64,000 nucleotides of DNA from Methanolobus psychrophilus R15 (GCA_000306725.1 CP003083.1:1302001-1366000); one strand, 5' to 3'. Positions 1-64,000 are shown, numbered from the stretch's first letter. Translations and numbers: made by a program. Notes: generated from the letters alone by a model not told the origin.

Positions 1-860
1 AGCAGTCTTTCCGCAGAAGGCCTCTCAATGAACACCTCACCTTCTCTCAGAGGATGTCTCGCAGCAGCCCTGAGTATGGGGACGACGCCAATGGAAACCA
101 GCTCTTCTATGCCTTTCATGGCAGACTCGTCAGATTCCCCGAGACCGATGATGAAGTTGGAACAGACATTGTTCCTGCCGAATATTTCCACGCCTTGCCC
201 AAGTGCTTTAAGGATGAATTCGAGGTCCTGTTCCGGACAGACCTTCCTGTAGATATCCCGGTCCATGGTCTCCACATTATACTTCAGTTCATCCGCACCA
301 GCACTTTTAAGCCTGCGGGTGGAGTCCTCTGTAGGATAGACTGAAACACCTATGGGGACAGAGTATATTTTTCTGAGCTGTCGGATGAGTTCCTCGGCCC
401 GGTTAACTTCCGCTTCTGCTGACTCCTCGACACCGGAAGTTATGGAAATTGCCTGCATCCTGCCGGTGCTATGGGCTTCCTCCATCATCTTCAGCATCTT
501 ATCCATGGACTTGACCTTCCCGCTAAGCTTGGGGACAGGGCAGAATTTGCAATCGAAGATACATTTCTCGCACATGGTGATGAAAGCCTGGTCAGGACAG
601 TGGATGAGTTCAGGTTCAATGCTGCCTCTCGCAAGTTCGGTGCCGTCTTTGCTTATGACAAGCTCACTGTCCTGCATCCGGGCTTGTAGTGGTGAATCCT
701 TTTTGACGGCAAGACGGACACGGTGCCCTGCAGAATTAAAAAAGAAGGCTACATTCCCGGCTCCGGGACCGGCTGTGGGGATGGTTAACCTGTGAATGAG
801 AGAAGGATCCATGTTCACGGAACCTATTGAGATGAGCTGTGCTTTGGTTTCTGGCCTCAT
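1..860 (-). CDS. Radical SAM protein, biotin-synthase-related (C-terminus off window)
   Basis: Radical SAM enzyme with 286 codons visible; its C-terminal end is beyond position 1. Residues 97-107 carry Cys at 97, 100, 104 and 107, and C100-x3-C104-x2-C107 is the [4Fe-4S]/SAM motif. The N-terminal 90 residues form a separate region before the motif. The ATG at 860 has GGAG six bases upstream. It resembles the biotin-synthase-related radical SAM proteins common in methanogens, but the substrate cannot be told from sequence. It is transcribed away from the FrhB-like gene at 1054 across a 193-bp AT-rich spacer that must hold both promoters. Confidence 0.8.
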   Translation of the reverse strand, partial: MRPETKAQLISIGSVNMDPSLIHRLTIPTAGPGAGNVAFFFNSAGHRVRLAVKKDSPLQARMQDSELVISKDGTELARGSIEPELIHCPDQAFITMCEKCIFDCKFCPVPKLSGKVKSMDKMLKMMEEAHSTGRMQAISITSGVEESAEAEVNRAEELIRQLRKIYSVPIGVSVYPTEDSTRRLKSAGADELKYNVETMDRDIYRKVCPEQDLEFILKALGQGVEIFGRNNVCSNFIIGLGESDESAMKGIEELVSIGVVPILRAAARHPLREGEVFIERPSAERL

Positions 861-1053
861 GAGTTCTCCGATACCAAGGGATGAGACGTTTTTTAGTTAC
901 GATATGTGTTATCTTCTGTGCAGGAATATTTTATTCTTTTCCTAGAATCAGCCAGTACATCAGGAAACTTCATGATTATACGCTTCAATTTTTATTATAT
1001 AGATAGAAGGTATATTTATCTGGCATAATAACACAACTTTAAAAAGGTAAAGT

Positions 1054-2214
1054 ATGCCAATCGATCCCATATGTAAGAACAAGGTGCAGGAAGACACTCC
1101 GTACTTCACAGAATACGGAGGAAAAAGATATCGTTTCTGCTCACCCGAGTGCAAAACAAAGTTTGATCATCTTGAAAAGAGCGTTATACGCCTCAAAAGG
1201 TCCATTGCCGAGAATGAGAGGATATCTTTTGGAAATCTGAGACGGGACATCATCAAGCCTGGAATATGCACTCTTTGCGGAGCCTGCGCTGCATCATGCG
1301 AATCCATTGCAATAGAGCACGAGCAGCCAAAACTTGTAGGCAAATGCACTGCCTGCGGAGTATGCTATAACCAGTGTCCCCGGACAATAACCACCGAAGA
1401 AGGCCTCATCGGCAAGATACGTCACGCCTACTGCGCAAAGACCGCGATACCAGACCTTAAGGGACAGGACGGGGCGGTGGTCACTTCCATGCTGGCATAC
1501 GCCCTTGAAGAGGGACTCATAGACTGCGCCATAGTGACTGTGAAATCCGAGGAAGAGCCCTGGAAACCAGTGCCTGTCATTGCAAAGACATACGATGAAG
1601 TTCTGGAAGCCGCCGGGAGTATTTACAGCCACAGCATGACTATCGAATCCCTGATGAGCGCCGTGAAGCAGGGCATGAGAAGTATTGCATTTGTGGGTAC
1701 AAGCTGCAACATTGATGCAGTCTACAAGATGCAGAAGAGCCCTTACGGTTTCCTGCACCTGTTCATGCGTGCCAATATCCTGAAAATGGGACTTTTCTGC
1801 ATGGACACTTTCTCCTACGAGGGAATCAAGGAGTTTGTCCAGAGCAAGGACATGCGCCTGGAAGATATCGAGTCCATGAAGATCCGCAAGGGTAAATTAG
1901 AGTTGCAGGCTTCGGAGGAGTTAAAGGTCTTTGGCCTTGAGGAACTGGACCGTTACAGGAGCAGTTCATGCAAGTACTGCACTGATCTTACTGCAGAAAG
2001 TTCCGATCTTTCCTTCGGAGGCGTCGGAACCCCCAAGAACTGGACCACGGTGCTTGCGCGCTCGGGACTTGGCTACGAGATTTATAATGAGGCGGTGGAT
2101 AATGGTTACATAGAGTCCCGCCTGCTTAAGGAAAAGGAAATGAACAACGTGCTCAACCTTGCCAAGATGAAAAAGATCCAGATGTACTCACTGCATCGCA
2201 GGGAGAATCCCTGA
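1054..2214 (+). CDS. YHS-domain / 2x[4Fe-4S] / FrhB-like F420-type oxidoreductase
   Basis: 386-residue iron-sulfur flavoprotein-like protein. Residues 1-40 form a YHS/TRASH-type metal-binding domain (C7, C29, C33). Residues 72-82 and 98-108 are two CxxCxxCxxxC ferredoxin clusters, and the rest matches the FrhB N- and C-terminal domains of coenzyme F420 hydrogenase/dehydrogenase beta subunits, including a C-x2-C-TDL segment near residue 310. Family members pass electrons between F420H2 and iron-sulfur or flavin partners; the partner here is unknown. The start has AAGGTAAAG just upstream. The YHS fusion is unusual for FrhB and suggests metal or redox sensing (inference). A second FrhB relative lies in the glutamate synthase operon at 53919. 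Confidence 0.85.
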   Translation: MPIDPICKNKVQEDTPYFTEYGGKRYRFCSPECKTKFDHLEKSVIRLKRSIAENERISFGNLRRDIIKPGICTLCGACAASCESIAIEHEQPKLVGKCTACGVCYNQCPRTITTEEGLIGKIRHAYCAKTAIPDLKGQDGAVVTSMLAYALEEGLIDCAIVTVKSEEEPWKPVPVIAKTYDEVLEAAGSIYSHSMTIESLMSAVKQGMRSIAFVGTSCNIDAVYKMQKSPYGFLHLFMRANILKMGLFCMDTFSYEGIKEFVQSKDMRLEDIESMKIRKGKLELQASEELKVFGLEELDRYRSSSCKYCTDLTAESSDLSFGGVGTPKNWTTVLARSGLGYEIYNEAVDNGYIESRLLKEKEMNNVLNLAKMKKIQMYSLHRRENP

Positions 2215-2390
2215 TGAAGCATGCCGGCCACATGCACCTCCAACCTATTTTAGATGGAAGTTATAGTTCTGATGTCAGTGTTTTCGCGCTCCATCCCCTG
2301 AGATGAACAATTTTCCGCAGGTGTCCTGAAAGGAAACTTTTGAGGCATTAAGCCTCTATATTTTTAAGGACAGTCGCACAATATCTTATC

Positions 2391-3206
2391 ATGACCTCCC
2401 AAAAATCTCACAATTACGTCCACGGCTATTCCGAAAGAGAATCGGTCCGCCTCAGCGACCAGGCAAACACACTGGAAGAACTCCTGCACAGAGATACAAT
2501 ATACCCCGAAGGCAGCAAAGTCCTTGAAGCCGGATGCGGCATCGGCGCCCAGACAGTGATCCTCTCAAGGAACAGCCCGCAGGCCCGGATAACATCCATA
2601 GACATCTCAGAGGATTCCCTGAACAAAGCCAAGGAACGTGCCGCTAGCGAGGGGGTAAGTAACGTGGAGTTCCGCGTGGAGAACATTTTCGACCTGCCCT
2701 TTAAGGATGAGAGCTTCGACCATATCTTCGTCTGCTTCGTGCTGGAACACCTCAAGGAGCCCGTCAAGGCGCTGACCAGCTTGCACAGGGTACTGAAGAA
2801 AGGCGGCACAATCACAGTTATCGAGGGCGACCACGGCTCATGCTTCTTCCACCCCGAGACCGAAGCCGGAGTAAAAACCTGGAACAACCTGGTGGAAGTT
2901 CAGGCAAGGCTGGGCGGCAATTCACTCATAGGCAGGCAAGTCTACCCGCTTCTCAGAAAAGCAGGCTTCAGTGATGTTACGGTCTCGCCCCGCTTGGTCT
3001 ACAGCGATGCCAGCCGCCCCCACATGGAGGAAGGCTTTGTGAGAAAGACCATCATCCCAATGGTGGAAGGTGTCAGGGAGAGCGCCATCGAGATGGGGAT
3101 TATTGATGCTGGGACTTTTGATAAAGGAATCAGGGATCTGCACAGGACGGCGGGGGAGTACGGGACGTTTAATTATATGTTCTTCAAGGGTGTGGGGAGG
3201 AAATGA
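2391..3206 (+). CDS. Class I SAM-dependent methyltransferase
   Basis: 271-residue Rossmann-type methyltransferase. Motif I (EAGCGIGAQT) is near residues 46-55, an acidic motif II loop (TSIDIS) follows, and the post-II motif is DLPFKDESFDHIFVCFVLEHL. This is the UbiE/COQ5-like Methyltransf_11 type acting on a small molecule, lipid or protein; the substrate is unknown. No ribosome-binding site precedes the ATG, but an AT-rich TATA-like segment (TATATTTTTAAGG, 2357-2369) lies about 27 bases upstream, so the mRNA may be leaderless (inference). It stands alone and converges on the cooT/cooC pair. Confidence 0.85.
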   Translation: MTSQKSHNYVHGYSERESVRLSDQANTLEELLHRDTIYPEGSKVLEAGCGIGAQTVILSRNSPQARITSIDISEDSLNKAKERAASEGVSNVEFRVENIFDLPFKDESFDHIFVCFVLEHLKEPVKALTSLHRVLKKGGTITVIEGDHGSCFFHPETEAGVKTWNNLVEVQARLGGNSLIGRQVYPLLRKAGFSDVTVSPRLVYSDASRPHMEEGFVRKTIIPMVEGVRESAIEMGIIDAGTFDKGIRDLHRTAGEYGTFNYMFFKGVGRK

Positions 3207-3251
3207 CATTCTCTTCTTTTTATTTTGATGCTAGAGAAACAGAAGAGTAAC

Positions 3252-3452
3252 TTAATTGCACTCGACCCTTTTCAACACCATTTCCTGCGCAAATGCATCA
3301 GCTACTTCTATGGTTACGGCTTCTATCCGGGTTGTGTCTCCCATGATATCCATAAGGAACACATTTCCGTCCTTCTTCCGGGCCTTGATTATATCCGTCG
3401 CCACGACCGTCCTCTCGCCGTTCTCTTCCAGGTATACAGTAAAATCGCACAT
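3252..3452 (-). CDS. cooT: CooT family nickel-binding protein
   Basis: 66-residue protein with the length and start of the CooT family (Met-Cys at the N-terminus, small beta-rich chain). In Rhodospirillum rubrum CooT the second-residue Cys binds nickel for delivery to CO dehydrogenase; Cys2 is present here. GAGG sits eight bases before the ATG. It lies 14 bp downstream of the CooC-type ATPase gene on the same strand, so the two are almost certainly co-transcribed. No CO dehydrogenase gene is in the window, so the target (CODH/acetyl-CoA synthase or another nickel enzyme) is inferred. Confidence 0.8.
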   Translation of the reverse strand: MCDFTVYLEENGERTVVATDIIKARKKDGNVFLMDIMGDTTRIEAVTIEVADAFAQEMVLKRVECN

Positions 3453-3466
3453 ACTATCGTCCTCTG

Positions 3467-4270
3467 TTAATCCTTCTCATAATCAGCCGTGATGATATTC
3501 ATTATATTCATTATATCTTCAAGGACTGGGGAATCCGGCGCCACATCCAGTATGAGGCTTCCCATCCTGTCAGCCTCTATGACCTTTTCGTCATATCTTA
3601 CGGGGTAGGTCCTCTCTCCGTTGAGACACAGCTCCCCGGCCACCAGTTCAAGTTCTTTCCCGTCACGTATCTTATTGACAACAACAAACTGCCTTTTGAT
3701 GTTAAGGTCCCTTGCAAGCTTCAGAACGTGCCTTGCCACTTCCATGGATTTGGGGAAGGATTCCGCGACTACAAGGTTGTGGTCGTAGTTCACTGCCAGG
3801 CCCCTCCCCAGTATCTCGGAACCTGCCTGTGAATCCACTATCACGATATCATACTGGTCCGACCATAATGCAAGATAATCTATAAGGCGCTTGACAATGG
3901 AGATATAGGAACATATGCAACCACCGCCACCTTCCGAGATGGTGCCCATGACAACAACCTTCACATCATCTTTCGCAGTCACCTGGTATTTTTCAAGGAA
4001 TGCGTCGATATCTATGTTCGAACTGTGGGTATGCCCCTCTTCCTCCTCGTCAAAATCATCCTCGTAGAGCTGCTCGCGTATCTCCTTCTTATCTTCCGCA
4101 AGGGTCCTTACCGTAGAAAAAGGCACGCCCAGTGACATTGCAAGGTTCATGCTCGGGTCGGTGTCTATGACCATTACGCTAAATCCCTGCCTGGCAAGCA
4201 GGCGTGAAAGAGTGGCTACGATAGTGGTCTTTCCGGCTCCTCCTTTGCCGGTGGCGATAATCTTCTTCAT
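3467..4270 (-). CDS. cooC: CooC-like nickel-insertion P-loop ATPase
   Basis: 267-residue MinD/ParA-superfamily ATPase. The deviant Walker A GKGGAGKTT is at residues 8-16, Walker A' (IDTDPS) near 35-40, and C118-x-C120 inside a Gly-rich loop (GGGGCIC) is the CxC motif that binds nickel at the dimer interface in CooC proteins. A His/Glu-rich stretch (residues 69-82) may add metal binding. Family role: ATP-dependent maturation of the nickel cluster of CO dehydrogenase in the cytoplasm. It is first gene of the cooC-cooT pair, with about 230 bp of upstream non-coding DNA before the broken glycosylase gene at 4499. Confidence 0.85.
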   Translation of the reverse strand: MKKIIATGKGGAGKTTIVATLSRLLARQGFSVMVIDTDPSMNLAMSLGVPFSTVRTLAEDKKEIREQLYEDDFDEEEEGHTHSSNIDIDAFLEKYQVTAKDDVKVVVMGTISEGGGGCICSYISIVKRLIDYLALWSDQYDIVIVDSQAGSEILGRGLAVNYDHNLVVAESFPKSMEVARHVLKLARDLNIKRQFVVVNKIRDGKELELVAGELCLNGERTYPVRYDEKVIEADRMGSLILDVAPDSPVLEDIMNIMNIITADYEKD

Positions 4271-4498
4271 GTATACATTTCTCCATTTTTGATTGACGTG
4301 GTTCTTAGCTTATGAGACCACTTTGATTATATCACATATTCAGGAAACGTAATTTATGAAAACACATCATAACTTAAATGCATTTCGTATTAAGAACACA
4401 CATCAAAATAAGACTAAATATTTAATTAAGTACAACTTAACAAGATGAAACGGTCATAATGCAGGCACATCATATACCTATGAGGGTTGAGAGTCGAT
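4271..4498. other. Non-coding spacer upstream of cooC
   Basis: AT-rich spacer between the divergent cooC start and the glycosylase relic. It should hold the leftward cooC promoter and possibly the old promoter of the relic. I see no clear dyad and no small reading frame with a ribosome-binding site. Confidence 0.4.
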
Positions 4499-4588
4499 AT
4501 GCGGATCTTCAGGTATGGAAAAAGGGAACTGGATCATCTTAAGAAAAGGGATGAGGCACTTGGTGCTGCCATAGACCGGATCGGGATG

Positions 4589-4594
4589 CTGGAA
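4589..4594. repeat. Target-site duplication CTGGAA (left copy)
   Basis: CTGGAA immediately before the left terminal inverted repeat. The identical hexamer at 6199-6204 follows the right repeat, and removing one copy plus the element restores the glycosylase frame. Confidence 0.85.
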
Positions 4595-4615
4595 CCCAAC
4601 TTTGACAGTCAAAAG

Positions 4616-4906
4616 AGCGAGTTACATGTGAAAGAGTCTATGCAGTAGCAAAGGAAGTGTTCAAAGCAGGAAAAGTGCTTCTTACAACAGTAAAAAGAGT
4701 AAATGTGAAGATGTTGATGACAGCTTTTTCTTTTAATCTTCATCAATTGAGAACACTGAAAAGGAAGGGAACTGTCTAGGATAGCGTAAGCTATCCTAAA
4801 ATTAAGGTGAAAAGGAACAAAAACATAAAAATCTTGGATGAAGTGGGACGAGTAACAACTTGGATTTATCCGATACTTAAAAAAAGAGGGGTTAATCTGA
4901 ATCCTC
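4616..4906 (+). mobile_element. IS5-type element remnant (right end only)
   Basis: This stretch matches the complement of 8401-8690 with scattered substitutions, i.e. the 3' quarter of the complete IS5-type element. It encodes the last 53 residues of that transposase (4618-4779, stop TAG), then the same non-coding tail, and ends at …GAATCCTC, exactly where homology stops. It had evidently inserted into the IS1634 transposase gene; a later deletion removed the rest of it together with the 5' part of that gene. Confidence 0.8.
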
Positions 4907-6081
4907 TTGAAGAATTCAGTGAACGAACACTTTACAGGATTCTTGAAACCCTGGGAAATAATCGTGAAACGATTATTTCCGATATCCAGGACAGATTGTT
5001 TGGCAGATACGATTTCGAACATACTAACATCAACATGGACTGGACAAGTATTGTCCTGCACGGTGATAAATCGCCATTGGGTAAATATGGTTATAGTCGT
5101 GACCATAGGCCGGATAAGAAACAGATAACTTTAGGCATAGCAGAACTTGCTGATCCTATCAATGTGCCAATTGGCATCACAGTAGAACAAGGAAATCTAC
5201 ATGATCAAAAGCACTTCAGGAAAACGTATCAACAGGTTAACAAGAGGTTGAAGCAGGGATCACTTGTTGTTTTCGATAAAGGAGCTCATAGTACAGAGAA
5301 CACTGCCATGATAAGGGCAGATGATATGCAGTATCTGACTGCAAGAAAGCTCAATAAGAGCGATGACAAGATAATTGCAAACTTCGGGAACTATTCTCTT
5401 GAGATCGTTGATTCAGAAGATGGTATCTATGGCCTGAAAATCGTTAAACCAAGTAGTGTCAACTACTTCTACTTCTCTGAAAAGCTCAAGAAGGAGCAAC
5501 TTGAATCAAGAGCCAGGAAGATCATGAGGCAGATCCAGGAAGCAAAAGAGATACAAGAATCTATTGACAAAAACAAAAAGCTGCCTAAAAAGTTCAGGAT
5601 TAACAATGTCCTTGTTGATGTCGTTTATTCTCTGCAGACAAAACTGACGGATATTGATGAAGAAGAAGCTATCAAACTTCTTGAGGAACATTTGATAACA
5701 GGCAGAGAAGGATTTTTCTGTCTGAAATCGAGTAAGAATTTGACACTAAAACAGGCTCTTCAAACATACAGGAAAAAGGATTCTATCGAGAAGATCATCA
5801 ATTCTCTCAAGAATGAGATTGAGATAAAACCGTTGAGAGTGTGGTCCGATGCTAGTGTTTATGGAGCTATTATTATTGGGTTCATTGCACAGTTGTTCAT
5901 ATCGCTGATGCGATATGAGTTCAATGAACTCAAGCATAAGTCCACAAAGTTCATCAAAAAAAGCTTATTGAATTTGACAGTTACCGTAGATTTCCTGAAA
6001 GATCGGTCGAAAAAGTACATTTACGCCAATTTTGATGCCATAAACACACTGATTTTAAGGCAAAAATGGGCAAAATCGTAG
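4807..6081 (+). pseudogene. IS1634-family transposase, 5'-truncated and fused to IS5 tail
   Basis: A 424-residue open frame from GTG 4807, but only from about 4907 onward is it IS1634 transposase: a DDE-type enzyme with a DWTSIVL segment and a FDKGAHS segment typical of the family, and a C-terminal YRKKDSIEK…LKNEI region. The first 33 residues are chance translation of the IS5 tail. Family members usually have roughly 530-560 residues, so about 110 N-terminal residues are lost. Probably non-functional; the long intact frame suggests the damage is fairly recent. Confidence 0.75.
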
Positions 6082-6198
6082 AATTTAGCATGAAATTGTT
6101 TAAACTGTCAAATAGGTTTTCCTGACAAAAAAAAGAAAATTCTAGGTCCGAAGAGAAGACATTCTCTTCATCAAGGAGTGAAAACTGTCAAACTTGGG

Positions 6199-6204
6199 CT
6201 GGAA
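6199..6204. repeat. Target-site duplication CTGGAA (right copy)
   Basis: Second copy of the hexamer flanking the IS1634-type element, identical to 4589-4594. Confidence 0.85.
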
Positions 6205-6348
6205 TTCGAGGTAGTCCCCGACCTGTTCGCGGGCCTTGTGGAGAGTACCGCCCGACCCTTGATGAGGTAAACTGAAGATCACCCAAAAATAAATCCCGGA
6301 TTAAGATGGTACTTCAGGCTTCTTTTCTCCCCACAGCCACAAACCCAT

Positions 6349-6993
6349 TCACCCTGTTCCCTGTCTCGTCACAAACTCATCGAACTTGAAGAACTCTATC
6401 TCAAATCCGTTCTCCACCAACAGGAATACCAACTCCTTTTCCGTGAAGTGATGGGCCACGTAAGCCACTTCCCCGGTCTTCCGGTAATAGGCAATGATGG
6501 AACCCTCCTCTTTTGTCAGCGGCAGGTCATTGATGTAGCGCTCGCGATAGAGCTTTGAATGCCAGGTCTGCCCGAAATCCGCGAGATACAGGTAACCGCC
6601 TGGTTGCAAAACCCTGCACGCCTCCCGGATTATCCTTGCACGGTCCTCTTTTGTGGTAATGGTGGTCAGGAAGGTTTGCATGATCGCAATATCAAAGGCT
6701 GCATCAGAAAAAGGGAGAGTTGTGGCATCTGCCTGGACGAATAGAGGAACCTGAGGAGAGCCACCGGATATGGAGGATGACCTGGCCATCTGCAGAGCTT
6801 CGGAGTTGATGTCAATGCCTGTAACTAAGAAACCCTGTGATGCCAGGGGGATGCTGGCATTTCCGGCGCTACAGCCGATATCAAGGATATGACAGCCGGG
6901 AGAGGTGAACCTGTAGATGACAGGATCAAGTTTGATGGTTGCTGGAATATCCTTTCCTTTAAGACAGGACCATGGGTTTGTCTGGTCGTTCAT
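6349..6993 (-). CDS. SAM-dependent methyltransferase
   Basis: 214-residue class I methyltransferase. Motif I ([12 protein letters not shown]) is near residues 36-47, the motif II acidic loop (VTGIDIN) follows, then an [14 protein letters not shown] region and a post-motif [13 protein letters not shown]. It is of the Methyltransf_11/25 small-molecule type; the substrate is unknown. The short N-terminus before motif I means the frame starts close to the ATG at 6993. It lies between the IS element and the 408-residue hypothetical gene, on the same strand as the latter with a 73-bp gap. Confidence 0.8.
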
Positions 6994-7066
6994 CCTGTTT
7001 TCATTTCCTCCCTCGCTCCCTGATAGATTAGCAGACTTTCAGCTTGTAAAACCTCTTAGTTTAGAA

Positions 7067-8293
7067 TTATATCACAAATCCGGAAGTATCTTCAACCATA
7101 CCTACTCCGCTGCCGGTTTCTTCCAGTGTTATGACTTTACCATCGGTTTCAATTTTCAGATCTACGACATCTACAAGGTTTTCTACATATGTGAAATTGA
7201 AATTGTTTTTGAATTCAAAGAATTCTTTACAATAACTCTTCATAACCACAAAAACCCTGTCATCCTCAGCTGTAATTACCCATCTTTTATCTCCTTTTTC
7301 TGAAGGATACTCATGAACTTTGGCCTTTTTAAATCTGTGAATGTTCTTTGTATCGGCATCATAGAATTCCATAAAATTACGGATATTATATTCCAGTCCC
7401 ACAAATTCGATATTGGGTATATAATAAGTTAGTATTGACCCGTTCCTGAAAACTATTCTCGACCATTTCCACGGAATGAGCGGACCGACAACAATTACTT
7501 TCTGAACATAGCATTTTCCGGAGAACTCCTTCTCAAACAACATTCCCTTAAAATCAAAATACAGGTTGGCCACCCTGTACCCGAATACGCCTTTGAAGTT
7601 TTCTGACAACTCCGAGTTGCATATCTCGTCTGCCGGCTCTGTGATATCCAGACAGCATATCATCTTGTCTCCACTTGAAATATCGAGTGTGTATTTTGGA
7701 AATGACCCATGGAAACTCGCCAGGATATCCTCTGTGGAACAGGTCACTTTATCGCCTTTTACCTTGATGGTTCCCAGATGGTCAGTGATCTTTTTCTGAA
7801 CTTCGTCATATGCCCAGGAAACACAATATCCTTCTGTTCTATCATTTATTATCCGGCTGTTCTCCACATACCTGCCATTGACCTCGATATCTCCCGCAGA
7901 CCTGCCGAACATGAGGAAAAACTGGCATCTTGAACCATCGTTTGCTGTGAATTTCATGAACCAGTACTCTTTTCCGAAAAGAGGTAAGTCCTCGAAAGAG
8001 AAAAGGATCTCATTGATACCTTTATTCAGCTCCTTTTTCAGCAGCAATCTTTCAATTTTATCTTTGCTTTCTTTAATCGTCTCGATCGAGGCCATAAAAG
8101 CTTTCTTTTCAACCTCAGGTAAGTTTTTGATGTAATCGTTCCTCTCTTTTATAAAATTTAGAAATCGGTCCTTTTCGATTACAAGCCTCTCTTCAAAGTT
8201 TTTGTTTTTAGGCTCTTTGTCACTTATTGTGGCAGTCACTTTATCACCTACCGGGCTCGAAGAAAAACTATCATGGTTAATATCATGAACCAA
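7067..8293 (-). CDS. Hypothetical protein with a lipocalin-like (CrtC/AttH-type) C-terminal region
   Basis: 408 residues, no signal peptide or membrane segment. Residues 30-95 are charged and helical (coiled-coil-like). The remainder is beta-rich with many aromatic residues; segments around a DGSRCQFFLMFG stretch (residues ~118-129) and a WKWSRIVFRNGSILTYYIP stretch resemble the tandem-lipocalin hydroxyneurosporene synthase/AttH fold. That similarity is from memory and weak. The region is more AT-rich than the neighbouring housekeeping genes and sits between two insertion elements, suggesting acquired DNA. The gene has its own spacer upstream (8294-8400) abutting the IS5 element. Confidence 0.6.
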   Translation of the reverse strand: MVHDINHDSFSSSPVGDKVTATISDKEPKNKNFEERLVIEKDRFLNFIKERNDYIKNLPEVEKKAFMASIETIKESKDKIERLLLKKELNKGINEILFSFEDLPLFGKEYWFMKFTANDGSRCQFFLMFGRSAGDIEVNGRYVENSRIINDRTEGYCVSWAYDEVQKKITDHLGTIKVKGDKVTCSTEDILASFHGSFPKYTLDISSGDKMICCLDITEPADEICNSELSENFKGVFGYRVANLYFDFKGMLFEKEFSGKCYVQKVIVVGPLIPWKWSRIVFRNGSILTYYIPNIEFVGLEYNIRNFMEFYDADTKNIHRFKKAKVHEYPSEKGDKRWVITAEDDRVFVVMKSYCKEFFEFKNNFNFTYVENLVDVVDLKIETDGKVITLEETGSGVGMVEDTSGFVI

Positions 8294-8400
8294 GATGGGT
8301 AATTAGTCAATATTAAGCAATGCATATGAAAATAATGGTCGTTCAAATTCTTGATTGATATCAGAAAAGTTCCAGAGAGCCATCTGGCAAATTGATTATA

Positions 8401-9538
8401 GAGGATTCAGATTAACCTCTCTTTTTTAAGTATCGGATAAATCTAAGTTGTTACTCGTCCCACTTCATCCAAGATTTTTATGTTTTTGTTCCTTTTCACC
8501 TTAATTTTAGGATAGCTTACGCTATCTTAGATAGTTCCCTTCCTTTTCAGTGTTCTCAATTGATGAAGATTAAAAGAAAAAGCTGTAATCAGCATTTTTA
8601 CATTCACCCTTTCCACATTTGTGACAAGCACTTTTCCTGCTTTGAACACTTCCTTTGCTACTGCATAGACTCTTTCACATGGAACTCGCTGTACACTTAT
8701 CCTTTCATTTCTGAGAACATCGTTTATTCCTAATGGATGTCCTCTTACCGCTCTTTGCATTGTTGCTGCAAAACCCTTTGCAACTGCTCCAAAGTATCCT
8801 TTGTCACGGTAGACTACTTCACCCACTTCAGATAGATCTACCTGTGAATCATGTACTGATGCAGTTGTTGTTTCAAATCTTCTGATCAGTTCATATTCCT
8901 TATCAATAATTGTATGAAGCTTGTAGCCAAAATGAGATTTGCCACCTTTTTTTGCCCAGGTTCCATCTTTGCTTCTAGCTGTTTTAGCATCCTTTCCACG
9001 AGGTTCATCAGCTTTAGCATGTCCAGGGTTGGAGTGGATGAATGTGGCATCCTGGATCATCCCTTTTTTGATCTTCAATCCAAGAGCATTAAGCTGTTTT
9101 TGCATCTCGTCCCATATTTCTTTCTCTTTTCCATTATCGCTAATTCTCTTTCTAAATGACCAGACAGTTGTACTGTCTGGAACATATTCAGGAAACCCCA
9201 GAAATTTCCTAAAGGATATTCTGTCAATACACTGTCTTTCAAGTTCAGCATCAGAAAGACCATGCCATTGTTGTAGAACAAGCATTTTAAACATCACAAT
9301 AACATCAGCTTCAGGCCTGCCGCCTGAAGCTGTTCTGTTCTTGTACATTGATTCCAGAATTGGACGAAACGGTTTCCAATCAATAAGTGATTCTATTTCT
9401 GCAAGCTTGTCTCCAACGGATTGAAGGCGTTTATATTCTTCATTAAGAGCAAAATCAGTCAAATCATCCATAATACTTAATTTGTTTATCTAATATTTAT
9501 ATTTTAGTCTAATGTGGGTCTAGTTTATCGAAATCCTC
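8401..9538 (-). mobile_element. Complete IS5-type insertion sequence
   Basis: About 1138 bp. The ends are inverted repeats: reading inward, GAGGATTCAGATTAACC from 8401 and GAGGATTTCGATAAACT from the complement of 9538. A direct TATA flanks both ends (8397-8400, 9539-9542), probably the target duplication. The left boundary is confirmed independently: homology with the truncated copy at 4616-4906 stops at exactly this base. It contains one intact transposase gene, so it may be active. Confidence 0.8.
8527..9471 (-). CDS. IS5-family DDE transposase
   Basis: 314 residues, apparently full length. An N-terminal DUF772-type helical domain (residues ~20-125, with GRPEADVIVMFKMLVLQ) is followed by the catalytic DDE domain: first Asp in MIQDATF, second in VYRDKGYFG, and Glu in the VPCERVYAV segment about 60 residues later. 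It catalyses movement of the element that surrounds it. The last 53 codons are duplicated, with roughly 10 percent divergence, at 4618-4779. No frameshift or internal stop is visible. Confidence 0.9.
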   Translation of the reverse strand: MDDLTDFALNEEYKRLQSVGDKLAEIESLIDWKPFRPILESMYKNRTASGGRPEADVIVMFKMLVLQQWHGLSDAELERQCIDRISFRKFLGFPEYVPDSTTVWSFRKRISDNGKEKEIWDEMQKQLNALGLKIKKGMIQDATFIHSNPGHAKADEPRGKDAKTARSKDGTWAKKGGKSHFGYKLHTIIDKEYELIRRFETTTASVHDSQVDLSEVGEVVYRDKGYFGAVAKGFAATMQRAVRGHPLGINDVLRNERISVQRVPCERVYAVAKEVFKAGKVLVTNVERVNVKMLITAFSFNLHQLRTLKRKGTI

Positions 9539-9542
9539 TATA

Positions 9543-9810
9543 TTTTAACGGTGAGAAGATTCCTCCCATCGATACCCGACTATGGATTTGTATGCCTGCC
9601 ATCCTTTCTCAGAATTCCGAGTAAACCTGCAATGTCCGGAATACTATCAGGCATAAGATATAGATTGGTACCGGCAAGCATACAATAGATATCAATTATG
9701 AGGAGAGGAAATTGACTATTTCTTACTTGCCCTCATCTTTTCGGCCTTACACCTACCCTCCCTAGTGACCATATTAAAGATATATTTTGAGATATCATTC
9801 AAGATTGAAT
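9543..9810. other. Non-coding spacer beside the IS5 element
   Basis: Stretch between the IS5 right end and the end of the AarF/UbiB-like gene. It shows no plausible reading frame with a ribosome-binding site, no strong hairpin and no recognisable gene remnant. It probably represents the old flank into which the element inserted. Confidence 0.4.
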
Positions 9811-11496
9811 CTAATCGTAAATACGTTCTGTTTTGAGAATGGAGATGACAAAACACATTCCAAAAAAGAAAGCTACTATAAAACCAAATACTCCAAGTAA
9901 TGGAACACCCCATATGAGTGGTTCCATATCAGTCTGCATGATCATAGACGAACCTACAATTATCGCTGATATAATAAAACCAAATACAATGCGGTTGCTT
10001 GCAGCATTTATTTCGTGAGGTAATCTGTCAAGTCCACTATGCTCAAGTTTCATATTTAGTTCACCTTTTTCTGTCAGAGACAGAATATGTGATATCTGCA
10101 TCGGCATTTTGTGCATCACACGAGAATATTTCGATATATCCTTAAATGCCGAGTTTGCAATATTTTCAGGACTCCAGCGTTCCTTCATAAGCTTTTTTGC
10201 ATGAGGTTCAAAAACCATTGCCATATTAAAATCAGGCATCATTTTAGAACCAAATCCGGTAATCATAATTACTCCCCTTAAAAGTAAAGTAATATTTAGT
10301 GGAACTTTTGCCTCATGTTTCCGTAATACAGCGAGTATATCGCCTATCACTGATGCCGTGTCAATTTGCTTTAAAGACCTGCCGTAGTAGTTATCCAGGA
10401 AAAGCTCAATATCGTTTTTTAATTCCTGAATATCCGCATCATTTCCGATAACATCAAAATCACACAGGATTTCAATGCACCGTTCCACATCACCTTTTGT
10501 CATTGCGGACAACACGTCAACTAATCCGTTTCGAAGGTCATTCGATAATCGGCCAACCATGCCAAAATCAATCAGTGCAATCGTTCCATTGTCCAGTATG
10601 AAAACATTTCCCGGATGAATGTCAGCATGGAATAGACCATCCTCAAATACCTGTTTCATGAAGGCGTTTGCACCACGCATTGCTATTTGCTGTCGATCAT
10701 ATCCGCGATTATCAAGCGTTTCAAAATCGTTTCCTCTTATGCCATCGATATATTCAAGTGTCAGAATCTTTTGACTGCTGTAATCCAAATATACTTTTGG
10801 GATGTAGACATATTTTTCATCTTTGAAATTGTAAGAGAAACGTTCAATATTTCGAGCTTCTTGTGTGTAATCGAGTTCGGCATGTATTGATCTTGAAAAT
10901 TCGTCCACGATCATGACCGGTCTATAATGTCTGGCAGCACTGATACGTTCTTCGGCAAGTCTGGCAAGACCACGCATAATATCAATATCTGTTTCGATTA
11001 TCCGATTAATTTGCGGACGTTGGATTTTAACAACTACATCCGTACCATCTTTCAGCTTAGCCAGATGCACCTGGCCTATAGAAGCAGCTGCAATTGGCTT
11101 ACGTTCAAATGACCCAAATAAGTCTTCAAGAGTATCTCCCAACTCTTCCTGAATGATACGCTCGACATCTTCAAGTGCAAACGGAGGAACATTATCCTGA
11201 AGTTTTTCGAACTCTTCAGCATATTCAAGTGGTATCAGATCCTTGCGCATACTGAGTATTTGCCCTAGTTTCACATAAGTGGGGCCAAGTTCTTCAAGTA
11301 CCTTTCTCATTCTCTCCGGACCGGATATTGCTCCTTCCTCCAACTTATGGCTTTTCTTTGATTTAGAGCTCTGAATATGAAACGGACGAAGTTTCATCTG
11401 ATCTATAAGATAATCAAATTCATACTTTATCAGAACATTGATTATTTTCTTGTATCGTTTTGCCATTGAGTATCTGCGTAGTATATTAAAACTCAT
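9811..11496 (-). CDS. AarF/UbiB (ABC1) family atypical kinase
   Basis: 561 residues. The UbiB-family KxGQ signature occurs as YVKLGQILSMRKDLIP (residues ~75-90); an Ala-rich nucleotide loop (PIAAASIGQVHLA) replaces the normal kinase Gly loop; the catalytic region is HADIHPGNVFI with LIDFGMVG as the metal-binding motif. Two hydrophobic helices at the C-terminus anchor it to the membrane. UbiB/ADCK proteins support isoprenoid-quinone metabolism; methanogens lack ubiquinone, so a role linked to methanophenazine or isoprenoid lipids is inferred. The start at 11496 is chosen because GAGGG lies six bases upstream. It is the last gene of the leftward cluster with the Tes-like enzyme, after a 130-bp gap. 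Confidence 0.88.
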   Translation of the reverse strand: MSFNILRRYSMAKRYKKIINVLIKYEFDYLIDQMKLRPFHIQSSKSKKSHKLEEGAISGPERMRKVLEELGPTYVKLGQILSMRKDLIPLEYAEEFEKLQDNVPPFALEDVERIIQEELGDTLEDLFGSFERKPIAAASIGQVHLAKLKDGTDVVVKIQRPQINRIIETDIDIMRGLARLAEERISAARHYRPVMIVDEFSRSIHAELDYTQEARNIERFSYNFKDEKYVYIPKVYLDYSSQKILTLEYIDGIRGNDFETLDNRGYDRQQIAMRGANAFMKQVFEDGLFHADIHPGNVFILDNGTIALIDFGMVGRLSNDLRNGLVDVLSAMTKGDVERCIEILCDFDVIGNDADIQELKNDIELFLDNYYGRSLKQIDTASVIGDILAVLRKHEAKVPLNITLLLRGVIMITGFGSKMMPDFNMAMVFEPHAKKLMKERWSPENIANSAFKDISKYSRVMHKMPMQISHILSLTEKGELNMKLEHSGLDRLPHEINAASNRIVFGFIISAIIVGSSMIMQTDMEPLIWGVPLLGVFGFIVAFFFGMCFVISILKTERIYD

Positions 11497-11626
11497 ATTT
11501 TGCCCTCTCAAAAAAATTATGAAATTGTAACTCTGCAAAAAATTGCCATGTGCTTCAGAAATATTGGTCTAGGATATATTTTCTTGAATTTCTAAGGTTT
11601 TTGCAAGCCCATTCATCGTAAATATT

Positions 11627-13195
11627 CTACGCGTTGTATGGTTTTGAGAACTTTGCCTCAACTTTCTGGCGATGAATAGTATTATAGGCACAGAAGGGAA
11701 TCACACGGCCATCCGGGGTTGCATAGTGAATACCACACCTCTGCACTCTCTCATAATCGAAGTTATAGTAATCCTGGAAATGCATTGCCCCCAGGAACAG
11801 ACTATTCCTGTGGAATGGTCTTAAGGCTTCAGCAGTACCTTTATTGAAGAATTCCATGATCAATCTGGTGACATCGATAGATAATGGAGCAGCCTTCTGA
11901 TCAATGAAATTTGGTATCTCATGCAGTGCCTTTCTTTTAAGAACTGCTTTTTTAATTTGAGATCTGGCATCGTTGATCTGAGCAGTCATATCATCGAGGT
12001 GTCCAAGCAGCCCATCAACATCAACAAAACGAGTGATGGGAATAAGTTCATTCCCTTTCTTAAAGACATAGGTAGCTGCTCCGCAGTGAGGATGTATACT
12101 GAACTCAGGCATTGACCTATTGAACACGGCTTCCATGAACCTGGATACTGAAACCGCCACAGGTATAGGATACCAGTCATCACGACAGATATTTCCGCCT
12201 GTCTGCTCTTCAACCAGCATCAAAAAGTCAGGTATTGTAAGGCGCTTTGACTCTCTTTCGCTCTGATCTATACGACCTGTAAAAGCAACAGGCTGGAAAT
12301 TAACACCCTTGACAACATCAAGCCTTTCAGATGCGAAATTGAGGATATCTCCGATCTGGTGATCATTTACCCCTTTTTCAAGCGTTGGCACCAGTACTAC
12401 ACTTGTAAGCCCTGCCTCACGGCAGTTCCTTATTGCAGTATTTTTCATTGGAAAGGCATTGAAACCGCGCATCTTGCGGTACGGCTCCTCACCTATACCA
12501 TCAAATGACAGGTACACGGTATGGAGACCGGATTCTCTTAATGTTCTTGCAAAATCCACATCCTGTGCAAGCCTCACCCCGTTAGTAGCAATCTGTAAAT
12601 GCTGAAAATCAAGGTCCTTGGCCATCCCAATGATCTCAGGCAGGTCATCACGCACGGTCGGTTCACCTCCAGAGAACTGGACTGCATAGCAAGGCACTGG
12701 TTTTTCATTTTTTAACATAATAAGCATCTTTTTAATCTGCTCGATATCCGGTTCATATATCAAACCGCTTTTCCTCGCATTGGCAAAACACACAGGACAA
12801 TTAAGGTTACACCGGTTAGTTACATCTATGTTTGCCAGGATGGTGCTTGTTTCGTGATTGTGACATAAACCACAATCAAGAAAATAATCGGTGCCCATTA
12901 CCAATGGATTTGAGACACCTTTACCTAACACATGATAAGCTTCGAACTTCTCATAAAGTTCAGCATCTGACCAGTACATATCCTTGAAAATACCATGTGA
13001 AGGGCACTTTTTCTCTATGAAGACCTTGCCATTCTCTGTGAATACCATGGCCTCAATTTTAGTCAGGCATTCAGGACAGATGGACAATGTGCATTTAATA
13101 AGCCTCATATATTCTTTTTTTACACAGTTCCCTTCGGTAATACTCCTCAATTCAGAGGATTTCAAGCCATCATTTATTTCCATTCCATAAACCAT
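11627..13195 (-). CDS. Tetraether lipid synthase-like radical SAM enzyme (Tes family)
   Basis: 522 residues. A rubredoxin-like Cys set (C40-x2-C43, C64) opens the protein, then C108-x2-C111, then the radical SAM motif C129-x3-C133-x2-C136. A C-terminal RCGIHY…IPFCAYNT segment supplies further Cys for extra clusters. This multi-cluster layout matches the MJ0619/Tes family, which joins two archaeol chains to make macrocyclic archaeol and GDGT membrane lipids. Close relatives of other function exist, so the substrate is inferred. The start at 13195 is chosen for the GAGG about eight bases upstream. It follows the TrmB regulator by 38 bp on the same strand, so the pair is probably one transcript. 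Confidence 0.75.
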   Translation of the reverse strand: MVYGMEINDGLKSSELRSITEGNCVKKEYMRLIKCTLSICPECLTKIEAMVFTENGKVFIEKKCPSHGIFKDMYWSDAELYEKFEAYHVLGKGVSNPLVMGTDYFLDCGLCHNHETSTILANIDVTNRCNLNCPVCFANARKSGLIYEPDIEQIKKMLIMLKNEKPVPCYAVQFSGGEPTVRDDLPEIIGMAKDLDFQHLQIATNGVRLAQDVDFARTLRESGLHTVYLSFDGIGEEPYRKMRGFNAFPMKNTAIRNCREAGLTSVVLVPTLEKGVNDHQIGDILNFASERLDVVKGVNFQPVAFTGRIDQSERESKRLTIPDFLMLVEEQTGGNICRDDWYPIPVAVSVSRFMEAVFNRSMPEFSIHPHCGAATYVFKKGNELIPITRFVDVDGLLGHLDDMTAQINDARSQIKKAVLKRKALHEIPNFIDQKAAPLSIDVTRLIMEFFNKGTAEALRPFHRNSLFLGAMHFQDYYNFDYERVQRCGIHYATPDGRVIPFCAYNTIHRQKVEAKFSKPYNA

Positions 13196-13233
13196 TTTAA
13201 ATCCCTCACGGAATAATGATACAAATGCTATCA

Positions 13234-14031
13234 TTATCTTTTTATATCAACAGGGCTGGAGGTATCCCATTCGGCTTCTATGAAATGCCTGAAAATATGT
13301 ACCTGCTCTTTACCGTTATACCAGGTAGCTGTAAGATTAAGGGGTATGCCATCATCCTTGACACTAAGGACAAGTATCTCCCTGTCATCGACAACGAGTA
13401 TCCCGCCTTTCAAAGGATGGGAACTCTCTGTATCGTATGCCCTTGCTTCAATGCCGGGGAACTGTTTTGAAATATCTGCTATCCAGCTTTTATTTCTCCC
13501 GGTTAGTTTTACCTTCACACCCTCATTGATCTTTTTCTGGACGGTATCCTTTAGACTTTCCATGATTGGATACACTTTAATGACCCTGTTAAGAGGTTGA
13601 TACGAGGAAGCAAATATGACCTCTTTCCTGGCGGATTCCAGCATCTGGACTATCTTGTCGTTGACGTTCTTCACGCCATTGATGTTCCATACTGCATCCT
13701 CTTCTGTATTTCCAGCCACTGCACGATAGATGTCCTCAAGCTGTTCCTGGGAATAACGGATCGCCTTTTCATAGTCTTCCTTCAGTATGTCAATAACCCT
13801 GTCAGGTGGTATTGATTTATACCGCATGGGCTTGGTGTTCTGGGTTTCGATTATTCCCCTGTCCTTAAGCTTGGTGATCACACCGTACACAGCAGAGCGC
13901 GGGATGCCTGAAAGCGCATGTATGTCCGCTGCAGTTCCGCTTCCATACTGTGTGAGGGCGATAAGCGCCTTTGCCTCGTAGGAAGTAAGGCCAAGTTGCT
14001 GGAGTGACTCTATCAATTCGTTCATTTTCAT
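13234..14031 (-). CDS. TrmB-family transcriptional regulator
   Basis: 265 residues. The N-terminal 75 residues are the TrmB winged helix (LGLTSYEAKALIALTQYG…SGIPRSAVYGVITKLKDRGII); the C-terminal part is the TrmB sensor domain of phospholipase-D-like fold, where family members bind sugars or other ligands. It is placed between an RND-exporter relic and the Tes-like lipid gene. A perfect palindrome in the operon promoter (14407-14428) is a good candidate for its own operator. Ligand unknown; control of membrane-lipid genes is an inference from position. Confidence 0.88.
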   Translation of the reverse strand: MKMNELIESLQQLGLTSYEAKALIALTQYGSGTAADIHALSGIPRSAVYGVITKLKDRGIIETQNTKPMRYKSIPPDRVIDILKEDYEKAIRYSQEQLEDIYRAVAGNTEEDAVWNINGVKNVNDKIVQMLESARKEVIFASSYQPLNRVIKVYPIMESLKDTVQKKINEGVKVKLTGRNKSWIADISKQFPGIEARAYDTESSHPLKGGILVVDDREILVLSVKDDGIPLNLTATWYNGKEQVHIFRHFIEAEWDTSSPVDIKR

Positions 14032-14066
14032 GCTTACGTGTCGCCAATTTATTTATCGTTCTCTTT

Positions 14067-14402
14067 TTATTTTGCCATGCTCATTGCGTTCTCAACATTC
14101 TTGTCCCTTTCAATGATCAGGTCAAAGTTGTCAATGGCTTTCAGTGTCTCCGCGCCCATCACGTTGTCCGGCTCCACAAGAGCGACTATTACCTCGCTGC
14201 CGAAGTTCTGCTTGAACAGATTATTGTAGTCCAGATATATCTTCGAATTCTTCTTGGCAAATGTGTCAGTCCTACTCTTGTGTTCTATCATGCCTGCACC
14301 GTAGAGTGACACGAACATCATGGCAATGGCTAGGAAAATAATACGCTTGGGGCTTTTCCCAATCATTCCCCCTATTTTTTCATAGAATATTCTTGCAGAC
14401 AT
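14067..14402 (-). pseudogene. RND/MMPL exporter, N-terminal fragment
   Basis: 111 residues equal to the start of an RND/MMPL-type exporter: a short cytoplasmic N-terminus, one membrane helix (residues ~20-38), then the beginning of the first extracytoplasmic domain (SRTDTFAKKNSKIY…LFKQNFGSEVIVALVEPD). Full-length family members have over 700 residues and about 12 helices, so this product lacks the transport pore. The frame ends in a normal TAA and the TrmB gene follows 35 bp later, which suggests an internal deletion removed most of the gene while leaving the operon promoter driving trmB. Confidence 0.7.
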
Positions 14403-14406
14403 AGTA

Positions 14407-14428
14407 TGTTAGTACTGATATACTAACA
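14407..14428 (-). promoter_or_regulatory. Perfect palindrome between TATA box and operon start (candidate TrmB operator)
   Basis: TGTTAGTA-N6-TACTAACA, with perfect 8-bp arms. Reading leftward it lies directly after a TATA-like box (complement of 14429-14440) and ends four bases before the ATG at 14402, so it covers the expected transcription start. A bound repressor would block initiation. The regulator encoded two genes on (TrmB) is the obvious candidate, by inference. Confidence 0.65.
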
Positions 14429-14440
14429 CTATATATAATT
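14429..14440 (-). promoter_or_regulatory. TATA box of the exporter relic-trmB-tes operon
   Basis: AT-rich box (AATTATATATAG on the minus strand) about 25 bases upstream of the palindrome centre region and of the first start codon in the leftward cluster. Confidence 0.5.
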
Positions 14441-14664
14441 AATCATAACAACAAAGCGTATATGTTAAAAAAAACAAATATATCAAGACCAGGAGTCCTG
14501 AAAGATCAATCTGGTGAAAAGAAACTACATATCCATTGCCAGTATCACTGCAAAATCAGAGCATAATAGAAAGTTATGAGGCAACATTTTTAATATAATC
14601 GTTTGCCTTTCTAAGGTTAAATACGGACTTATGACTATATTATTCCATATATGAGGAACTTGCG

Positions 14665-14946
14665 ATGATCACTAAAGAGAAGGTTGAACATATAGGCTGG
14701 CTCGCGCGTATCGAGATAGGTGAGAAGGAATCGGATGCGTATGCAGAGAAACTTAACTCTGTTCTGGATTATTTCGGGCAGCTTGATGAGGTTGATACTG
14801 ATGGCGTGGAGCCCACCTATCACGTAATGGATGTCGTGAATGTCTTCAGGAAAGACGAAGTGCGGGAGTCCCTGCCGCAGGAAGAAGTGCTTGTGAACAC
14901 CGAGCACAGACAGGAAGGCAACTTCAAAGCCCCGAGGATCATGTGA
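14665..14946 (+). CDS. gatC: Asp/Glu-tRNA(Asn/Gln) amidotransferase subunit C
   Basis: 93 residues, usual length for GatC, starting with the typical ITKEKVEHIGWLARIEI helix and containing the LNSVLDYFGQLDEVDTDGVEPTYH core. GatC wraps around GatA and GatB and stabilises the heterotrimer that converts Glu-tRNA(Gln) or Asp-tRNA(Asn) to the amides. It is first gene of the gatC-gatA-gatB operon; its stop overlaps the ribosome-binding region of gatA. Confidence 0.93.
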   Translation: MITKEKVEHIGWLARIEIGEKESDAYAEKLNSVLDYFGQLDEVDTDGVEPTYHVMDVVNVFRKDEVRESLPQEEVLVNTEHRQEGNFKAPRIM

Positions 14947-14955
14947 GGTATGCAT

Positions 14956-16383
14956 ATGGCAGCGTGGACAGACATTTCAGGCATTAAGCAACGCATTGAA
15001 GCAAGTTCTGCGGAAGAGATTACCGCCTCATACCTTGAGACCATCGGAAAAAGCAGGATCAACGGCTTTACAACGGTCTGGGACAAGGCGCTGGAAGTTG
15101 CCCGGGGAATAGATAAGGATGGGAACAGCGGACCTATGGCAGGAGTTCCTATCGCCATCAAGGAGAATATCTCCACCACAGGGCTTTCAACAACCTGTTC
15201 CTCTAAGATATTGCAGGGCTACGTGCCACCTTACGATGCACACGTCATCGAGAAGCTCAAGGCGGCAGGCGCTGTTATCCTTGGGAAGACCAATATGGAC
15301 GAGTTTGCCATGGGGACATCCACCGAATCCAGCTGCTACGGGCCCACACTCAACCCATGGGATACCGGCAGGGTTCCCGGAGGCTCATCTGGCGGCAGCG
15401 CAGCAGTTGTCGCAGCAGGTGAGGCACCCCTATCCCTCGGCTCAGATACCGGCGGATCGGTAAGATGCCCCGCGGCCTTTTGTGGTGTGGTAGGACTGAA
15501 GCCTACATACGGTGCTGTTTCGAGGTACGGGCTTATCTCCTATGCCAACTCCCTGGAGCAGATAGGGCCTATGGCAACTACTGTTGCCGATATCGCGATA
15601 CTTATGGATGTTATCGGCGGTTACGACCACCGGGACAGCACGTCCATCAAAAAAGAGAACACATATGTTGATTCTCTGAAGGACGATGTGAAAGGTCTTA
15701 AGATAGGTGTGCCCGAAGAATATTTTGGTGAAGGCATCGACGAAGGTGTCAAAAAGGCTGTGTGGGATGCTATAGGGAAGTATGAGGATATGGGAGCTTC
15801 CTGGAAAAAGGTGTCAATGCCGCACACTAAATACGCCCTGGCATCATATTATATCATAGCTATGAGCGAGGCATCATCCAACCTTGCCCGTTTTGACGGC
15901 ACAAGGTACGGTTTAAGGGTTGAAGGAGAGACCTGGCATATAATGGCCTCAAAGACCCGTGCGCAGGGATTTGGTGAAGAGGTCAAGCGCCGGATATTGC
16001 TTGGCACATATGCCCTGTCTGCCGGATATCACGACAAGTACTATCTCAAGGCACTCAAGGTAAGGACCCTTGTTAAACAGGACTTTGACAGAGCGCTTAC
16101 AGATGTTGACGTGCTTATGGCACCCACCATGCCGACACCGGCCTTTAAGATAGGCGAGAAGATAGATGATCCGCTCTCACTGTATCTGGCGGACGTGAAT
16201 ACCGTACCTGTCAACCTTGCAGGTGTACCTTCAATATCTGTTCCCTGCGGATTTGCAGACGGTTTGCCGGTGGGATTACAGATAATAGGAAAGCCTTTTG
16301 ATGAGAATACCATACTTCAAGCTGCCTACAGCTTTGAGCAGAACACTGACCATCACACAAAGAGACCAGGCGAGGTGGCATAA
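14956..16383 (+). CDS. gatA: Asp/Glu-tRNA(Asn/Gln) amidotransferase subunit A
   Basis: 475-residue amidase-signature enzyme that releases ammonia from glutamine for tRNA-dependent amidation. The Ser-cisSer-Lys machinery is visible: Lys in VPIAIKEN (~72) and the serines of the [11 protein letters not shown] loop, plus the nucleophilic Ser in [13 protein letters not shown]. Two ATGs are possible; 14956 is preferred over 14950 because GAGG (14945-14948) is then seven bases upstream. It is followed by gatB with no gap (TAA then ATG). Confidence 0.95.
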
Positions 16384-17805
16384 ATGGTATACGATAACCC
16401 TGATGGTGTCAGGATCGGACTGGAAGTACACGTCCAGCTGAACAAGCTTAACACAAAACTATTCTGCGGCTGCTCCACGGACTACCATGATGACGAGCCC
16501 AACACCCATGTATGCCCCGTATGCCTGGGACTCCCGGGATCACTGCCGGTGATCAATGAAAAGGCGGTTGAGTTCGCCATGAAGATAGGGCTTGCCCTGA
16601 ACTGTGAGATTGTAGGGCAGACCCAATTCCACAGGAAGAATTACTATTATCCGGACCTGCCAAAAGGATTCCAGACAACCCAATACGATTATCCTATCGC
16701 CAGCAGGGGAAAGGTCATAATCGAAGGTGAGGACGGGGAACGCGTGATAGGGGTCACCCGTGCCCATATGGAGGAAGACCCCGGCAGGCTGCAGCATATA
16801 GGTTCCATCGAGAAATCCAAGGGCACGTTCATCAACTACAACCGCTCGGGCATGACGCTTATCGAGATTGTCAGCGACCCGGACATGAGAAGCCCGAAAG
16901 AGGCAAGACGCTATCTGGACAAGCTCAGAAGTATACTGGACTATCTGGATGTATTCAACGGCGACCTTGAAGGCGCCATGAGAGTGGATGCCAACGTTTC
17001 AGTCTTTGGAGGCAATCGTGTGGAAGTTAAGAACATTTCATCCTTCAAGGGTGCCGAGAGAGCCCTGCTTTATGAGATAATGAGGCAGAAGAACCACGTT
17101 CGCCGCGGCGGGAAGATCGTCCTGGAAACCAGGCATTTCGACGAAGCCAGGGGCGTTACCATTTCCATGCGTACCAAGGAAGAGGAACACGACTACCGCT
17201 ACTTCCCGGAGCCCGACCTCGTACCGATGAGGGTTGCGGACAAAGTCCCCGATATCCTGAAGACACTCCCCGAACTGCCTGATGCAAAGCGTGAGCGCTT
17301 CAACAGCCAGTACGGGATAGCCGACATGCATGCCAGGGCACTGACCATACAGATCAAGGTCGCGAATTTCTATGAGGAGGTCGCGGCAAAAGTGGACCCA
17401 AAAGATGCAGCAGTATGGGTTGCTGATATCCTCAAAGGTGAACTCAATTACCGTGACACAGATGTGGATGCATTCAAAGTGGACGACATTGTTGAGATTA
17501 TCAGCCTTGTTAAACAGGACAAGATCACAGAGCAAAGCGGCGTGCAGATAATCCGCACGATACTTGACGAAGGAGGCAAACCTCAGGACATAGTTGTCTC
17601 AAAAGGTCTGCTCAAGGTCGAGGATGACATCGTTGCAAAGGCAGTGGAAGAAGCGATCGCTGAAAGTCCTGAAGCTGTGGCAGATTACCTTGCAGGAAAG
17701 GAAAAGTCCCTCAACTTCATTGTTGGCAAGGTCATGCAGAAGACAAAAGGACGCGCTGATGCCCGCGAAGCCAGAGAGAAAGTTCTTGCCAGGATCAACA
17801 AGTGA
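16384..17805 (+). CDS. gatB: Asp/Glu-tRNA(Asn/Gln) amidotransferase subunit B
   Basis: 473-residue kinase/tRNA-binding subunit. The GatB N-terminal domain has the family's GLEVHVQLNTKLFCGC start and zinc-type Cys pairs (CGC…CPVC); the middle has the HRKNYYYPDLPKGFQ…QYDYPIA signature; the C-terminal GatB/YqeY domain (residues ~325-473) binds tRNA. It phosphorylates the tRNA-bound acid before amidation. Subunit B rather than the archaeal GatE is shown by the length and by the gatC-gatA-gatB order. Confidence 0.95.
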   Translation: MVYDNPDGVRIGLEVHVQLNKLNTKLFCGCSTDYHDDEPNTHVCPVCLGLPGSLPVINEKAVEFAMKIGLALNCEIVGQTQFHRKNYYYPDLPKGFQTTQYDYPIASRGKVIIEGEDGERVIGVTRAHMEEDPGRLQHIGSIEKSKGTFINYNRSGMTLIEIVSDPDMRSPKEARRYLDKLRSILDYLDVFNGDLEGAMRVDANVSVFGGNRVEVKNISSFKGAERALLYEIMRQKNHVRRGGKIVLETRHFDEARGVTISMRTKEEEHDYRYFPEPDLVPMRVADKVPDILKTLPELPDAKRERFNSQYGIADMHARALTIQIKVANFYEEVAAKVDPKDAAVWVADILKGELNYRDTDVDAFKVDDIVEIISLVKQDKITEQSGVQIIRTILDEGGKPQDIVVSKGLLKVEDDIVAKAVEEAIAESPEAVADYLAGKEKSLNFIVGKVMQKTKGRADAREAREKVLARINK

Positions 17806-17901
17806 ATCCGGCAGTATCAGATAATCATACTTTGGGAATGACGGGGCATTTGCCCCGCATGATCTTTTTAAATTCCATACAGACTTTGAGGACCAGAAAC
17901 T

Positions 17902-18252
17902 TCACTTAAGGTCATGCTGGGATTCCACGTTTGCCAGGAATGCTTCGCCGCGCGGAGTTAGATAGTACTCAGCCCTGCCCTCCTTTTCCTCTTTTTCGAT
18001 ATAGAGGGTGTCCACAAGCAAACCCAGGTCGAATTTTGCATGCATGTCATCCAGTTTGAACTCTTCCTTTATTCTCTCGTAACTCATCCTGCCTTCTTCG
18101 CCAAGCTTTTTCATAATATTCCTGCGCATGGGATTCTGGAGTGCTTTTAGTCCTGCTTTATGGTCCTCGGTGGGGTTCGCTTTGAGCTTCCCTTCTTTTT
18201 TTGCCTTCTCATACCATTCCTGTCTTCGTTTCATCAGTTCTTCGTCAACCAT
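17902..18252 (-). CDS. Small winged-helix DNA-binding protein
   Basis: 116 residues, with a charged N-terminal helix followed by an ArsR-like winged helix (LQNPMRRNIMKKLGEEGRMSYERIKEEFKLDD…LLVDTLYIEKEE…YYLTPRGEAFL). Such stand-alone proteins are common in methanogens and usually act as transcription regulators; ligand and targets are unknown. ATG 18252 is chosen over an upstream TTG. There is no clear ribosome-binding site, so a leaderless transcript is possible. It is convergent with gatB. Confidence 0.7.
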   Translation of the reverse strand: MVDEELMKRRQEWYEKAKKEGKLKANPTEDHKAGLKALQNPMRRNIMKKLGEEGRMSYERIKEEFKLDDMHAKFDLGLLVDTLYIEKEEKEGRAEYYLTPRGEAFLANVESQHDLK

Positions 18253-18472
18253 AACAATCAATCATTATTAATGATGATATTGATAAATAAGCTTTGCTTA
18301 AGAAAGGATTGAGAATAAATCTTAGAAAGCGGATTTGCAGTAAGTATGTGTAGTTCGGTCCTATAGGTGCCTGTTGGCAAAACAATTATATGTTTTGACC
18401 TTCATGTAAGCAGCCTATCATTATTCTAATCTATCATATTTACAATAAATCACGATAATACAGGTGAAGATC

Positions 18473-18622
18473 ATGGCAAGATTCCCAGAAGCTGAAAACA
18501 GAATACTGAACAAGAAGATATGTATGAAATGTAATGCACGCAATGCAAGCCGTGCAACCAGATGCAGGAAATGCAGCAGCGAAAGCCTGCGTCCAAAATC
18601 CAAGGAAGCCAAGGGTGGCTGA
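18473..18622 (+). CDS. rpl40e: Ribosomal protein L40e
   Basis: 49 residues. It reads [15 protein letters not shown], then C-x2-C and C-x2-C zinc-ribbon pairs ([10 protein letters not shown]… and TRCRKCSSE), ending in a basic tail. That is the archaeal L40e zinc-ribbon protein of the large ribosomal subunit. CAGGTGA lies upstream at the right distance from ATG 18473. The GGGP synthase gene begins seven bases after its stop, an arrangement seen in other archaea. Confidence 0.9.
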
Positions 18623-18628
18623 TCGTTC

Positions 18629-19375
18629 TTGATCCAAGTGGAAAAGTACCTGAACGAGATCGCGGAACGCGAGGGTACAGTTCACTTGACACTTATCGAC
18701 CCGGCATCCCAGTCTCCTGAAGCAGCAGCAGAGATAGCTTTTGCTGCGACAATGGGAGGTACGGATGCTATCATGGTCGGCGGTTCCACAGGAGCCGGTG
18801 GAGTGCTGCTTGACCAGACACTCCTTAAGATAAAAGAACGTACAGATAAGCCAACAATACTTTTCCCGGGGAACGCCTCAGGCGTCAGCAGGTATGCAGA
18901 TGCAATACTCTTCATGAGCCTCCTGAACTCCAGGGATATAAATTTCATAACTACGAGCCAGGCAATGGGAGCACCCCTTGTCTATAAGAGCGGTATCGAG
19001 CCTATTTCGATGGCATATATCATAGTAGAGCCCGGCGGAACTGTAGGGTGGGTAGGGGATGCAAAGCTCATTCCAAAGAACAAGCCGGAAATAGCGGTTG
19101 CCTATGCACTTGCAGGAAAATATATGGGGATGCATTATACATACCTTGAGGCAGGCTCCGGGGCCGGCGAGCCGATAAGACCTGAGATGATAGCTGCTGT
19201 CAAGCACGTTCTTGGAGACAACAAGCTTATTGTCGGCGGAGGCATACGTGATGGTGCAACTGCAAAGCAGTGCGCAGCTGCTGGCGCGGACATGATCGTC
19301 ACTGGCACGGTGGTTGAAAATAGCTCAAATGTCACCGCAAAGATCGAAGAACTGGTATCAGCCATCAAGACCTGA
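18629..19375 (+). CDS. Geranylgeranylglyceryl phosphate synthase
   Basis: 248-residue TIM-barrel prenyltransferase that joins glycerol-1-phosphate to geranylgeranyl diphosphate, the first committed step of archaeal ether lipids. The group II pattern is visible: LTLIDPA near the N-terminus, GGTDAIMVGGSTG, YLEAGSGAGEPI, and the phosphate-binding VGGGIRDG and VTGTVVE ends of strands 7 and 8. The start is TTG 18629 (next upstream stop is that of L40e). It may supply lipid precursors used by the Tes-like enzyme encoded at 11627 (pathway knowledge). Confidence 0.93.
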   Translation: MIQVEKYLNEIAEREGTVHLTLIDPASQSPEAAAEIAFAATMGGTDAIMVGGSTGAGGVLLDQTLLKIKERTDKPTILFPGNASGVSRYADAILFMSLLNSRDINFITTSQAMGAPLVYKSGIEPISMAYIIVEPGGTVGWVGDAKLIPKNKPEIAVAYALAGKYMGMHYTYLEAGSGAGEPIRPEMIAAVKHVLGDNKLIVGGGIRDGATAKQCAAAGADMIVTGTVVENSSNVTAKIEELVSAIKT

Positions 19376-19438
19376 TATCCAGCTACGATTTTCCTTTTTT
19401 GCTCCTATTCTCATTAATTCTCATCAGAGGTTTTGACA

Positions 19439-21157
19439 ATGCTTAAAGTATCCGACATCGTAAAGGAATATGACTCCTGTAGTGGTAAAAGGCGTGTTCT
19501 GGACAGCATCGGTTTTGCTGTTGCAGATGGGGAGATACTTGGAATAACAGGAAAAAGTGGCAGTGGTAAGACCACTCTTTTAAAGATTCTTCGGGGTATA
19601 GAGACTTTCGATCAGGGAGCAATTGAACTCGACGGAAGAAAAGTGACCCTGCAGTCCGGAGAAGAGGGAATGAGGTACCTCCAGTCCGTAAGTGCTATCC
19701 ACCTGCAGCGTAACTTCGGACTGTGGAACGGACCTGCTTTTGAGAACATAGTCCGCCGGCTGAATGCACTGGAGACAGGAGATGAAAGCCTTCCCGAGCC
19801 GGAATCTCCTATGTATGACAAGCTTAAGGAAGAAGCCATGGAGTACATGAGACTCGTGGGACTTGAAAGCAAAGCACTCCATTCTGCGAACCTTCTCAGC
19901 GGAGGCGAGAAGCAAAGGCTCATACTCGCCCGCCAGCTTGCAGCAAAGCCTCGCATGTTGCTACTCGATGAACCGGTCACCATGACAGGACCGGGCACGA
20001 AACAGGAGATACTTGATGTAATAAAGGATCTCAAAGGAAAACTTAGCATACCTATTATTGTAGTATCACATCTTCCGGAAGTACACCTTTACCTTTGCGA
20101 CCGGGTCGCATATCTTGAAGACGGAAAGATAATAGAGGTAGGAAAGCCTGAAAGTGTGCTCCGGCATTTCCTAAAGGGCCTTAATGAGCAGGAAGGACTT
20201 GCTCAGGTGAATAAAAAGGAACCTATCATAAAGGTAAAGAACCTCTCAAACCGCTTTTCCCTCTTAAGGGTTGGCGAAGTACTCAAATTCACAGACCTCT
20301 CCCTTGATATTAATAAAGGAGAAATCACGGCGCTCATAGGCCAGTCAGGTGCGGGCAAGACCACCCTTCTTAAGATGATAGAAGGTTTAAGAGTTCCAAA
20401 GGAAGGAGATATCTCTTACCTTCACGAAGGTCAATGGACCAATATATTGAAATATTCCAGGCAGCGTGCTGACCTGCGCAAGAAGATCAGCATCATGCAC
20501 CAGGAATTCACGCTTTCTCCAAATTCCACCGTGCGGGAGCAGATGGCTTTCAGGCTCCGCCTCAAAGGTAAGAGGTCACTGGAATATGCCAGGGAAAAAG
20601 CCGCCGAGCTTGGGATATCGGACAAGGCATTGGATACCCTTTACAGCCTTCCCGATCTCTCGGAGGATGAGAAGGACCTGCTGATGAAGCAGATGAACCT
20701 GACAGTGGACATATATTCCCGGCTTTTCCCGCATATCACAAAAGAAGATGTGGACGGATACGCACAAGATATCTTCGCTGCACTTGACCTCCCCTTAGAG
20801 ATACTGGACAAGACACCTTACCAGATAAGCGGCGGGGAACATGTGCGCGCATACATTGCCCTTGCGCTCATAACCTATCCGGAGATACTTATACTCGATG
20901 AACCGTTCGGGGACCTTGACCCTGTAACTCTCAGGGATGTGACCAACTCCCTCAAGAGAATAAACAGCAAAATGGACACTACTATCGTACTTGTGAGCCA
21001 CCACATGGACTTTGTCAGAGAGGTCGCGCACAGAGCGATACTGGTCGACAACGCAAAGATAATAATGGACGGGAAACCTGAAGAGGTCTGTGACAGGCTT
21101 GTTGAGATGAGTGATGCCAGGTACCTTGATCATGACCTGAAGGAACTGGCAAGCTGA
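19439..21157 (+). CDS. atwA: Methyl-coenzyme M reductase system component A2 (ATP-binding)
   Basis: 572 residues with two ABC ATPase domains and no membrane part. Domain 1 has Walker A GKSGSGKTT, signature LLSGGEKQR and Walker B MLLLDEP. Domain 2 has Walker A GQSGAGKTT, an altered signature ISGGEHVRAYIALAL and Walker B ILILDEPFGDLDP. The middle insertion (~residues 385-435) is typical of AtwA, which provides ATP-driven reductive activation of the nickel cofactor F430 in methyl-CoM reductase. ATG 19439 is chosen over TTG 19433 for its GAGG eight bases upstream. This gene marks the host as a methanogen or close relative. Confidence 0.88.
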   Translation: MLKVSDIVKEYDSCSGKRRVLDSIGFAVADGEILGITGKSGSGKTTLLKILRGIETFDQGAIELDGRKVTLQSGEEGMRYLQSVSAIHLQRNFGLWNGPAFENIVRRLNALETGDESLPEPESPMYDKLKEEAMEYMRLVGLESKALHSANLLSGGEKQRLILARQLAAKPRMLLLDEPVTMTGPGTKQEILDVIKDLKGKLSIPIIVVSHLPEVHLYLCDRVAYLEDGKIIEVGKPESVLRHFLKGLNEQEGLAQVNKKEPIIKVKNLSNRFSLLRVGEVLKFTDLSLDINKGEITALIGQSGAGKTTLLKMIEGLRVPKEGDISYLHEGQWTNILKYSRQRADLRKKISIMHQEFTLSPNSTVREQMAFRLRLKGKRSLEYAREKAAELGISDKALDTLYSLPDLSEDEKDLLMKQMNLTVDIYSRLFPHITKEDVDGYAQDIFAALDLPLEILDKTPYQISGGEHVRAYIALALITYPEILILDEPFGDLDPVTLRDVTNSLKRINSKMDTTIVLVSHHMDFVREVAHRAILVDNAKIIMDGKPEEVCDRLVEMSDARYLDHDLKELAS

Positions 21158-21260
21158 AACTTCCCGCTCATTCCTTTCATATTTTTTTAAGCTTCTTTTA
21201 ACAGACGCAGAATAAGATATTTATCATAACACCTACCAATTAATCACTGGAGGTTTAGAA

Positions 21261-21638
21261 TTGAGAGATATGACAGAATTATGGAAAAAAGCCACCCTGT
21301 TTGGCATTGGTATGTGGGCCCTCACTGAAGAGAAGATTCAGGATTTCACTGATGAGCTGATCGAAAACGGTGAAATGAGGAAGGAAGAAGGCAAGAAATT
21401 CGTACGCGAACTGGTAGACGAGCAGAAAAAGCAGAAAGAAGAACTGGAAAACAGAATCACTGCCAGAGTACAGGATACCTTCAAGAAGGCCGATTATGCA
21501 ACCAGGGACGAAGTAAAAGACCTCAAAGAAATGATGATCGGGCTGGAAAGCAAGATAGATATGCTTGTAAACAGGGAAAAGGCAATGCATGAACAAGAGG
21601 CATCTTCAACTTTAAGTAAAGAGGAAAAAGATATTTAA
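21261..21638 (+). CDS. Phasin-like coiled-coil protein
   Basis: 125 residues, highly charged. Residues 1-40 (LWKKATLFGIGMWALTEEKIQDFTDELIENGE) match the start of the poly(3-hydroxybutyrate) synthesis-regulator/phasin-like family, and residues 40-115 are a long coiled coil. Archaeal members occur in organisms without PHA granules, so the true role is unknown. A strong GGAGGT stands six bases before TTG 21261, which decides this start over the later ATG 21270. It forms a probable two-gene unit with the next gene (30 bp gap). Confidence 0.7.
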   Translation: MRDMTELWKKATLFGIGMWALTEEKIQDFTDELIENGEMRKEEGKKFVRELVDEQKKQKEELENRITARVQDTFKKADYATRDEVKDLKEMMIGLESKIDMLVNREKAMHEQEASSTLSKEEKDI

Positions 21639-21668
21639 TATGAATATCAGGTATATGGAGGAGGGAAT

Positions 21669-22280
21669 ATGGTCGTCAGTAAAGGTGAGAACCTATTCCT
21701 TATTTTTGCTAAATTCATCTATTCCCTGACGCAGGGACCACAGGCAAGTCCTGAAAAGTCTGAAACTGAAATTGCAAGCTGGAGCATCCTGCCCGAGAAT
21801 CCAAATGCAGGAGATGTCCTGATAATTCAGGGTAAGACAGAACCCGATAAGGCGATGGACATCGAGGTCTCATTTTCAAGAGATGTGATTGTCAGGGACG
21901 GCTCTTACGAGTATAGTTTTGAGGGGATCAGGATACCCAAGGGCAGGAACCGTTTTGTGGTCAAATCCAGGCAGGTGAGGGATCTCAATTTCATAGTAAA
22001 GATGTTCATCGATTTTAAAAGGAGTTTTGATGCGAATGGAGGCGTTGCCGAATTTGCGGAAGATAACGTTCCTCACGGGACATACGACATACTCATCAAT
22101 GGGGAAGCTCAGGAAGGCGAAAAGAAGGTTAGGCTGGATTTCATAGCCATGCAGGCCGTAAACTCGGACAGCGAGGGCAACTTTAATCACAGCTACGGAA
22201 CAGACGCGCTTCCTGTAGGTGATTTCACCGTAAGCCTTGGGTACTCAGAAAAGAAGATAACTTTAGGACCTGCAAAGTGA
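21669..22280 (+). CDS. Hypothetical beta-rich protein
   Basis: 203 residues; I do not recognise a family. Residues 40-100 (WSILPENPNAGDVLIIQGKTEP…VSFSRDVIVRDGSYEYSFEGIRIPKG) look like an immunoglobulin-type beta sandwich, and a second beta-rich half follows from about residue 115. The short hydrophobic N-terminus (LFLIFAKFIYSL) may be a weak signal or just a helix. GGAGG lies close upstream of the ATG. It follows the phasin-like gene by 30 bp and likely shares its transcript. Confidence 0.65.
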   Translation: MVVSKGENLFLIFAKFIYSLTQGPQASPEKSETEIASWSILPENPNAGDVLIIQGKTEPDKAMDIEVSFSRDVIVRDGSYEYSFEGIRIPKGRNRFVVKSRQVRDLNFIVKMFIDFKRSFDANGGVAEFAEDNVPHGTYDILINGEAQEGEKKVRLDFIAMQAVNSDSEGNFNHSYGTDALPVGDFTVSLGYSEKKITLGPAK

Positions 22281-22303
22281 CATCAAATAAAAAGGGAGTG
22301 ATA

Positions 22304-22573
22304 TCAGACTCCCTTTGAGCTCATAAGTTTAATGAAATCAGTAGATTCCATTACCGGGCAACTCTCTATATAGCAAATGTCAGACCAGGGCAGATTGAAT
22401 TCTGCAAATGCCTTAGCATCGTTGGTCTCGTACAGTATGAAATATCTTCCGCCGGAAAGGTCTACCCACTGGTTCATGACGTTTACGCCCGCCGGCGGTC
22501 TCAGCTTCTTGAAATGCTCAATTACCTGGTCACTTTCCTCGGGTTGCCATGTGCTTATACTTAAAAATAACAT
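22304..22573 (-). CDS. DUF3303 family small protein
   Basis: 89 residues, typical size for DUF3303 (MLFLSISTWQPE… NQWVDLSGGRYFILYETND… ending in VMESTDFIKLMSSKG), a dimeric ferredoxin-like alpha/beta barrel family of unknown function widespread in methanogens. AGGAGTGAGA lies directly upstream of the ATG. It stands alone, convergent with the gene before it and divergent from nrpR. Confidence 0.75.
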   Translation of the reverse strand: MLFLSISTWQPEESDQVIEHFKKLRPPAGVNVMNQWVDLSGGRYFILYETNDAKAFAEFNLPWSDICYIESCPVMESTDFIKLMSSKGV

Positions 22574-22941
22574 ATTCTCACTCCTGTTGTTAACTGTAGG
22601 CAGAGCATAAAGTCAGTATTCTACACCCCACCTCTCCTATTACAAATTGGAGTTAAAGAATATTTAACAATTTCCCCGAATGTAAATATATGGAAAATTG
22701 AGCCATCATTTAATAAGAGTGACAAGAATAGAGAAGAATGTCAAGACCGGGCAGGAACCACATATTTGGAGCATGCCGATGCTTGGAGCTACAGGATATT
22801 TGTCATGGCGGGACTTTTGGGGATGTGGCTCGTGGTATGCATACTCCGGACAGGACGTATCTGAATACACACAACTTAAATAAGAGGCACAGTCTATTAG
22901 TTAGAGTGATCAGACTGGCTAAAAGCCAAATGGTGAGAAAA
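22574..22941. other. Divergent promoter region DUF3303 / nrpR
   Basis: 368-bp spacer. Two TATA-like boxes face nrpR: near 22681-22690 (TGTAAATATA) and near 22873-22884 (ACTTAAATAAG), the latter about 60 bases before the chosen nrpR start. The reading frame is open upstream of nrpR to 22738 but shows no conserved sequence there, so I treat it as leader. No dyad like those at amt or glnA is seen. Confidence 0.4.
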
Positions 22942-23919
22942 ATGACAGACCCGAATGTTGAGAGAAAACTTGTGGAAATTATGCGCATCATCAGTGAGAG
23001 CGATAAGCCCGTAGGTGCGCGGCTTATTGCCGACGAGCTTCACAACCGTGGCTATGCGATAGGAGAGAGGGCTGTCAGATATCATCTGAGGATACTTGAT
23101 GAAAGAGGATTCACCCAGAAACACGGATACATAGGCCGTACTATTACAGAGCGCGGTAAAAAAGAGCTAAGTGATGCCCTTATCAGCGACAGGCTCGGTT
23201 TTATCATCACAAGGATAGAGGAACTCATATACAGGACCGATTACGACCTTAAAACCGGCAAGGGAAACGTCATCGTAAATGTCACCTATATTGACAAGGA
23301 TGATTTTGACAATGCTATTGACGTGACAAGGTATGCAATGTCCCAGGGAGCAACTATCAGCTCCAGGATTGCCGTTTTCGAAGAGGATTCAACAGAGTTT
23401 GATATTTATGTGCCTGAAGGCCAGATAGCTCTGGCAACAGTATGCAGTATAACATTTGACGGCCTGCTGCTCAAAAGCGGGATACCGGTCTCCCCGGCGT
23501 ACGGCGGGCTGATGCAAATCGAAAATCATGAACCTGAAGGTTTTATTGATCTTATATCCTATAACGGTACATCCATCGATCCCATTAAACTTTTCTTAAG
23601 AAGAAAGTCGACCTCCGTTCTTCAGACTTTCGACACGGGAAGCGGGAAAATGCTGGCCAATATGCGGGAAATACCTGCAGCTGCAGCATCCAGAGCTTTG
23701 GAAGTGATTGAACTTGCCAAAAAAGCAGATATTCAGGGACATATATGTATCGGCGAACCCGGGGAAGAAGTATTCTATGCGCCAGTCTCAAGAGGAATGG
23801 TCGGCATTCCTGTCATGGCAGGCATTAATGCTGTGGCTGCTGTAGAAGAGGCAGGCATTAAGGTAGAGACACTCCCTGTTTCCACAGTAGTGGAATACAG
23901 GCGGATGAAACAGATCTGA
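22942..23919 (+). CDS. nrpR: Nitrogen repressor NrpRI
   Basis: 325 residues. The first ~75 form a winged helix (IMRIISESDKPVGARLIADELHNRGYAIGERAVRYHLRILDERG); the rest is one NrpR effector domain that senses 2-oxoglutarate. One HTH plus one NrpR domain corresponds to NrpRI of Methanosarcina, which acts with a separate HTH-less NrpRII; no NrpRII gene is in this window. It represses nitrogen-fixation and assimilation genes when nitrogen is plentiful. The start at 22942 is chosen for GGTGA five bases upstream and because homology begins there. Candidate operators in this window lie at amt and both glnA genes. Confidence 0.9.
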   Translation: MTDPNVERKLVEIMRIISESDKPVGARLIADELHNRGYAIGERAVRYHLRILDERGFTQKHGYIGRTITERGKKELSDALISDRLGFIITRIEELIYRTDYDLKTGKGNVIVNVTYIDKDDFDNAIDVTRYAMSQGATISSRIAVFEEDSTEFDIYVPEGQIALATVCSITFDGLLLKSGIPVSPAYGGLMQIENHEPEGFIDLISYNGTSIDPIKLFLRRKSTSVLQTFDTGSGKMLANMREIPAAAASRALEVIELAKKADIQGHICIGEPGEEVFYAPVSRGMVGIPVMAGINAVAAVEEAGIKVETLPVSTVVEYRRMKQI

Positions 23920-23957
23920 CGGCCCTGTCCGCTTGGCCTGCTTTAAGGAAGAAAAAG

Positions 23958-24923
23958 CTATAGCTTGCTCTTTTTTACAATATTCATCATTGAGAAGTAA
24001 CCCCGGCCAAATTCCTGTGACAGAATGGAATAAGCCTGTCTGTCGGTGACTCCGGTGCGCTTTATGTGATGATAGCGTTCCATTACGCTGCCAGTCTCTT
24101 CTTTTGTCCAGCGTTTCCTCTGGTTGAAATGCGGATTGCCGCCATTGGACCGCAGGCCCTCCAGCATCCATCCGCGCTGTATGTTATTGATGTGCTCGAT
24201 CTGGTGCTCATATGCTGTTCTGTTTATTTCAAAACCTGTGGAGTACCTGCCAAGGGAAAGGGCGACCTTTGCGGTGGAAAAGCTTCCCAGGAAGAAGTCG
24301 CATATAAGGTCATCTTCGTCCGAGGAATAAAGGATCATTTTCCTAAGCAGTTCAACAGGCAGTTCATTCCTGTTCTTTGTCCTGCCTTTTTTGAAATCCC
24401 GACCGATGGTCCATACATCCTCAAGATCACAGTAGAGCATGGATGAACCCTCCGAATCCTTTTCCGCGGCACCGAAACGGCAGTAAGGATTGAACTTGGC
24501 TTCTGCACCGTCCTTTTTCCGGCAGTAGAGGATATGATAGTGGGAAGTCACGAATTTGTGCTTGGTGCTTACCCCGAAGTTGTATTTCCAGATGATGTGA
24601 TTGATGAGTTCAAGGCCGTTCTGTTCAATGGCAAGCAGGATATCCAGCAGGTTGGTCCACCCTGAAACGATATACATGGAACCTGTGTCTTTCAGAATCC
24701 TTTTTGCCTGCTCTACCCACCTGAAAGAGAAATCCCTGTAATTCTCTCTTGAGACCTCCACATAACCCTGCACAACATGTTCCTCCTTGCGGTTATAGAG
24801 CTTGTGTAGCTGATCGCCCTCTATGGCAAAAGGCGGGTCCGTGATGACAAGGTCCACCACTGCATCCGGAATATAAGCTTTTGCGCCGGCGATGCAGTCC
24901 ATGTTGTAGTATGTGTCTCTCAT
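23958..24923 (-). CDS. DNA (N4-cytosine/N6-adenine) methyltransferase, beta class, no adjacent restriction gene
   Basis: 321 residues. Catalytic motif IV is DPPF (residues ~29-32), and the SAM-binding motif I (DFFLGSFSTAKVALSLGR) follows ~170 residues later: the beta-class order of the N4/N6 methylase family (PF01555). After the methylase core, the last 80 residues include a Myb/SANT-like RWTKEETGSVMERYHHIKRTGVTD segment that may bind DNA. No endonuclease or specificity gene is adjacent, so it is an orphan methylase, perhaps regulatory or protective. Target sequence unknown. Confidence 0.82.
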   Translation of the reverse strand: MRDTYYNMDCIAGAKAYIPDAVVDLVITDPPFAIEGDQLHKLYNRKEEHVVQGYVEVSRENYRDFSFRWVEQAKRILKDTGSMYIVSGWTNLLDILLAIEQNGLELINHIIWKYNFGVSTKHKFVTSHYHILYCRKKDGAEAKFNPYCRFGAAEKDSEGSSMLYCDLEDVWTIGRDFKKGRTKNRNELPVELLRKMILYSSDEDDLICDFFLGSFSTAKVALSLGRYSTGFEINRTAYEHQIEHINNIQRGWMLEGLRSNGGNPHFNQRKRWTKEETGSVMERYHHIKRTGVTDRQAYSILSQEFGRGYFSMMNIVKKSKL

Positions 24924-25120
24924 CAGAGCGAAATATGCACTTACACCATATATATGCTTTTAGAATATTATATTAACATTGATATATATTTCAAAGAGAT
25001 TTGATTCTGCATCGGGCAGCAATTGACGTCACGTCCTGTTAAGCCTTCTGGCTGAATATTGGTGTTCTTTGCAGTCTGCAATCTACTGTACAAACTTGGT
25101 AACATTGACTATGATACAAA

Positions 25121-25133
25121 ACTATAAATATAA
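25121..25133 (+). promoter_or_regulatory. TATA box of amt-glnK
   Basis: ACTATAAATATAA, about 25-30 bases upstream of the dyad at 25144-25165 and 57 bases before the amt ATG. Confidence 0.65.
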
Positions 25134-25143
25134 TGGACTCTAC

Positions 25144-25165
25144 ACTAGGTATCCGTCTACCTAGT
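25144..25165 (+). promoter_or_regulatory. Palindromic operator candidate (NrpR) at amt-glnK
   Basis: ACTAGGTA-N6-TACCTAGT, perfect 8-bp arms, covering the position expected for transcription start. The core GGTA-N6-TACC recurs at glnA (51735-51752) and, with one mismatch, at the second glnA (59815-59834). NrpR is the known repressor of these genes in methanogens; assignment of this site to NrpR is inference. Confidence 0.7.
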
Positions 25166-25189
25166 AAGACAAAATTCAGGTGTATAGCC

Positions 25190-26599
25190 ATGATCAGAAC
25201 ATTACCAAAAATCGATTCCAGAATGATATTGCAGTTCTTGCTGCTTATCAGTGTCATACTTATGGCGTTTGCCGTGCCGGGTTCGGCAGAAACCGTAGAA
25301 CAAAATGCAGAGGATATCGCAAACCTCCAGACCGCGCTTACATTCTTGTGGCTGATAATCGCAGGTGCCATTGTGTTCCTGATGCATGCGGGATTCTCGC
25401 TTGTTGAGATCGGGCTTACCCGTACGAAGAACACAGCTAACATCCTGATGAAGAACTTCATGACCATCTGTCTGGGTGTAGTTGTATACTGGGCAGTCGG
25501 CTGGGGAATAATGTACGGTGCGGATTATGCCGGGCTTATAGGCATCGACCAGTTCTTCCTGATGGGAGCTGACAATGCTTTGTGGAACAGCTGGTGGTTC
25601 CAGATGGTCTTTGCTGCAACCGGCGCAACAATAGTTTCAGGTGCCATGGCAGAAAGAACCGACTTCAGGGCATACCTCATCTACACAATACTTATGGTAG
25701 CACTCATCTACCCTGTATACGGACACTGGGTATGGAGCGGTGCAGGAATACTTACAAGCGGCTTCCTCGTTGATGCCATTGGTGTTGCACACCACGACTT
25801 TGCAGGATCGGGAGTTGTTCACTCCATTGGTGGATATGCAGCACTGGCCGGTGTACTGGTAGTAGGTTCAAGGATAGGCAAGTTCAGGAATGGAAAGCCA
25901 ATCGCAATACCAGGTCACAGCCTTCCCCTGGCATTCCTCGGTACCCTTATCCTGGCATTCGGCTGGGTAGGATTCAACGGTGGAAGTACCCTTGATGGTA
26001 ACGACCCTTATGTCAACCTTGTAATAGCCAACACATTCCTCGCTGGTGCTGCAGGCTGTATCGCAGTGATGCTGATCACCTGGCTAAAGACAGGAAAGCC
26101 AGACCCGTCCCTTACAGCAAACGGACTGCTTGCAGGCCTTGTCGCAATCACAGCACCCTGTGGTTCTGTTGAGAACTGGGCAGCAATAGTCATAGGTATT
26201 GTAGGCGGTATCATCGTATACGCAGGAGTAATGTTCAACGAAAATGTGCTCAAGCTGGATGACCCTGTCGGTGCCATCGCAGTTCACGGATATTCCGGAA
26301 GCTGGGGATTGCTTGCAGTGGGAATATTCTCAGTAGGCATGGGCAATGGCATACTTGCAGATGCAGTATATGCAGCCGAGGGCGTAGGACTGATATATGG
26401 AGGATACCAGCAATTCCTTATCCAGGCAGTTGCTGTAATAATCAGTATAGTATGGGCATTTGGTATCTCATTCATAATCTTCAAGGTACTCGACTGGACC
26501 ATAGGACTGCGTGTATCCGAAGAACACGAGATCACCGGGCTGGACATAGTAGAACATGGTATCAGTGCATACCCTGAGTTCATGATTCAGGAGGAGTGA
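25190..26599 (+). CDS. amt: Ammonium transporter Amt
   Basis: 469 residues: a cleavable-looking signal region (residues ~15-35, ending PGSAE) and 11 membrane helices of the Amt/Rh family. Signature segments include DFAGSGVVHSIGG, containing the first pore His, and VAITAPCGSV; the second pore His is in GAIAVHGYSGSWG. It imports ammonium when external nitrogen is low, gated by GlnK. The start is placed at 25190 because CAGGTG lies seven bases upstream and because an earlier ATG (25133) would fall before the operator. It is five bases from glnK, in one operon. Confidence 0.95.
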   Translation: MIRTLPKIDSRMILQFLLLISVILMAFAVPGSAETVEQNAEDIANLQTALTFLWLIIAGAIVFLMHAGFSLVEIGLTRTKNTANILMKNFMTICLGVVVYWAVGWGIMYGADYAGLIGIDQFFLMGADNALWNSWWFQMVFAATGATIVSGAMAERTDFRAYLIYTILMVALIYPVYGHWVWSGAGILTSGFLVDAIGVAHHDFAGSGVVHSIGGYAALAGVLVVGSRIGKFRNGKPIAIPGHSLPLAFLGTLILAFGWVGFNGGSTLDGNDPYVNLVIANTFLAGAAGCIAVMLITWLKTGKPDPSLTANGLLAGLVAITAPCGSVENWAAIVIGIVGGIIVYAGVMFNENVLKLDDPVGAIAVHGYSGSWGLLAVGIFSVGMGNGILADAVYAAEGVGLIYGGYQQFLIQAVAVIISIVWAFGISFIIFKVLDWTIGLRVSEEHEITGLDIVEHGISAYPEFMIQEE

Positions 26600-26604
26600 T
26601 TTAA

Positions 26605-26943
26605 ATGATGAAGATAGAAGCGATCATAAGGCCAACAAAGGTTCACGAAGTTAAGGATGCACTTGATGCAGCAGGATTCGAGAGTGTTACAGTAACCGAT
26701 GTGAAAGGTCGTGGTAAGCAAAAGGGTGTAATGCAACAGTGGAGAGGACGCAAGTACTGCGTTGACCTGTTGCCAAAGATCAAGATGGAGATCGTTATCA
26801 ATGATACAGATGCTGACAAGGTCATTGATATCATTTCCAAGGCAGCAGCCACCGGAACCATCGGCGACGGTAAGATCTTTGTTTATCCGATTGCAAAGAT
26901 AGTAAGGATACGCACAGGGGAAACCGACGGAGATGCGCTCTAA
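26605..26943 (+). CDS. glnK: PII signalling protein GlnK
   Basis: 112 residues, standard PII length. The T-loop holds Tyr51 (RGRKYCVDLLPK), the residue modified in many bacteria, and the PII C-terminal signature TGTIGDGKIFVYPI is present. GlnK binds ATP/ADP and 2-oxoglutarate and blocks the Amt pore at high nitrogen; in Methanosarcina a GlnK also acts on glutamine synthetase. It is co-transcribed with amt, under the same dyad. Confidence 0.95.
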   Translation: MMKIEAIIRPTKVHEVKDALDAAGFESVTVTDVKGRGKQKGVMQQWRGRKYCVDLLPKIKMEIVINDTDADKVIDIISKAAATGTIGDGKIFVYPIAKIVRIRTGETDGDAL

Positions 26944-27220
26944 GCGCATTTCCTATACCTTTTTCTAATTTTGCCGGTAAAGCTCAGTAAATTCCAACCA
27001 GGGAATTACCTAAAATACTTTTATTCTCTGCTCCTGTCCCGAAAAGCACGCCATCGTCCGGAAGATCGAAATGTGACTTTTAGTGTGTGATAAACAGGAG
27101 CATGACACCGCAGAGAATCCCGAGAGGGAGGGTGGAGAGGAGGCTTAACCTTTCCTCGTTTCCATGAGTTACAATATTATACATGCAATATCTGTAATAT
27201 TGAAGGAATGTGTTCAAGCT

Positions 27221-28015
27221 ATGAGAATCCTCGTTGTAATGGGAAGCCCGAGAAAAGGCAATACCTATCGGGCCGTCAGGAAAGTAGAAGAAGTGATGCG
27301 GTCAAAGGGCGATGTAGAATTTGAGTACCTTATGCTCAGAGATGCGAACCTATCACAGTGCAGCGGCTGTTTCGTATGTTTTATGAAAGGTGAGGACCAT
27401 TGCCCGTTCAAGGACGATGCACCCCTGATCGAGAAGAAAATGCACGATGCAGATGGAGTGATCTTTGCAACACCTGTCTATGGCATGAATGTTTCCGCAC
27501 TCATGAAAACCTTTATAGACCGCTTTTCTTATATATTTCATCGTCCCCGCTTTTTTCATAAAAAAGCCCTGCTTCTCTCTACCACCGGAGCTCTTGGCCT
27601 TAAAGAAATACTCGATTACCTCCAATTGGTAGTGAGGATATGGGGTTTTGAAGCATCTCACAGGGTAGGCATTGTAACTCCTCCCATGCCAATATCCAGG
27701 AAAAGAGAGCTTGAGAACGAGCAAAAACTGAGGAAAGCTGCTGTCGTATTTTACGATTCCCTGCTAAAGAAAGGACACAATTCACCCGGACTCAGGAGCG
27801 TGATAGTTTTCCGTGCTCAGAAAGCAAGTTTTGGAGAGCTTGCCCGGGATTCACCCGCCGATCATACATACTGGAAAGAGAAAGGCTGGCTAAGGCCGCA
27901 GGCAAAGTATTACGTGGACGTACCTGTCAATCCGCTTTTCAATGCGATCGGATGGACCACTGAAAAATTCCTGAGAAGGAAAATAAGAAAAGATATAGCT
28001 GAAGCGCAAAAATGA
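27221..28015 (+). CDS. Flavodoxin-like / NADPH-dependent FMN reductase-type iron-sulfur flavoprotein
   Basis: 264 residues. The N-terminal flavodoxin fold has the phosphate loop VMGSPRKGNTYRA (residues ~6-18), a C-x2-C-x2-C set (QCSGCFVCF) and the TPVYGMNVSALMKTFIDRF flavin region, as in iron-sulfur flavoproteins and multimeric flavodoxin WrbA relatives. The C-terminal 80 residues form a helical extension. It likely moves electrons between ferredoxin and an oxidant; the partner is unknown. ATG 27221 is chosen because homology begins at MRILVVMGSP. It is a single gene between glnK and the sensor kinase. Confidence 0.8.
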   Translation: MRILVVMGSPRKGNTYRAVRKVEEVMRSKGDVEFEYLMLRDANLSQCSGCFVCFMKGEDHCPFKDDAPLIEKKMHDADGVIFATPVYGMNVSALMKTFIDRFSYIFHRPRFFHKKALLLSTTGALGLKEILDYLQLVVRIWGFEASHRVGIVTPPMPISRKRELENEQKLRKAAVVFYDSLLKKGHNSPGLRSVIVFRAQKASFGELARDSPADHTYWKEKGWLRPQAKYYVDVPVNPLFNAIGWTTEKFLRRKIRKDIAEAQK

Positions 28016-28270
28016 GTGATCCTTCTGCCATACCATCCTGAAGGACCCCGAAGGACGCTTCCGCAAATTAAACTACGAGTAAATAGTGGTGAGGAAAAAT
28101 CAACCTCGATATATTCGGGCTCAGGGATAAGAGCCTTGCAGACCGGAACAAACTGCTGGCCCGGATATCCTTGCAAACGAGATGTAAGTAGAGACCATAT
28201 TTTCCTGTGTATACAATTATATAGGAAATGGTAAAAATAATATATTAGAATATATATACTAATAGACAAG

Positions 28271-29752
28271 ATGCAATCAGACCATAAACACAAAATATTG
28301 ATAGTCGATGATGAGAAGATAAACGTAGCACTTCTTACATCTTATCTATCAGAAAACTATGATGTGATAACAGCGTCAAATGGCAGGGATGCACTCAGCA
28401 TAGTTAAAAGGGAAGAACCGGACCTCATAATGCTGGATATTGTCATGCCCGGGATGGACGGCTTTGACGTATGCAGAATAATCAAACATGACTACAAACT
28501 CGATTTTATACCGGTCATAATGCTCACAGCCCTGACCTCCAGGAACGATCACCAGAAAGGCATTGAGGTTGGCGCAGATGATTTCCTGAAAAAGCCTGCG
28601 GACAGGTTTGAGCTGGACAAAAAGATAACAGCTCTTTTGCGTATCAAGGAACATCATGATTCACTGCTTATGGACCGTAACAAAGCATACGAATATCTTG
28701 ATTACGCAGGTATTTTGATGGCAGTCCTTGACAAGGATTACAAACTGGTCCACATCAACAAGAAAGGTGCCGAAATTCTGGGATATAAAAGGGACAACAT
28801 CATCAATAGAGACTGGATGGACCTTTTTGTTGCGGAAAGTTACAGAGACTATGTGAAAGGCAAATATGACAAGCTGCAAAAAGGAGATTTCCAAGGTGCT
28901 GAATATCACGAATATCCTATAATGACCATCACAAGGAAAGAGAAACTGTTAAGATGGTACGATACTGCCCTGGCCGACAGGGAAGGCAACATCAAAAGCA
29001 TCCTGATATCAGGCGAAGACATCACCGAGAAAAGAAGAGATGAAATAAAACTGATGGAATATGCAAATCAGTTGAAACATTCCAACGAACTCAAGGATCT
29101 CTTCACCGATGTATTACGCCATGACCTGCTAAATCCTGCAGGACTGGTGAAGTCATTTACAGAACTTCTTGAAGAAACAGACACCACTGATAAACAAAAA
29201 CGTATTATAGAAAATATCAAAAGATCAAATTTGAAACTTATCGAGCTTATAGAGGATGCGGCCCATCTTGCAAAACTGGAATATATGGAAGAGATGGTGT
29301 TCATAAGAACAGACATCGTATCCCTGATAAAAGATGAACGGGATAATTTTGCATCTGAACTGAAAAATAAGGACATCAGATTAGATCTCATGTCAGGCGG
29401 TCCTCGTCATGCACTTGCCAATCCAATGATTAAAGGTGTTATCTCTAACCTGCTCTCAAACGCAATCAAATACGTTCCCCCTAATACCACTATCACGATA
29501 AAGGTTGATGATATTGGTGACAAATGGAAGGTAAGTGTCGCTGACCAGGGAGATGGCATACCGGATAAAGACAAGGAATCTGTTTTCGATCGTTTTAACA
29601 GATTGCATAAAGAGGATATAAAAGGGAACGGAATTGGGCTTGCCATAGTGAAAAGAATTGTGGACCTGCATGGGGAACGTGTAGGGGTGATAGATAATCC
29701 AGAAGGGAAGGGGGCTGTCTTCTGGTTCACATTAAAAAAAGTCCAGGAATGA
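28271..29752 (+). CDS. Response regulator / PAS / histidine kinase hybrid
   Basis: 493 residues, no membrane segments. A receiver domain (residues 1-125) has acidic D13/D14, phospho-acceptor D56, T86 and K108. A PAS domain spans about 138-256. The kinase core has the phospho-His H284 in an RHDLLNP H-box, the N box NLLSNAIKY and G boxes DQGDGIP and GNGIGLAI. The receiver comes first, so another kinase may phosphorylate it, or it may act in cis. No separate response regulator is adjacent. It lies 337 bp upstream of nifH on the same strand; a role in nitrogen fixation is possible but unsupported. Confidence 0.88.
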   Translation: MQSDHKHKILIVDDEKINVALLTSYLSENYDVITASNGRDALSIVKREEPDLIMLDIVMPGMDGFDVCRIIKHDYKLDFIPVIMLTALTSRNDHQKGIEVGADDFLKKPADRFELDKKITALLRIKEHHDSLLMDRNKAYEYLDYAGILMAVLDKDYKLVHINKKGAEILGYKRDNIINRDWMDLFVAESYRDYVKGKYDKLQKGDFQGAEYHEYPIMTITRKEKLLRWYDTALADREGNIKSILISGEDITEKRRDEIKLMEYANQLKHSNELKDLFTDVLRHDLLNPAGLVKSFTELLEETDTTDKQKRIIENIKRSNLKLIELIEDAAHLAKLEYMEEMVFIRTDIVSLIKDERDNFASELKNKDIRLDLMSGGPRHALANPMIKGVISNLLSNAIKYVPPNTTITIKVDDIGDKWKVSVADQGDGIPDKDKESVFDRFNRLHKEDIKGNGIGLAIVKRIVDLHGERVGVIDNPEGKGAVFWFTLKKVQE

Positions 29753-30911
<1,159 letters not shown>

Positions 30912-30921
30912 GGTGATAATA

Positions 30922-31239
30922 ATGCAGATGATACGTGCAATTATCAGGCCGAACAAGGTCTCGTATGTTGTGGAGGAACTTGAGAAGGAAGGCTTTGTTT
31001 CCCTTACCAAGATAGATGTATTCGGCAGGGGAAAACAGAGGGGCATTCATACAGCAGAAGTTCATTTTGATGAACTCCCAAAGACAATGATCATGATGGT
31101 GGTTGACGACGAGAATCAGGACAAGGTCGTGGAAATAATCAAGCGCTCAGCACACACCGGCAAGTACGGTGACGGCAAGATCTTCATCAACCCCATAGAG
31201 AGCTCATACACAATACGCACAGGCGAAGCAGGCATTTGA
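30922..31239 (+). CDS. nifI1: Nitrogenase PII-like regulator NifI1
   Basis: 105-residue PII-family protein. The body and C-terminal signature ([14 protein letters not shown]) match PII, but the T-loop lacks the Tyr of GlnK. NifI1 and NifI2 form a complex that binds dinitrogenase and switches it off when ammonium appears; 2-oxoglutarate relieves this. The start at 30922 is chosen for GAGGTGA five bases upstream. The position between nifH and nifD is diagnostic for NifI1. Confidence 0.95.
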
Positions 31240-31258
31240 TTCTCACAGAGGAATGAAA

Positions 31259-31639
31259 ATGAAGGAAATAACAGCCATCATCCGCATGAACAAGGTCCAG
31301 CGGACGATAGAGGCCCTTTCAGACTGCGGATATCCGTCTTTCACGGTCCAGGTAGTCATGGGCCGGGGCAAGCAGAAGGGCCTGTGTTATGAATTTGAAC
31401 CTCCGCTCCCAACCCCGGAGGCTGCTGCATCAAAGAACTGCATACCCTTTGTCCCAAAACGCATGTTCACAATAGTTGTTGACGACGGAGCAACTGAGGA
31501 GGTTGTCCGGAAGATAATAGAAGTAAACAACACAGGGCATGCCGGAGACGGGAAGATATTCGTGACAGGCATACCTGGGTCCATCAGGATACGTACCGGA
31601 GAAGAAGGCGACATTACCGTAGAGAGGGAATCACAATGA
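31259..31639 (+). CDS. nifI2: Nitrogenase PII-like regulator NifI2
   Basis: 126 residues. PII fold with an enlarged T-loop (residues ~42-66, Pro/Ala-rich: [17 protein letters not shown]), as expected for NifI2, which contacts dinitrogenase and blocks NifH docking. The PII signature is [17 protein letters not shown] 31259 is preferred over 31253 because GAGG is then seven bases upstream. Its TGA overlaps the nifD ATG by four bases. Confidence 0.95.
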
Positions 31640-33213
31640 GCTCTGAAGTAGAAGCCACACAGGACATCGTTGATGAAATGATGAAGAGGTATCCCGAGAA
31701 GGTTGCCAGGGACAGGAGAAAACATGTGGTTGTAAGAAACTGTTCCACAGACCAGCATATTGAAGCCGACAGCAAGGTGGTACCCGGCATCATGACAAAT
31801 CGCGGCTGTGCTTTTGCAGGCGGCAAGGGTGTGGTCATGGGACCTATCAAGGACATGGTGCACATAGTCCACGGGCCTATAGGGTGCGGATATTACACAT
31901 GGGGAACCCGGCGTAACATGGGAAAGGCGGAGAATGGCGGAGACAATTACCTGCAGTACAGTTTCTCAACAGACATGATTGAAACCGACATCGTGTTCGG
32001 TGGAGAGAAGAAGCTCAAGGCTGCTATTGACGATGTGGTCAGGATCTTCAAGCCTGGCGCAATCTCCATCTGCGCTACATGCCCTGTGGGACTGATCGGG
32101 GATGACATAGAAGCAGTAGCTCTTGAGGCACAGAAGGAACATGGCATCAAGGTCATGGCACTTCGCTGTGAGGGTTACAGGGGGGTCAGCCAGTCAGCCG
32201 GACATCACATTGCAAGCAACGTGCTCATGGAACATGTTGTAGGTACGGAAGAATTGGAGAATCCGACTCCATTCGACATCAACATCTTTGGAGAATATAA
32301 CATCGGAGGAGACCTCTGGGAGATTAAGCCACTATTTGAGAAGATAGGATACCGCATAGTCTCAAGCTTTACAGGCGACGGCTCGTTCCATAGTCTTGCA
32401 AAGGCTCACAAGGCAAAGCTGAGTATCCTGCTGTGCCACAGGTCTGTGAACTATACAAACCGCATGATGGAAGAGAGGTACGGCGTGCCCTGGCTTAAGG
32501 TCAACTATGTTGGAGTAGAGGGCACAAAGAAGTCACTTCGAAAGATGGCTCAGTTTTTCGATGATCCTGAACTGACCAGGAAGACAGAGGAAGTAATAGA
32601 AGAAGAAATGGCAAAGATCCAGCCTGAACTTGAGAAGTACAGAAGGAAGCTGGCAGGTAAGAAGGTATTCATATACTCCGGCGGTTCCAGGTCACACCAC
32701 TACCAGAATCTCTTTGAGGACCTCGGCATGAAGGTGATTGTTGCCGGATATCAGTTCGCGCACCGGGATGACTACGAAGGCAGGAAGGTCCTTGAAGGCA
32801 TGAAGGAGAAGGCTTCCAGTTCAATACTTGAGGATCTGCACTATGAAATGGAGGAAGGGTACAAGCCTGCCATCAGTGAAGAGCGTATGAAGGAACTCAA
32901 GGAACAGCTTGGCCTGATGGACTATGAGGGAATGTTCCCCGAAATGAAAGACGGGACAGTCGTTGTAGACGACCTTAACCATTATGAAACGGAGTTCCTC
33001 ATTAAGGAGCTAAAGCCGGACCTGTTCTGCTCGGGTATAAAGGACAAGTACATGGCACAGAAGATGGGAATTCCCTCAAGGCAGATACACTCCTATGATT
33101 ACAGTGGGAGGTATACGGGATTCTCAGGAGTGCTGAACTTTGCAAGGGATGTTGACATGGCAGTGAACAATCCGACCTGGAGTCTGATGAAGACACCCTG
33201 GAAGGCAGAATAA
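31636..33213 (+). CDS. nifD: Nitrogenase MoFe protein alpha subunit NifD
   Basis: 525 residues. P-cluster cysteines C58, C84 and C149 align with Azotobacter C62, C88 and C154. FeMo-cofactor ligands C267 and H485 are present, as are the active-site Q186 and H190 (Azotobacter Q191, H195). Residues ~391-440 form an insertion of about 50 residues relative to Azotobacter, typical of clostridial/methanogen group II enzymes. All catalytic residues are intact, so a working molybdenum nitrogenase is expected. Confidence 0.97.
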
Positions 33214-33226
33214 AAGGAGAGATAGA

Positions 33227-34597
33227 ATGCTAGATTATACGCCAAAGGAAAAGGTTGAGAGAAATGCACTGGTAGTCAACCCTGCCAAGATCTGCCAGCC
33301 CATAGGGGCGGTGTATGCTGCAATGGGCGTGCACAATTGTATGCCCCACAGCCATGGATCGCAGGGATGTCTCTCATACCTGCGCATGTGTCTCACAAGG
33401 CATTACAGGGAACCGACTGCAGCCACAAGCAGCAGTTTCTCTGAAGGGACCGCCGTGTTCGGAGGAGCATCAAATCTCAGGGAGGCGCTCACGAACATAG
33501 AGGCTGTCTACCAGCCCGAGGTTATAGCCATACACACCACATGTGTAGCTGAGACCATCGGTGACGATGTTAACCAGATAATTGAGGATGTGAAGATGGA
33601 GGAACTCATCGATCCATCCATTAAGCTCTGTGCAGCATCCACGCCAAGCTATGTAGGCTCCCATGTGACTGGCTATGACAACATGGTGAAGTCCTTTGTC
33701 ACAAGCTTTGCCCGCAAGTCAAAGCCCAACGGGAAACTCAATGTCATCCCCGGCTTCGTGGACCCTGGGGATATCCGGGAGATCAAGAGGATACTGTCCA
33801 TAATGAAGATACCTGCTATCGTGTTCCCGGACCAGACAAACGTATTCGACTCAGGCCTTTTAGGAGACGGGTCGCTATATGCTAAGGGCGGTACACCCGT
33901 CGGGGATATCGAGGATACTGCAAACTCTGTCGGAACGGTTGCCTTATGCAGTATGGCCGGCGGGGCGGCAGCACAGTTACTCAAGACAAAGTTCAAGGTC
34001 CCTGAACAGATAGGACCGGTGCCGATCGGTGTGCGCTACACTGACAGGTTCATCATGAAGGCAGCAGAACTTGCCAATGTCCCGATACCACCGGAACTGG
34101 AGCAGGAAAGAGCAAGAGTTGTCGATATGATGACTGATGCCCATCCACACTACTATGGAAAGAAGGTCGCGATCTTTGGCGATCCGGACATAATCCAAGG
34201 CCTGACAAGTCTGGTGCTTGAGATGGGAATGGAGCCTACGGTAGTGCTTTCAGGTAGCACGAGCAAGGCATTTGAGGGGGAAATGGCACAGCTGGTACAC
34301 CCACTGTATCCGGATTCTCAGATACTTACGGGAGCTGACCTGTTCACTCTCCACCAGATAATAAAGAACGAACCTGTGGACATGCTCATAGGCAACACCT
34401 ACGGAAAGCACATCGCACTCGCAGAGGACATACCTCTCATAAGAGTAGGATTCCCCATCATGGACAGGGCAAATATGCACCACTTCCCGGTCATGGGATA
34501 CGCAGGAGCAGCCCGGATGGTCGAGTGGATCGGCAACACTTTCCTGGACATAAAGGACAAGACAATTCCCGAAGAAGAACTGGAGGTCGTACAGTAA
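33227..34597 (+). CDS. nifK: Nitrogenase MoFe protein beta subunit NifK
   Basis: 456 residues. P-cluster cysteines C23, C48 and C106 keep exactly the 25- and 58-residue spacing of Azotobacter beta C70/C95/C153; the N-terminus is shorter by about 47 residues, as in other methanogens. It pairs with NifD in the alpha2-beta2 dinitrogenase. It begins 13 bp after nifD with AAGGAGAGATAG upstream. Confidence 0.97.
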   Translation: MLDYTPKEKVERNALVVNPAKICQPIGAVYAAMGVHNCMPHSHGSQGCLSYLRMCLTRHYREPTAATSSSFSEGTAVFGGASNLREALTNIEAVYQPEVIAIHTTCVAETIGDDVNQIIEDVKMEELIDPSIKLCAASTPSYVGSHVTGYDNMVKSFVTSFARKSKPNGKLNVIPGFVDPGDIREIKRILSIMKIPAIVFPDQTNVFDSGLLGDGSLYAKGGTPVGDIEDTANSVGTVALCSMAGGAAAQLLKTKFKVPEQIGPVPIGVRYTDRFIMKAAELANVPIPPELEQERARVVDMMTDAHPHYYGKKVAIFGDPDIIQGLTSLVLEMGMEPTVVLSGSTSKAFEGEMAQLVHPLYPDSQILTGADLFTLHQIIKNEPVDMLIGNTYGKHIALAEDIPLIRVGFPIMDRANMHHFPVMGYAGAARMVEWIGNTFLDIKDKTIPEEELEVVQ

Positions 34598-34628
34598 CGA
34601 CCTCATAAACCATTTACGGAGAATCAAT

Positions 34629-36131
34629 ATGCCGGAAATAACAAGCGTGGTTAACACACTGGACGAAAGACAGCCATATATAGCCCTCAAGCAGGCAAAG
34701 AAAAAGGATACTGCACTTGCCTGCGACAATACTTCCCTGGCAGGCGCCATGAGCCAGAGGGCCTGCGTGTACTCAGGTGCACGTGTTGCCTTAAATCCCG
34801 TAACCGACGCGGTGCACCTGGTCCACGGACCTATCGGCTGTGCAAGCTATACCTGGGATATCAGGGGTAGCCTGTCCAGCGCAAAGGAGACTTTCCGTAC
34901 CAGCTTTTCCAGCAATATGAAGGAATTGGATGTGGTCTTTGGCGGTGAGAAGAAGCTCTCAAAGTGCATTGAGGAACTGGTCGGACTGTACAATCCACCA
35001 GTAGTATTCGTATACTCCACATGTATTGTCGGAATAATCGGTGATGACCTCCAGGCAGTTTGTAAAGAAGCAAGCCTGATACACAATATCCCGGTAATAG
35101 CCGTACATTCGGAAGGGTTCAAGGGTACCAAGTCCGACGGATACAAGGCAGCATGCAATGCCCTGATGCAGCTTATAGGGACAAGGGAACCGGAGATAAC
35201 TTCCCCTTACACCATGAACATCCTGGGAGATTACAATGTGGCAGGAGATGTATGGCTTGTCAAGCCTCTCTTTGAAAAGATGGGCATCCAGGTTATAACT
35301 TCAATGACAGGGGATGCGACCTGTGAAACTATCTCACAGGCGCACAGGGCCCGGCTGAACCTTGTACAGTGTTCCGGATCCATGACATACCTTGCAAAGT
35401 GGATGCATCAGGAATATGGCATTCCCTTCAGGAAGGTCAGTTACTTCGGAATTGAAGACATTGCAATCGCCCTGCGAACAGCAGCCGATTTCTTCGGTTC
35501 GCAAGAGATGAAGCAAATAGCCGAGGAAATAATAGAGAGCGAGACCAGAAGGATAATGCCTGAGATCCAAAGCATCCGTAACCGGCTCCAGGGAAAGAAA
35601 GCAGCCATCTATATGGGCGGTGCTGCCAAGGCACTCACGCTTATCAAGGGATTCCGTGAACTTGGAATGGAAGTGGTCATCATAGGTACGCAGACCGGCA
35701 AGAAAGACGACTACGAACAGATTAGCTACCAGGTTAAGGATGGGACAGTGATAGTGGACGATGCGAACCCGCTTGAACTGGCCGAGCTGCTGAGAAGACA
35801 GAAGGCAGACCTGATGGTGGCAGGTGTCAAGGAACGTTTCCTGGCCTACAAGCTTGGAGTTGCCTTCTGTGATTTCAACCATGACAGGGTGATCGAGTTT
35901 GAGGGTTACGACGGTTTCCTCAACTTTGCAAGGGAACTGGATGCTTCCATGAACAGTCCGGTGTGGAAGGCATATGGGAGCAGGTTAAAGCCGGCATTGG
36001 AGACAGATACCGTTTCAAAGAACAACTTTGCCCGGAAAGCATGCCATAGAGCAGAATCGGAAGAGTCAATAAAGGAGAGAGAAAACATGCAAGATCTCAA
36101 TACTACCACACAGCAGGAGTCAGTAGCATGA
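34629..36131 (+). CDS. nifE: FeMo-cofactor scaffold protein NifE
   Basis: 500 residues, paralogous to NifD. C46, C71 and C132 sit at the positions of the cluster-binding cysteines, but the cofactor-ligating His near the C-terminus is absent, separating it from NifD. NifEN receives the NifB cofactor and completes it with Mo and homocitrate. About 50 extra residues follow the last conserved VWKAYGSRLKP block. Its stop overlaps the nifN ATG by four bases. Confidence 0.93.
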   Translation: MPEITSVVNTLDERQPYIALKQAKKKDTALACDNTSLAGAMSQRACVYSGARVALNPVTDAVHLVHGPIGCASYTWDIRGSLSSAKETFRTSFSSNMKELDVVFGGEKKLSKCIEELVGLYNPPVVFVYSTCIVGIIGDDLQAVCKEASLIHNIPVIAVHSEGFKGTKSDGYKAACNALMQLIGTREPEITSPYTMNILGDYNVAGDVWLVKPLFEKMGIQVITSMTGDATCETISQAHRARLNLVQCSGSMTYLAKWMHQEYGIPFRKVSYFGIEDIAIALRTAADFFGSQEMKQIAEEIIESETRRIMPEIQSIRNRLQGKKAAIYMGGAAKALTLIKGFRELGMEVVIIGTQTGKKDDYEQISYQVKDGTVIVDDANPLELAELLRRQKADLMVAGVKERFLAYKLGVAFCDFNHDRVIEFEGYDGFLNFARELDASMNSPVWKAYGSRLKPALETDTVSKNNFARKACHRAESEESIKERENMQDLNTTTQQESVA

Positions 36132-37546
36132 CCGACAGAAATTATGCTACCGTCAACCCCTGCATCATGTGCCAGCCCATAGGCAGTGTGATGGCATTTA
36201 AGGGAATAGAGAACTCCATGGTACTGCTACATGGTTCACAGGGATGCAGCACTTACATGAGACTGCATCTTGCCCATCACTTCAGGGAACCCGTGGACAT
36301 CGGATCAAGTTCCCTGAGCGAGAAGGGAGCAGTATACGGAGGAAGTGAGAATCTTAAGAAGGGACTGAAGAATCTGATCCTGCGTTATGACCCAAAGGTA
36401 ATAGGCGTTTCCACCACCTGTCTGGCCGAGACAATAGGAGATGACATAAACCGGATCATTGCAGAGTTCAAAGAGGAAGAGGAAGAGATAGTTAATGACA
36501 GGATAATAATTCCGGTATCAACGCCCAGTTATGAAGATAGCCACAACAGCGGCTATATCAAGGCTGTGGAAGCGATCGTAAAGGAGTTCACTGCTACGGA
36601 GGGGTCCGGCAGCGATATTTTTAATAACAAACTCAATGTGGTGCTCTCAGAGAATGTGTCACCTGAGGACACACGCGAACTCAGGAGAATACTGTCCTAT
36701 ATTATCGGCCCAAATTCATTCATACTGTTGCCGGACATTTCGGAGACCTTTGATGCACCCATGACAGGAGAACTGCAGAAGATCTTCCAGGGAGGCACTC
36801 TCCACTCAGACATAGCAGACATGAAGAACAGTGCTGCAATGATAGGACTCGGGATCACTAATGCTAACAGGGCGGTTAGTTACCTTGAACAGACTTTTGA
36901 TATCCCTTCACAGAATCTGCCATTGCCCATAGGACTGGAATATACTGACAGGTTTGTGGCTTCAGTTTCCACGATCGCAGGGACGGATGTCCCCGAGACG
37001 TACCAGAAGGAGAGAGGACGCCTGATAGATGCTATGGTGGATGCGCACAAGTATGTATATGGAATGAAGGTGGCCATCTACGGAGACCCGGACAATGTCC
37101 TTGGCATACTTTCCCTTGCACTTGAGAACGGCATGCACCCTATATTGGTAGTATCTTCCAGCAAGTCCCCGGGATTCACAGAATATGCAATGGAAAGGGT
37201 CGCACAGGTAAAGCCAGACTGTGATGTGACCATTCTTGAGGATGTGGACTTTGATGCATTCAATGATGCAGTGAAGAAGGCAAAGCCGGAAATGCTTATT
37301 GGCAATTCCAATGGCAAGTATATTGCAAAGGAGATGGGAATACCTCTTGTAAGAGTCGGCTTCCCCATACATGACAGAGTGGGTGCCCAGAGGATACTGT
37401 CCCTGGGATACCTCGGAGCAATGAGCATGCTGGACAGGGTGACAAACACAATACTGGAAACTCAGGAAGATAAGTTAGCTGAAAAGTGGTCCGAACCGGA
37501 TAGATACGCTCCGCTTGACAGAGAATTCCATCCTGCGGAAGCATGA
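36128..37546 (+). CDS. nifN: FeMo-cofactor scaffold protein NifN
   Basis: 472 residues, NifK-like: opens with NPCIMCQPIGSVMAFKGIENSMVLLHGSQGCSTYMR, and a TTCLAETIGDDI segment follows, giving C15-, C40- and C98-region cysteines. It partners NifE. It is the last gene of the nif operon; nifB and any nifV are not in the window, so cofactor synthesis must use genes elsewhere in the genome. Confidence 0.92.
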   Translation: MTDRNYATVNPCIMCQPIGSVMAFKGIENSMVLLHGSQGCSTYMRLHLAHHFREPVDIGSSSLSEKGAVYGGSENLKKGLKNLILRYDPKVIGVSTTCLAETIGDDINRIIAEFKEEEEEIVNDRIIIPVSTPSYEDSHNSGYIKAVEAIVKEFTATEGSGSDIFNNKLNVVLSENVSPEDTRELRRILSYIIGPNSFILLPDISETFDAPMTGELQKIFQGGTLHSDIADMKNSAAMIGLGITNANRAVSYLEQTFDIPSQNLPLPIGLEYTDRFVASVSTIAGTDVPETYQKERGRLIDAMVDAHKYVYGMKVAIYGDPDNVLGILSLALENGMHPILVVSSSKSPGFTEYAMERVAQVKPDCDVTILEDVDFDAFNDAVKKAKPEMLIGNSNGKYIAKEMGIPLVRVGFPIHDRVGAQRILSLGYLGAMSMLDRVTNTILETQEDKLAEKWSEPDRYAPLDREFHPAEA

Positions 37547-37586
37547 GAGGTTTTAGGAAATAGTGAAAAGGGAATAGCCAGGCAGA

Positions 37587-38168
37587 TCAGTGTATCCAGA
37601 CTACCCGGGGCTCCTGTCTCGGGGGCCTTTCCCGGATCTCCCCTTCATATCCGAACACAATGGGCGCGATAACCCGGTAATCATAGGGTATCCCAAGCTC
37701 ACTCATAAACTCCACGTTGTCCTGGAAAAAACAGGCTGTTCCAACCCAGCAACTGCCAATGCCCATTGATGTTGCTGCAAGCATCATGTTCTGAGCACAC
37801 ATAGCACAATCATAGTCAGTTGTGAAACCGGCATTGCTGCCAAGAACTATAACAAGCAGAGGAGCCCCATAGAATATGTCGAAATCTTCCCGGCCCAGCA
37901 TTTTCTTGAACTCGGCCACATTGTCGTTAGGCATATCTTTAAGCTGTGCAAGTAGTTTCGGCTTGCAGTAATCGGACATCCTTTTCATCATTTCCTTGTT
38001 CTGCACCACAACAAAGAACCAGGGCTCCGAACCAAAGCCAGTAGGAGCATGTATCCCTGCATCGATTATCTTCTTCACTGACTCTTCACTCACCGGCCTG
38101 TCGAGATAATCCCGGACACTCCTGCGAGCTTTTATATTTAGTATAATCTCATTATCTTTCCCCACCAT
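37587..38168 (-). CDS. Nitroreductase family FMN oxidoreductase
   Basis: 193 residues. It has the family N-terminal FMN loop (ARRSVRDYLDRPV), ending helix IDAGIHAPTGFGSEPWFFVVV, and the later GIGSCWVG segment. These proteins are FMN-dependent homodimers reducing nitro compounds, flavins or other acceptors; the substrate is unknown. Start 38168 has GGAG eight bases upstream. It is the last gene of the leftward Rieske-glutaredoxin-FTR cluster (47 bp after the FTR-beta gene) and faces nifN tail to tail. Confidence 0.85.
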   Translation of the reverse strand: MVGKDNEIILNIKARRSVRDYLDRPVSEESVKKIIDAGIHAPTGFGSEPWFFVVVQNKEMMKRMSDYCKPKLLAQLKDMPNDNVAEFKKMLGREDFDIFYGAPLLVIVLGSNAGFTTDYDCAMCAQNMMLAATSMGIGSCWVGTACFFQDNVEFMSELGIPYDYRVIAPIVFGYEGEIRERPPRQEPRVVWIH

Positions 38169-38215
38169 TGACCTCACTCCTGTAACTTTACCCCTTTTAC
38201 ATTAGAATATCAATT

Positions 38216-38563
38216 TCACCCTTTATTTCTTGATGCTTCAAATTCCTTTTTCGATATCTGGACCAGTTCATCCGGGTCATCCACATCCTTATGGACGTAA
38301 AGCCCGCACCAGCAACGCCTCATTGCATCGTAGTGCTCTCTGTGGAAAGGTATGCAAGGGCATACCAGTTTCATATCATGCTCACGCTCACCTGTCAGCC
38401 CCTGGCATGGACAGAAAGGACTGCCTTTCTCCTTTTCCAGCATGACTTCCTGTTCGAGCAGGAAATCCACGATCTCTTCGTCGGGACTGAACTTATAGCC
38501 AAGTGGGTCGATGACTCTCTGGAACATTGTCCTGAACTGTTCCATACGCTTCTTCGTATCCAT
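38216..38563 (-). CDS. Ferredoxin-thioredoxin reductase catalytic (beta) subunit-like
   Basis: 115 residues. Cys pairs C51-P-C53, C68-P-C70 and C84-W-C86 reproduce the CPC…CPC…CHC pattern of FTR-beta, which uses a [4Fe-4S] cluster next to a redox-active disulfide to pass single electrons from ferredoxin to thioredoxin-type disulfides. The last pair is CWC, not CHC. No FTR variable (alpha) subunit is nearby, as usual in archaea. Its first 47 residues are repeated as the N-terminus of the chimeric protein encoded just upstream. Confidence 0.85.
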   Translation of the reverse strand: MDTKKRMEQFRTMFQRVIDPLGYKFSPDEEIVDFLLEQEVMLEKEKGSPFCPCQGLTGEREHDMKLVCPCIPFHREHYDAMRRCWCGLYVHKDVDDPDELVQISKKEFEASRNKG

Positions 38564-38572
38564 GATATTACC

Positions 38573-38962
38573 TCACTTGTCCAGCAGACTGGAATATTTC
38601 TTTGTATCGTATCCTACGACCACGTCCTCCCCTGCCTTTACTACTGGGAAACCCAGCTCTTCCATAAAGTGACTGCAGTCCTCCTCGATAGACTTTCGAG
38701 TTTCCTCGTCAACCTTATCATATTCCAGATACTCAACAATAATGTCTTTTTCCAGGAAGAACTTCCTAGCCTTCTTGCACCAGGGACAGGTGCTTAGGGC
38801 GTATATCACAACTTTATCCACTGAAGCTTCCTTTTCAAGCCTGGCTTCCTGCTGCTGTGATGAATCTCCGGCATTCTCATCGGGACTGGGCTTATATCCT
38901 AAAGGTTCGATTGCCCGTCGGACCATGTTCCGGGACTGCTCCATAAGTTTCTTCGTATCCAT
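38573..38962 (-). CDS. Chimeric protein: FTR-beta N-terminus fused to a glutaredoxin
   Basis: 129 residues. Residues 1-47 (MDTKKLMEQSRNMVRRAIEP…) repeat the FTR-beta N-terminus but stop before its first Cys; residues 48-129 are a complete glutaredoxin-like domain with active site CPWC and the GYDTKKYSSLLDK end, closely matching the single glutaredoxin encoded upstream. The start at 38962 is chosen because it equals the FTR start; the reading frame extending to 39136 is only the shifted frame of the glutaredoxin gene. It arose by a roughly 400-bp tandem duplication of the glutaredoxin-FTR junction. Confidence 0.85.
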   Translation of the reverse strand: MDTKKLMEQSRNMVRRAIEPLGYKPSPDENAGDSSQQQEARLEKEASVDKVVIYALSTCPWCKKARKFFLEKDIIVEYLEYDKVDEETRKSIEEDCSHFMEELGFPVVKAGEDVVVGYDTKKYSSLLDK

Positions 38963-38972
38963 AGATATTACC

Positions 38973-39221
38973 TCACTTGTCCAGCAGACTGGAATATTTC
39001 TTAGGATCATATCCCACGACCACATCCTCCCCAATTTTGACGAAGGGGAAGGACATCTTTTCTCCATGAGACATGCAGTCCTCCAGGATAGACTTACGAG
39101 TCGCTTCGTCAGTCTTATCGTAATCGATGTATTCAAAGGGAATATTTTTTTCCCTGAAGAACGTCTTGGCCCTCATGCACCAGGGACAGGTGCTGAGAGT
39201 GTACATTACCACTTTCTTCAC
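38973..39221 (-). CDS. Glutaredoxin-like protein
   Basis: 82 residues, thioredoxin fold of minimal length. Active site CPWC is at residues 12-15, and the cis-Pro region is SFPFVKIGEDVVVGYD. Methanogen glutaredoxin-like proteins are reduced by FTR-type or thioredoxin-type partners and act in thiol-disulfide exchange or cluster handling. It begins seven bases after the Rieske gene stop and is followed 10 bp later by the chimeric copy, clearly one operon. Confidence 0.88.
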   Translation of the reverse strand: MKKVVMYTLSTCPWCMRAKTFFREKNIPFEYIDYDKTDEATRKSILEDCMSHGEKMSFPFVKIGEDVVVGYDPKKYSSLLDK

Positions 39222-39227
39222 TGAACC

Positions 39228-39539
39228 TCACCTTTCCAGATTAACGTAAACTTTGCCATCGTCGACCTTTGTCTCATAAGCAGGGACAGTTATTTCTTTT
39301 GCATCGAGAAACTCACCACTCCTTATATCGAACCGCCAGTCATGGCACGGACACTTGATAACATATCCTTCCAGATCACCTTTTGACAGTGGGCATTCCA
39401 TATGCGTACATTTGTTGGATATTGCATAGAAACCACCTTCCTGCCTGAGCAGCAGTATCTTATTACCCTCCATCAGCAATGGTTTCTTATTGCCTTCATC
39501 CAACTCACTTTCGTTTATTGCAAAGAACCATGGGACCAA
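39228..39539 (-). CDS. Rieske [2Fe-2S] ferredoxin-like protein (copy 1)
   Basis: 103 residues, soluble. The Rieske ligands are CTHMEC…CPCHDW, i.e. C-x-H and C-x2-H pairs around residues 43-45 and 63-66, giving a [2Fe-2S] cluster with two His and two Cys. Small soluble Rieske ferredoxins carry electrons to oxygenases or thiol systems. The start is TTG 39539, with GGAGGT eight bases upstream; the ATG within this site is out of frame. Confidence 0.88.
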   Translation of the reverse strand: MVPWFFAINESELDEGNKKPLLMEGNKILLLRQEGGFYAISNKCTHMECPLSKGDLEGYVIKCPCHDWRFDIRSGEFLDAKEITVPAYETKVDDGKVYVNLER

Positions 39540-39572
39540 AACCTCATACCTCCTTCAGGATATCTTTTCAAG

Positions 39573-39887
39573 TTAAAGCAGAACGAGCACTCCCCCTCCT
39601 TCGACTTTGTTCTCGTAGGTATCAAGGGTTGCGTCTTTATCCCCGAGGTGCTTACCTGTCCTTGTATCATATTCCCATCCATGGCAGCCGCATTTAAGGA
39701 TATGTTCATCAATGAAAGTACCCTTGGAAAGTCGGCAGCCCATATGGCCGCACTTACCATAGAGAGAATGGATTTGCCCATTTTTCCTAAAGATAATTAT
39801 GGGAGTATCCTTTACCCTGACAAACTCTATGCTCTCATCAGTCAAATCTTTTTCTTTTAGTGCAAAGAACCAGGATTTCTCCGGCAT
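39573..39887 (-). CDS. Rieske [2Fe-2S] ferredoxin-like protein (copy 2)
   Basis: 104 residues, with ligands CGHMGC…CGCHGW. It is clearly related to copy 1 but well diverged. First gene of the leftward redox operon: GGGAGG lies seven bases before the ATG and a TATA-like AATTATTTATATTTTT lies near 39918-39935. The spacing to copy 1 is 33 bp. The paired cluster and cysteine set downstream suggests an electron path from these ferredoxins to FTR and glutaredoxin (inference). Confidence 0.88.
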   Translation of the reverse strand: MPEKSWFFALKEKDLTDESIEFVRVKDTPIIIFRKNGQIHSLYGKCGHMGCRLSKGTFIDEHILKCGCHGWEYDTRTGKHLGDKDATLDTYENKVEGGGVLVLL

Positions 39888-39957
39888 ATGTTAACCTCCC
39901 ATAGGTAAGCAGGGATTCAAAAATATAAATAATTGTCGTGAATTATCAAAGGACAGG

Positions 39958-41325
39958 TCAGGAGGGTACAGGGTCCGGCTTGCCTTGGAAATAACGGTAC
40001 TCCTTAACTAGGAGGAACGTGCTCAAAAGACCCGCCATCAGGTCGGACAAGGGGAACGCCAGCCATACACCGGAAATATCAAAATAACGCGACAGAAGAA
40101 GTACCAGCGGTATGAGGAAAAGTATCTGGCGGCACATTGAAAGAATAAAGGAAGGCCTTGCTTTCCCGATAGCCTGGAATACTGTCGTACTGATGACGTT
40201 TATTCCAATTATAGGAGTTGCAAGGACCATGATTCTCAAAGCTGTCTCTCCGTTAGCTATCAGGTCCGCATCCGTACTGAATATACCAAAGAATGTGCCA
40301 GGGAACATGAACAGCACGGCAAAACCCAGGAAACCTATAGCAGTCGTGATTTTCAGTGACAATTTTATTGATTCATTGACCCTTGTGAAGTTCTGTGCAC
40401 CGTAATTATAACCGACAATAGGCTGCAGCCCGTGAGAAACTCCTATTATAGGCATCAGGATAAGCATTGTCATGCGGCTTGCGATCCCGAATACTGCAAT
40501 GGACAGGTCCCCTCCGTAAAAGGCAAGCACGTTGTTCAGTACCAGCATCATGAGACTGCTCGATGCGCCCATCACAAATGAACCAAAACCAATGAATGTG
40601 ATCTCCCGGAGTGTCACATACTCAGGAACGATATTATGCAATCTAAGTTTTAGGGGGCTTTTGCCTGCAAGATAATAATGCACAAGATATGCCGTGCCTG
40701 CCAGCTGTGCGAGCACTGTGGCTATCGCAGCGCCGCGGACACCCATATCAAAACCGAATATCAGGATGGCGTCGAGGACTATATTAAGGAGCCCGGAGAA
40801 AACCATATTGTTCATGGCAACTTTAGCATTGCCTTCCGCCCGCACCAGGTTGTTCAGCACGAATCCGAAAGTGAAAGCGAAAGTGCCCTGTAGTATGACC
40901 ACTGAATAATCCCTTGCATAGGGCAGGTTGTCCGCTGTTGCACCAAACATTCCCAGTACTGCATCAACATTGGAGAGAAGCAGTAAAGGAAGAGCAATGC
41001 TTGCCATCAGGGTGTAAGCAAAAACATTACCCAGGGTTTTTTCTGCTTTTTTAGCGTTCCCCGAGCCAAGCATTCGGGAGATAAAGGAAGAACCTCCGAC
41101 ACCTATGCCCAGGGACACTGCCATGATAAGCATCTGCAGGGGAAAAGCAACGGATATTCCCGCAATTCCCAGTACGCTATGCTCTCCAAGGGCTCTCCCT
41201 ACAAAGATTGTGTCCACTAGGTTATAGAATGCCTGCACAAGCAGGCCTATGACCGCAGGGGCGGAAAGCTTCCATAATAAACTGTTTATCTTTTGAGTTC
41301 CCAGAAATTCACTTTTACCATTCAT
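39958..41325 (-). CDS. MATE family multidrug efflux transporter
   Basis: 455 residues with 12 hydrophobic segments in two MatE halves (first half opening SLLWKLSAPAVIGLLVQAFYNLVDTIFVG). MATE proteins export cationic drugs or metabolites using sodium or proton gradients at the cell membrane. The marR gene precedes it by 15 bp, a common regulator-pump pair, so substrate-induced expression is likely. Confidence 0.92.
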   Translation of the reverse strand: MNGKSEFLGTQKINSLLWKLSAPAVIGLLVQAFYNLVDTIFVGRALGEHSVLGIAGISVAFPLQMLIMAVSLGIGVGGSSFISRMLGSGNAKKAEKTLGNVFAYTLMASIALPLLLLSNVDAVLGMFGATADNLPYARDYSVVILQGTFAFTFGFVLNNLVRAEGNAKVAMNNMVFSGLLNIVLDAILIFGFDMGVRGAAIATVLAQLAGTAYLVHYYLAGKSPLKLRLHNIVPEYVTLREITFIGFGSFVMGASSSLMMLVLNNVLAFYGGDLSIAVFGIASRMTMLILMPIIGVSHGLQPIVGYNYGAQNFTRVNESIKLSLKITTAIGFLGFAVLFMFPGTFFGIFSTDADLIANGETALRIMVLATPIIGINVISTTVFQAIGKARPSFILSMCRQILFLIPLVLLLSRYFDISGVWLAFPLSDLMAGLLSTFLLVKEYRYFQGKPDPVPS

Positions 41326-41340
41326 ATAGATATCCTGAGA

Positions 41341-41808
41341 TCAGATATTGTTTCTTTCTGCTGATTTCACATCAGAGCTTATATCAAATTCTTCCAGGGT
41401 GGCCAGGCCCTTGCCAAGCAGCCGGGAAAATATCTCTTTTTCGTCCTCGGAGAAAGCCGACAGAAGGATACCGTTCCATTGGGTCAGAGTTTTATGTATC
41501 ACCGGAATGAGCTGTTTGCCACTGTCGGAAATGAATACTCTGTATATTCTGCGGTCATCCTTGTCCCTCGTGCGGGTGATGTATTCTTCGCCTTCAAGGT
41601 CCCTGATAGCTCTTGTTGCAGTAGCTTTGCTCAGGTTCAGATGCCTGGCAAGGCTTTCCTGTGAGCATCCATCCCAGCGGGAAAGGGTCAGCAGGAATGC
41701 AAACATCGGTCCTTTTAATCTATAGGGCTCAAGCACCCTCTCAATATAGAGGTGGTTATGAGAAGAAATGAAACCTATTTTTTTGCCGATAAGTTCGGGT
41801 TGTTCCAT
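41341..41808 (-). CDS. MarR family transcriptional regulator
   Basis: 155 residues. The winged helix spans ~30-100 (SQESLARHLNLSKATATRAIRDLEGEEYITRTRDKDDRRIYRV), flanked by dimerisation helices. Start 41808 (MEQPELIG) is chosen for AGGTG nine bases upstream. It lies immediately ahead of the MATE gene, and a perfect palindrome sits in the shared promoter, so it most likely represses its own operon until a ligand binds. Confidence 0.9.
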   Translation of the reverse strand: MEQPELIGKKIGFISSHNHLYIERVLEPYRLKGPMFAFLLTLSRWDGCSQESLARHLNLSKATATRAIRDLEGEEYITRTRDKDDRRIYRVFISDSGKQLIPVIHKTLTQWNGILLSAFSEDEKEIFSRLLGKGLATLEEFDISSDVKSAERNNI

Positions 41809-41829
41809 GAGATGCACCTGTGAGTATAA

Positions 41830-41876
41830 TAGTTTCATCTGAAACTAAACCGTTTAACGTGAAACTAATATAAAAA
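41830..41876 (-). promoter_or_regulatory. marR-MATE promoter with palindromic operator
   Basis: The TATA box (TTTTTATATTA on the minus strand, 41866-41876) is followed by TAGTTTCA-N2-TGAAACTA (41830-41847, perfect 8-bp arms). An extra half site TGAAACTA at 41860-41867 is a direct repeat 20 bp away, i.e. two helical turns. It fits binding of a MarR dimer or two. Confidence 0.7.
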
Positions 41877-41925
41877 GACTTCTACTAGACCCTATACCGT
41901 AATTATCCTGAAAAATAATCAAAAA

Positions 41926-42855
41926 TCAGAAATAACCGGAAGGCACAGCCTTCCAGTTATCCGGTGCATTTCCCGTTCCTGAACTTACATCAATGAAGTA
42001 TTCATTATTGTAGTAATACCACAATCTTGTGACCGAGTAATGCCTGTCCTTAAAGTAGTAGAAATCCATATTTGCAGTGTCGGTGTCTACAACGCAGCCT
42101 GCATCATCATCGTAGTAAGGACCAAAGGTAGCATCCAGCGGGAACCATTCCCCCTCCTCGTAAACCTCCACCCAGGCATGGCCTCCGCTAATTCCCGAGA
42201 GGCTGACCTCACCTATAGCTACCCTGACCGTACTCTCATCGTATTCATCTGATGCTATCAGCAGTGAAGCCAGTGCATTGGCCTGATCCTCACAATCACT
42301 TACGATGGTGCCTGGCACTGGATTGGTGCTGTAGGACGAGGTATCGTACAGGAACTGTGACGGATACAGCCATGTTTCCTGCTTTCCTGTGAGAGTCATA
42401 TCAGATACCCATACCCAGGAGACAGCAACCTGATAAATGCGGTATTTATCGTCCAGACCTTCCTCTTCCAGATAATAGGTGACTGCATCATCATACGGAG
42501 TGACATACTCCTGGAAGTATGACACGCCAGCCAGCCGTGGAGTGTTCTGCTTCAGGAAATCTGCAAGTTCCTCCCTGTTGAGCATGTTATCCTGCATAAC
42601 TACCGAAGGCTGTCGGACAATACTGTTCTTTTCATAGAAAGAGGGGGAGTTACCCGGAGCCGACATCCTGCCATTGCGGGACTCATGCATGCTCTGCATA
42701 TTCATACCAGGTCCGGTTTTCTGGTAACCCGGAAGGGATACAGCTGAAAGCCCATCTGCACTAAGCTGACTTGTTGTGGCACGATCTTGAATGATCGAAT
42801 AGACCGAACATAGTAAGATCATTGCCATTAAGAAAGACAAGACTACTTTTCCCAT
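41926..42855 (-). CDS. Secreted/membrane-anchored transglutaminase-like protein
   Basis: 309 residues with an N-terminal hydrophobic segment (VVLSFLMAMILLCSVYSII). The transglutaminase-like triad is visible: Cys in DCEDQANALASLL, His in GGHAWVEVY and Asp in PLDATFG. Such extracytoplasmic domains act as proteases or peptide-crosslinking/remodelling enzymes. Start 42855 has GAGGT about nine bases upstream. It lies 88 bp after the FtsX-like gene on the same strand, probably in its transcript. Confidence 0.82.
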   Translation of the reverse strand: MGKVVLSFLMAMILLCSVYSIIQDRATTSQLSADGLSAVSLPGYQKTGPGMNMQSMHESRNGRMSAPGNSPSFYEKNSIVRQPSVVMQDNMLNREELADFLKQNTPRLAGVSYFQEYVTPYDDAVTYYLEEEGLDDKYRIYQVAVSWVWVSDMTLTGKQETWLYPSQFLYDTSSYSTNPVPGTIVSDCEDQANALASLLIASDEYDESTVRVAIGEVSLSGISGGHAWVEVYEEGEWFPLDATFGPYYDDDAGCVVDTDTANMDFYYFKDRHYSVTRLWYYYNNEYFIDVSSGTGNAPDNWKAVPSGYF

Positions 42856-42942
42856 TATGATCGACCTCGAAATAAAAAGTGCCTGTACGGGCAAATCATT
42901 TACCCGCACTAAGCACCATTGTTCCAATCCTTTATACAGCGT

Positions 42943-44181
42943 TTATTCATACCTCAATGCGTCTACCGGCCTCATCTTCGAGGCATTGTAAGCAGGCACC
43001 ACACCTGAAATTATACCTATGAAGACAGCGATGGAAATACCCAGGAGCATCAGTTCCGGGGAGAGGGTGGAACCCATGGAGGATCTCATCATCGTCAGTC
43101 CCAACGCCGGTAGCAGGGACGTTAGCCCGAGACTCAGTACGATACCGAGCACTCCACCGACAAATCCCACCAGTGCCGAGTTGACCAGGAATATCATCAT
43201 GATGTCCTTGTTCTTGGCTCCAATAGCCTTCATGGTTCCTATTTCCCGCGTCTTCTCCATTACCGAAGTGAACATCGTGTTTGCAATACCTACCGAGCCG
43301 ACGACCAGGGAAACAGCTGCTATGGCTCCCAGGAAAAGGCTCATCGATGACATCATCTCACTGACAGACTCTGCCATGGATAGTGAGTCGCTTACACTGA
43401 AGTCACGGTCCTTTTCGTTCATGACATGCCTTGATATCATGAGCTTCTTTTCCACGTCTTCAACCACGGTCTCTACATTTGTGACATCGTTGACCTTGAT
43501 GACGATGGAATCATACACATTGTTTTCTGCGTCCTCTATAAGTTCGACTGCAGCATCTATGGGCATTATCACGGCATTGTCATCCTCACCTGATGCAAGT
43601 ATGCCTATCACCCTCACGGATTTTCCGTTAACTGTAATGACCCGGTTCAGGCCGACTGGGCTATCGTACATGTCATTGGCAACCCTGTAGCCTATCACTG
43701 CAACGAACTTGTCTGCTGGCTCCAGCAGCCTGCCCGACTCCAGATCATATGTGACGGTGTACTGCCATACCTGGGGATCGACACCTGTGATGGAAAGGTC
43801 TGCAGACTTAACCATATAGTACACGGACTCACGCCCTGAGATCTTGCCATACATATAATCGATGTTATCCACCAGTTTGAGCGCCCGAAGATCCTTATTT
43901 GTAAGTTCCGCATCATCTGAGGCAGACGAGGAGTCTCCACCACTGCCGCCCGGGGGTCCCATGGCTGAGAAGGCCCTGGTGTAGCCCGGAGTAACGGTAA
44001 TAGTAGTCAGATCCATATCAGCAAGGCGGTTCTCCATATCTGCTGACATGCTGTCACTTATAGACATGATGGTAACGACCGCGCCGACTCCGATGACAAT
44101 GCCTATTATAGTGAGCCAGCTTCTGATCTTGCTGTGCAGCAGGATGTTGGTTGCAAGCTTAAGATATGTCCTTCGTCTCAT
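42943..44181 (-). CDS. MacB/FtsX-like ABC transporter permease
   Basis: 412 residues: one N-terminal membrane helix (SWLTIIGIVIGVGAVVTIMSI), a large outside MacB periplasmic-core domain (~45-270), then three helices in the FtsX domain. MacB-type permeases do not move substrate across the membrane directly but transmit force to outside partners. Its ATG overlaps the end of the CARDB-type gene by four bases; the ATPase is two genes upstream. No TolC-like partner is needed in a single-membrane archaeon. Confidence 0.9.
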   Translation of the reverse strand: MRRRTYLKLATNILLHSKIRSWLTIIGIVIGVGAVVTIMSISDSMSADMENRLADMDLTTITVTPGYTRAFSAMGPPGGSGGDSSSASDDAELTNKDLRALKLVDNIDYMYGKISGRESVYYMVKSADLSITGVDPQVWQYTVTYDLESGRLLEPADKFVAVIGYRVANDMYDSPVGLNRVITVNGKSVRVIGILASGEDDNAVIMPIDAAVELIEDAENNVYDSIVIKVNDVTNVETVVEDVEKKLMISRHVMNEKDRDFSVSDSLSMAESVSEMMSSMSLFLGAIAAVSLVVGSVGIANTMFTSVMEKTREIGTMKAIGAKNKDIMMIFLVNSALVGFVGGVLGIVLSLGLTSLLPALGLTMMRSSMGSTLSPELMLLGISIAVFIGIISGVVPAYNASKMRPVDALRYE

Positions 44182-45551
44182 TGCCCTTCCTTCAGGATCT
44201 TCCTCTTCAGTCCCTTTAAGTGGTTTGACAATTCCTCACGGATATTCTCATTGGACTGGCCTGCTTTCCTCTTCCTGTAGTAGAGAGCTCCGCCTGCAAG
44301 GACAACCAGTGCCAGGCCATACATCAGGTAGCTGCTGTCAGATGTCTGCTGGGACCTTCCCCCGGGACCCATTGCTGCAGAGGCGGCACCTGTTGCGGAC
44401 AGGTCTATAGGGACGCTTTTGTCCACAGACAATCGCTGGCCTGTGGAATCCGTGTACTCTATCAGTACCAGGAGGTTATTCCTTGAACTGGAAGATTGCG
44501 ATTGTGTCGTATTAGAAGAACTTGCCTGTGCCTGTCCCGGCCTTCCGTCAGATGAACCTGTCGGCACCATACTGGAAGAAGTGACAGAGAAAGATGTGAT
44601 GGTGTAATCTCCCTTTTCAAGGTTTCCAACTATAGTGGAAGTACTTCCTGTTGCCTTGAAATTTTCCTGTTCAGGTATGGACACCTTGACAGAATAAGCC
44701 TGGTTATTACCTACATTCGCAAGTGACAGGGAAACTTCGCCTGCACTGCTCTCTGAATAAGTCACATCGAAATCCGTGCCGCCTCCTACAAAGAGACCAG
44801 CTTTTGTCTTGATGGTACTCTCATTGGAATCATAGTCCTGGAAAGTCAGCGTGATGTCAAGCTGGTACAACCCGGGGTCTGCGTTCACGTTGGCCATAAC
44901 CGAATAGGTTACTGCTACAGACTCACCTACACCAAGATAACTTATGTGCTTGGTATTGTCTGAGTAGACTGGGAGGATGACACCATTTGAGTCTTCCCAT
45001 GAGACAGCCATATTCTTGAGAGGAGAAGTACCGGTGTTGGTAATAATGAACTCAAGGGGTTCTACGGTAGCAAGGTCAATATTTGACTTACTAATAGTAA
45101 CAACCTGTGCATACTCCTTACCCTGTACATCGACTGCAACCGTAGTTGTTACAGCTGATTCGCTGTCGCTGTCTTTAACGGATATATCAATATCATAGGT
45201 CTTCTTTGCCGCGTCGGCATCTACTTTGAGTTTGAATTTGACTACTGTGGCATCATTTTCATCCTGACGGGCTTTCAGATAGGATATGGTCTTTGAAAGT
45301 GACTCACTGGATGCCTGAGAAAAGGGATATTCTGGATCCACTGCAATGACCACGTTGGTAAGGTCCTTGTTCCCCACGTTCTGTACTGTCAGTGTAAGTT
45401 CTACGACCTCGCCTGGTCTTGCAGGACTCGGGCTCTGGCTCATAACACTGATGTATACTCCATTGGCAGTATTGGCACTGCTTGATAGTGCTGCTGATGC
45501 CGAAGTAGCGGATAGTATCAAAAATAATACTAAAATAAGGATTTTTCTCAT
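44178..45551 (-). CDS. S-layer-like/CARDB-repeat membrane-anchored protein
   Basis: 457 residues. Signal peptide 1-20 (ILVLFLILSATSASA); three or so Ig-like NEW3/CARDB domains (VELTLTVQNVGNKDLTNVVIAVD…, FIITNTGTSPLKNMAVSW…, SLSLANVGNNQAYSVKV…); a Ser/Gln-rich linker (~330-360); one C-terminal membrane helix (YLMYGLALVVLAGGALYY) and a basic inner tail. It corresponds to the COG1361-type partners found with MacB-like ABC systems in methanogens, probably the outside substrate-binding or scaffold component (inference). Confidence 0.82.
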   Translation of the reverse strand: MRKILILVLFLILSATSASAALSSSANTANGVYISVMSQSPSPARPGEVVELTLTVQNVGNKDLTNVVIAVDPEYPFSQASSESLSKTISYLKARQDENDATVVKFKLKVDADAAKKTYDIDISVKDSDSESAVTTTVAVDVQGKEYAQVVTISKSNIDLATVEPLEFIITNTGTSPLKNMAVSWEDSNGVILPVYSDNTKHISYLGVGESVAVTYSVMANVNADPGLYQLDITLTFQDYDSNESTIKTKAGLFVGGGTDFDVTYSESSAGEVSLSLANVGNNQAYSVKVSIPEQENFKATGSTSTIVGNLEKGDYTITSFSVTSSSMVPTGSSDGRPGQAQASSSNTTQSQSSSSRNNLLVLIEYTDSTGQRLSVDKSVPIDLSATGAASAAMGPGGRSQQTSDSSYLMYGLALVVLAGGALYYRKRKAGQSNENIREELSNHLKGLKRKILKEGQ

Positions 45552-45589
45552 TTATATCACATTGTCTCTCTGATCATATCATTTTCTGA

Positions 45590-46363
45590 TCACATTGCTT
45601 CTCTATGTATCTTTTCTACTTTCTCGACCATGCCATCCCTGATGTGTATTACCTTATCGGCATACTGCACCGGCTTGTGATCGTGAGTAACGATGATGAT
45701 GGTCTTTCCTTCGTTCCTGTGCAGATCGCTCAGGAACTCGAGGATGTAACTGCCAGTCTTACTGTCAAGGTTGCCTGTAGGCTCATCTGCAAGGATTACC
45801 TGGGGATTTACTGCAAGGGACCTTGCTATTGCGACCCTTTGCCTCTGTCCGCCTGACAGCTGCGAGGGCAGGTTTTTCTTCTTATCTGAAAGCCCGACAA
45901 CTTCCAGCAATTCTCCTGCTCTCTTGCGGGCATAAGAGGGATCAGCTTCCTGGAACTCCAGCGGAAGCATAACGTTCTCTATTGTATTTAGCGTGGGAAT
46001 CAGGTTGAACTGCTGGAAAATGAAACCTATCATCTGGCCTCTGATCTGGGCAAGTTCGGATTCCCCGAGCGTCGAGATGTCTTTGTTATTCAGCTCCACA
46101 ACACCCCTGCTGGGAATGTCAAGGCAGCCTATGAGGTTCATCAGCGTGCTTTTCCCACTGCCGCTTGGCCCCAGTATCACAACGAATTCACCTTTGTTTA
46201 TTGTAAGATTGACCTCTTTGAGTGCATCAAAGGTGATCTCACCCATCTGATATGTCTTCCAGACATCACGCAGATTCAACAGAGGTACACTGCAATCATT
46301 CTGGAATGACTGATCATCTGACGGGATAGATCCGGTTTTCAACATCTCCAGCTCCATCGTCAT
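45590..46363 (-). CDS. MacB/LolD-type ABC transporter ATP-binding protein
   Basis: 257 residues. Walker [11 protein letters not shown]-loop FIFQQFNL, signature [15 protein letters not shown], Walker [13 protein letters not shown] and the H-loop VTHDHKP are all intact. The LolD/MacB subgroup is shown by NLDSKTG. It energises the FtsX-like permease encoded two genes later. Its ATG overlaps the stop of the small frame upstream as TAATG, suggesting translational coupling. Confidence 0.93.
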
Positions 46364-46527
46364 TACCAGTGAAAATCACTTCTGCGCTCCCAGGGAGGAG
46401 AAATATTCGACAGGCGATCGAGTTGCTCAGGAGTCAGCTTCCGGATAAGAGCCGGGGCCACGTAAGTATCATTGGAGCTAATTGCCTGAGTACGGGATTC
46501 AATGAATTGTTTAAATATATCCTTCAT
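46363..46527 (-). CDS. Small hypothetical protein translationally coupled to the ABC ATPase
   Basis: 54 residues (MKDIFKQFIESRTQ…LTPEQLDRLSNISPPWERRSDFHW), soluble, helical first half. The stop TAA shares its last base with the ABC ATPase start (TAATG), the main sign that it is translated. The upstream ribosome-binding site is weak (AGGAAG about ten bases before ATG 46527); the frame stays open to 46599. I do not recognise the family. It may be a leader peptide or a small regulator. Confidence 0.45.
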   Translation of the reverse strand: MKDIFKQFIESRTQAISSNDTYVAPALIRKLTPEQLDRLSNISPPWERRSDFHW

Positions 46528-46623
46528 GCAATACTTCCTGACTCGCAGGAGGCACCCGTCTACATAAAGGGGGCCTCCGAACGAGAGATTGGTTGTCATA
46601 TATGGTGGTACTTTGTGTGCTTA

Positions 46624-46664
46624 GTGGCACTCCGGGCCTTGTTACTAGCATCCCGGAGTGCCAC
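46624..46664 (-). ncRNA. Strong stem-loop upstream of the MacB-like operon
   Basis: GTGGCACTCCGGG (46624-46636) and its exact complement CCCGGAGTGCCAC (46652-46664) with a 15-nt loop. It is GC-rich in an AT-rich spacer. If transcription starts from the TATA at 46726-46737 it lies in the mRNA leader; if from 46597-46604 it is upstream DNA. Family unknown; function (attenuator, stabiliser, binding site) not established. Confidence 0.55.
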
Positions 46665-46686
46665 CTCGCGGGGGTGGGCGATACTC

Positions 46687-46707
46687 GTCAGCAATTATCT
46701 TGCTGAC
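46687..46707 (-). ncRNA. Second stem-loop upstream of the MacB-like operon
   Basis: GTCAGCAA-N5-TTGCTGAC, perfect 8-bp arms, 22 bp from the larger stem-loop. Same uncertainty about whether it is RNA structure or a protein-binding dyad. Confidence 0.45.
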
Positions 46708-46778
46708 AATGCCTGAATTAGCCAGTTTAAATAAAGCATACTTACAAATAAAAGTCAAAATGGCACTATTTTCCATGA

Positions 46779-46790
46779 ATAAAGCTTTAT
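46779..46790. promoter_or_regulatory. Palindrome ATAAAGCTTTAT, copy 1
   Basis: Perfect 12-bp palindrome upstream of the MacB-like operon, identical to 49332-49343 upstream of the secreted repeat protein. An imperfect repeat follows at once (AAGGAGCTTTTT). Confidence 0.5.
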
Positions 46791-46955
46791 AAGGAGCTTT
46801 TTGGAGAGTCAACCCTTTATATGGAGCGCATATGCTTATTGCAGGTAGATAAAGAAAGATATCCGTTAAAAAGGAGACAACAGTTCTTTACACTGAATGG
46901 AAAAACATTACCAGTTAATTAAAGCCTGATAGAAAGCAGGGCGAAAATGTGAAGA

Positions 46956-47912
46956 TCAGCTCTTGTCTTCTACAAGGAACAGGATGTTACCCCTTCCCTT
47001 TTTAAATTTTTGGATCTTTCCTCTTTTTTCGAGGTCAAGAAGCATGAGACTTACTTTACCTTCAGAGTATCTCAAACGTTTGCGCATATCTTTTTGTGTG
47101 ATCCTTCCACCCTGGGACCTGAGGATATCCAGTATTTCCTGCAGGTCTGCAGGAATAGGTCCGGAAGACAGTTCAGTGGCCTTTCTATCTGAAATATTTA
47201 ACTCAGGGATGAGGACATGCTCTGGAGGTATATCGCTTACCCCATCTTCCTCCTCAGAAGATACGATTTGTAGCTGTACCTCAGGAACCTCATGATCAGC
47301 TTTGATAAGTGCAACAGTATTATGTTCGGCTTTAACAGGCTCAAAAGCAGCAGGTTCCAGTAAAACCAGGTCAGCAGTAAGAGAGCTTGTTCTCCTGGAA
47401 TGAGAAACATCTGGTGACCGCTCGCTCTTATAACGCACCTGGTAGAACAGAATCAACAGGACTAAGATAAGCGTTAGTGATGCTCCTATTAGAATTCCGC
47501 TGCTATCTCCTGAAGATGAAACTGCTGTATCCTGGCCTGTATTCCCCGGGCTAACCACAATAGCATCGAGCTCCGTGTTCGTATAAGAAGGAAGCAGGAG
47601 CAGGTCCACGACATAGCTGCCTTCATTGGACACAGTGATTGCCTCTTCCCCATAATGGGTCAATGCATCGTTCTGGTAATATTTTGCTTTTATCAGGTAG
47701 GTGCCGCTTGGAAGGTCAAAAGAGTAAACACCGGATTTTGCCACCATCGACTGTACAGGAGTAGAGTTCACTTCGACCAGTGTATTGTCAAGAGGTTCGA
47801 ATGTACTCCATTCATAAGCAACACCGTGTACTGTTGCAACTCCGGAAGCCATGCAAAGCCCCGGCATTAATAACAATACAGCAACGCAGCTTATGTACAA
47901 TATGAATTTCAT
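46956..47912 (-). CDS. Membrane-anchored winged-helix regulator with outside sensor domain
   Basis: 318 residues. Signal peptide/anchor 1-22; an extracytoplasmic carboxypeptidase-regulatory-like beta domain (~25-110: VHGVAYEWSTFEPLDNTLVEV…SFDLPSGTYLIKAKYY); one membrane helix (~140-160, ILIGASLTLILVLLILFYQV); a ~85-residue acidic linker; and a C-terminal winged helix (~250-318: LQEILDILRSQGGRITQKDMRKRLRYSEGKVSLMLLDLEKRGKIQKF). This is a one-component system in which an outside signal could alter DNA binding at the membrane. It is co-transcribed with the secreted protein gene upstream (27-bp gap). Confidence 0.8.
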   Translation of the reverse strand: MKFILYISCVAVLLLMPGLCMASGVATVHGVAYEWSTFEPLDNTLVEVNSTPVQSMVAKSGVYSFDLPSGTYLIKAKYYQNDALTHYGEEAITVSNEGSYVVDLLLLPSYTNTELDAIVVSPGNTGQDTAVSSSGDSSGILIGASLTLILVLLILFYQVRYKSERSPDVSHSRRTSSLTADLVLLEPAAFEPVKAEHNTVALIKADHEVPEVQLQIVSSEEEDGVSDIPPEHVLIPELNISDRKATELSSGPIPADLQEILDILRSQGGRITQKDMRKRLRYSEGKVSLMLLDLEKRGKIQKFKKGRGNILFLVEDKS

Positions 47913-47939
47913 TCACATCAACAATTGCTTTTTGCTATA

Positions 47940-48872
47940 TCAAGTATTCTCAAAAAGGGAAGGTTTCCATAGCTGCCTTTTTGCAGGGACGTTGCCATTC
48001 TCAAGATAATAGATGCCATCCCCGAAAAGCTCGGCTCTGCCTTTCCCTGTGGCGACAAGGGAAATATCGTCCCCTATGATCTCTACCATGAATCCTGAGC
48101 CTGATATCCGTATATTACCAGTCACATTATCATATGATATGGCCTTCTGCTTCAGCTCAGTAGTTGAGACTTCAGGTATCACATCATTTTCCAGCCTGAC
48201 AGACACATCGTTCTCAAAATCCACGTAAGAGATTTTTCCGCCGGAGAGAGACAGGTTGATATCCAGGTCACCTAAAAGAACAACAGTACCATTACCCTGT
48301 GCAACCAGGTCGGCATTTTCCGGTATCCCTGCGTGGGGAGCAAGATAGGGGCTCAGCTGATCGAATATGCTTTTAAGTCGGTGGCTTGCCTCAATGATGC
48401 TTTCCCTTGAGCTTTCCAGGCATTCTTCCTCACTCGTACATATCCGGGTGCTGGCTTCAGAGTCATTCACAGGGACTGTACCTGATGATGCATTTGATGA
48501 CATTTCCATGTACATCCTGGCATCTCCTACCAGCAGAGTGTATTCATCAAGCAGAATTTCCATGTTCCCAACATCTTCACCTTCCTGCTTTAATCTGTCA
48601 ATGCTGTCTGCAAGGCGCCGGGACATTCTCTCGGACTTAAGAATGATATCTTCAAGCATTGCCCGATCATCGGTAATCAGTTGTGTATCCTGCTCAAAGA
48701 ACATGCCCTGAAACTGGTCATCAAAGTGTTTATCACCTGGTGGATGCCTTGGGAAGGACATGGGGCCTTCTCTTTTGTCTCCCGGTGAGCTGATGTTGTC
48801 CGGGCCGGTAAAGGCCGATATGATGACCATGGACATAAGGATCATCAGGAATACAATCGGTGCCCTTTTCAT
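47940..48872 (-). CDS. Secreted hypothetical protein, co-operonic with membrane wHTH regulator
   Basis: 310 residues; no family recognised. Signal peptide 1-20 (FLMILMSMVIISAFT). Residues 65-115 and 140-175 are charged helices (KSERMSRRLADSIDRLKQEGEDVGNMEILLDEY…); residues 190-300 are regular beta strands (GTVVLLGDLDINLSLSGGKISYVDFENDVSVRLE…VTGNIRISGSGFMVEI). It may be the outside partner whose state the membrane regulator reads, by analogy with sensor/anti-sensor pairs (inference). Confidence 0.65.
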   Translation of the reverse strand: MKRAPIVFLMILMSMVIISAFTGPDNISSPGDKREGPMSFPRHPPGDKHFDDQFQGMFFEQDTQLITDDRAMLEDIILKSERMSRRLADSIDRLKQEGEDVGNMEILLDEYTLLVGDARMYMEMSSNASSGTVPVNDSEASTRICTSEEECLESSRESIIEASHRLKSIFDQLSPYLAPHAGIPENADLVAQGNGTVVLLGDLDINLSLSGGKISYVDFENDVSVRLENDVIPEVSTTELKQKAISYDNVTGNIRISGSGFMVEIIGDDISLVATGKGRAELFGDGIYYLENGNVPAKRQLWKPSLFENT

Positions 48873-48942
48873 TTAAAATCACATCTTACCATGTTAATCA
48901 TTTTTACTTCCTGTAGCCTATTGCCAGGTCGAAAGTTCATGT

Positions 48943-48954
48943 GCTTTATGAAAG
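48943..48954. promoter_or_regulatory. GCTTTATGAAAG motif, copy 3
   Basis: Identical to 49337-49348, upstream of the secreted-protein/wHTH operon. It places the shared motif in front of the gene for the local membrane regulator. Confidence 0.4.
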
Positions 48955-49304
48955 TCTCTGTTGAATATAAACATACTTAATAGTATAGCAAAAATGTGAT
49001 TGCAATTGCACGATACAGAGCTCAACAGAAGGGTTTTGGACGCATCAATACTTTAAGGCATCCCCTAGATGAGAAAAAGCGCCTATACGGATTTCAATTT
49101 GCTAAGCCAGCTCATTTAACTCATTTTTGCCTGCTATTCACCGACAATGCAGATATTTCCTGTGGCTGCAGATTTGGTATCAAAGATTATCTTGTAGCTT
49201 ACACAAATTATCTTCATGCCTATCCTCCTTCCTGACTACACCTGGTCCTTTTTCTGTAACCATTGGCAAGATAATAGAAGATAATGGGCGCTTAAATAGC
49301 ATTT

Positions 49305-49348
49305 AAAGCTTGTTTCAAGCTTTGAAAAGCAATAAAGCTTTATGAAAG
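49305..49348. promoter_or_regulatory. AAGCTT dyad cluster upstream of secreted repeat protein
   Basis: AAAGCTTG-N3-CAAGCTTT (perfect 8-bp arms, 49305-49323) followed by ATAAAGCTTTAT (49332-49343) and GAAAGCTTC (49344-49352). Four AAGCTT hexamers occur within 50 bp, far more than chance. Probable binding sites for one regulator. Confidence 0.55.
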
Positions 49349-49497
49349 CTTCTTTTTGAGATATAGATGCTCAAATAGCACTCTTTTGTTAAGTATGCTT
49401 ATATTTTCAGCTGGTAATTTTGAGAATGCCGTGCCAGCAGTGAAAGAGAACGGGACTGGATCTGGCACATATAACTTAAAAGGAGGAAAAAAGTGAA

Positions 49498-50319
49498 ATG
49501 AAACTACACGGAAAGAAAGCATTGGCCTATCTTTCTCTGATGCTTGTGGTATTAAGTGTAATACCCTCAGGTGCGATCAGCAATGAGACCGGCATTCAGA
49601 ATGCAACGGACATGCCAGACTTTGCAGAGGGCAAATTCAAGGGAAGGGGACCAATGGAAAGGTCAGCTATGGAAATCCCGGAGTTTGAGACTGAAGAAGA
49701 AGAGATGGCATTCTTAAAGGAGAAAACGGTCGAATCTCTCGAGAAAAGGATAGATATGGCAGAAAAGATGCTCGAGAACATCGATGGGACAGACAGTAAG
49801 AATGTGACTGCAGAATCTCTTGAAGAGGAGATCAGCGAACTTAAGATATTACTCGAAAAGATTAACTCTGCCACAACTCTGGAAGAACTTAAAGAGCTCA
49901 TGTCCGAATCCATGAAGATGGGAAAAGAAGGCATGAAGATGGGACAGGAACGTGAAATGAGGGGCAATGGGCCTGGAAAGGAAATTCCTGAATTTGAAAC
50001 CGAAGAAGAAGAGATAGAGTTCGTAAAAGCAAGGACCGAAGAGTCAGCGAAAAGGATGATTGAAACATTGGAAAATATTGATGTTGAAAAGACCGACTCT
50101 GAGAACATCACAAGCGAGGATGTTGAAGCAATACTTGTCCAGCTTGAGGACATCAAATCAAGACTCAATAGCGAAGACCTGACACTGGAAGATCTTCAGG
50201 AGATCAAGGAGATCATGTCAGGAATAATGGACACCATCAGGGAAGCATGCCCTGCCCCTGCAAATGAAAGAGGAGCATTCCCGGGACACCGCGGGAACAG
50301 GGAGGGAATGACAGCGTAA
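49498..50319 (+). CDS. Secreted protein with a tandem acidic helical repeat
   Basis: 273 residues. Signal peptide ~1-26 (ALAYLSLMLVVLSVIPSGA). Two related units, about residues 60-125 and 161-225, each begin EIPEFETEEEE and end in EEI.ELK.LLEKINS or LEDIKSRLNS, so the mature part is a duplicated, very acidic helical domain; the link between them is Met/Gly/Lys-rich. AGGAGG lies 11 bases before the ATG. Family unknown. Such acidic coiled proteins may bind cations or cover a partner at the cell surface (inference). Confidence 0.7.
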   Translation: MKLHGKKALAYLSLMLVVLSVIPSGAISNETGIQNATDMPDFAEGKFKGRGPMERSAMEIPEFETEEEEMAFLKEKTVESLEKRIDMAEKMLENIDGTDSKNVTAESLEEEISELKILLEKINSATTLEELKELMSESMKMGKEGMKMGQEREMRGNGPGKEIPEFETEEEEIEFVKARTEESAKRMIETLENIDVEKTDSENITSEDVEAILVQLEDIKSRLNSEDLTLEDLQEIKEIMSGIMDTIREACPAPANERGAFPGHRGNREGMTA

Positions 50320-50411
50320 TTTGAGACCAACAATTAATGTGTACTACCAGCTGAAGAGATGGGGCCTCTGGCCCTGTCTCACTACACATCGGCTCATTCT
50401 GAGGATGAACA

Positions 50412-50720
50412 ATGAGAGAGATAATAAAAAAGACCAATCTACCAATCACAATATTGCTGATGCTGTTGACTTTAGCGGCGCAGGGAGTATATACCACAGA
50501 GAACTTTACAGTACCGGGTGCCCAACATTTGGATTTCGACGATATCAGGAACAAGAGCCGTGAAATGATGGCGATAAACATCGAATCTATCGGCACCATG
50601 CAATCCAGCGAGGACTATGAGGAACTGGAAGGCGGGCGCCTGGGAAATGAAGCCCCGGATAAAGAGAATAATGGATTGTTATCCGGTCTGATCAACAAGA
50701 TAAAGGCAATTTTCAGTTAA
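50412..50720 (+). CDS. Small secreted hypothetical protein
   Basis: 102 residues: basic N-terminus, hydrophobic signal helix (ITILLMLLTLAAQGVY), then a polar acidic chain and an amphipathic C-terminal helix (LLSGLINKIKAIFS). Family not recognised. It lies 92 bp after the repeat protein gene on the same strand and may share its transcript and regulation. Confidence 0.6.
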   Translation: MREIIKKTNLPITILLMLLTLAAQGVYTTENFTVPGAQHLDFDDIRNKSREMMAINIESIGTMQSSEDYEELEGGRLGNEAPDKENNGLLSGLINKIKAIFS

Positions 50721-50812
50721 ACTTTGGGATGATCGGATAAACTGGATACAGGCAGCAGATTGTATTCTGCCTGCAACTTTTGTCCCATAACTCACAAACC
50801 GGCAAGCCTTAA

Positions 50813-51580
50813 TCATTCCTTATATACCCCATCTCCGGTGACAAGCCTGCCGTTTACAGTGACCCAGCCGTCCTGGGGCCCTGACAACAGAACATTCATC
50901 CATTCACTGTAGCTGTTCCATTGCCAGCCCAGAATCCACCACTCATTATATCCGGTCATGCTGACAGATATCTCTACCTGGGCATCAGGAGAAGCTTCGT
51001 ACTGCACATAGATACGACTTTCATAGTTATGGATATTCTGCGAGCTGTCGAGGTCATATTTTGGAAGGAGGACCATCTCCCGCCCAAAAGGGTTCTTTGT
51101 GTCTATGATGTGGTCGGCGGGCACCATTGTTGCAAAGGAGATATGATCCTGAACAGGCGTTTCCTCAGAATATCCATCAGATATCACAGGCTCTATTGCC
51201 CGGAGCGGGTCGCTTTCATCGGATACAGGCATGGGGAGAGGACGGAATTTTGGGACTATCTTCTCAGTCTTCATGGAAAGCATAAGCCCGTGTTCAGTAT
51301 CCACAAGAGCGTATTCCCATGAAGGATCATCGTTATTGAAGTTATTCTTTACAATATCCTGTCCAACTGAAGACGCGTTATCCATAATAGGAATCGGGAT
51401 GTAAAGAGTTACGTTGCTCAGATTCGAATTCGTAGTGAGCGTGACATCATAGTCATAACTGCTGTGGAAGCTATCTTCATACATCGCTTGTTTCTGGCCT
51501 GCCCACCAGAAAGATAACACTCCCGCAGACACGACAAATACCAGAACAAAGCCAGCTATTATTTTATAAGAAGGTTTCAT
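50813..51580 (-). CDS. Membrane-anchored hypothetical protein
   Basis: 255 residues, one N-terminal membrane helix (~7-27, IIAGFVLVFVVSAGVLSFWWAG) and a beta-rich, Trp/Tyr-rich outside domain (YDYDVTLTTNSNLSNVTLYIPIPI…IYVQYEASPDAQVEISVSMTGYNEWWILGWQW). I do not recognise the family. It ends the envelope region and is transcribed divergently from glnA across 243 bp. Confidence 0.65.
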   Translation of the reverse strand: MKPSYKIIAGFVLVFVVSAGVLSFWWAGQKQAMYEDSFHSSYDYDVTLTTNSNLSNVTLYIPIPIMDNASSVGQDIVKNNFNNDDPSWEYALVDTEHGLMLSMKTEKIVPKFRPLPMPVSDESDPLRAIEPVISDGYSEETPVQDHISFATMVPADHIIDTKNPFGREMVLLPKYDLDSSQNIHNYESRIYVQYEASPDAQVEISVSMTGYNEWWILGWQWNSYSEWMNVLLSGPQDGWVTVNGRLVTGDGVYKE

Positions 51581-51734
51581 GTTTTACACTCTGAAATTAC
51601 GGATAATGATGAATAAAAGAATACCCAAACGAATATAATTATTGTCTATAACATTGCCTAATAATTTGTATATAAATCTAAGTAAATAAATGAGTAAAGG
51701 CAAATTTAAACAAGTCCAATTTATTTTTAACAGC

Positions 51735-51752
51735 AAGGTATAACTCTACCTT
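51735..51752 (+). promoter_or_regulatory. Palindromic operator candidate (NrpR) at glnA
   Basis: AAGGTA-N6-TACCTT, perfect 6-bp arms, with a TATA-like AATTTATTTTT (51719-51729) about 22 bases upstream. Same core and spacing as the amt-glnK dyad. Confidence 0.68.
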
Positions 51753-51823
51753 TTTATAATATTCAAGCGCAGTTTTTGCATGGACTGTTTAGGAACAAGA
51801 GGAAGTATAACACAGGCGATTGA

Positions 51824-53152
51824 ATGAAAATCAACAACAAAGACGATGTTATTAAGGCCATTGAAACGCACAATGTGAAGTTCATACGATTGCAGTTCAC
51901 GGATATCCAGGGAACAGTAAAAGATGTCGAGATTCCCGTTACACAGATAGAGAAAGCATTGACCTTCGGGATCTCCTTTGACGGCTCTTCTATCGAGGGG
52001 ATGGTGAGAATCGATGAATCAGACATGGTACTTAAACCGGATACCAGGACCTTCGCAATCCTTCCATGGGGCAGAGATAAGGGTGTCGTTGCAAGGATGA
52101 TATGCGACGTTCACCTTCCCGACGGCAGGCCCTTTGAGGCTGACCCGCGCTTTGTCCTCAGGAAAGTAATGAAGGAAGCGGAAGAGATGGGATTCCAGCT
52201 CAATGTCGGTCCTGAGCTTGAGTTCTTCCTGTTCGCCAAGGAAAACGGCAAGGCCACTACAATACCTAACGATTACGGACGCTACTTTGAATTTGCCCCT
52301 ACCGACCTTGCAGAGGATATCAGAAGGGAAATAGTGCTTACACTCACAGACCTTGACTTTGATATCGAAGCCTCGCATCACGAATGTGCCTGCGGGCAGC
52401 ACGAAATTGACTTCAAGTACGACGATGCGCTGACAACGGCCGACAATGTAGTGACATTCAAGTACGTTACCAGGACCATTGCAAAGATCCACGGGATCCA
52501 TGCCACCTTCATGCCAAAGCCAAAAGCCAACGAGAGCGGATCCGGCATGCACGTCAACCTGTCACTTTCAAAGGATGGGAAGAACGCTTTCTATGACCCC
52601 GAAAAAGATATGCAGATCAGCGATATTGCCAGATACTTCATAGCAGGTGTAATGGACCACATTAAGGCGATCTCCTGTATCGCGAACCCGCTTGTCAACT
52701 CCTATAAAAGGATAGTACCGGGTTACGAGGCACCTGTATATATCACGTGGTCAGGCGCAAACCGCAGCTCCCTTATCCGCATACCTACCCCTCGTGGGAA
52801 CAGTACAAGGACAGAGCTCAGGAGCCCGGACCCATCCTGTAACCCATACCTTACCTTCGCGGCAATACTCGCTGCAGGTCTTGACGGTATCAGGAACAAA
52901 AAGATGCCGGCAAAGATAGTTGACTATAATATATTCGACCTGACAAAGGAACAGCTAAAAGAAAGAGATATCGAGACACTGCCGGGCACACTCAGTGAGA
53001 GTGCAGATTACCTGGAGAAGGATGCATTCCTCAGGGAGAAGCTCGGAGCGCACGTGCATGACAACATCCTCAGGCTTGCAAGGGCTGAATGGGATGCGTA
53101 CCGCATACAAGTCCATGAATGGGAGATAGAGAGATACCTTAATACCGTTTAA
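51824..53152 (+). CDS. glnA: Glutamine synthetase type I
   Basis: 442 residues, GS-I alpha length. Family segments: SFDGSSIEG, GPELEFFLF, the beta-grasp and catalytic barrel with HHECACGQHEIDF, and RIPTPRGNSTRTELRSPDPSCNPYL. The usual Val-Ala-Pro before GQHE is Cys-Ala-Cys here, placing two cysteines near the metal-binding Glu/His. No adenylylation tyrosine of the bacterial NLYDLP type. It makes glutamine from glutamate and ammonia with ATP. Less similar than the copy at 58437 to what I recall of Methanosarcina GlnA1. Confidence 0.93.
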   Translation: MKINNKDDVIKAIETHNVKFIRLQFTDIQGTVKDVEIPVTQIEKALTFGISFDGSSIEGMVRIDESDMVLKPDTRTFAILPWGRDKGVVARMICDVHLPDGRPFEADPRFVLRKVMKEAEEMGFQLNVGPELEFFLFAKENGKATTIPNDYGRYFEFAPTDLAEDIRREIVLTLTDLDFDIEASHHECACGQHEIDFKYDDALTTADNVVTFKYVTRTIAKIHGIHATFMPKPKANESGSGMHVNLSLSKDGKNAFYDPEKDMQISDIARYFIAGVMDHIKAISCIANPLVNSYKRIVPGYEAPVYITWSGANRSSLIRIPTPRGNSTRTELRSPDPSCNPYLTFAAILAAGLDGIRNKKMPAKIVDYNIFDLTKEQLKERDIETLPGTLSESADYLEKDAFLREKLGAHVHDNILRLARAEWDAYRIQVHEWEIERYLNTV

Positions 53153-53155
53153 AGA

Positions 53156-53692
53156 ATGCAGCGGGATATCGTTATCAGAGAAACAACCAGAGAAGACTTT
53201 CACAGGGTCCTGCGTTTCATTGAACTCGTAGATGGGGATTTTTATCCCCCTCTCAGTAAAAGGGGAGACGGAGGCATCTCTGAAAGAGTAAGGACATCTC
53301 TTGCCACTTCCAATGCAAACTATGTCGTTGCGCAGATGACAGAACCGGAACCATCCGATGATTTGCAGGGATTTGTTTCAATGGTCGGATTCACCCGAAT
53401 GTGGCAACAGGAAGATGATGCTTATATCAATTTCCTGGCTACACATCCTTCTTACCGTAAGAACGGCATAGCGCATTTATTGTATAGCAGACTCGAAGAG
53501 ATACTTCTTGAAAAAGGCGTCAACAGGGTCTACCTTTGCACATGGTCAGGCAACCTGAAAGCTATCCGTTTCTATGAGAAACTGGGATACATGGCATATT
53601 CTATTGTCCTTAACGACAGGGGCAATGGGATAAACACCCTCAATTATAGGAAAGGATTGGATCGGAAGTTCCTGATGAGTGCAAAACAATAA
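53156..53692 (+). CDS. GNAT family N-acetyltransferase
   Basis: 178 residues. The acetyl-CoA loop is SYRKNGIAHLLYSRLEEILLEKG, followed by the LCTWSGNLKAIRFYEKLGYMAYS C-terminal motif, as in RimI-type enzymes. Substrate unknown. It begins three bases after glnA ends, so it is read with glnA and likely shares nitrogen control. Acetylation of glutamine synthetase is a tempting but unsupported idea. Confidence 0.82.
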   Translation: MQRDIVIRETTREDFHRVLRFIELVDGDFYPPLSKRGDGGISERVRTSLATSNANYVVAQMTEPEPSDDLQGFVSMVGFTRMWQQEDDAYINFLATHPSYRKNGIAHLLYSRLEEILLEKGVNRVYLCTWSGNLKAIRFYEKLGYMAYSIVLNDRGNGINTLNYRKGLDRKFLMSAKQ

Positions 53693-53918
53693 TATATGAT
53701 GATGATATCGATTAAGGTTTAGATAGTTCTTAATTGTTGCAGCATTAGTGCATGCGCATTAAAACAATCCCCATCATCGCGAATATGTCTGCAGGCTCAA
53801 ATGACTTTCAGTCCAGACCGCTTTGACATTTTAAAATACCGGACACGGATACCCTTTGCATGGTTAGTTAGAATAGAGGAAGTGTTGGGTACCGTGCCCG
53901 TTAAACCAATGTCCTATT

Positions 53919-54944
53919 TCAACATTCCTCTGGCATCCTCTCCATTTTCTTTGTGGAAAGCTTTTTGATGGATTCCAGGTTTACGCCCTTTTCCAGAGAC
54001 AGTTTGCCGTTCCCTATCGCACTGGTGACGAACTGTCTGCCTGTGGGGTTTCGAATTATCAGGGTTGTGTAGCCCTGAGGACTTCCGATGGAGCCTGCGG
54101 AAATATCTGAATGGAGAGCAGTGAGGTCTGTACATATTTTACAGCCAGGACGCACACAGTCCTCCACTTCATTGAGGGAGAGGACTGTTAGCGAGCCGTC
54201 CTTCAGTGTTATTTCCAGCTTGCCTTTCACATCGAAACGAGTGATATCCAGAGGATCGAGATTCTTTTGTGCAATGAGCTTGTCCTGCACGAGTTTTTCA
54301 TAGTCGAAGGTCTCTGTACAGAACAGGCCCACGACCAGACGGATGTATTTCCTGAAAGGCCTCAGTAGGTCAAGGTCGCTCTCACGCATCTGATGGATCG
54401 CTTCCACGACACATGGGACCCCGACAACCGCTACGTTGGTAAATTTGCGGTTGATAATGGCCTCTTTCAGGGATGCTACAAGGGGCACCCACCAGTTATA
54501 GCGGCTTCCTGCATGATGCACAAGGGCTTCACCGGATGTTATCACGGCTGATGACGGCCGCAGGGTCCATGGGTCTTCAACGACCGTCACCACTGCATCG
54601 ATCATGCCCTGTTCCAGCGCATTTGCAAGTATAGCTGTTACCGCACCGCCGCTTTGCTTTCTAGGAATGCCGAACTCTGCTTTTGCAGAAACTATGTCGA
54701 TATAAGTTCCAATTACTTCTGGTTTGCCAGGGTGGAGCCTGGGACATACCTCGTAGCATGCGCCACATGGCACACCATCGTTAACTTCCTTGCAGTAACC
54801 GCTGTTTAGAGGATGTGCCGAATCTGCACCGGTTCTAAAGAAGATGGCATCAGCAGGGCACACTGCTACACATGCTCCGCATGATGCGCACTTGCCTGTC
54901 TCCCATACCTCTGCCTTAAGATCAAGATAATTTTTACCTGCCAT
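53919..54944 (-). CDS. FrhB-like F420-type oxidoreductase subunit associated with glutamate synthase
   Basis: 341 residues. A ferredoxin set opens it (C19, C22, C25, C29, then C50, C60, C63, C67), followed by FrhB N- and C-terminal domains (IPRKQSGGAVTAILANALEQG…, GCKICTDLTALHSDISAGSIGSP). It is the fourth and last gene of the split glutamate synthase operon, four bases after the GXGXG-domain gene, GGAGTGA upstream. The likely role is to feed electrons, from F420H2 or ferredoxin, to the FMN subunit in place of bacterial GltD (inference). Confidence 0.85.
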   Translation of the reverse strand: MAGKNYLDLKAEVWETGKCASCGACVAVCPADAIFFRTGADSAHPLNSGYCKEVNDGVPCGACYEVCPRLHPGKPEVIGTYIDIVSAKAEFGIPRKQSGGAVTAILANALEQGMIDAVVTVVEDPWTLRPSSAVITSGEALVHHAGSRYNWWVPLVASLKEAIINRKFTNVAVVGVPCVVEAIHQMRESDLDLLRPFRKYIRLVVGLFCTETFDYEKLVQDKLIAQKNLDPLDITRFDVKGKLEITLKDGSLTVLSLNEVEDCVRPGCKICTDLTALHSDISAGSIGSPQGYTTLIIRNPTGRQFVTSAIGNGKLSLEKGVNLESIKKLSTKKMERMPEEC

Positions 54945-54948
54945 GTGA

Positions 54949-55689
54949 TCACTCCCATGTGTACTTGCCTGCAAATGGCCTGCTGCTTGCAGGTATTATG
55001 CGGGTGTAATTGGTATCCAGGAACTGGGAGGGGTCAACCTCGATCCGCTCACAGAACTCCGTTATCAGTGGTGATAAGCGATTCAGGTCATCCTCTGTAA
55101 AAATGACCTTCCGGGCTCCGACACCAAGCAGCCGGTCTTCGATGTCCCCGCGCAGGATAATCTCTCCTCCATGGATACCGCTTCCTATACCCCTGTCCTT
55201 TACGGCAACTTCATGCCCTATTCCAAGAACAATGATAATTCCGCCTGCCATATACTCTCCCAGGAAGGCATGGGTTGTACCGCCGACCGCTAGCACAGGG
55301 CGCTTCTGATCGTACTCTTTCATGTGAATGCCGCCCCTGTAGCCGATATCGCCCCTGACGAACACTCTGCCTCCGCGCATGCTGTGCGCCACAGCATCAC
55401 CTGCGCTGCCGTGAATGACAATGGTACCGTTGTCCATCGTGTTCCCGGGTGCATGCTCACTATCGCCGTGTACAATACACTCCGGACCGCTCATGAACAT
55501 TCCAAGATCGCCTCCGGGCACGCCGTTGATAGTTATCCTGACATTGCTCCGGAGCCCGTTCGCAATGAAACGCTGCCCGAGCACATTATCGATCACGATC
55601 TCTCTTACACCTGATGCCACTGCCTGCCGTATCATCTTGTTCAGCGGCGTATAGTGCATGCCCTTTGCGTCAATAGTCATTGTTTCCAC
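54949..55689 (-). CDS. Glutamate synthase domain 3 (GXGXG) subunit
   Basis: 246 residues, forming the right-handed beta-helix found at the C-terminus of bacterial GltB: repeated G-x-G-type turns (GDLGMFMSGPECIVHGDSEHAPGNTMDNGTIVIHGSAGDAVAHSMRGGRVFVRGDIGYRGG). It is structural, spacing the ammonia channel between domains. In archaea it is a separate gene. It follows the FMN-domain gene by four bases. Confidence 0.93.
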   Translation of the reverse strand: METMTIDAKGMHYTPLNKMIRQAVASGVREIVIDNVLGQRFIANGLRSNVRITINGVPGGDLGMFMSGPECIVHGDSEHAPGNTMDNGTIVIHGSAGDAVAHSMRGGRVFVRGDIGYRGGIHMKEYDQKRPVLAVGGTTHAFLGEYMAGGIIIVLGIGHEVAVKDRGIGSGIHGGEIILRGDIEDRLLGVGARKVIFTEDDLNRLSPLITEFCERIEVDPSQFLDTNYTRIIPASSRPFAGKYTWE

Positions 55690-55693
55690 GTTA

Positions 55694-57205
55694 TCAGGCC
55701 CCCACTGGGTCTACATTCAGAACCTTGAGCATGCCTTCATCCAGCATATAGCCACGCAGTCTCTCACGGTTACCGCGCAGGCTCTCGATACTGTTGATTC
55801 CTGCGGCACCCATCAGTTCGCTCAGTTCCAGGGTCCAGGCATGGATAAGGTTTGCAACATGCTGTGAGCCGACATCCGTATCGATACGGTTCACAAGATC
55901 AGGCTGCTGTGTGGCGATACCCCATGGGCAGAGACCACGATAGCAGTTGCCGCACACCCTGCATCCCAAAGCTATGAGCGAAGCGGTACCGATGTAAACT
56001 GCGTCTGCTCCAAGTGCTATGGATTTTGCGAGGTCCGCGCTGTTGCGTATGCCTCCGCTGGCTATGACCGATACTTCATTCCTGATGCCCTGGTCATTCA
56101 GTTTCTTGTCAACGGCTGCAATTGCAGCTTCTATAGGGATGCCGACGTTGTCCCTGAACACCTTTGGTGCTGCACCGGTACCACCACGGAAACCGTCAAT
56201 CACAACGGCATCTGCAGAAGACCGGGCAATGCCTGCAGCTATGGCTGCGACATTGTGGACAGCGGCTATCTTGACAAAGATAGGTTTCTTCCATTCCGTA
56301 GCTTCCTTGAGGCTGCGCACAAGCTGTGCAAGGTCCTCTATACTGTAAATATCATGGTGGGGGGCAGGGCTTATAGCATCCGAGCCCAGAGGTATCATAC
56401 GGGTGCATGAGACATCTGAACACACCTTCTCTCCGGGAAGGTGGCCGCCGATGCCTGGCTTTGCTCCCTGTCCGATCTTGATCTCAATGGCTGCGCCACG
56501 TTCCAGGTAATTGATATCCACACCAAAACGCCCGGATGCTACCTGAACTATCATATTGCTCTGGTAAGGGTAGAGCGACTCATGCATACCGCCCTCACCT
56601 GTACCCATGAAGGTCCCGGTCTTTGCAACAGCCTTGGCCAGGCTGAGCTGGGCATTGAGGCTGATAGCGCCATAGCTCATATGACCTATCATAAGCGGAG
56701 TATCGAGTTTCAGGTTCGGGGACAGCTCGGTCTTCAGCTCTATATCGCCCTTGTCACTCTTTGTGAACTCAAGCTTCGCGGGCTTCTTTCCAAGGTAGGT
56801 GCGCAGCTCCATGGGTTCCCTCAGCGGGTCGATGCTTGGGTTTGTGACCTGACAGGCATCAAGCACGAGCCGGTCAAAGATGATCGGATAATCCATAGCA
56901 TTGCCCATTCCCGCCAGGATGATCTTCCCGGTGCGGGCCTGATTGATTATATCCTCACGGGCCTGTGCTGTCCACAGGGGGTGGCTGCGGTAATCCACGG
57001 GCTTTTCCTGCAGAGAGATGGCATCCCTCGGGCACATTGAAATGCAGCGGTGGCATGCTGTACACCTGCGGGAGTCTATCAGAATTTTGTCATCCTCTAT
57101 CCTGTATACGCCATAGGAACAATTATCGACACAACGCATGCACTTCATGCACTGATCACGGTCAATACTGATCTTATACTTCAGAGGAACACTACCAAGG
57201 CTCAT
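55694..57205 (-). CDS. Glutamate synthase FMN/[3Fe-4S] domain subunit
   Basis: 503 residues. Two N-terminal [4Fe-4S] motifs (CMKCMRCVDNC, CTACHRCISMC) precede the TIM-barrel synthase domain, with ISPAPHHDIYSIEDLAQL, VVIDGFRGGTGAAP and the Cys-rich CRVCGNCYRGLCPWGI that binds the [3Fe-4S] cluster. It converts 2-oxoglutarate plus ammonia to glutamate with reduced FMN. The added ferredoxin domain is typical for archaeal GltB. It overlaps the amidotransferase gene by four bases. Confidence 0.95.
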   Translation of the reverse strand: MSLGSVPLKYKISIDRDQCMKCMRCVDNCSYGVYRIEDDKILIDSRRCTACHRCISMCPRDAISLQEKPVDYRSHPLWTAQAREDIINQARTGKIILAGMGNAMDYPIIFDRLVLDACQVTNPSIDPLREPMELRTYLGKKPAKLEFTKSDKGDIELKTELSPNLKLDTPLMIGHMSYGAISLNAQLSLAKAVAKTGTFMGTGEGGMHESLYPYQSNMIVQVASGRFGVDINYLERGAAIEIKIGQGAKPGIGGHLPGEKVCSDVSCTRMIPLGSDAISPAPHHDIYSIEDLAQLVRSLKEATEWKKPIFVKIAAVHNVAAIAAGIARSSADAVVIDGFRGGTGAAPKVFRDNVGIPIEAAIAAVDKKLNDQGIRNEVSVIASGGIRNSADLAKSIALGADAVYIGTASLIALGCRVCGNCYRGLCPWGIATQQPDLVNRIDTDVGSQHVANLIHAWTLELSELMGAAGINSIESLRGNRERLRGYMLDEGMLKVLNVDPVGA

Positions 57206-58254
57206 TGTGAAAACCTCCCCACGACGGGCTCGCCTGCTCTTGGCATATAAATTGACTTTACTTCGGGATCCATCACACGGATAGCTGCCTCTTCGCTGGA
57301 GATGTACAGGCGTGAGCCGTTCTCTCCCACTACAAGCGGGCGAAGCTTTATCCTGTCAGTGAACCCTACGATGCCCTTGCTGGTTGCAACCACGATGGCA
57401 AAGGGTCCGTTCATTAGTGCCGGGCCATATGTCAGGCGCAGTGTACGCTTCAGTTTCTGCTCTTTTTCAGGCAGCAAATCGATCTCATCCCAGAACTGGG
57501 GAGCCAGGGCTTCAACTATCATCTCGGAGGGAAGACCGTGCCGCCTTCCCAGAAGATCGAATAGGTACGCTACTACTTCCGTATCAGTGGACATCGTACA
57601 CTTGTAGCCGTTGCTTTCCACGTAACTCCTGTTGGTACCGTAAGATGTGATCTCACCATTGTGCACTACGGCCCAGTCAAGCAGGTTGAACGGGTGCGCA
57701 CCACCCCACCATCCAGGAGTATTGGTCGGGTAGCGGTTGTGTGCAAGCCAGATATAGCCCTTATAGTCCTCTATCCTGTAGAAATCAGCAACCTCCTCCG
57801 GCCAGCCTGCAGCCTTGAATACTCCAAGGTTTATTCCCGAAGAGAAGATCAGAGCCCCCGGGATGGTAGAGTTCACGGTCATCACAAGATGCTTGATGAT
57901 ATCTTCAGCAGGATTGTTACTGCCTACTATGAACTCGGTATATGGCCTATAGAAATATCTCCAGGGGATATGCTCCCTCTTCAGGCAGGGCTGCTCATAA
58001 GTCGGGATCTCTTCCTGATGAACTATCCTTCCCCACTTATGAAGCACCTCATCTACCTTGGATTTGGGTTCTACAAGGTTATCAAAAAATACATGAATTG
58101 CATAACAATCCGGATAATCGGGGTATATGCCATAAGCTACATACCCTGCTCCTTCTCCACTTCCTCTTTCGTTCATCAGACTCAGGGCCTTCTTTATACT
58201 GGAACCGTCCATTCTGGCCTTGGTCCGATCGATGACGCCTATTATTCCGCACAT
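57202..58254 (-). CDS. Glutamate synthase amidotransferase (class II GATase) subunit
   Basis: 350 residues. Start 58254 is fixed by the required N-terminal nucleophile: the frame reads Met-Cys-GIIGVIDR, with Cys becoming residue 1 after Met removal. Later GATase II segments include WLAHNRYPTNTPGW, NGEITSYGTNRSYV and STDTEVVAYLFD. It releases ammonia from glutamine for the FMN subunit. First gene of the split glutamate synthase operon (amidotransferase, FMN, GXGXG, FrhB-like), just downstream of glnA on the same strand: together a GS-GOGAT unit. Confidence 0.95.
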   Translation of the reverse strand: MCGIIGVIDRTKARMDGSSIKKALSLMNERGSGEGAGYVAYGIYPDYPDCYAIHVFFDNLVEPKSKVDEVLHKWGRIVHQEEIPTYEQPCLKREHIPWRYFYRPYTEFIVGSNNPAEDIIKHLVMTVNSTIPGALIFSSGINLGVFKAAGWPEEVADFYRIEDYKGYIWLAHNRYPTNTPGWWGGAHPFNLLDWAVVHNGEITSYGTNRSYVESNGYKCTMSTDTEVVAYLFDLLGRRHGLPSEMIVEALAPQFWDEIDLLPEKEQKLKRTLRLTYGPALMNGPFAIVVATSKGIVGFTDRIKLRPLVVGENGSRLYISSEEAAIRVMDPEVKSIYMPRAGEPVVGRFSQ

Positions 58255-58336
58255 GTTTATCACTAGGACTATGTTTTTGGGTTTCGCATTATCAACTTCA
58301 CGCCAGACCAAACCATGCAACGGCTGACAGAAGGAT

Positions 58337-58362
58337 GGAAACCTTTCCGTAACTATAAATAT
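58337..58362 (-). promoter_or_regulatory. Promoter of the glutamate synthase operon
   Basis: TATA-like CATATTTATAGTT (complement, 58351-58362) and, 10-15 bases further on, a short dyad GGAAA-N2-TTTCC (58337-58348). The dyad differs from the GGTA-type dyads at amt and glnA; it may be chance or a separate site. Confidence 0.4.
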
Positions 58363-58436
58363 GGAACAGCAGATAAATAAAGTGCTGCGTTAATATATTT
58401 TAAATAAATTGAATAAGGGTTTATCCCTTACCCAAT

Positions 58437-59789
58437 TTACAAGATGCTCAGATAGTTATCTATCTCCCATTGGTGAACAATGGTCTTGTAGTCATCCCAT
58501 TCAGCATTCTTTGCCTTGAGGAAACTGTTAAAGGTGTGCTCTCCGAGAACGTTCTTCATGAACTCGCTTTCCTTCATGAGGTCAAGTGCTTCCCTCAGGC
58601 TGCCTGGGAGAGCTTCGATACCTCTCTTTACCTTATCTTCTTCACTGAGCTTGAAGATGTTAACATTGGTTGCCTCAGGTGGTTCTATCTGGTTCTTTAC
58701 GCCGTCAAGACCTGCGTGAAGCATTGATGCAAAGGCAAGGTACGGGTTACATGCAGGGTCAGGGCATCTGAGCTCTACTCTGGTACCAATTCCTCTTGTT
58801 GCAGGTATACGGATCAGTGCACTCCTGTTGGATGCAGACCATGCTGCATAGATAGGTGCCTCATATCCCGGTACAAGCCTCTTGTATGAGTTAACCGTGG
58901 AGTTGGTGACAGCCGCAAACTCTCTTACGTGCTTGAGAAGACCGCCGATATAGTACCTGGCCGTCTGGGAGAGACCGTCGCTTGTTTCGGAGTCATAGAA
59001 TGCGTTCTTACCGTCCATCATGAGGGACTGGTTCGAGTGCATGCCTGATCCGTTCACACCATAGAGGGGCTTTGGCATGAAGGATGCATAGTATCCCTGA
59101 TGGTAAGCAACGGACTTAACGACATACTTGAAAGTTACAACGTTGTCAGCGGTGGAAAGGACATCTCCGAACCTGAAGTTGATCTCATGCTGTGAAGGTG
59201 CAACTTCATGGTGGGAAGCTTCCAGCCTGAAACCCATGTCCACAAGTGCAAAGTCAATGGCCCTTCTGACATCCTGTGCAAGGTCAAGGGGCGCGAAGTC
59301 GAAATATCCACCGTTGTCTGTGAGCTGTGTGGTTGGCCTACCGTCAGCATCCAGCTTGAACAGGAAGAACTCTAGTTCAGGACCTACGTTCATTGTGTAG
59401 CCCATTTTGTCGGCTTCTGCGATAGCTCTCTTGAGGATGTACCTTGGGTCTCCTTCGAATGCCTTGCCGTTAGGTCTCTTGACATCACCGATAATACGTG
59501 CAACTGCACCTTCCTTTGGTCTCCATGGAAGGATCCTGAAAGTGGTCGGGTCTGGCATAAGCACCATGTCGGACTCTTCAATCCGTGTGAAACCTTCAAT
59601 GGATGAACCATCAAACATCACACCATTCTTGAATACACTCTCAAGGTCTGTTGCAGGGATAGCCCAGCTCTTGACCATACCCAGAATATCTGTGAACTGG
59701 GTCCTTATGAACTTCACATCACGCTCTTCTACAATCTTTAACACGTCTTCAACGTTTGTGGGCTTTGATACTGACTTTGAGTTTACCAT
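58437..59789 (-). CDS. glnA: Glutamine synthetase type I (GlnA1-like)
   Basis: 450 residues. Segments: MFDGSSIEGFTRIEESDM, NVGPELEFFLF, HHEVAPSQHEINF (canonical VAP present, unlike the copy at 51824), and RIPATRGIGTRVELRCPDPACNPYLAFA. No adenylylation Tyr, so GS-I alpha type, controlled by 2-oxoglutarate and GlnK in Methanosarcina (family knowledge). Start 59789 has GGAGG about eleven bases upstream. The glutamate synthase operon begins 182 bp downstream. A dyad of the amt type covers its predicted start site. Confidence 0.95.
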   Translation of the reverse strand: MVNSKSVSKPTNVEDVLKIVEERDVKFIRTQFTDILGMVKSWAIPATDLESVFKNGVMFDGSSIEGFTRIEESDMVLMPDPTTFRILPWRPKEGAVARIIGDVKRPNGKAFEGDPRYILKRAIAEADKMGYTMNVGPELEFFLFKLDADGRPTTQLTDNGGYFDFAPLDLAQDVRRAIDFALVDMGFRLEASHHEVAPSQHEINFRFGDVLSTADNVVTFKYVVKSVAYHQGYYASFMPKPLYGVNGSGMHSNQSLMMDGKNAFYDSETSDGLSQTARYYIGGLLKHVREFAAVTNSTVNSYKRLVPGYEAPIYAAWSASNRSALIRIPATRGIGTRVELRCPDPACNPYLAFASMLHAGLDGVKNQIEPPEATNVNIFKLSEEDKVKRGIEALPGSLREALDLMKESEFMKNVLGEHTFNSFLKAKNAEWDDYKTIVHQWEIDNYLSIL

Positions 59790-59814
59790 ACAACTACTCC
59801 TCCATTTTAGGGGT

Positions 59815-59834
59815 GTAAGTAACCCATTACCTAC
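59815..59834 (-). promoter_or_regulatory. Operator candidate (NrpR-type dyad) at second glnA
   Basis: GTAGGTA-N6-TACTTAC on the minus strand (one mismatch between 7-bp arms), about 20 bases after the TATA box CTATATATAG (59841-59850). Matches the GGTA-N6-TACC core at amt and glnA in all but one base. Confidence 0.62.
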
Positions 59835-59850
59835 TTTCAACTATATATAG

Positions 59851-60137
59851 ATTTCTAAGCATAGGTCAATTCAGAGTTATTTCATCCACAATAGAGAATA
59901 ACAAACATTCACTGATAAGATTAATTCCAGAGTGAGTCAAATATTGACTAAACCATCCGCCGTCCAACAGAGAATTAAAAAGTACCCACCATCTGGAAAG
60001 ACTGATCAGCAATGCAGCAAATGTTTAATATAGGTAAGAACAGGAAATCCGATTCAGAAGCTGCCGCGACTTAAACTGGAAGATATCAGGGATTATAGTC
60101 TAATTTATATCACAAGATAAGGAATATGAGATATAAC
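59851..60137. other. Divergent spacer glnA / hdrC-like
   Basis: It holds the rightward TATA-like TAATTTATATCAC (60101-60113) about 25-30 bases before the hdrC-like start, implying a very short leader. Another AT-rich box occurs near 60021. No gene or strong dyad seen. Confidence 0.4.
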
Positions 60138-60668
60138 ATGCCAGAAACCTCTTCCAGCGATCCCGAGCTTCTCAACAGGCTGAAAGCAGCCTGCAAAGAC
60201 ACGCTCAAATGCATGCAGTGCGGCGTATGCAGCGGCAGTTGTCCTTCCGGCAGGCACACGGCACTTAATATCCGCAGGCTGGTGAGAAAAGCAGCCAGAA
60301 CTACGGACGTCCTGAAGGATGAGCAATTATGGATGTGCACTACCTGCTATAACTGCCAGGAACGCTGTCCGAGAGATATCGATATTGTAGACGTGGTACT
60401 TACATTAAGATCGATCGCAGTACATGAAGGCATTATGCTTGCGGAGCACACTAAAGTGAGCGAGCTTCTGCTGGAATACGGGCATGCGGTTCCGATAGAT
60501 GAAGAACGCAGGAAACAGAGAGTAGAACTTGGGCTGGAAGAGATGCCTTTAACTGTCCACAAATACCCTGATGATCTCAAAGAGGTGAAGAGCCTCCTCA
60601 TATCATGCGGATTTGACAGTCTTCTGGATAATAAGGGTAAAAGAAATGCAGAAACGGAGACGGGATGA
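60138..60668 (+). CDS. hdrC: Heterodisulfide reductase subunit C-like (HdrC)
   Basis: 176 residues (188 to 180 depending on start; ATG 60126 is also possible). Two ferredoxin motifs, CMQCGVCSGSCP and CTTCYNCQERCP, are followed by a helical C-terminus, the HdrC layout. It carries electrons between HdrA and the catalytic HdrB in reduction of the CoM-CoB heterodisulfide. There is no hdrA beside it; in Methanosarcina a soluble HdrABC exists besides membrane HdrDE. The start choice is uncertain because no good ribosome-binding site is present. Confidence 0.85.
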   Translation: MPETSSSDPELLNRLKAACKDTLKCMQCGVCSGSCPSGRHTALNIRRLVRKAARTTDVLKDEQLWMCTTCYNCQERCPRDIDIVDVVLTLRSIAVHEGIMLAEHTKVSELLLEYGHAVPIDEERRKQRVELGLEEMPLTVHKYPDDLKEVKSLLISCGFDSLLDNKGKRNAETETG

Positions 60669-61555
60669 AAGGATTATCGCTTTTCCTGGGGTGTGTGGTA
60701 CCTAACAGGTACCCTGGCATAGAGATGGCAACCAAACTATGCCTTGCAAAGATGGACATTGATTGTGTGGAACTCAAAGGTGCTTCCTGCTGTCCTGCAC
60801 CGGGGGTTTTCAGGTCCTTTGACACATCTTCGTGGCTGGCCCTTGCGGCCCGTAACATCGTTCTTTCCGAGGAGATGGACCGGGACATATTAACCATATG
60901 CAATGGCTGCTTCAGTACCCTGGCAGATGCGAACCGTATCCTGAAAAATGACCCGGCCCTTCGGGAACAGACCAACGGGCATCTTGCAAAGATAGGCAGG
61001 GAATTCAGAGGGAATATTGAGGTCAGGCACATCATCGAATATCTCCACAAAGAGGTAGGACCGGATAAAGTAAGGAGCTTTATTGAAAGGCCCCTGAACA
61101 TCCGGGTGGCTGTGCATTATGGATGCCATCTTCTCAAGCCTTCCAGGGAAAGAGAGCTTGGGAGCTTTGAGCGTCCTGAGTTCTTTGATGAACTTATCGA
61201 GTGCCTTGGAGCCACAAGCGTAGACTATCCGGACAAGACCGAGTGCTGTGGAGCAGGCGGGGGCGTTCGCTCGGCACAGCGGGAAGATTCCCTGAGACTT
61301 GCACAGCATAAACTCTCACGTATCAAGGATGCGAATATAGATTGTATAGTCAATGCATGTCCTTTCTGCCACATGCAACTGGATGCCGGACAGGAAGAGA
61401 TCAGGCAAAGGACCGGTATCGCGTACAATATACCGGTGTTACATTATACCCAATTATTAGGGCTTGCTCTTGGCTTCTCCCCGGATATGCTGGGCATAAA
61501 CCTTAATGTTATAAAGGACAATAAATTCATTGGAAAAGTAGAAAATGGGCAGTAA
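60665..61555 (+). CDS. hdrB: Heterodisulfide reductase subunit B-like (HdrB)
   Basis: 296 residues with two CCG domains: GCVVPNRYP…CCPAPGVF…TICNGCFSTL and YGCHLLKPS…CCGAGGG…CPFCHMQLD. These cysteines bind the noncubane [4Fe-4S] clusters that split the CoM-S-S-CoB disulfide, the last step of methanogenesis. Its ATG overlaps the HdrC stop by four bases, so the two are coupled. Confidence 0.92.
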   Translation: MKGLSLFLGCVVPNRYPGIEMATKLCLAKMDIDCVELKGASCCPAPGVFRSFDTSSWLALAARNIVLSEEMDRDILTICNGCFSTLADANRILKNDPALREQTNGHLAKIGREFRGNIEVRHIIEYLHKEVGPDKVRSFIERPLNIRVAVHYGCHLLKPSRERELGSFERPEFFDELIECLGATSVDYPDKTECCGAGGGVRSAQREDSLRLAQHKLSRIKDANIDCIVNACPFCHMQLDAGQEEIRQRTGIAYNIPVLHYTQLLGLALGFSPDMLGINLNVIKDNKFIGKVENGQ

Positions 61556-61615
61556 AAGAGGCATCCTTACCAAAAACTTTAAAGTCCAGGATGCTATTAC
61601 ACAATACCGCACTGT

Positions 61616-61693
61616 GAGCGTGTGGCCTAGTCAGGATATGGCGGCAGCCTCCTAAGCTGCAAGCCGAGGGTTCAAATCCCTTCACGCTCGCCA
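61616..61693 (+). tRNA. tRNA-Arg (anticodon CCT), CCA encoded
   Basis: Acceptor stem GAGCGTG (61616-61622) pairs with CACGCTC (61683-61689); discriminator G, then encoded CCA. Anticodon arm GCAGC-CTCCTAA-GCTGC gives anticodon CCT (reads AGG, Arg). The T arm is GAGGG-TTCAAAT-CCCTT. No intron. A TATA-like segment lies about 40 bases upstream (CTTTAAAG, 61577-61584). Confidence 0.93.
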
Positions 61694-61731
61694 TTTTCTC
61701 TTTTTAGAACAATCACAACGGAGATTGACAA

Positions 61732-62184
61732 TTGATAATAAGGAAAGCAAATGTTCAGGACGTTAACGCGATAAAGGATATTATAGAGCCTTACGCAAAA
61801 AAGGAGATCATGCTTCCCCGGCCCTTAAGCGAACTATACGAATCCATCCGGAATTTCTACGTGTGCGAGGAGGACGGAGAGATCATCGGCTGCTGCGCCA
61901 TGCAGGTCAGCTGGCAGGATATGGCCGAAGTTCTCTCACTGGCAGTTAAGCCGGACTATACAAGGCAAGGTATTGGATCGATACTCCTGGATGCATGCCT
62001 GAACGATGCCAGGGAACTCAAAGTCAATACAGTTTTTACCCTGACATACGCCGTGCCCTTCTTTGAGAAAAAGGGATTCAATGTGGTGGATAAACAAACA
62101 CTGCCCCACAAGATATGGAGCGGCTGCATAAAATGTCCCAAGTTCCCTAACTGCGATGAAGTTGCCATGGTAAGGAAACTCTAA
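61732..62184 (+). CDS. GNAT N-acetyltransferase, short ArgA-like
   Basis: 150 residues. The GNAT core has VLSLAVKPDYTRQGIGSILLDACLNDA as the acetyl-CoA loop; upstream PLSELYESIRNFYVCEEDGEIIGCCAMQV and the Cys-rich end (WSGCIKCPKFPNC) are typical of the short N-acetylglutamate synthase-like proteins of methanogens. Acetylation of glutamate for arginine synthesis is the likely reaction. Start TTG 61732 is chosen for GGAG eight bases upstream. Confidence 0.82.
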   Translation: MIIRKANVQDVNAIKDIIEPYAKKEIMLPRPLSELYESIRNFYVCEEDGEIIGCCAMQVSWQDMAEVLSLAVKPDYTRQGIGSILLDACLNDARELKVNTVFTLTYAVPFFEKKGFNVVDKQTLPHKIWSGCIKCPKFPNCDEVAMVRKL

Positions 62185-62220
62185 GCGGCTCTGTGACCAG
62201 CCTGGGTAACCATGCGAATT

Positions 62221-62658
62221 TCAGTAAAATATTTTTTCAAAATAGAGGACGCCACCCTCTTCTTTCACTATAATGAAACCATGCCTTATGTACATGCCTG
62301 TTGCCGTATGCAGAGATAGGTCTGTTTTCAATACAGCTTTTTGATAATTTGCTGCTGCATAGGAAAGGGCTGCATTGAAAAGACCCCTGCCTATCCCCCT
62401 CCCTCTCCAGTCCTTACGCACATATATCCTCTTTATCTCACATGTATCGGGTCCTGCTTTTTTGACTGCCGACGTACCTGTCAATTCATCGCCTTCCAGT
62501 GCAATGAAAAAAGCACCGCCTTTTTCCACATAATTGGCCCGGATATTTTCAAGATCAGAGTCTTTTACCGGGTCGTATGCGAATCCTTCTTCCTGCAGTA
62601 CTTTGAGAATCAGTGCCCTTGCTGAGCAGGAGTACTCATTTGAAAAAGGTATTATCAT
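62221..62658 (-). CDS. GNAT family N-acetyltransferase
   Basis: 145 residues. The acetyl-CoA loop is YVRKDWRGRGIGRGLFNAAL, followed by LKTDLSLHTATGMYIRHGFI. Substrate unknown. Its ATG overlaps the amidohydrolase stop by four bases, so it is second gene of a leftward pair and may act on a related amino compound (inference). Confidence 0.82.
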   Translation of the reverse strand: MIIPFSNEYSCSARALILKVLQEEGFAYDPVKDSDLENIRANYVEKGGAFFIALEGDELTGTSAVKKAGPDTCEIKRIYVRKDWRGRGIGRGLFNAALSYAAANYQKAVLKTDLSLHTATGMYIRHGFIIVKEEGGVLYFEKIFY

Positions 62659-63872
62659 GATGAGAGATATACTTCCGGAGCTTTAAGGAAATCGAGAGCA
62701 ACAGTATGGAATGCTCTGGCACCAAGGGTCAGGACGTCTTCATCGATATCGAAACTGCTGGAGTGGTTGCCTTCAAGCATGCCTTTTTCAGGGTTCCGTG
62801 TGCCAAGGATAGCGAAAATACCCGGTACTCTCTGCAGATAGAACGCGAAGTCCTCAGCGCCGAATATCCGATCAGCATTTTCATTGACAGCAAAGTTGTT
62901 ACCTCTGAGCACTTGTGAAGCAGCCCCTGAAAACCTTACATCGTTCATCAGCACCGGATAGCCGGACTCTATTTCAAGCTCGTAACGCGGAAGACCGGCA
63001 AAACCTTCCCGTGAGTGCTTTGACATCAGCTGGTCAAGAACACTGCATATTATGCTCCCGATCTGTGCAGTATCCTGGTCATCGAATGTCCTGAAGCTTC
63101 CGTCAATCTCCAGCTCATCCGGAGTCCTGTTGAACTGACTGCCGGAGTTCAGAGCCCCGATACCAAAGACATAATTTGCAGGGTCCACACTTTTGGGTAG
63201 TTCTGAGTAAAGGGTTGAAATGAACTCTGATGCCACCAGAATAGGGTCGATGCAATATCCCGGAGTGGAATGATGACCTCCTTTTCCGAAGATTCGTATC
63301 CTGAAGCGGTTAGAGCTTGCCATGCATGGTCCCGCTTTGATGTTAAACACACCTGCCTCAACATCCCCGAATATATGGAGCCCTATGACAGCATCCACAC
63401 CTTCAAGCCCACCATGCTTTATCACACGCTGGGCGCCTCCGGGAGGGACCTCTTCAGCAGGCTGGAAGATGAGGCGAACGGTGCCATTGAAACTGTCCTG
63501 ACACTCTTTTAAAAGCCGGGCAGCACCAAGCAGGATAGCCATGTGGCCGTCATGACCGCATGCATGCATCACGCCTTTGTTGGAAGAGATATACTCTTTA
63601 TTGTAGTCAGTCTGATTTTCAGTTACAGCAAGGGCATCCATGTCCGAACGGATAGCGATGCAAGGCCCCTGGCCCCTGCCATGGATATTGGCTATCACTC
63701 CTGTATCGGCTATTTTCTGACAGTCTATTCCAAGTTCTCCAAGGACAGACATAATTCTCTCCTGGGTCCGGTATTCAGCATAACTTAGTTCCGGTTCCCG
63801 ATGGAATTCGCGCCTCAGATTTTTTATCCATTCATCAAGGGAGCTCAAAGGATTCACCCGAAGTATGATCAT
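62655..63872 (-). CDS. M20 family amidohydrolase (N-acyl-amino-acid deacylase type)
   Basis: 405 residues. The metal-binding and catalytic motifs of the M20D group are present: SDMDALAV, HACGHDGHMAILLGAARLL, FQPAEEVPPGGA, and a late GAEDFAFYL plus NHSSSFDIDEDVL. Members cleave N-acyl or N-carbamoyl groups (hippurate, N-acetyl-amino acids, indole conjugates). The dimerisation domain lies at ~190-300. It is first gene of the pair with the GNAT protein. Confidence 0.92.
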   Translation of the reverse strand: MIILRVNPLSSLDEWIKNLRREFHREPELSYAEYRTQERIMSVLGELGIDCQKIADTGVIANIHGRGQGPCIAIRSDMDALAVTENQTDYNKEYISSNKGVMHACGHDGHMAILLGAARLLKECQDSFNGTVRLIFQPAEEVPPGGAQRVIKHGGLEGVDAVIGLHIFGDVEAGVFNIKAGPCMASSNRFRIRIFGKGGHHSTPGYCIDPILVASEFISTLYSELPKSVDPANYVFGIGALNSGSQFNRTPDELEIDGSFRTFDDQDTAQIGSIICSVLDQLMSKHSREGFAGLPRYELEIESGYPVLMNDVRFSGAASQVLRGNNFAVNENADRIFGAEDFAFYLQRVPGIFAILGTRNPEKGMLEGNHSSSFDIDEDVLTLGARAFHTVALDFLKAPEVYLSS

Positions 63873-64000
63873 GCAATATTATTATGCAACAATGATACCG
63901 TAAAAGATAGAACCCGATGTATTTAACTCATATGAGTGATTCCTGAGATTGTTGCAAACCTTCCATATGTAAAAATGCAGCCCATTCACGAAAACACATC

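Follow-up and report, generated by a model that had tools for sequence, protein, structure and literature searches.

In bacterial envelope stress responses of the Cpx/Spy type, a single regulon comprises a membrane sensor, a helical accessory protein that is exported, and an exporter. How archaea sense and answer damage in an envelope made of membrane and S-layer only is largely an open question. Transmembrane transcription regulators (the ToxR/CadC class) occur widely in archaea according to the survey by Demey et al. 2023 (PMC10269533). Small RNAs have also been described for the Methanosarcinales: sRNA162 adjoins an ArsR-type regulator and acts antisense (PMC3510493), and the published start-site map of M. 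psychrophilus describes small RNAs that are conserved, induced by cold and preceded by a 'cold box', with nine copies reported (PMC5378194). Here we describe a locus in a 64,000-nucleotide stretch of Methanolobus psychrophilus R15 (CP003083.1:1302001-1366000; called the window, from whose first letter positions are counted). We consider it somewhat probable that the locus is a cell-envelope response module of the Methanosarcinaceae, run by a transmembrane one-component regulator (wHTH) and including its own RNA-led ABC operon.

All genes listed by a first-pass annotation of this DNA are present where it had placed them; the features discussed below are collected in Table 1.

Table 1. Features of the locus, with position in the window, strand and basis of assignment
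Feature	Position	Strand	Basis
Transglutaminase-like exported protein, weak PF01841 match	41926..42855	-	Pfam, gene order
MacB-like permease (MacB_PCD + FtsX)	42943..44181	-	Pfam/NCBIfam, gene order
CARDB/NPCBM_assoc-type exported protein, likely ABC partner	44178..45551	-	Pfam, gene order
ABC ATPase, LolD/MacB type	45590..46363	-	Pfam/NCBIfam, gene order
Small conserved gene, 54 aa (..RKLTPEQLDRLSNISPPW..)	46363..46527	-	Conservation, codon pattern
Structured RNA, 169 nt, three hairpins, leader of small gene and ABC operon	46542..46710	-	Folding, covariation, covariance model
Core-promoter element variant AAGTATGCTTTATTTAAA, RNA-ABC operon	46726..46743	-	
Palindrome ATAAAGCTTTAT, candidate operator, 35 nt upstream of RNA-ABC element	46779..46790	.	
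wHTH, membrane-anchored regulator (signal peptide; CarboxypepD_reg-like outside domain ~23-108; TM ~138-156; long cytoplasmic linker; DUF7343 256-313)	46956..47912	-	Pfam search, alignment of relatives, hydropathy
S310, exported partner, operon shared with wHTH	47940..48872	-	Homologue search, gene order, adjacency counts
Core-promoter element AAGTATGTTTATATT, upstream of S310-wHTH	48964..48978	-	
Palindrome ATAAAGCTTTAT, candidate operator, 47 nt upstream of A273 element	49332..49343	.	
Core-promoter element AAGTATGCTTATATT, upstream of A273	49391..49405	+	
A273, acidic exported helical protein, internal duplication, divergent	49498..50319	+	Gene order, sequence properties

The regulator (318 aa) has an outside domain of ∼85 residues, a variable linker and a predicted C-terminal winged helix. 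The winged helix is DUF7343 (Pfam, E=4e-16; the HTH_24 and MarR matches are weaker), a family mentioned in no paper found by our literature search. At a relaxed threshold HTH_24 and MarR are both found in 36 out of 36 members of the wHTH family, which gives it the DNA-binding domain of transmembrane transcription regulators. Beyond the signal peptide there is a single membrane helix, kept across relatives, with a hydropathy maximum of 2.65 at residues 138-156. The outside domain of the window copy has no Pfam match and gave a single weak match to solved-structure profiles (3hn5, E=0.004); CarboxypepD_reg is found in 22 of the 36 relatives (best 1.4e-5, relaxed threshold), and on the strength of these relatives wHTH may be counted as carrying the extracytoplasmic sensor domain of the class. 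Many residues of this domain are invariant across relatives, including H29, G30, Y33, W35, N49, P52 and Q54. An AlphaFold2 model, built from three sequences only, was unusable (pLDDT 38; three helices at 255-296 only). The arrangement of an outside domain, one membrane helix and an inner winged helix is the one that the first-pass annotation had described. Control of transcription from the membrane by wHTH is a prediction, as are the operator and regulon given below.

The gene of S310 (310 aa) ends 27 nt before that of wHTH on the same strand. S310 has a helical part followed by a Gly-rich beta part with invariant glycines; it is exported, and neither Pfam nor NCBIfam holds a family that it matches. 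The first-pass annotation had likewise described a secreted protein co-transcribed with the regulator. Its comparison with solved-structure profiles gave nothing useful. A cupin/jelly-roll fold, from a PDB fold search with the S310 model, was discarded (E ∼0.01 but TM 0.15, not usable). A lipobox cysteine is present in the S310 relatives of other genera and lost in Methanolobus.

Among 100 related genomes, 88 hold the wHTH family and 77 the S310 family, and the two genes are adjacent in 57 out of the 71 genomes holding both (49 out of 50 when only Methanosarcinaceae genomes are counted). Two arrangements were observed. At locus 1, the one in the window, A273 is divergent from S310-wHTH, followed by the ATPase, the CARDB protein, the permease and usually the transglutaminase-like protein (downstream of the permease in most relatives); this order recurs across several genera, and many Methanolobus carry two S310(-wHTH) units in tandem. 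At locus 2, elsewhere in the genome, wHTH is divergent from a longer S310-like protein, with housekeeping genes alongside and no ABC genes at the pair. The locus-2 neighbors (ACT protein, homoserine dehydrogenase and DNA ligase) were taken as stable housekeeping synteny and not as a sign of function. Since wHTH and S310 stay together whichever arrangement is present, S310 is probably the outside partner of wHTH. The neighborhood that had been proposed as a unit is conserved in relatives; the label 'accessory' given to it was wrong, as nearly all genomes of the family carry the pair, which is also present in the order.

A273 (273 aa) is acidic and internally duplicated, as had been noted earlier, and has no match to Spy/CpxP-type chaperones in Pfam. 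The longer S310-like protein of locus 2 carries an apparent A273-like helical domain ahead of its S310 domain (hhalign probability 92, E=7e-7, from a single comparison), a fusion that appears to tie A273 to S310.

The ATPase, CARDB-like and MacB-like genes were recovered by Pfam/NCBIfam, in agreement with the MacB-like ABC system and CARDB-type partner recognized at first. The matches place the system in the type VII ABC superfamily: PF12704 (1e-31), PF02687 (3e-21) and LolD (TIGR02211, 6e-68, a match below the curated cut-off of that family). The single chain of MacB is not found here, ATPase and permease being separate genes. Two further exported proteins, counted in the first-pass annotation as part of the module, do not belong to its core: the gene at 50813-51580 (255 aa) is co-located only in the closest relatives and has homologues at unrelated places in most genomes, and the one at 50412-50720 (102 aa) looks like a truncated version of a ∼200-aa protein that other Methanolobus have. 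Weak Pfam matches of coiled-coil parts (SwaI-like and others) were taken as chance.

Between the regulator and the ABC operon lie, in this order, the element variant, the structured RNA and the small gene. The window copy of the RNA folds far better than shuffled sequences (z=-6.8). In 26 Methanolobus sequences its 35 pairs, forming three hairpins, are 94.9% paired, and 15 of them show double changes; this covariation was reached by none of 500 shuffles, and sliding the partners destroys the signal. A covariance model found 34 copies in 20 out of 100 genomes, 32 of them after the S310/regulator genes of the module. Searched against the covariance models of Rfam 15 (E<=1), neither the window stretch nor the RNA at two further loci gave a match. 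The small gene keeps the residues ..KLTPEQLDRL..ISP.. in relatives, and its differences by codon position (44/46/102, independent pairs) are as expected for a coding gene. Since its stop overlaps the ATPase start (TAATG), translation of the two may be coupled. An antisense ORF (46369-46716, +) overlaps the RNA and the small gene and was taken as an artefact. The RNA, the small gene and the operator were absent from the first reading of the window.

Alternatively, the RNA could act mainly in trans, as a small RNA either released from the ABC operon or transcribed ahead of it, with loops that pair with mRNAs and a leader position that is incidental. We regard this as rather unlikely, though it has points in its favor: there is hardly any G in the conserved loops, Methanosarcina mazei has trans-acting small RNAs (PMC3510493), and two copies in another genus are away from the module, after the palindrome and promoter element and ahead of an unrelated gene (encoding an Lcl_C protein) with a long gap. 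In Methanolobus, however, the small gene invariably follows the RNA, whose end lies just ahead of the ribosome-binding site of that gene, and pairing of the loops with the start regions of S310 and wHTH is no better than for controls. Because of the latter result we prefer a role as a cis leader.

The promoters of S310 and A273 share the same element, AAGTATG(C/T)TTATATT. Its strict form TAAGTATGYTTATATT (one base more) is found twice in the 3.07-Mb genome, exactly ahead of these two genes, and the reversed pattern, used as a control, gave no matches in the genome; a relaxed search in the same genome gave no excess of further sites. In a set of 49 genomes (132 Mb), AAGTATGYTTATAT has 95 matches, of which 64 are no more than 3 kb from an S310, A273 or wHTH gene (0.46 expected). 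Part of this enrichment, that at orthologous promoters, is inheritance. The element is also common to non-orthologous promoters, namely those of locus-1 S310, the locus-2 S310-like gene, A273 and the ABC operon, as well as those at additional regulator loci in another genus. In two relatives' genomes an element with palindrome heads genes for S-layer proteins (PF07752, E ∼1e-194 to 1e-200), and in relatives it also heads a lipoprotein family, a DUF4405 membrane protein and a VTC/DUF4956/Cthe_2159 operon. Several of the element-headed genes in relatives encode surface proteins; the DUF4405 gene and the VTC/DUF4956 operon, headed by the element in some relatives, have no obvious envelope role.

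The palindrome ATAAAGCTTTAT has exactly three copies in the closed 3.07-Mb genome, each of them at one of the two wHTH loci. These promoters supplied the consensus, and its occurrence in them is therefore no independent evidence, whereas its genome-wide rarity is. The palindrome is found 35-37, 46-48, 55-57 or 65-67 nt upstream of the element, i.e. on one helix face, and this fixed phase upstream of the TATA sequence fits a putative activator dimer. The S310-wHTH promoter has no clear palindrome in this genome. In 24 other genomes, 16 out of 29 perfect palindromes are within ∼130 nt of an AAGTAT element (positions compared) and 13 have no known link. A composite pattern gave 27 matches and no control matches in 100 genomes, and one of these matches is ahead of an S310-like gene in another family.

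These sites could have a different reader, and this is the main rival to our interpretation: another regulator would recognize the palindrome and element, with wHTH being a target that acts elsewhere or only tunes the response. The element heads genes far from any wHTH gene (the lipoprotein family, DUF4405 and the VTC operon), and the 13 unlinked palindromes also speak for such a reader. But all three palindromes of the M. psychrophilus genome are at wHTH loci, and the element accompanies the wHTH/S310 genes at paralogous loci, in several genera and in a second family; we consider another reader unlikely. The first-pass annotation had proposed that the regulator controls surface proteins and the ABC machine. 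The conserved order, the rare operator and promoter element, and the S-layer and lipoprotein genes under the same element lend this proposal strong independent support; sensing and DNA binding by wHTH itself are predicted.

Our best reading is the envelope response module put forward above. Its boldest form, which we rate as slightly less likely than not, is a dedicated envelope-stress regulon run directly by wHTH: wHTH would read ATAAAGCTTTAT, an exported protein would act as co-sensor and a new structured RNA family would be part of the ABC operon, giving control at both the transcriptional and the RNA level and reaching S-layer genes in some species. In the best reading, the outside beta domain of wHTH would work with S310 to sense conditions in the gap between membrane and S-layer. 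A dimer of the inner winged helix would bind ATAAAGCTTTAT, at a constant helical phase relative to the AAGTATG-TATA core promoter downstream of it, and, judging from position and phase, activate transcription. Three units would be switched in this way: S310-wHTH itself (a feedback), A273, and the ABC operon, in which the leader RNA and the small gene precede a MacB/Lol-type exporter with its CARDB partner. The leader RNA would most likely tune the small gene and the ABC operon at the level of translation or of stability. Against this reading stand the missing palindrome upstream of S310-wHTH, the element-headed genes lacking an obvious envelope role, the palindromes without a link and the unusable structure model of the regulator.

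A narrower role is also conceivable, in which the ABC machine removes antimicrobial peptides or misplaced lipoproteins, as in BceAB/MacB-like detoxification, and the regulator reports drug load rather than the general state of the envelope. The ABC parts are of the MacB/LolCDE type and are kept beside the regulator, but in relatives the same element also heads S-layer and lipoprotein genes, which points to the envelope as such, and the locus-2 pair does without ABC genes; we judge this role improbable. Ordinary conserved synteny with a strong common core promoter and no dedicated regulation is very improbable: the element does include BRE/TATA sequence, and orthologous promoters resemble each other by descent, but two copies in 3.07 Mb are far too few for a general promoter, and unrelated genes share the element with phased palindromes.

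The module would provide a candidate for the sensor and, as candidate operator, a 12-bp sequence that is close to unique in the genome, together with a regulon that is small and defined and a new RNA family. Start-site data have been published for the genus, and its relatives include Methanosarcina, for which genetics is available.

Among known systems, ToxR-ToxS is the nearest analogue of a regulator with a partner like S310, the likeness drawn being one of description. With the ToxR/CadC class, wHTH shares a one-component, single-pass layout with the DNA-binding domain inside and the sensor domain outside (PMC10269533); it differs in that its DNA-binding domain is a C-terminal DUF7343, its sensor is CarboxypepD_reg-like and its exported partner gene is conserved. 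ArnR/ArnR1 of Sulfolobus (cited in PMC13286277) are likewise archaeal membrane-anchored helix-turn-helix regulators and control surface structures; their HTH is N-terminal (C-terminal in wHTH), their outside part and targets differ, and no RNA is described for them. The resemblance to Cpx/Spy is only in how the module would work: it has no two-component system, no Spy/CpxP family match, and archaeal promoters. With the MacB/LolCDE type VII ABC systems the module has in common a MacB_PCD + FtsX permease and a LolD/MacB-type ATPase, whereas the latter two are separate here, a CARDB protein takes the place of MacA, and a small gene and structured RNA lead the operon. Like the small RNAs of Methanosarcinales (sRNA162, PMC3510493, and the cold-box sRNAs, PMC5378194), the module RNA is structured, has its own promoter, is next to a regulator gene and comes from the same order. 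Nine copies are reported for the cold-box sRNAs, while the module RNA has one per genome or unit; this RNA or its promoter element may be among those described there. Our literature search found no description of the wHTH family, the S310 partner, the promoter element or the RNA. Membrane-bound regulators (also archaeal, PMC10269533) and MacB/Lol ABC systems are already known, and the most surprising part of the module is the new RNA family.

The structured RNA moves together with its promoter, as seen in a related locus from a different genus (L141), where both of its copies carry the palindrome (the candidate operator) and the promoter element. No regulator gene lies near these two copies; a gene for an Lcl_C-domain protein is found downstream.

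The same element also heads another leader, upstream of a DUF4405 gene, in four related loci (L133, L135, L136 and L139). The terminal stem of this leader, AAGATCGCATGT..ACATGCGATCTT, is long and closes a G-poor, ACCAACCACC-rich loop; the leader is possibly a second RNA family within the same regulon. Protein-coding genes headed by the element include a VTC operon (L138) and, near each of two further regulator paralogues (L140), the gene of a small exported Lys-rich protein.

Features outside the window
Feature	Locus and positions	Strand	Genome
Structured RNA, two copies	L141 4847-5000 and 7485-7638	-	different genus
Regulator paralogues, two more	L140 5559-6503 and 10781-11764		single genome
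Small exported Lys-rich proteins, element-headed	L140 6809-7156 and 12578-12904		
Tandem exported coiled-coil proteins at locus 2	L143 5659-9237		different genus
Operon of VTC, DUF4956 and Cthe_2159-like genes	L138 3671-6409		one Methanolobus genome

At most locus-2 regions the S310-like gene is followed by a small lipoprotein gene; in L143, a small lipoprotein (about 87 aa) follows each tandem exported coiled-coil protein.

Close to the module, one relative has a Group II intron (RF02012; L126 17546-17694). The 255-aa exported protein of window 50813-51580, of unknown family, is common throughout the order, its location differing between genomes.
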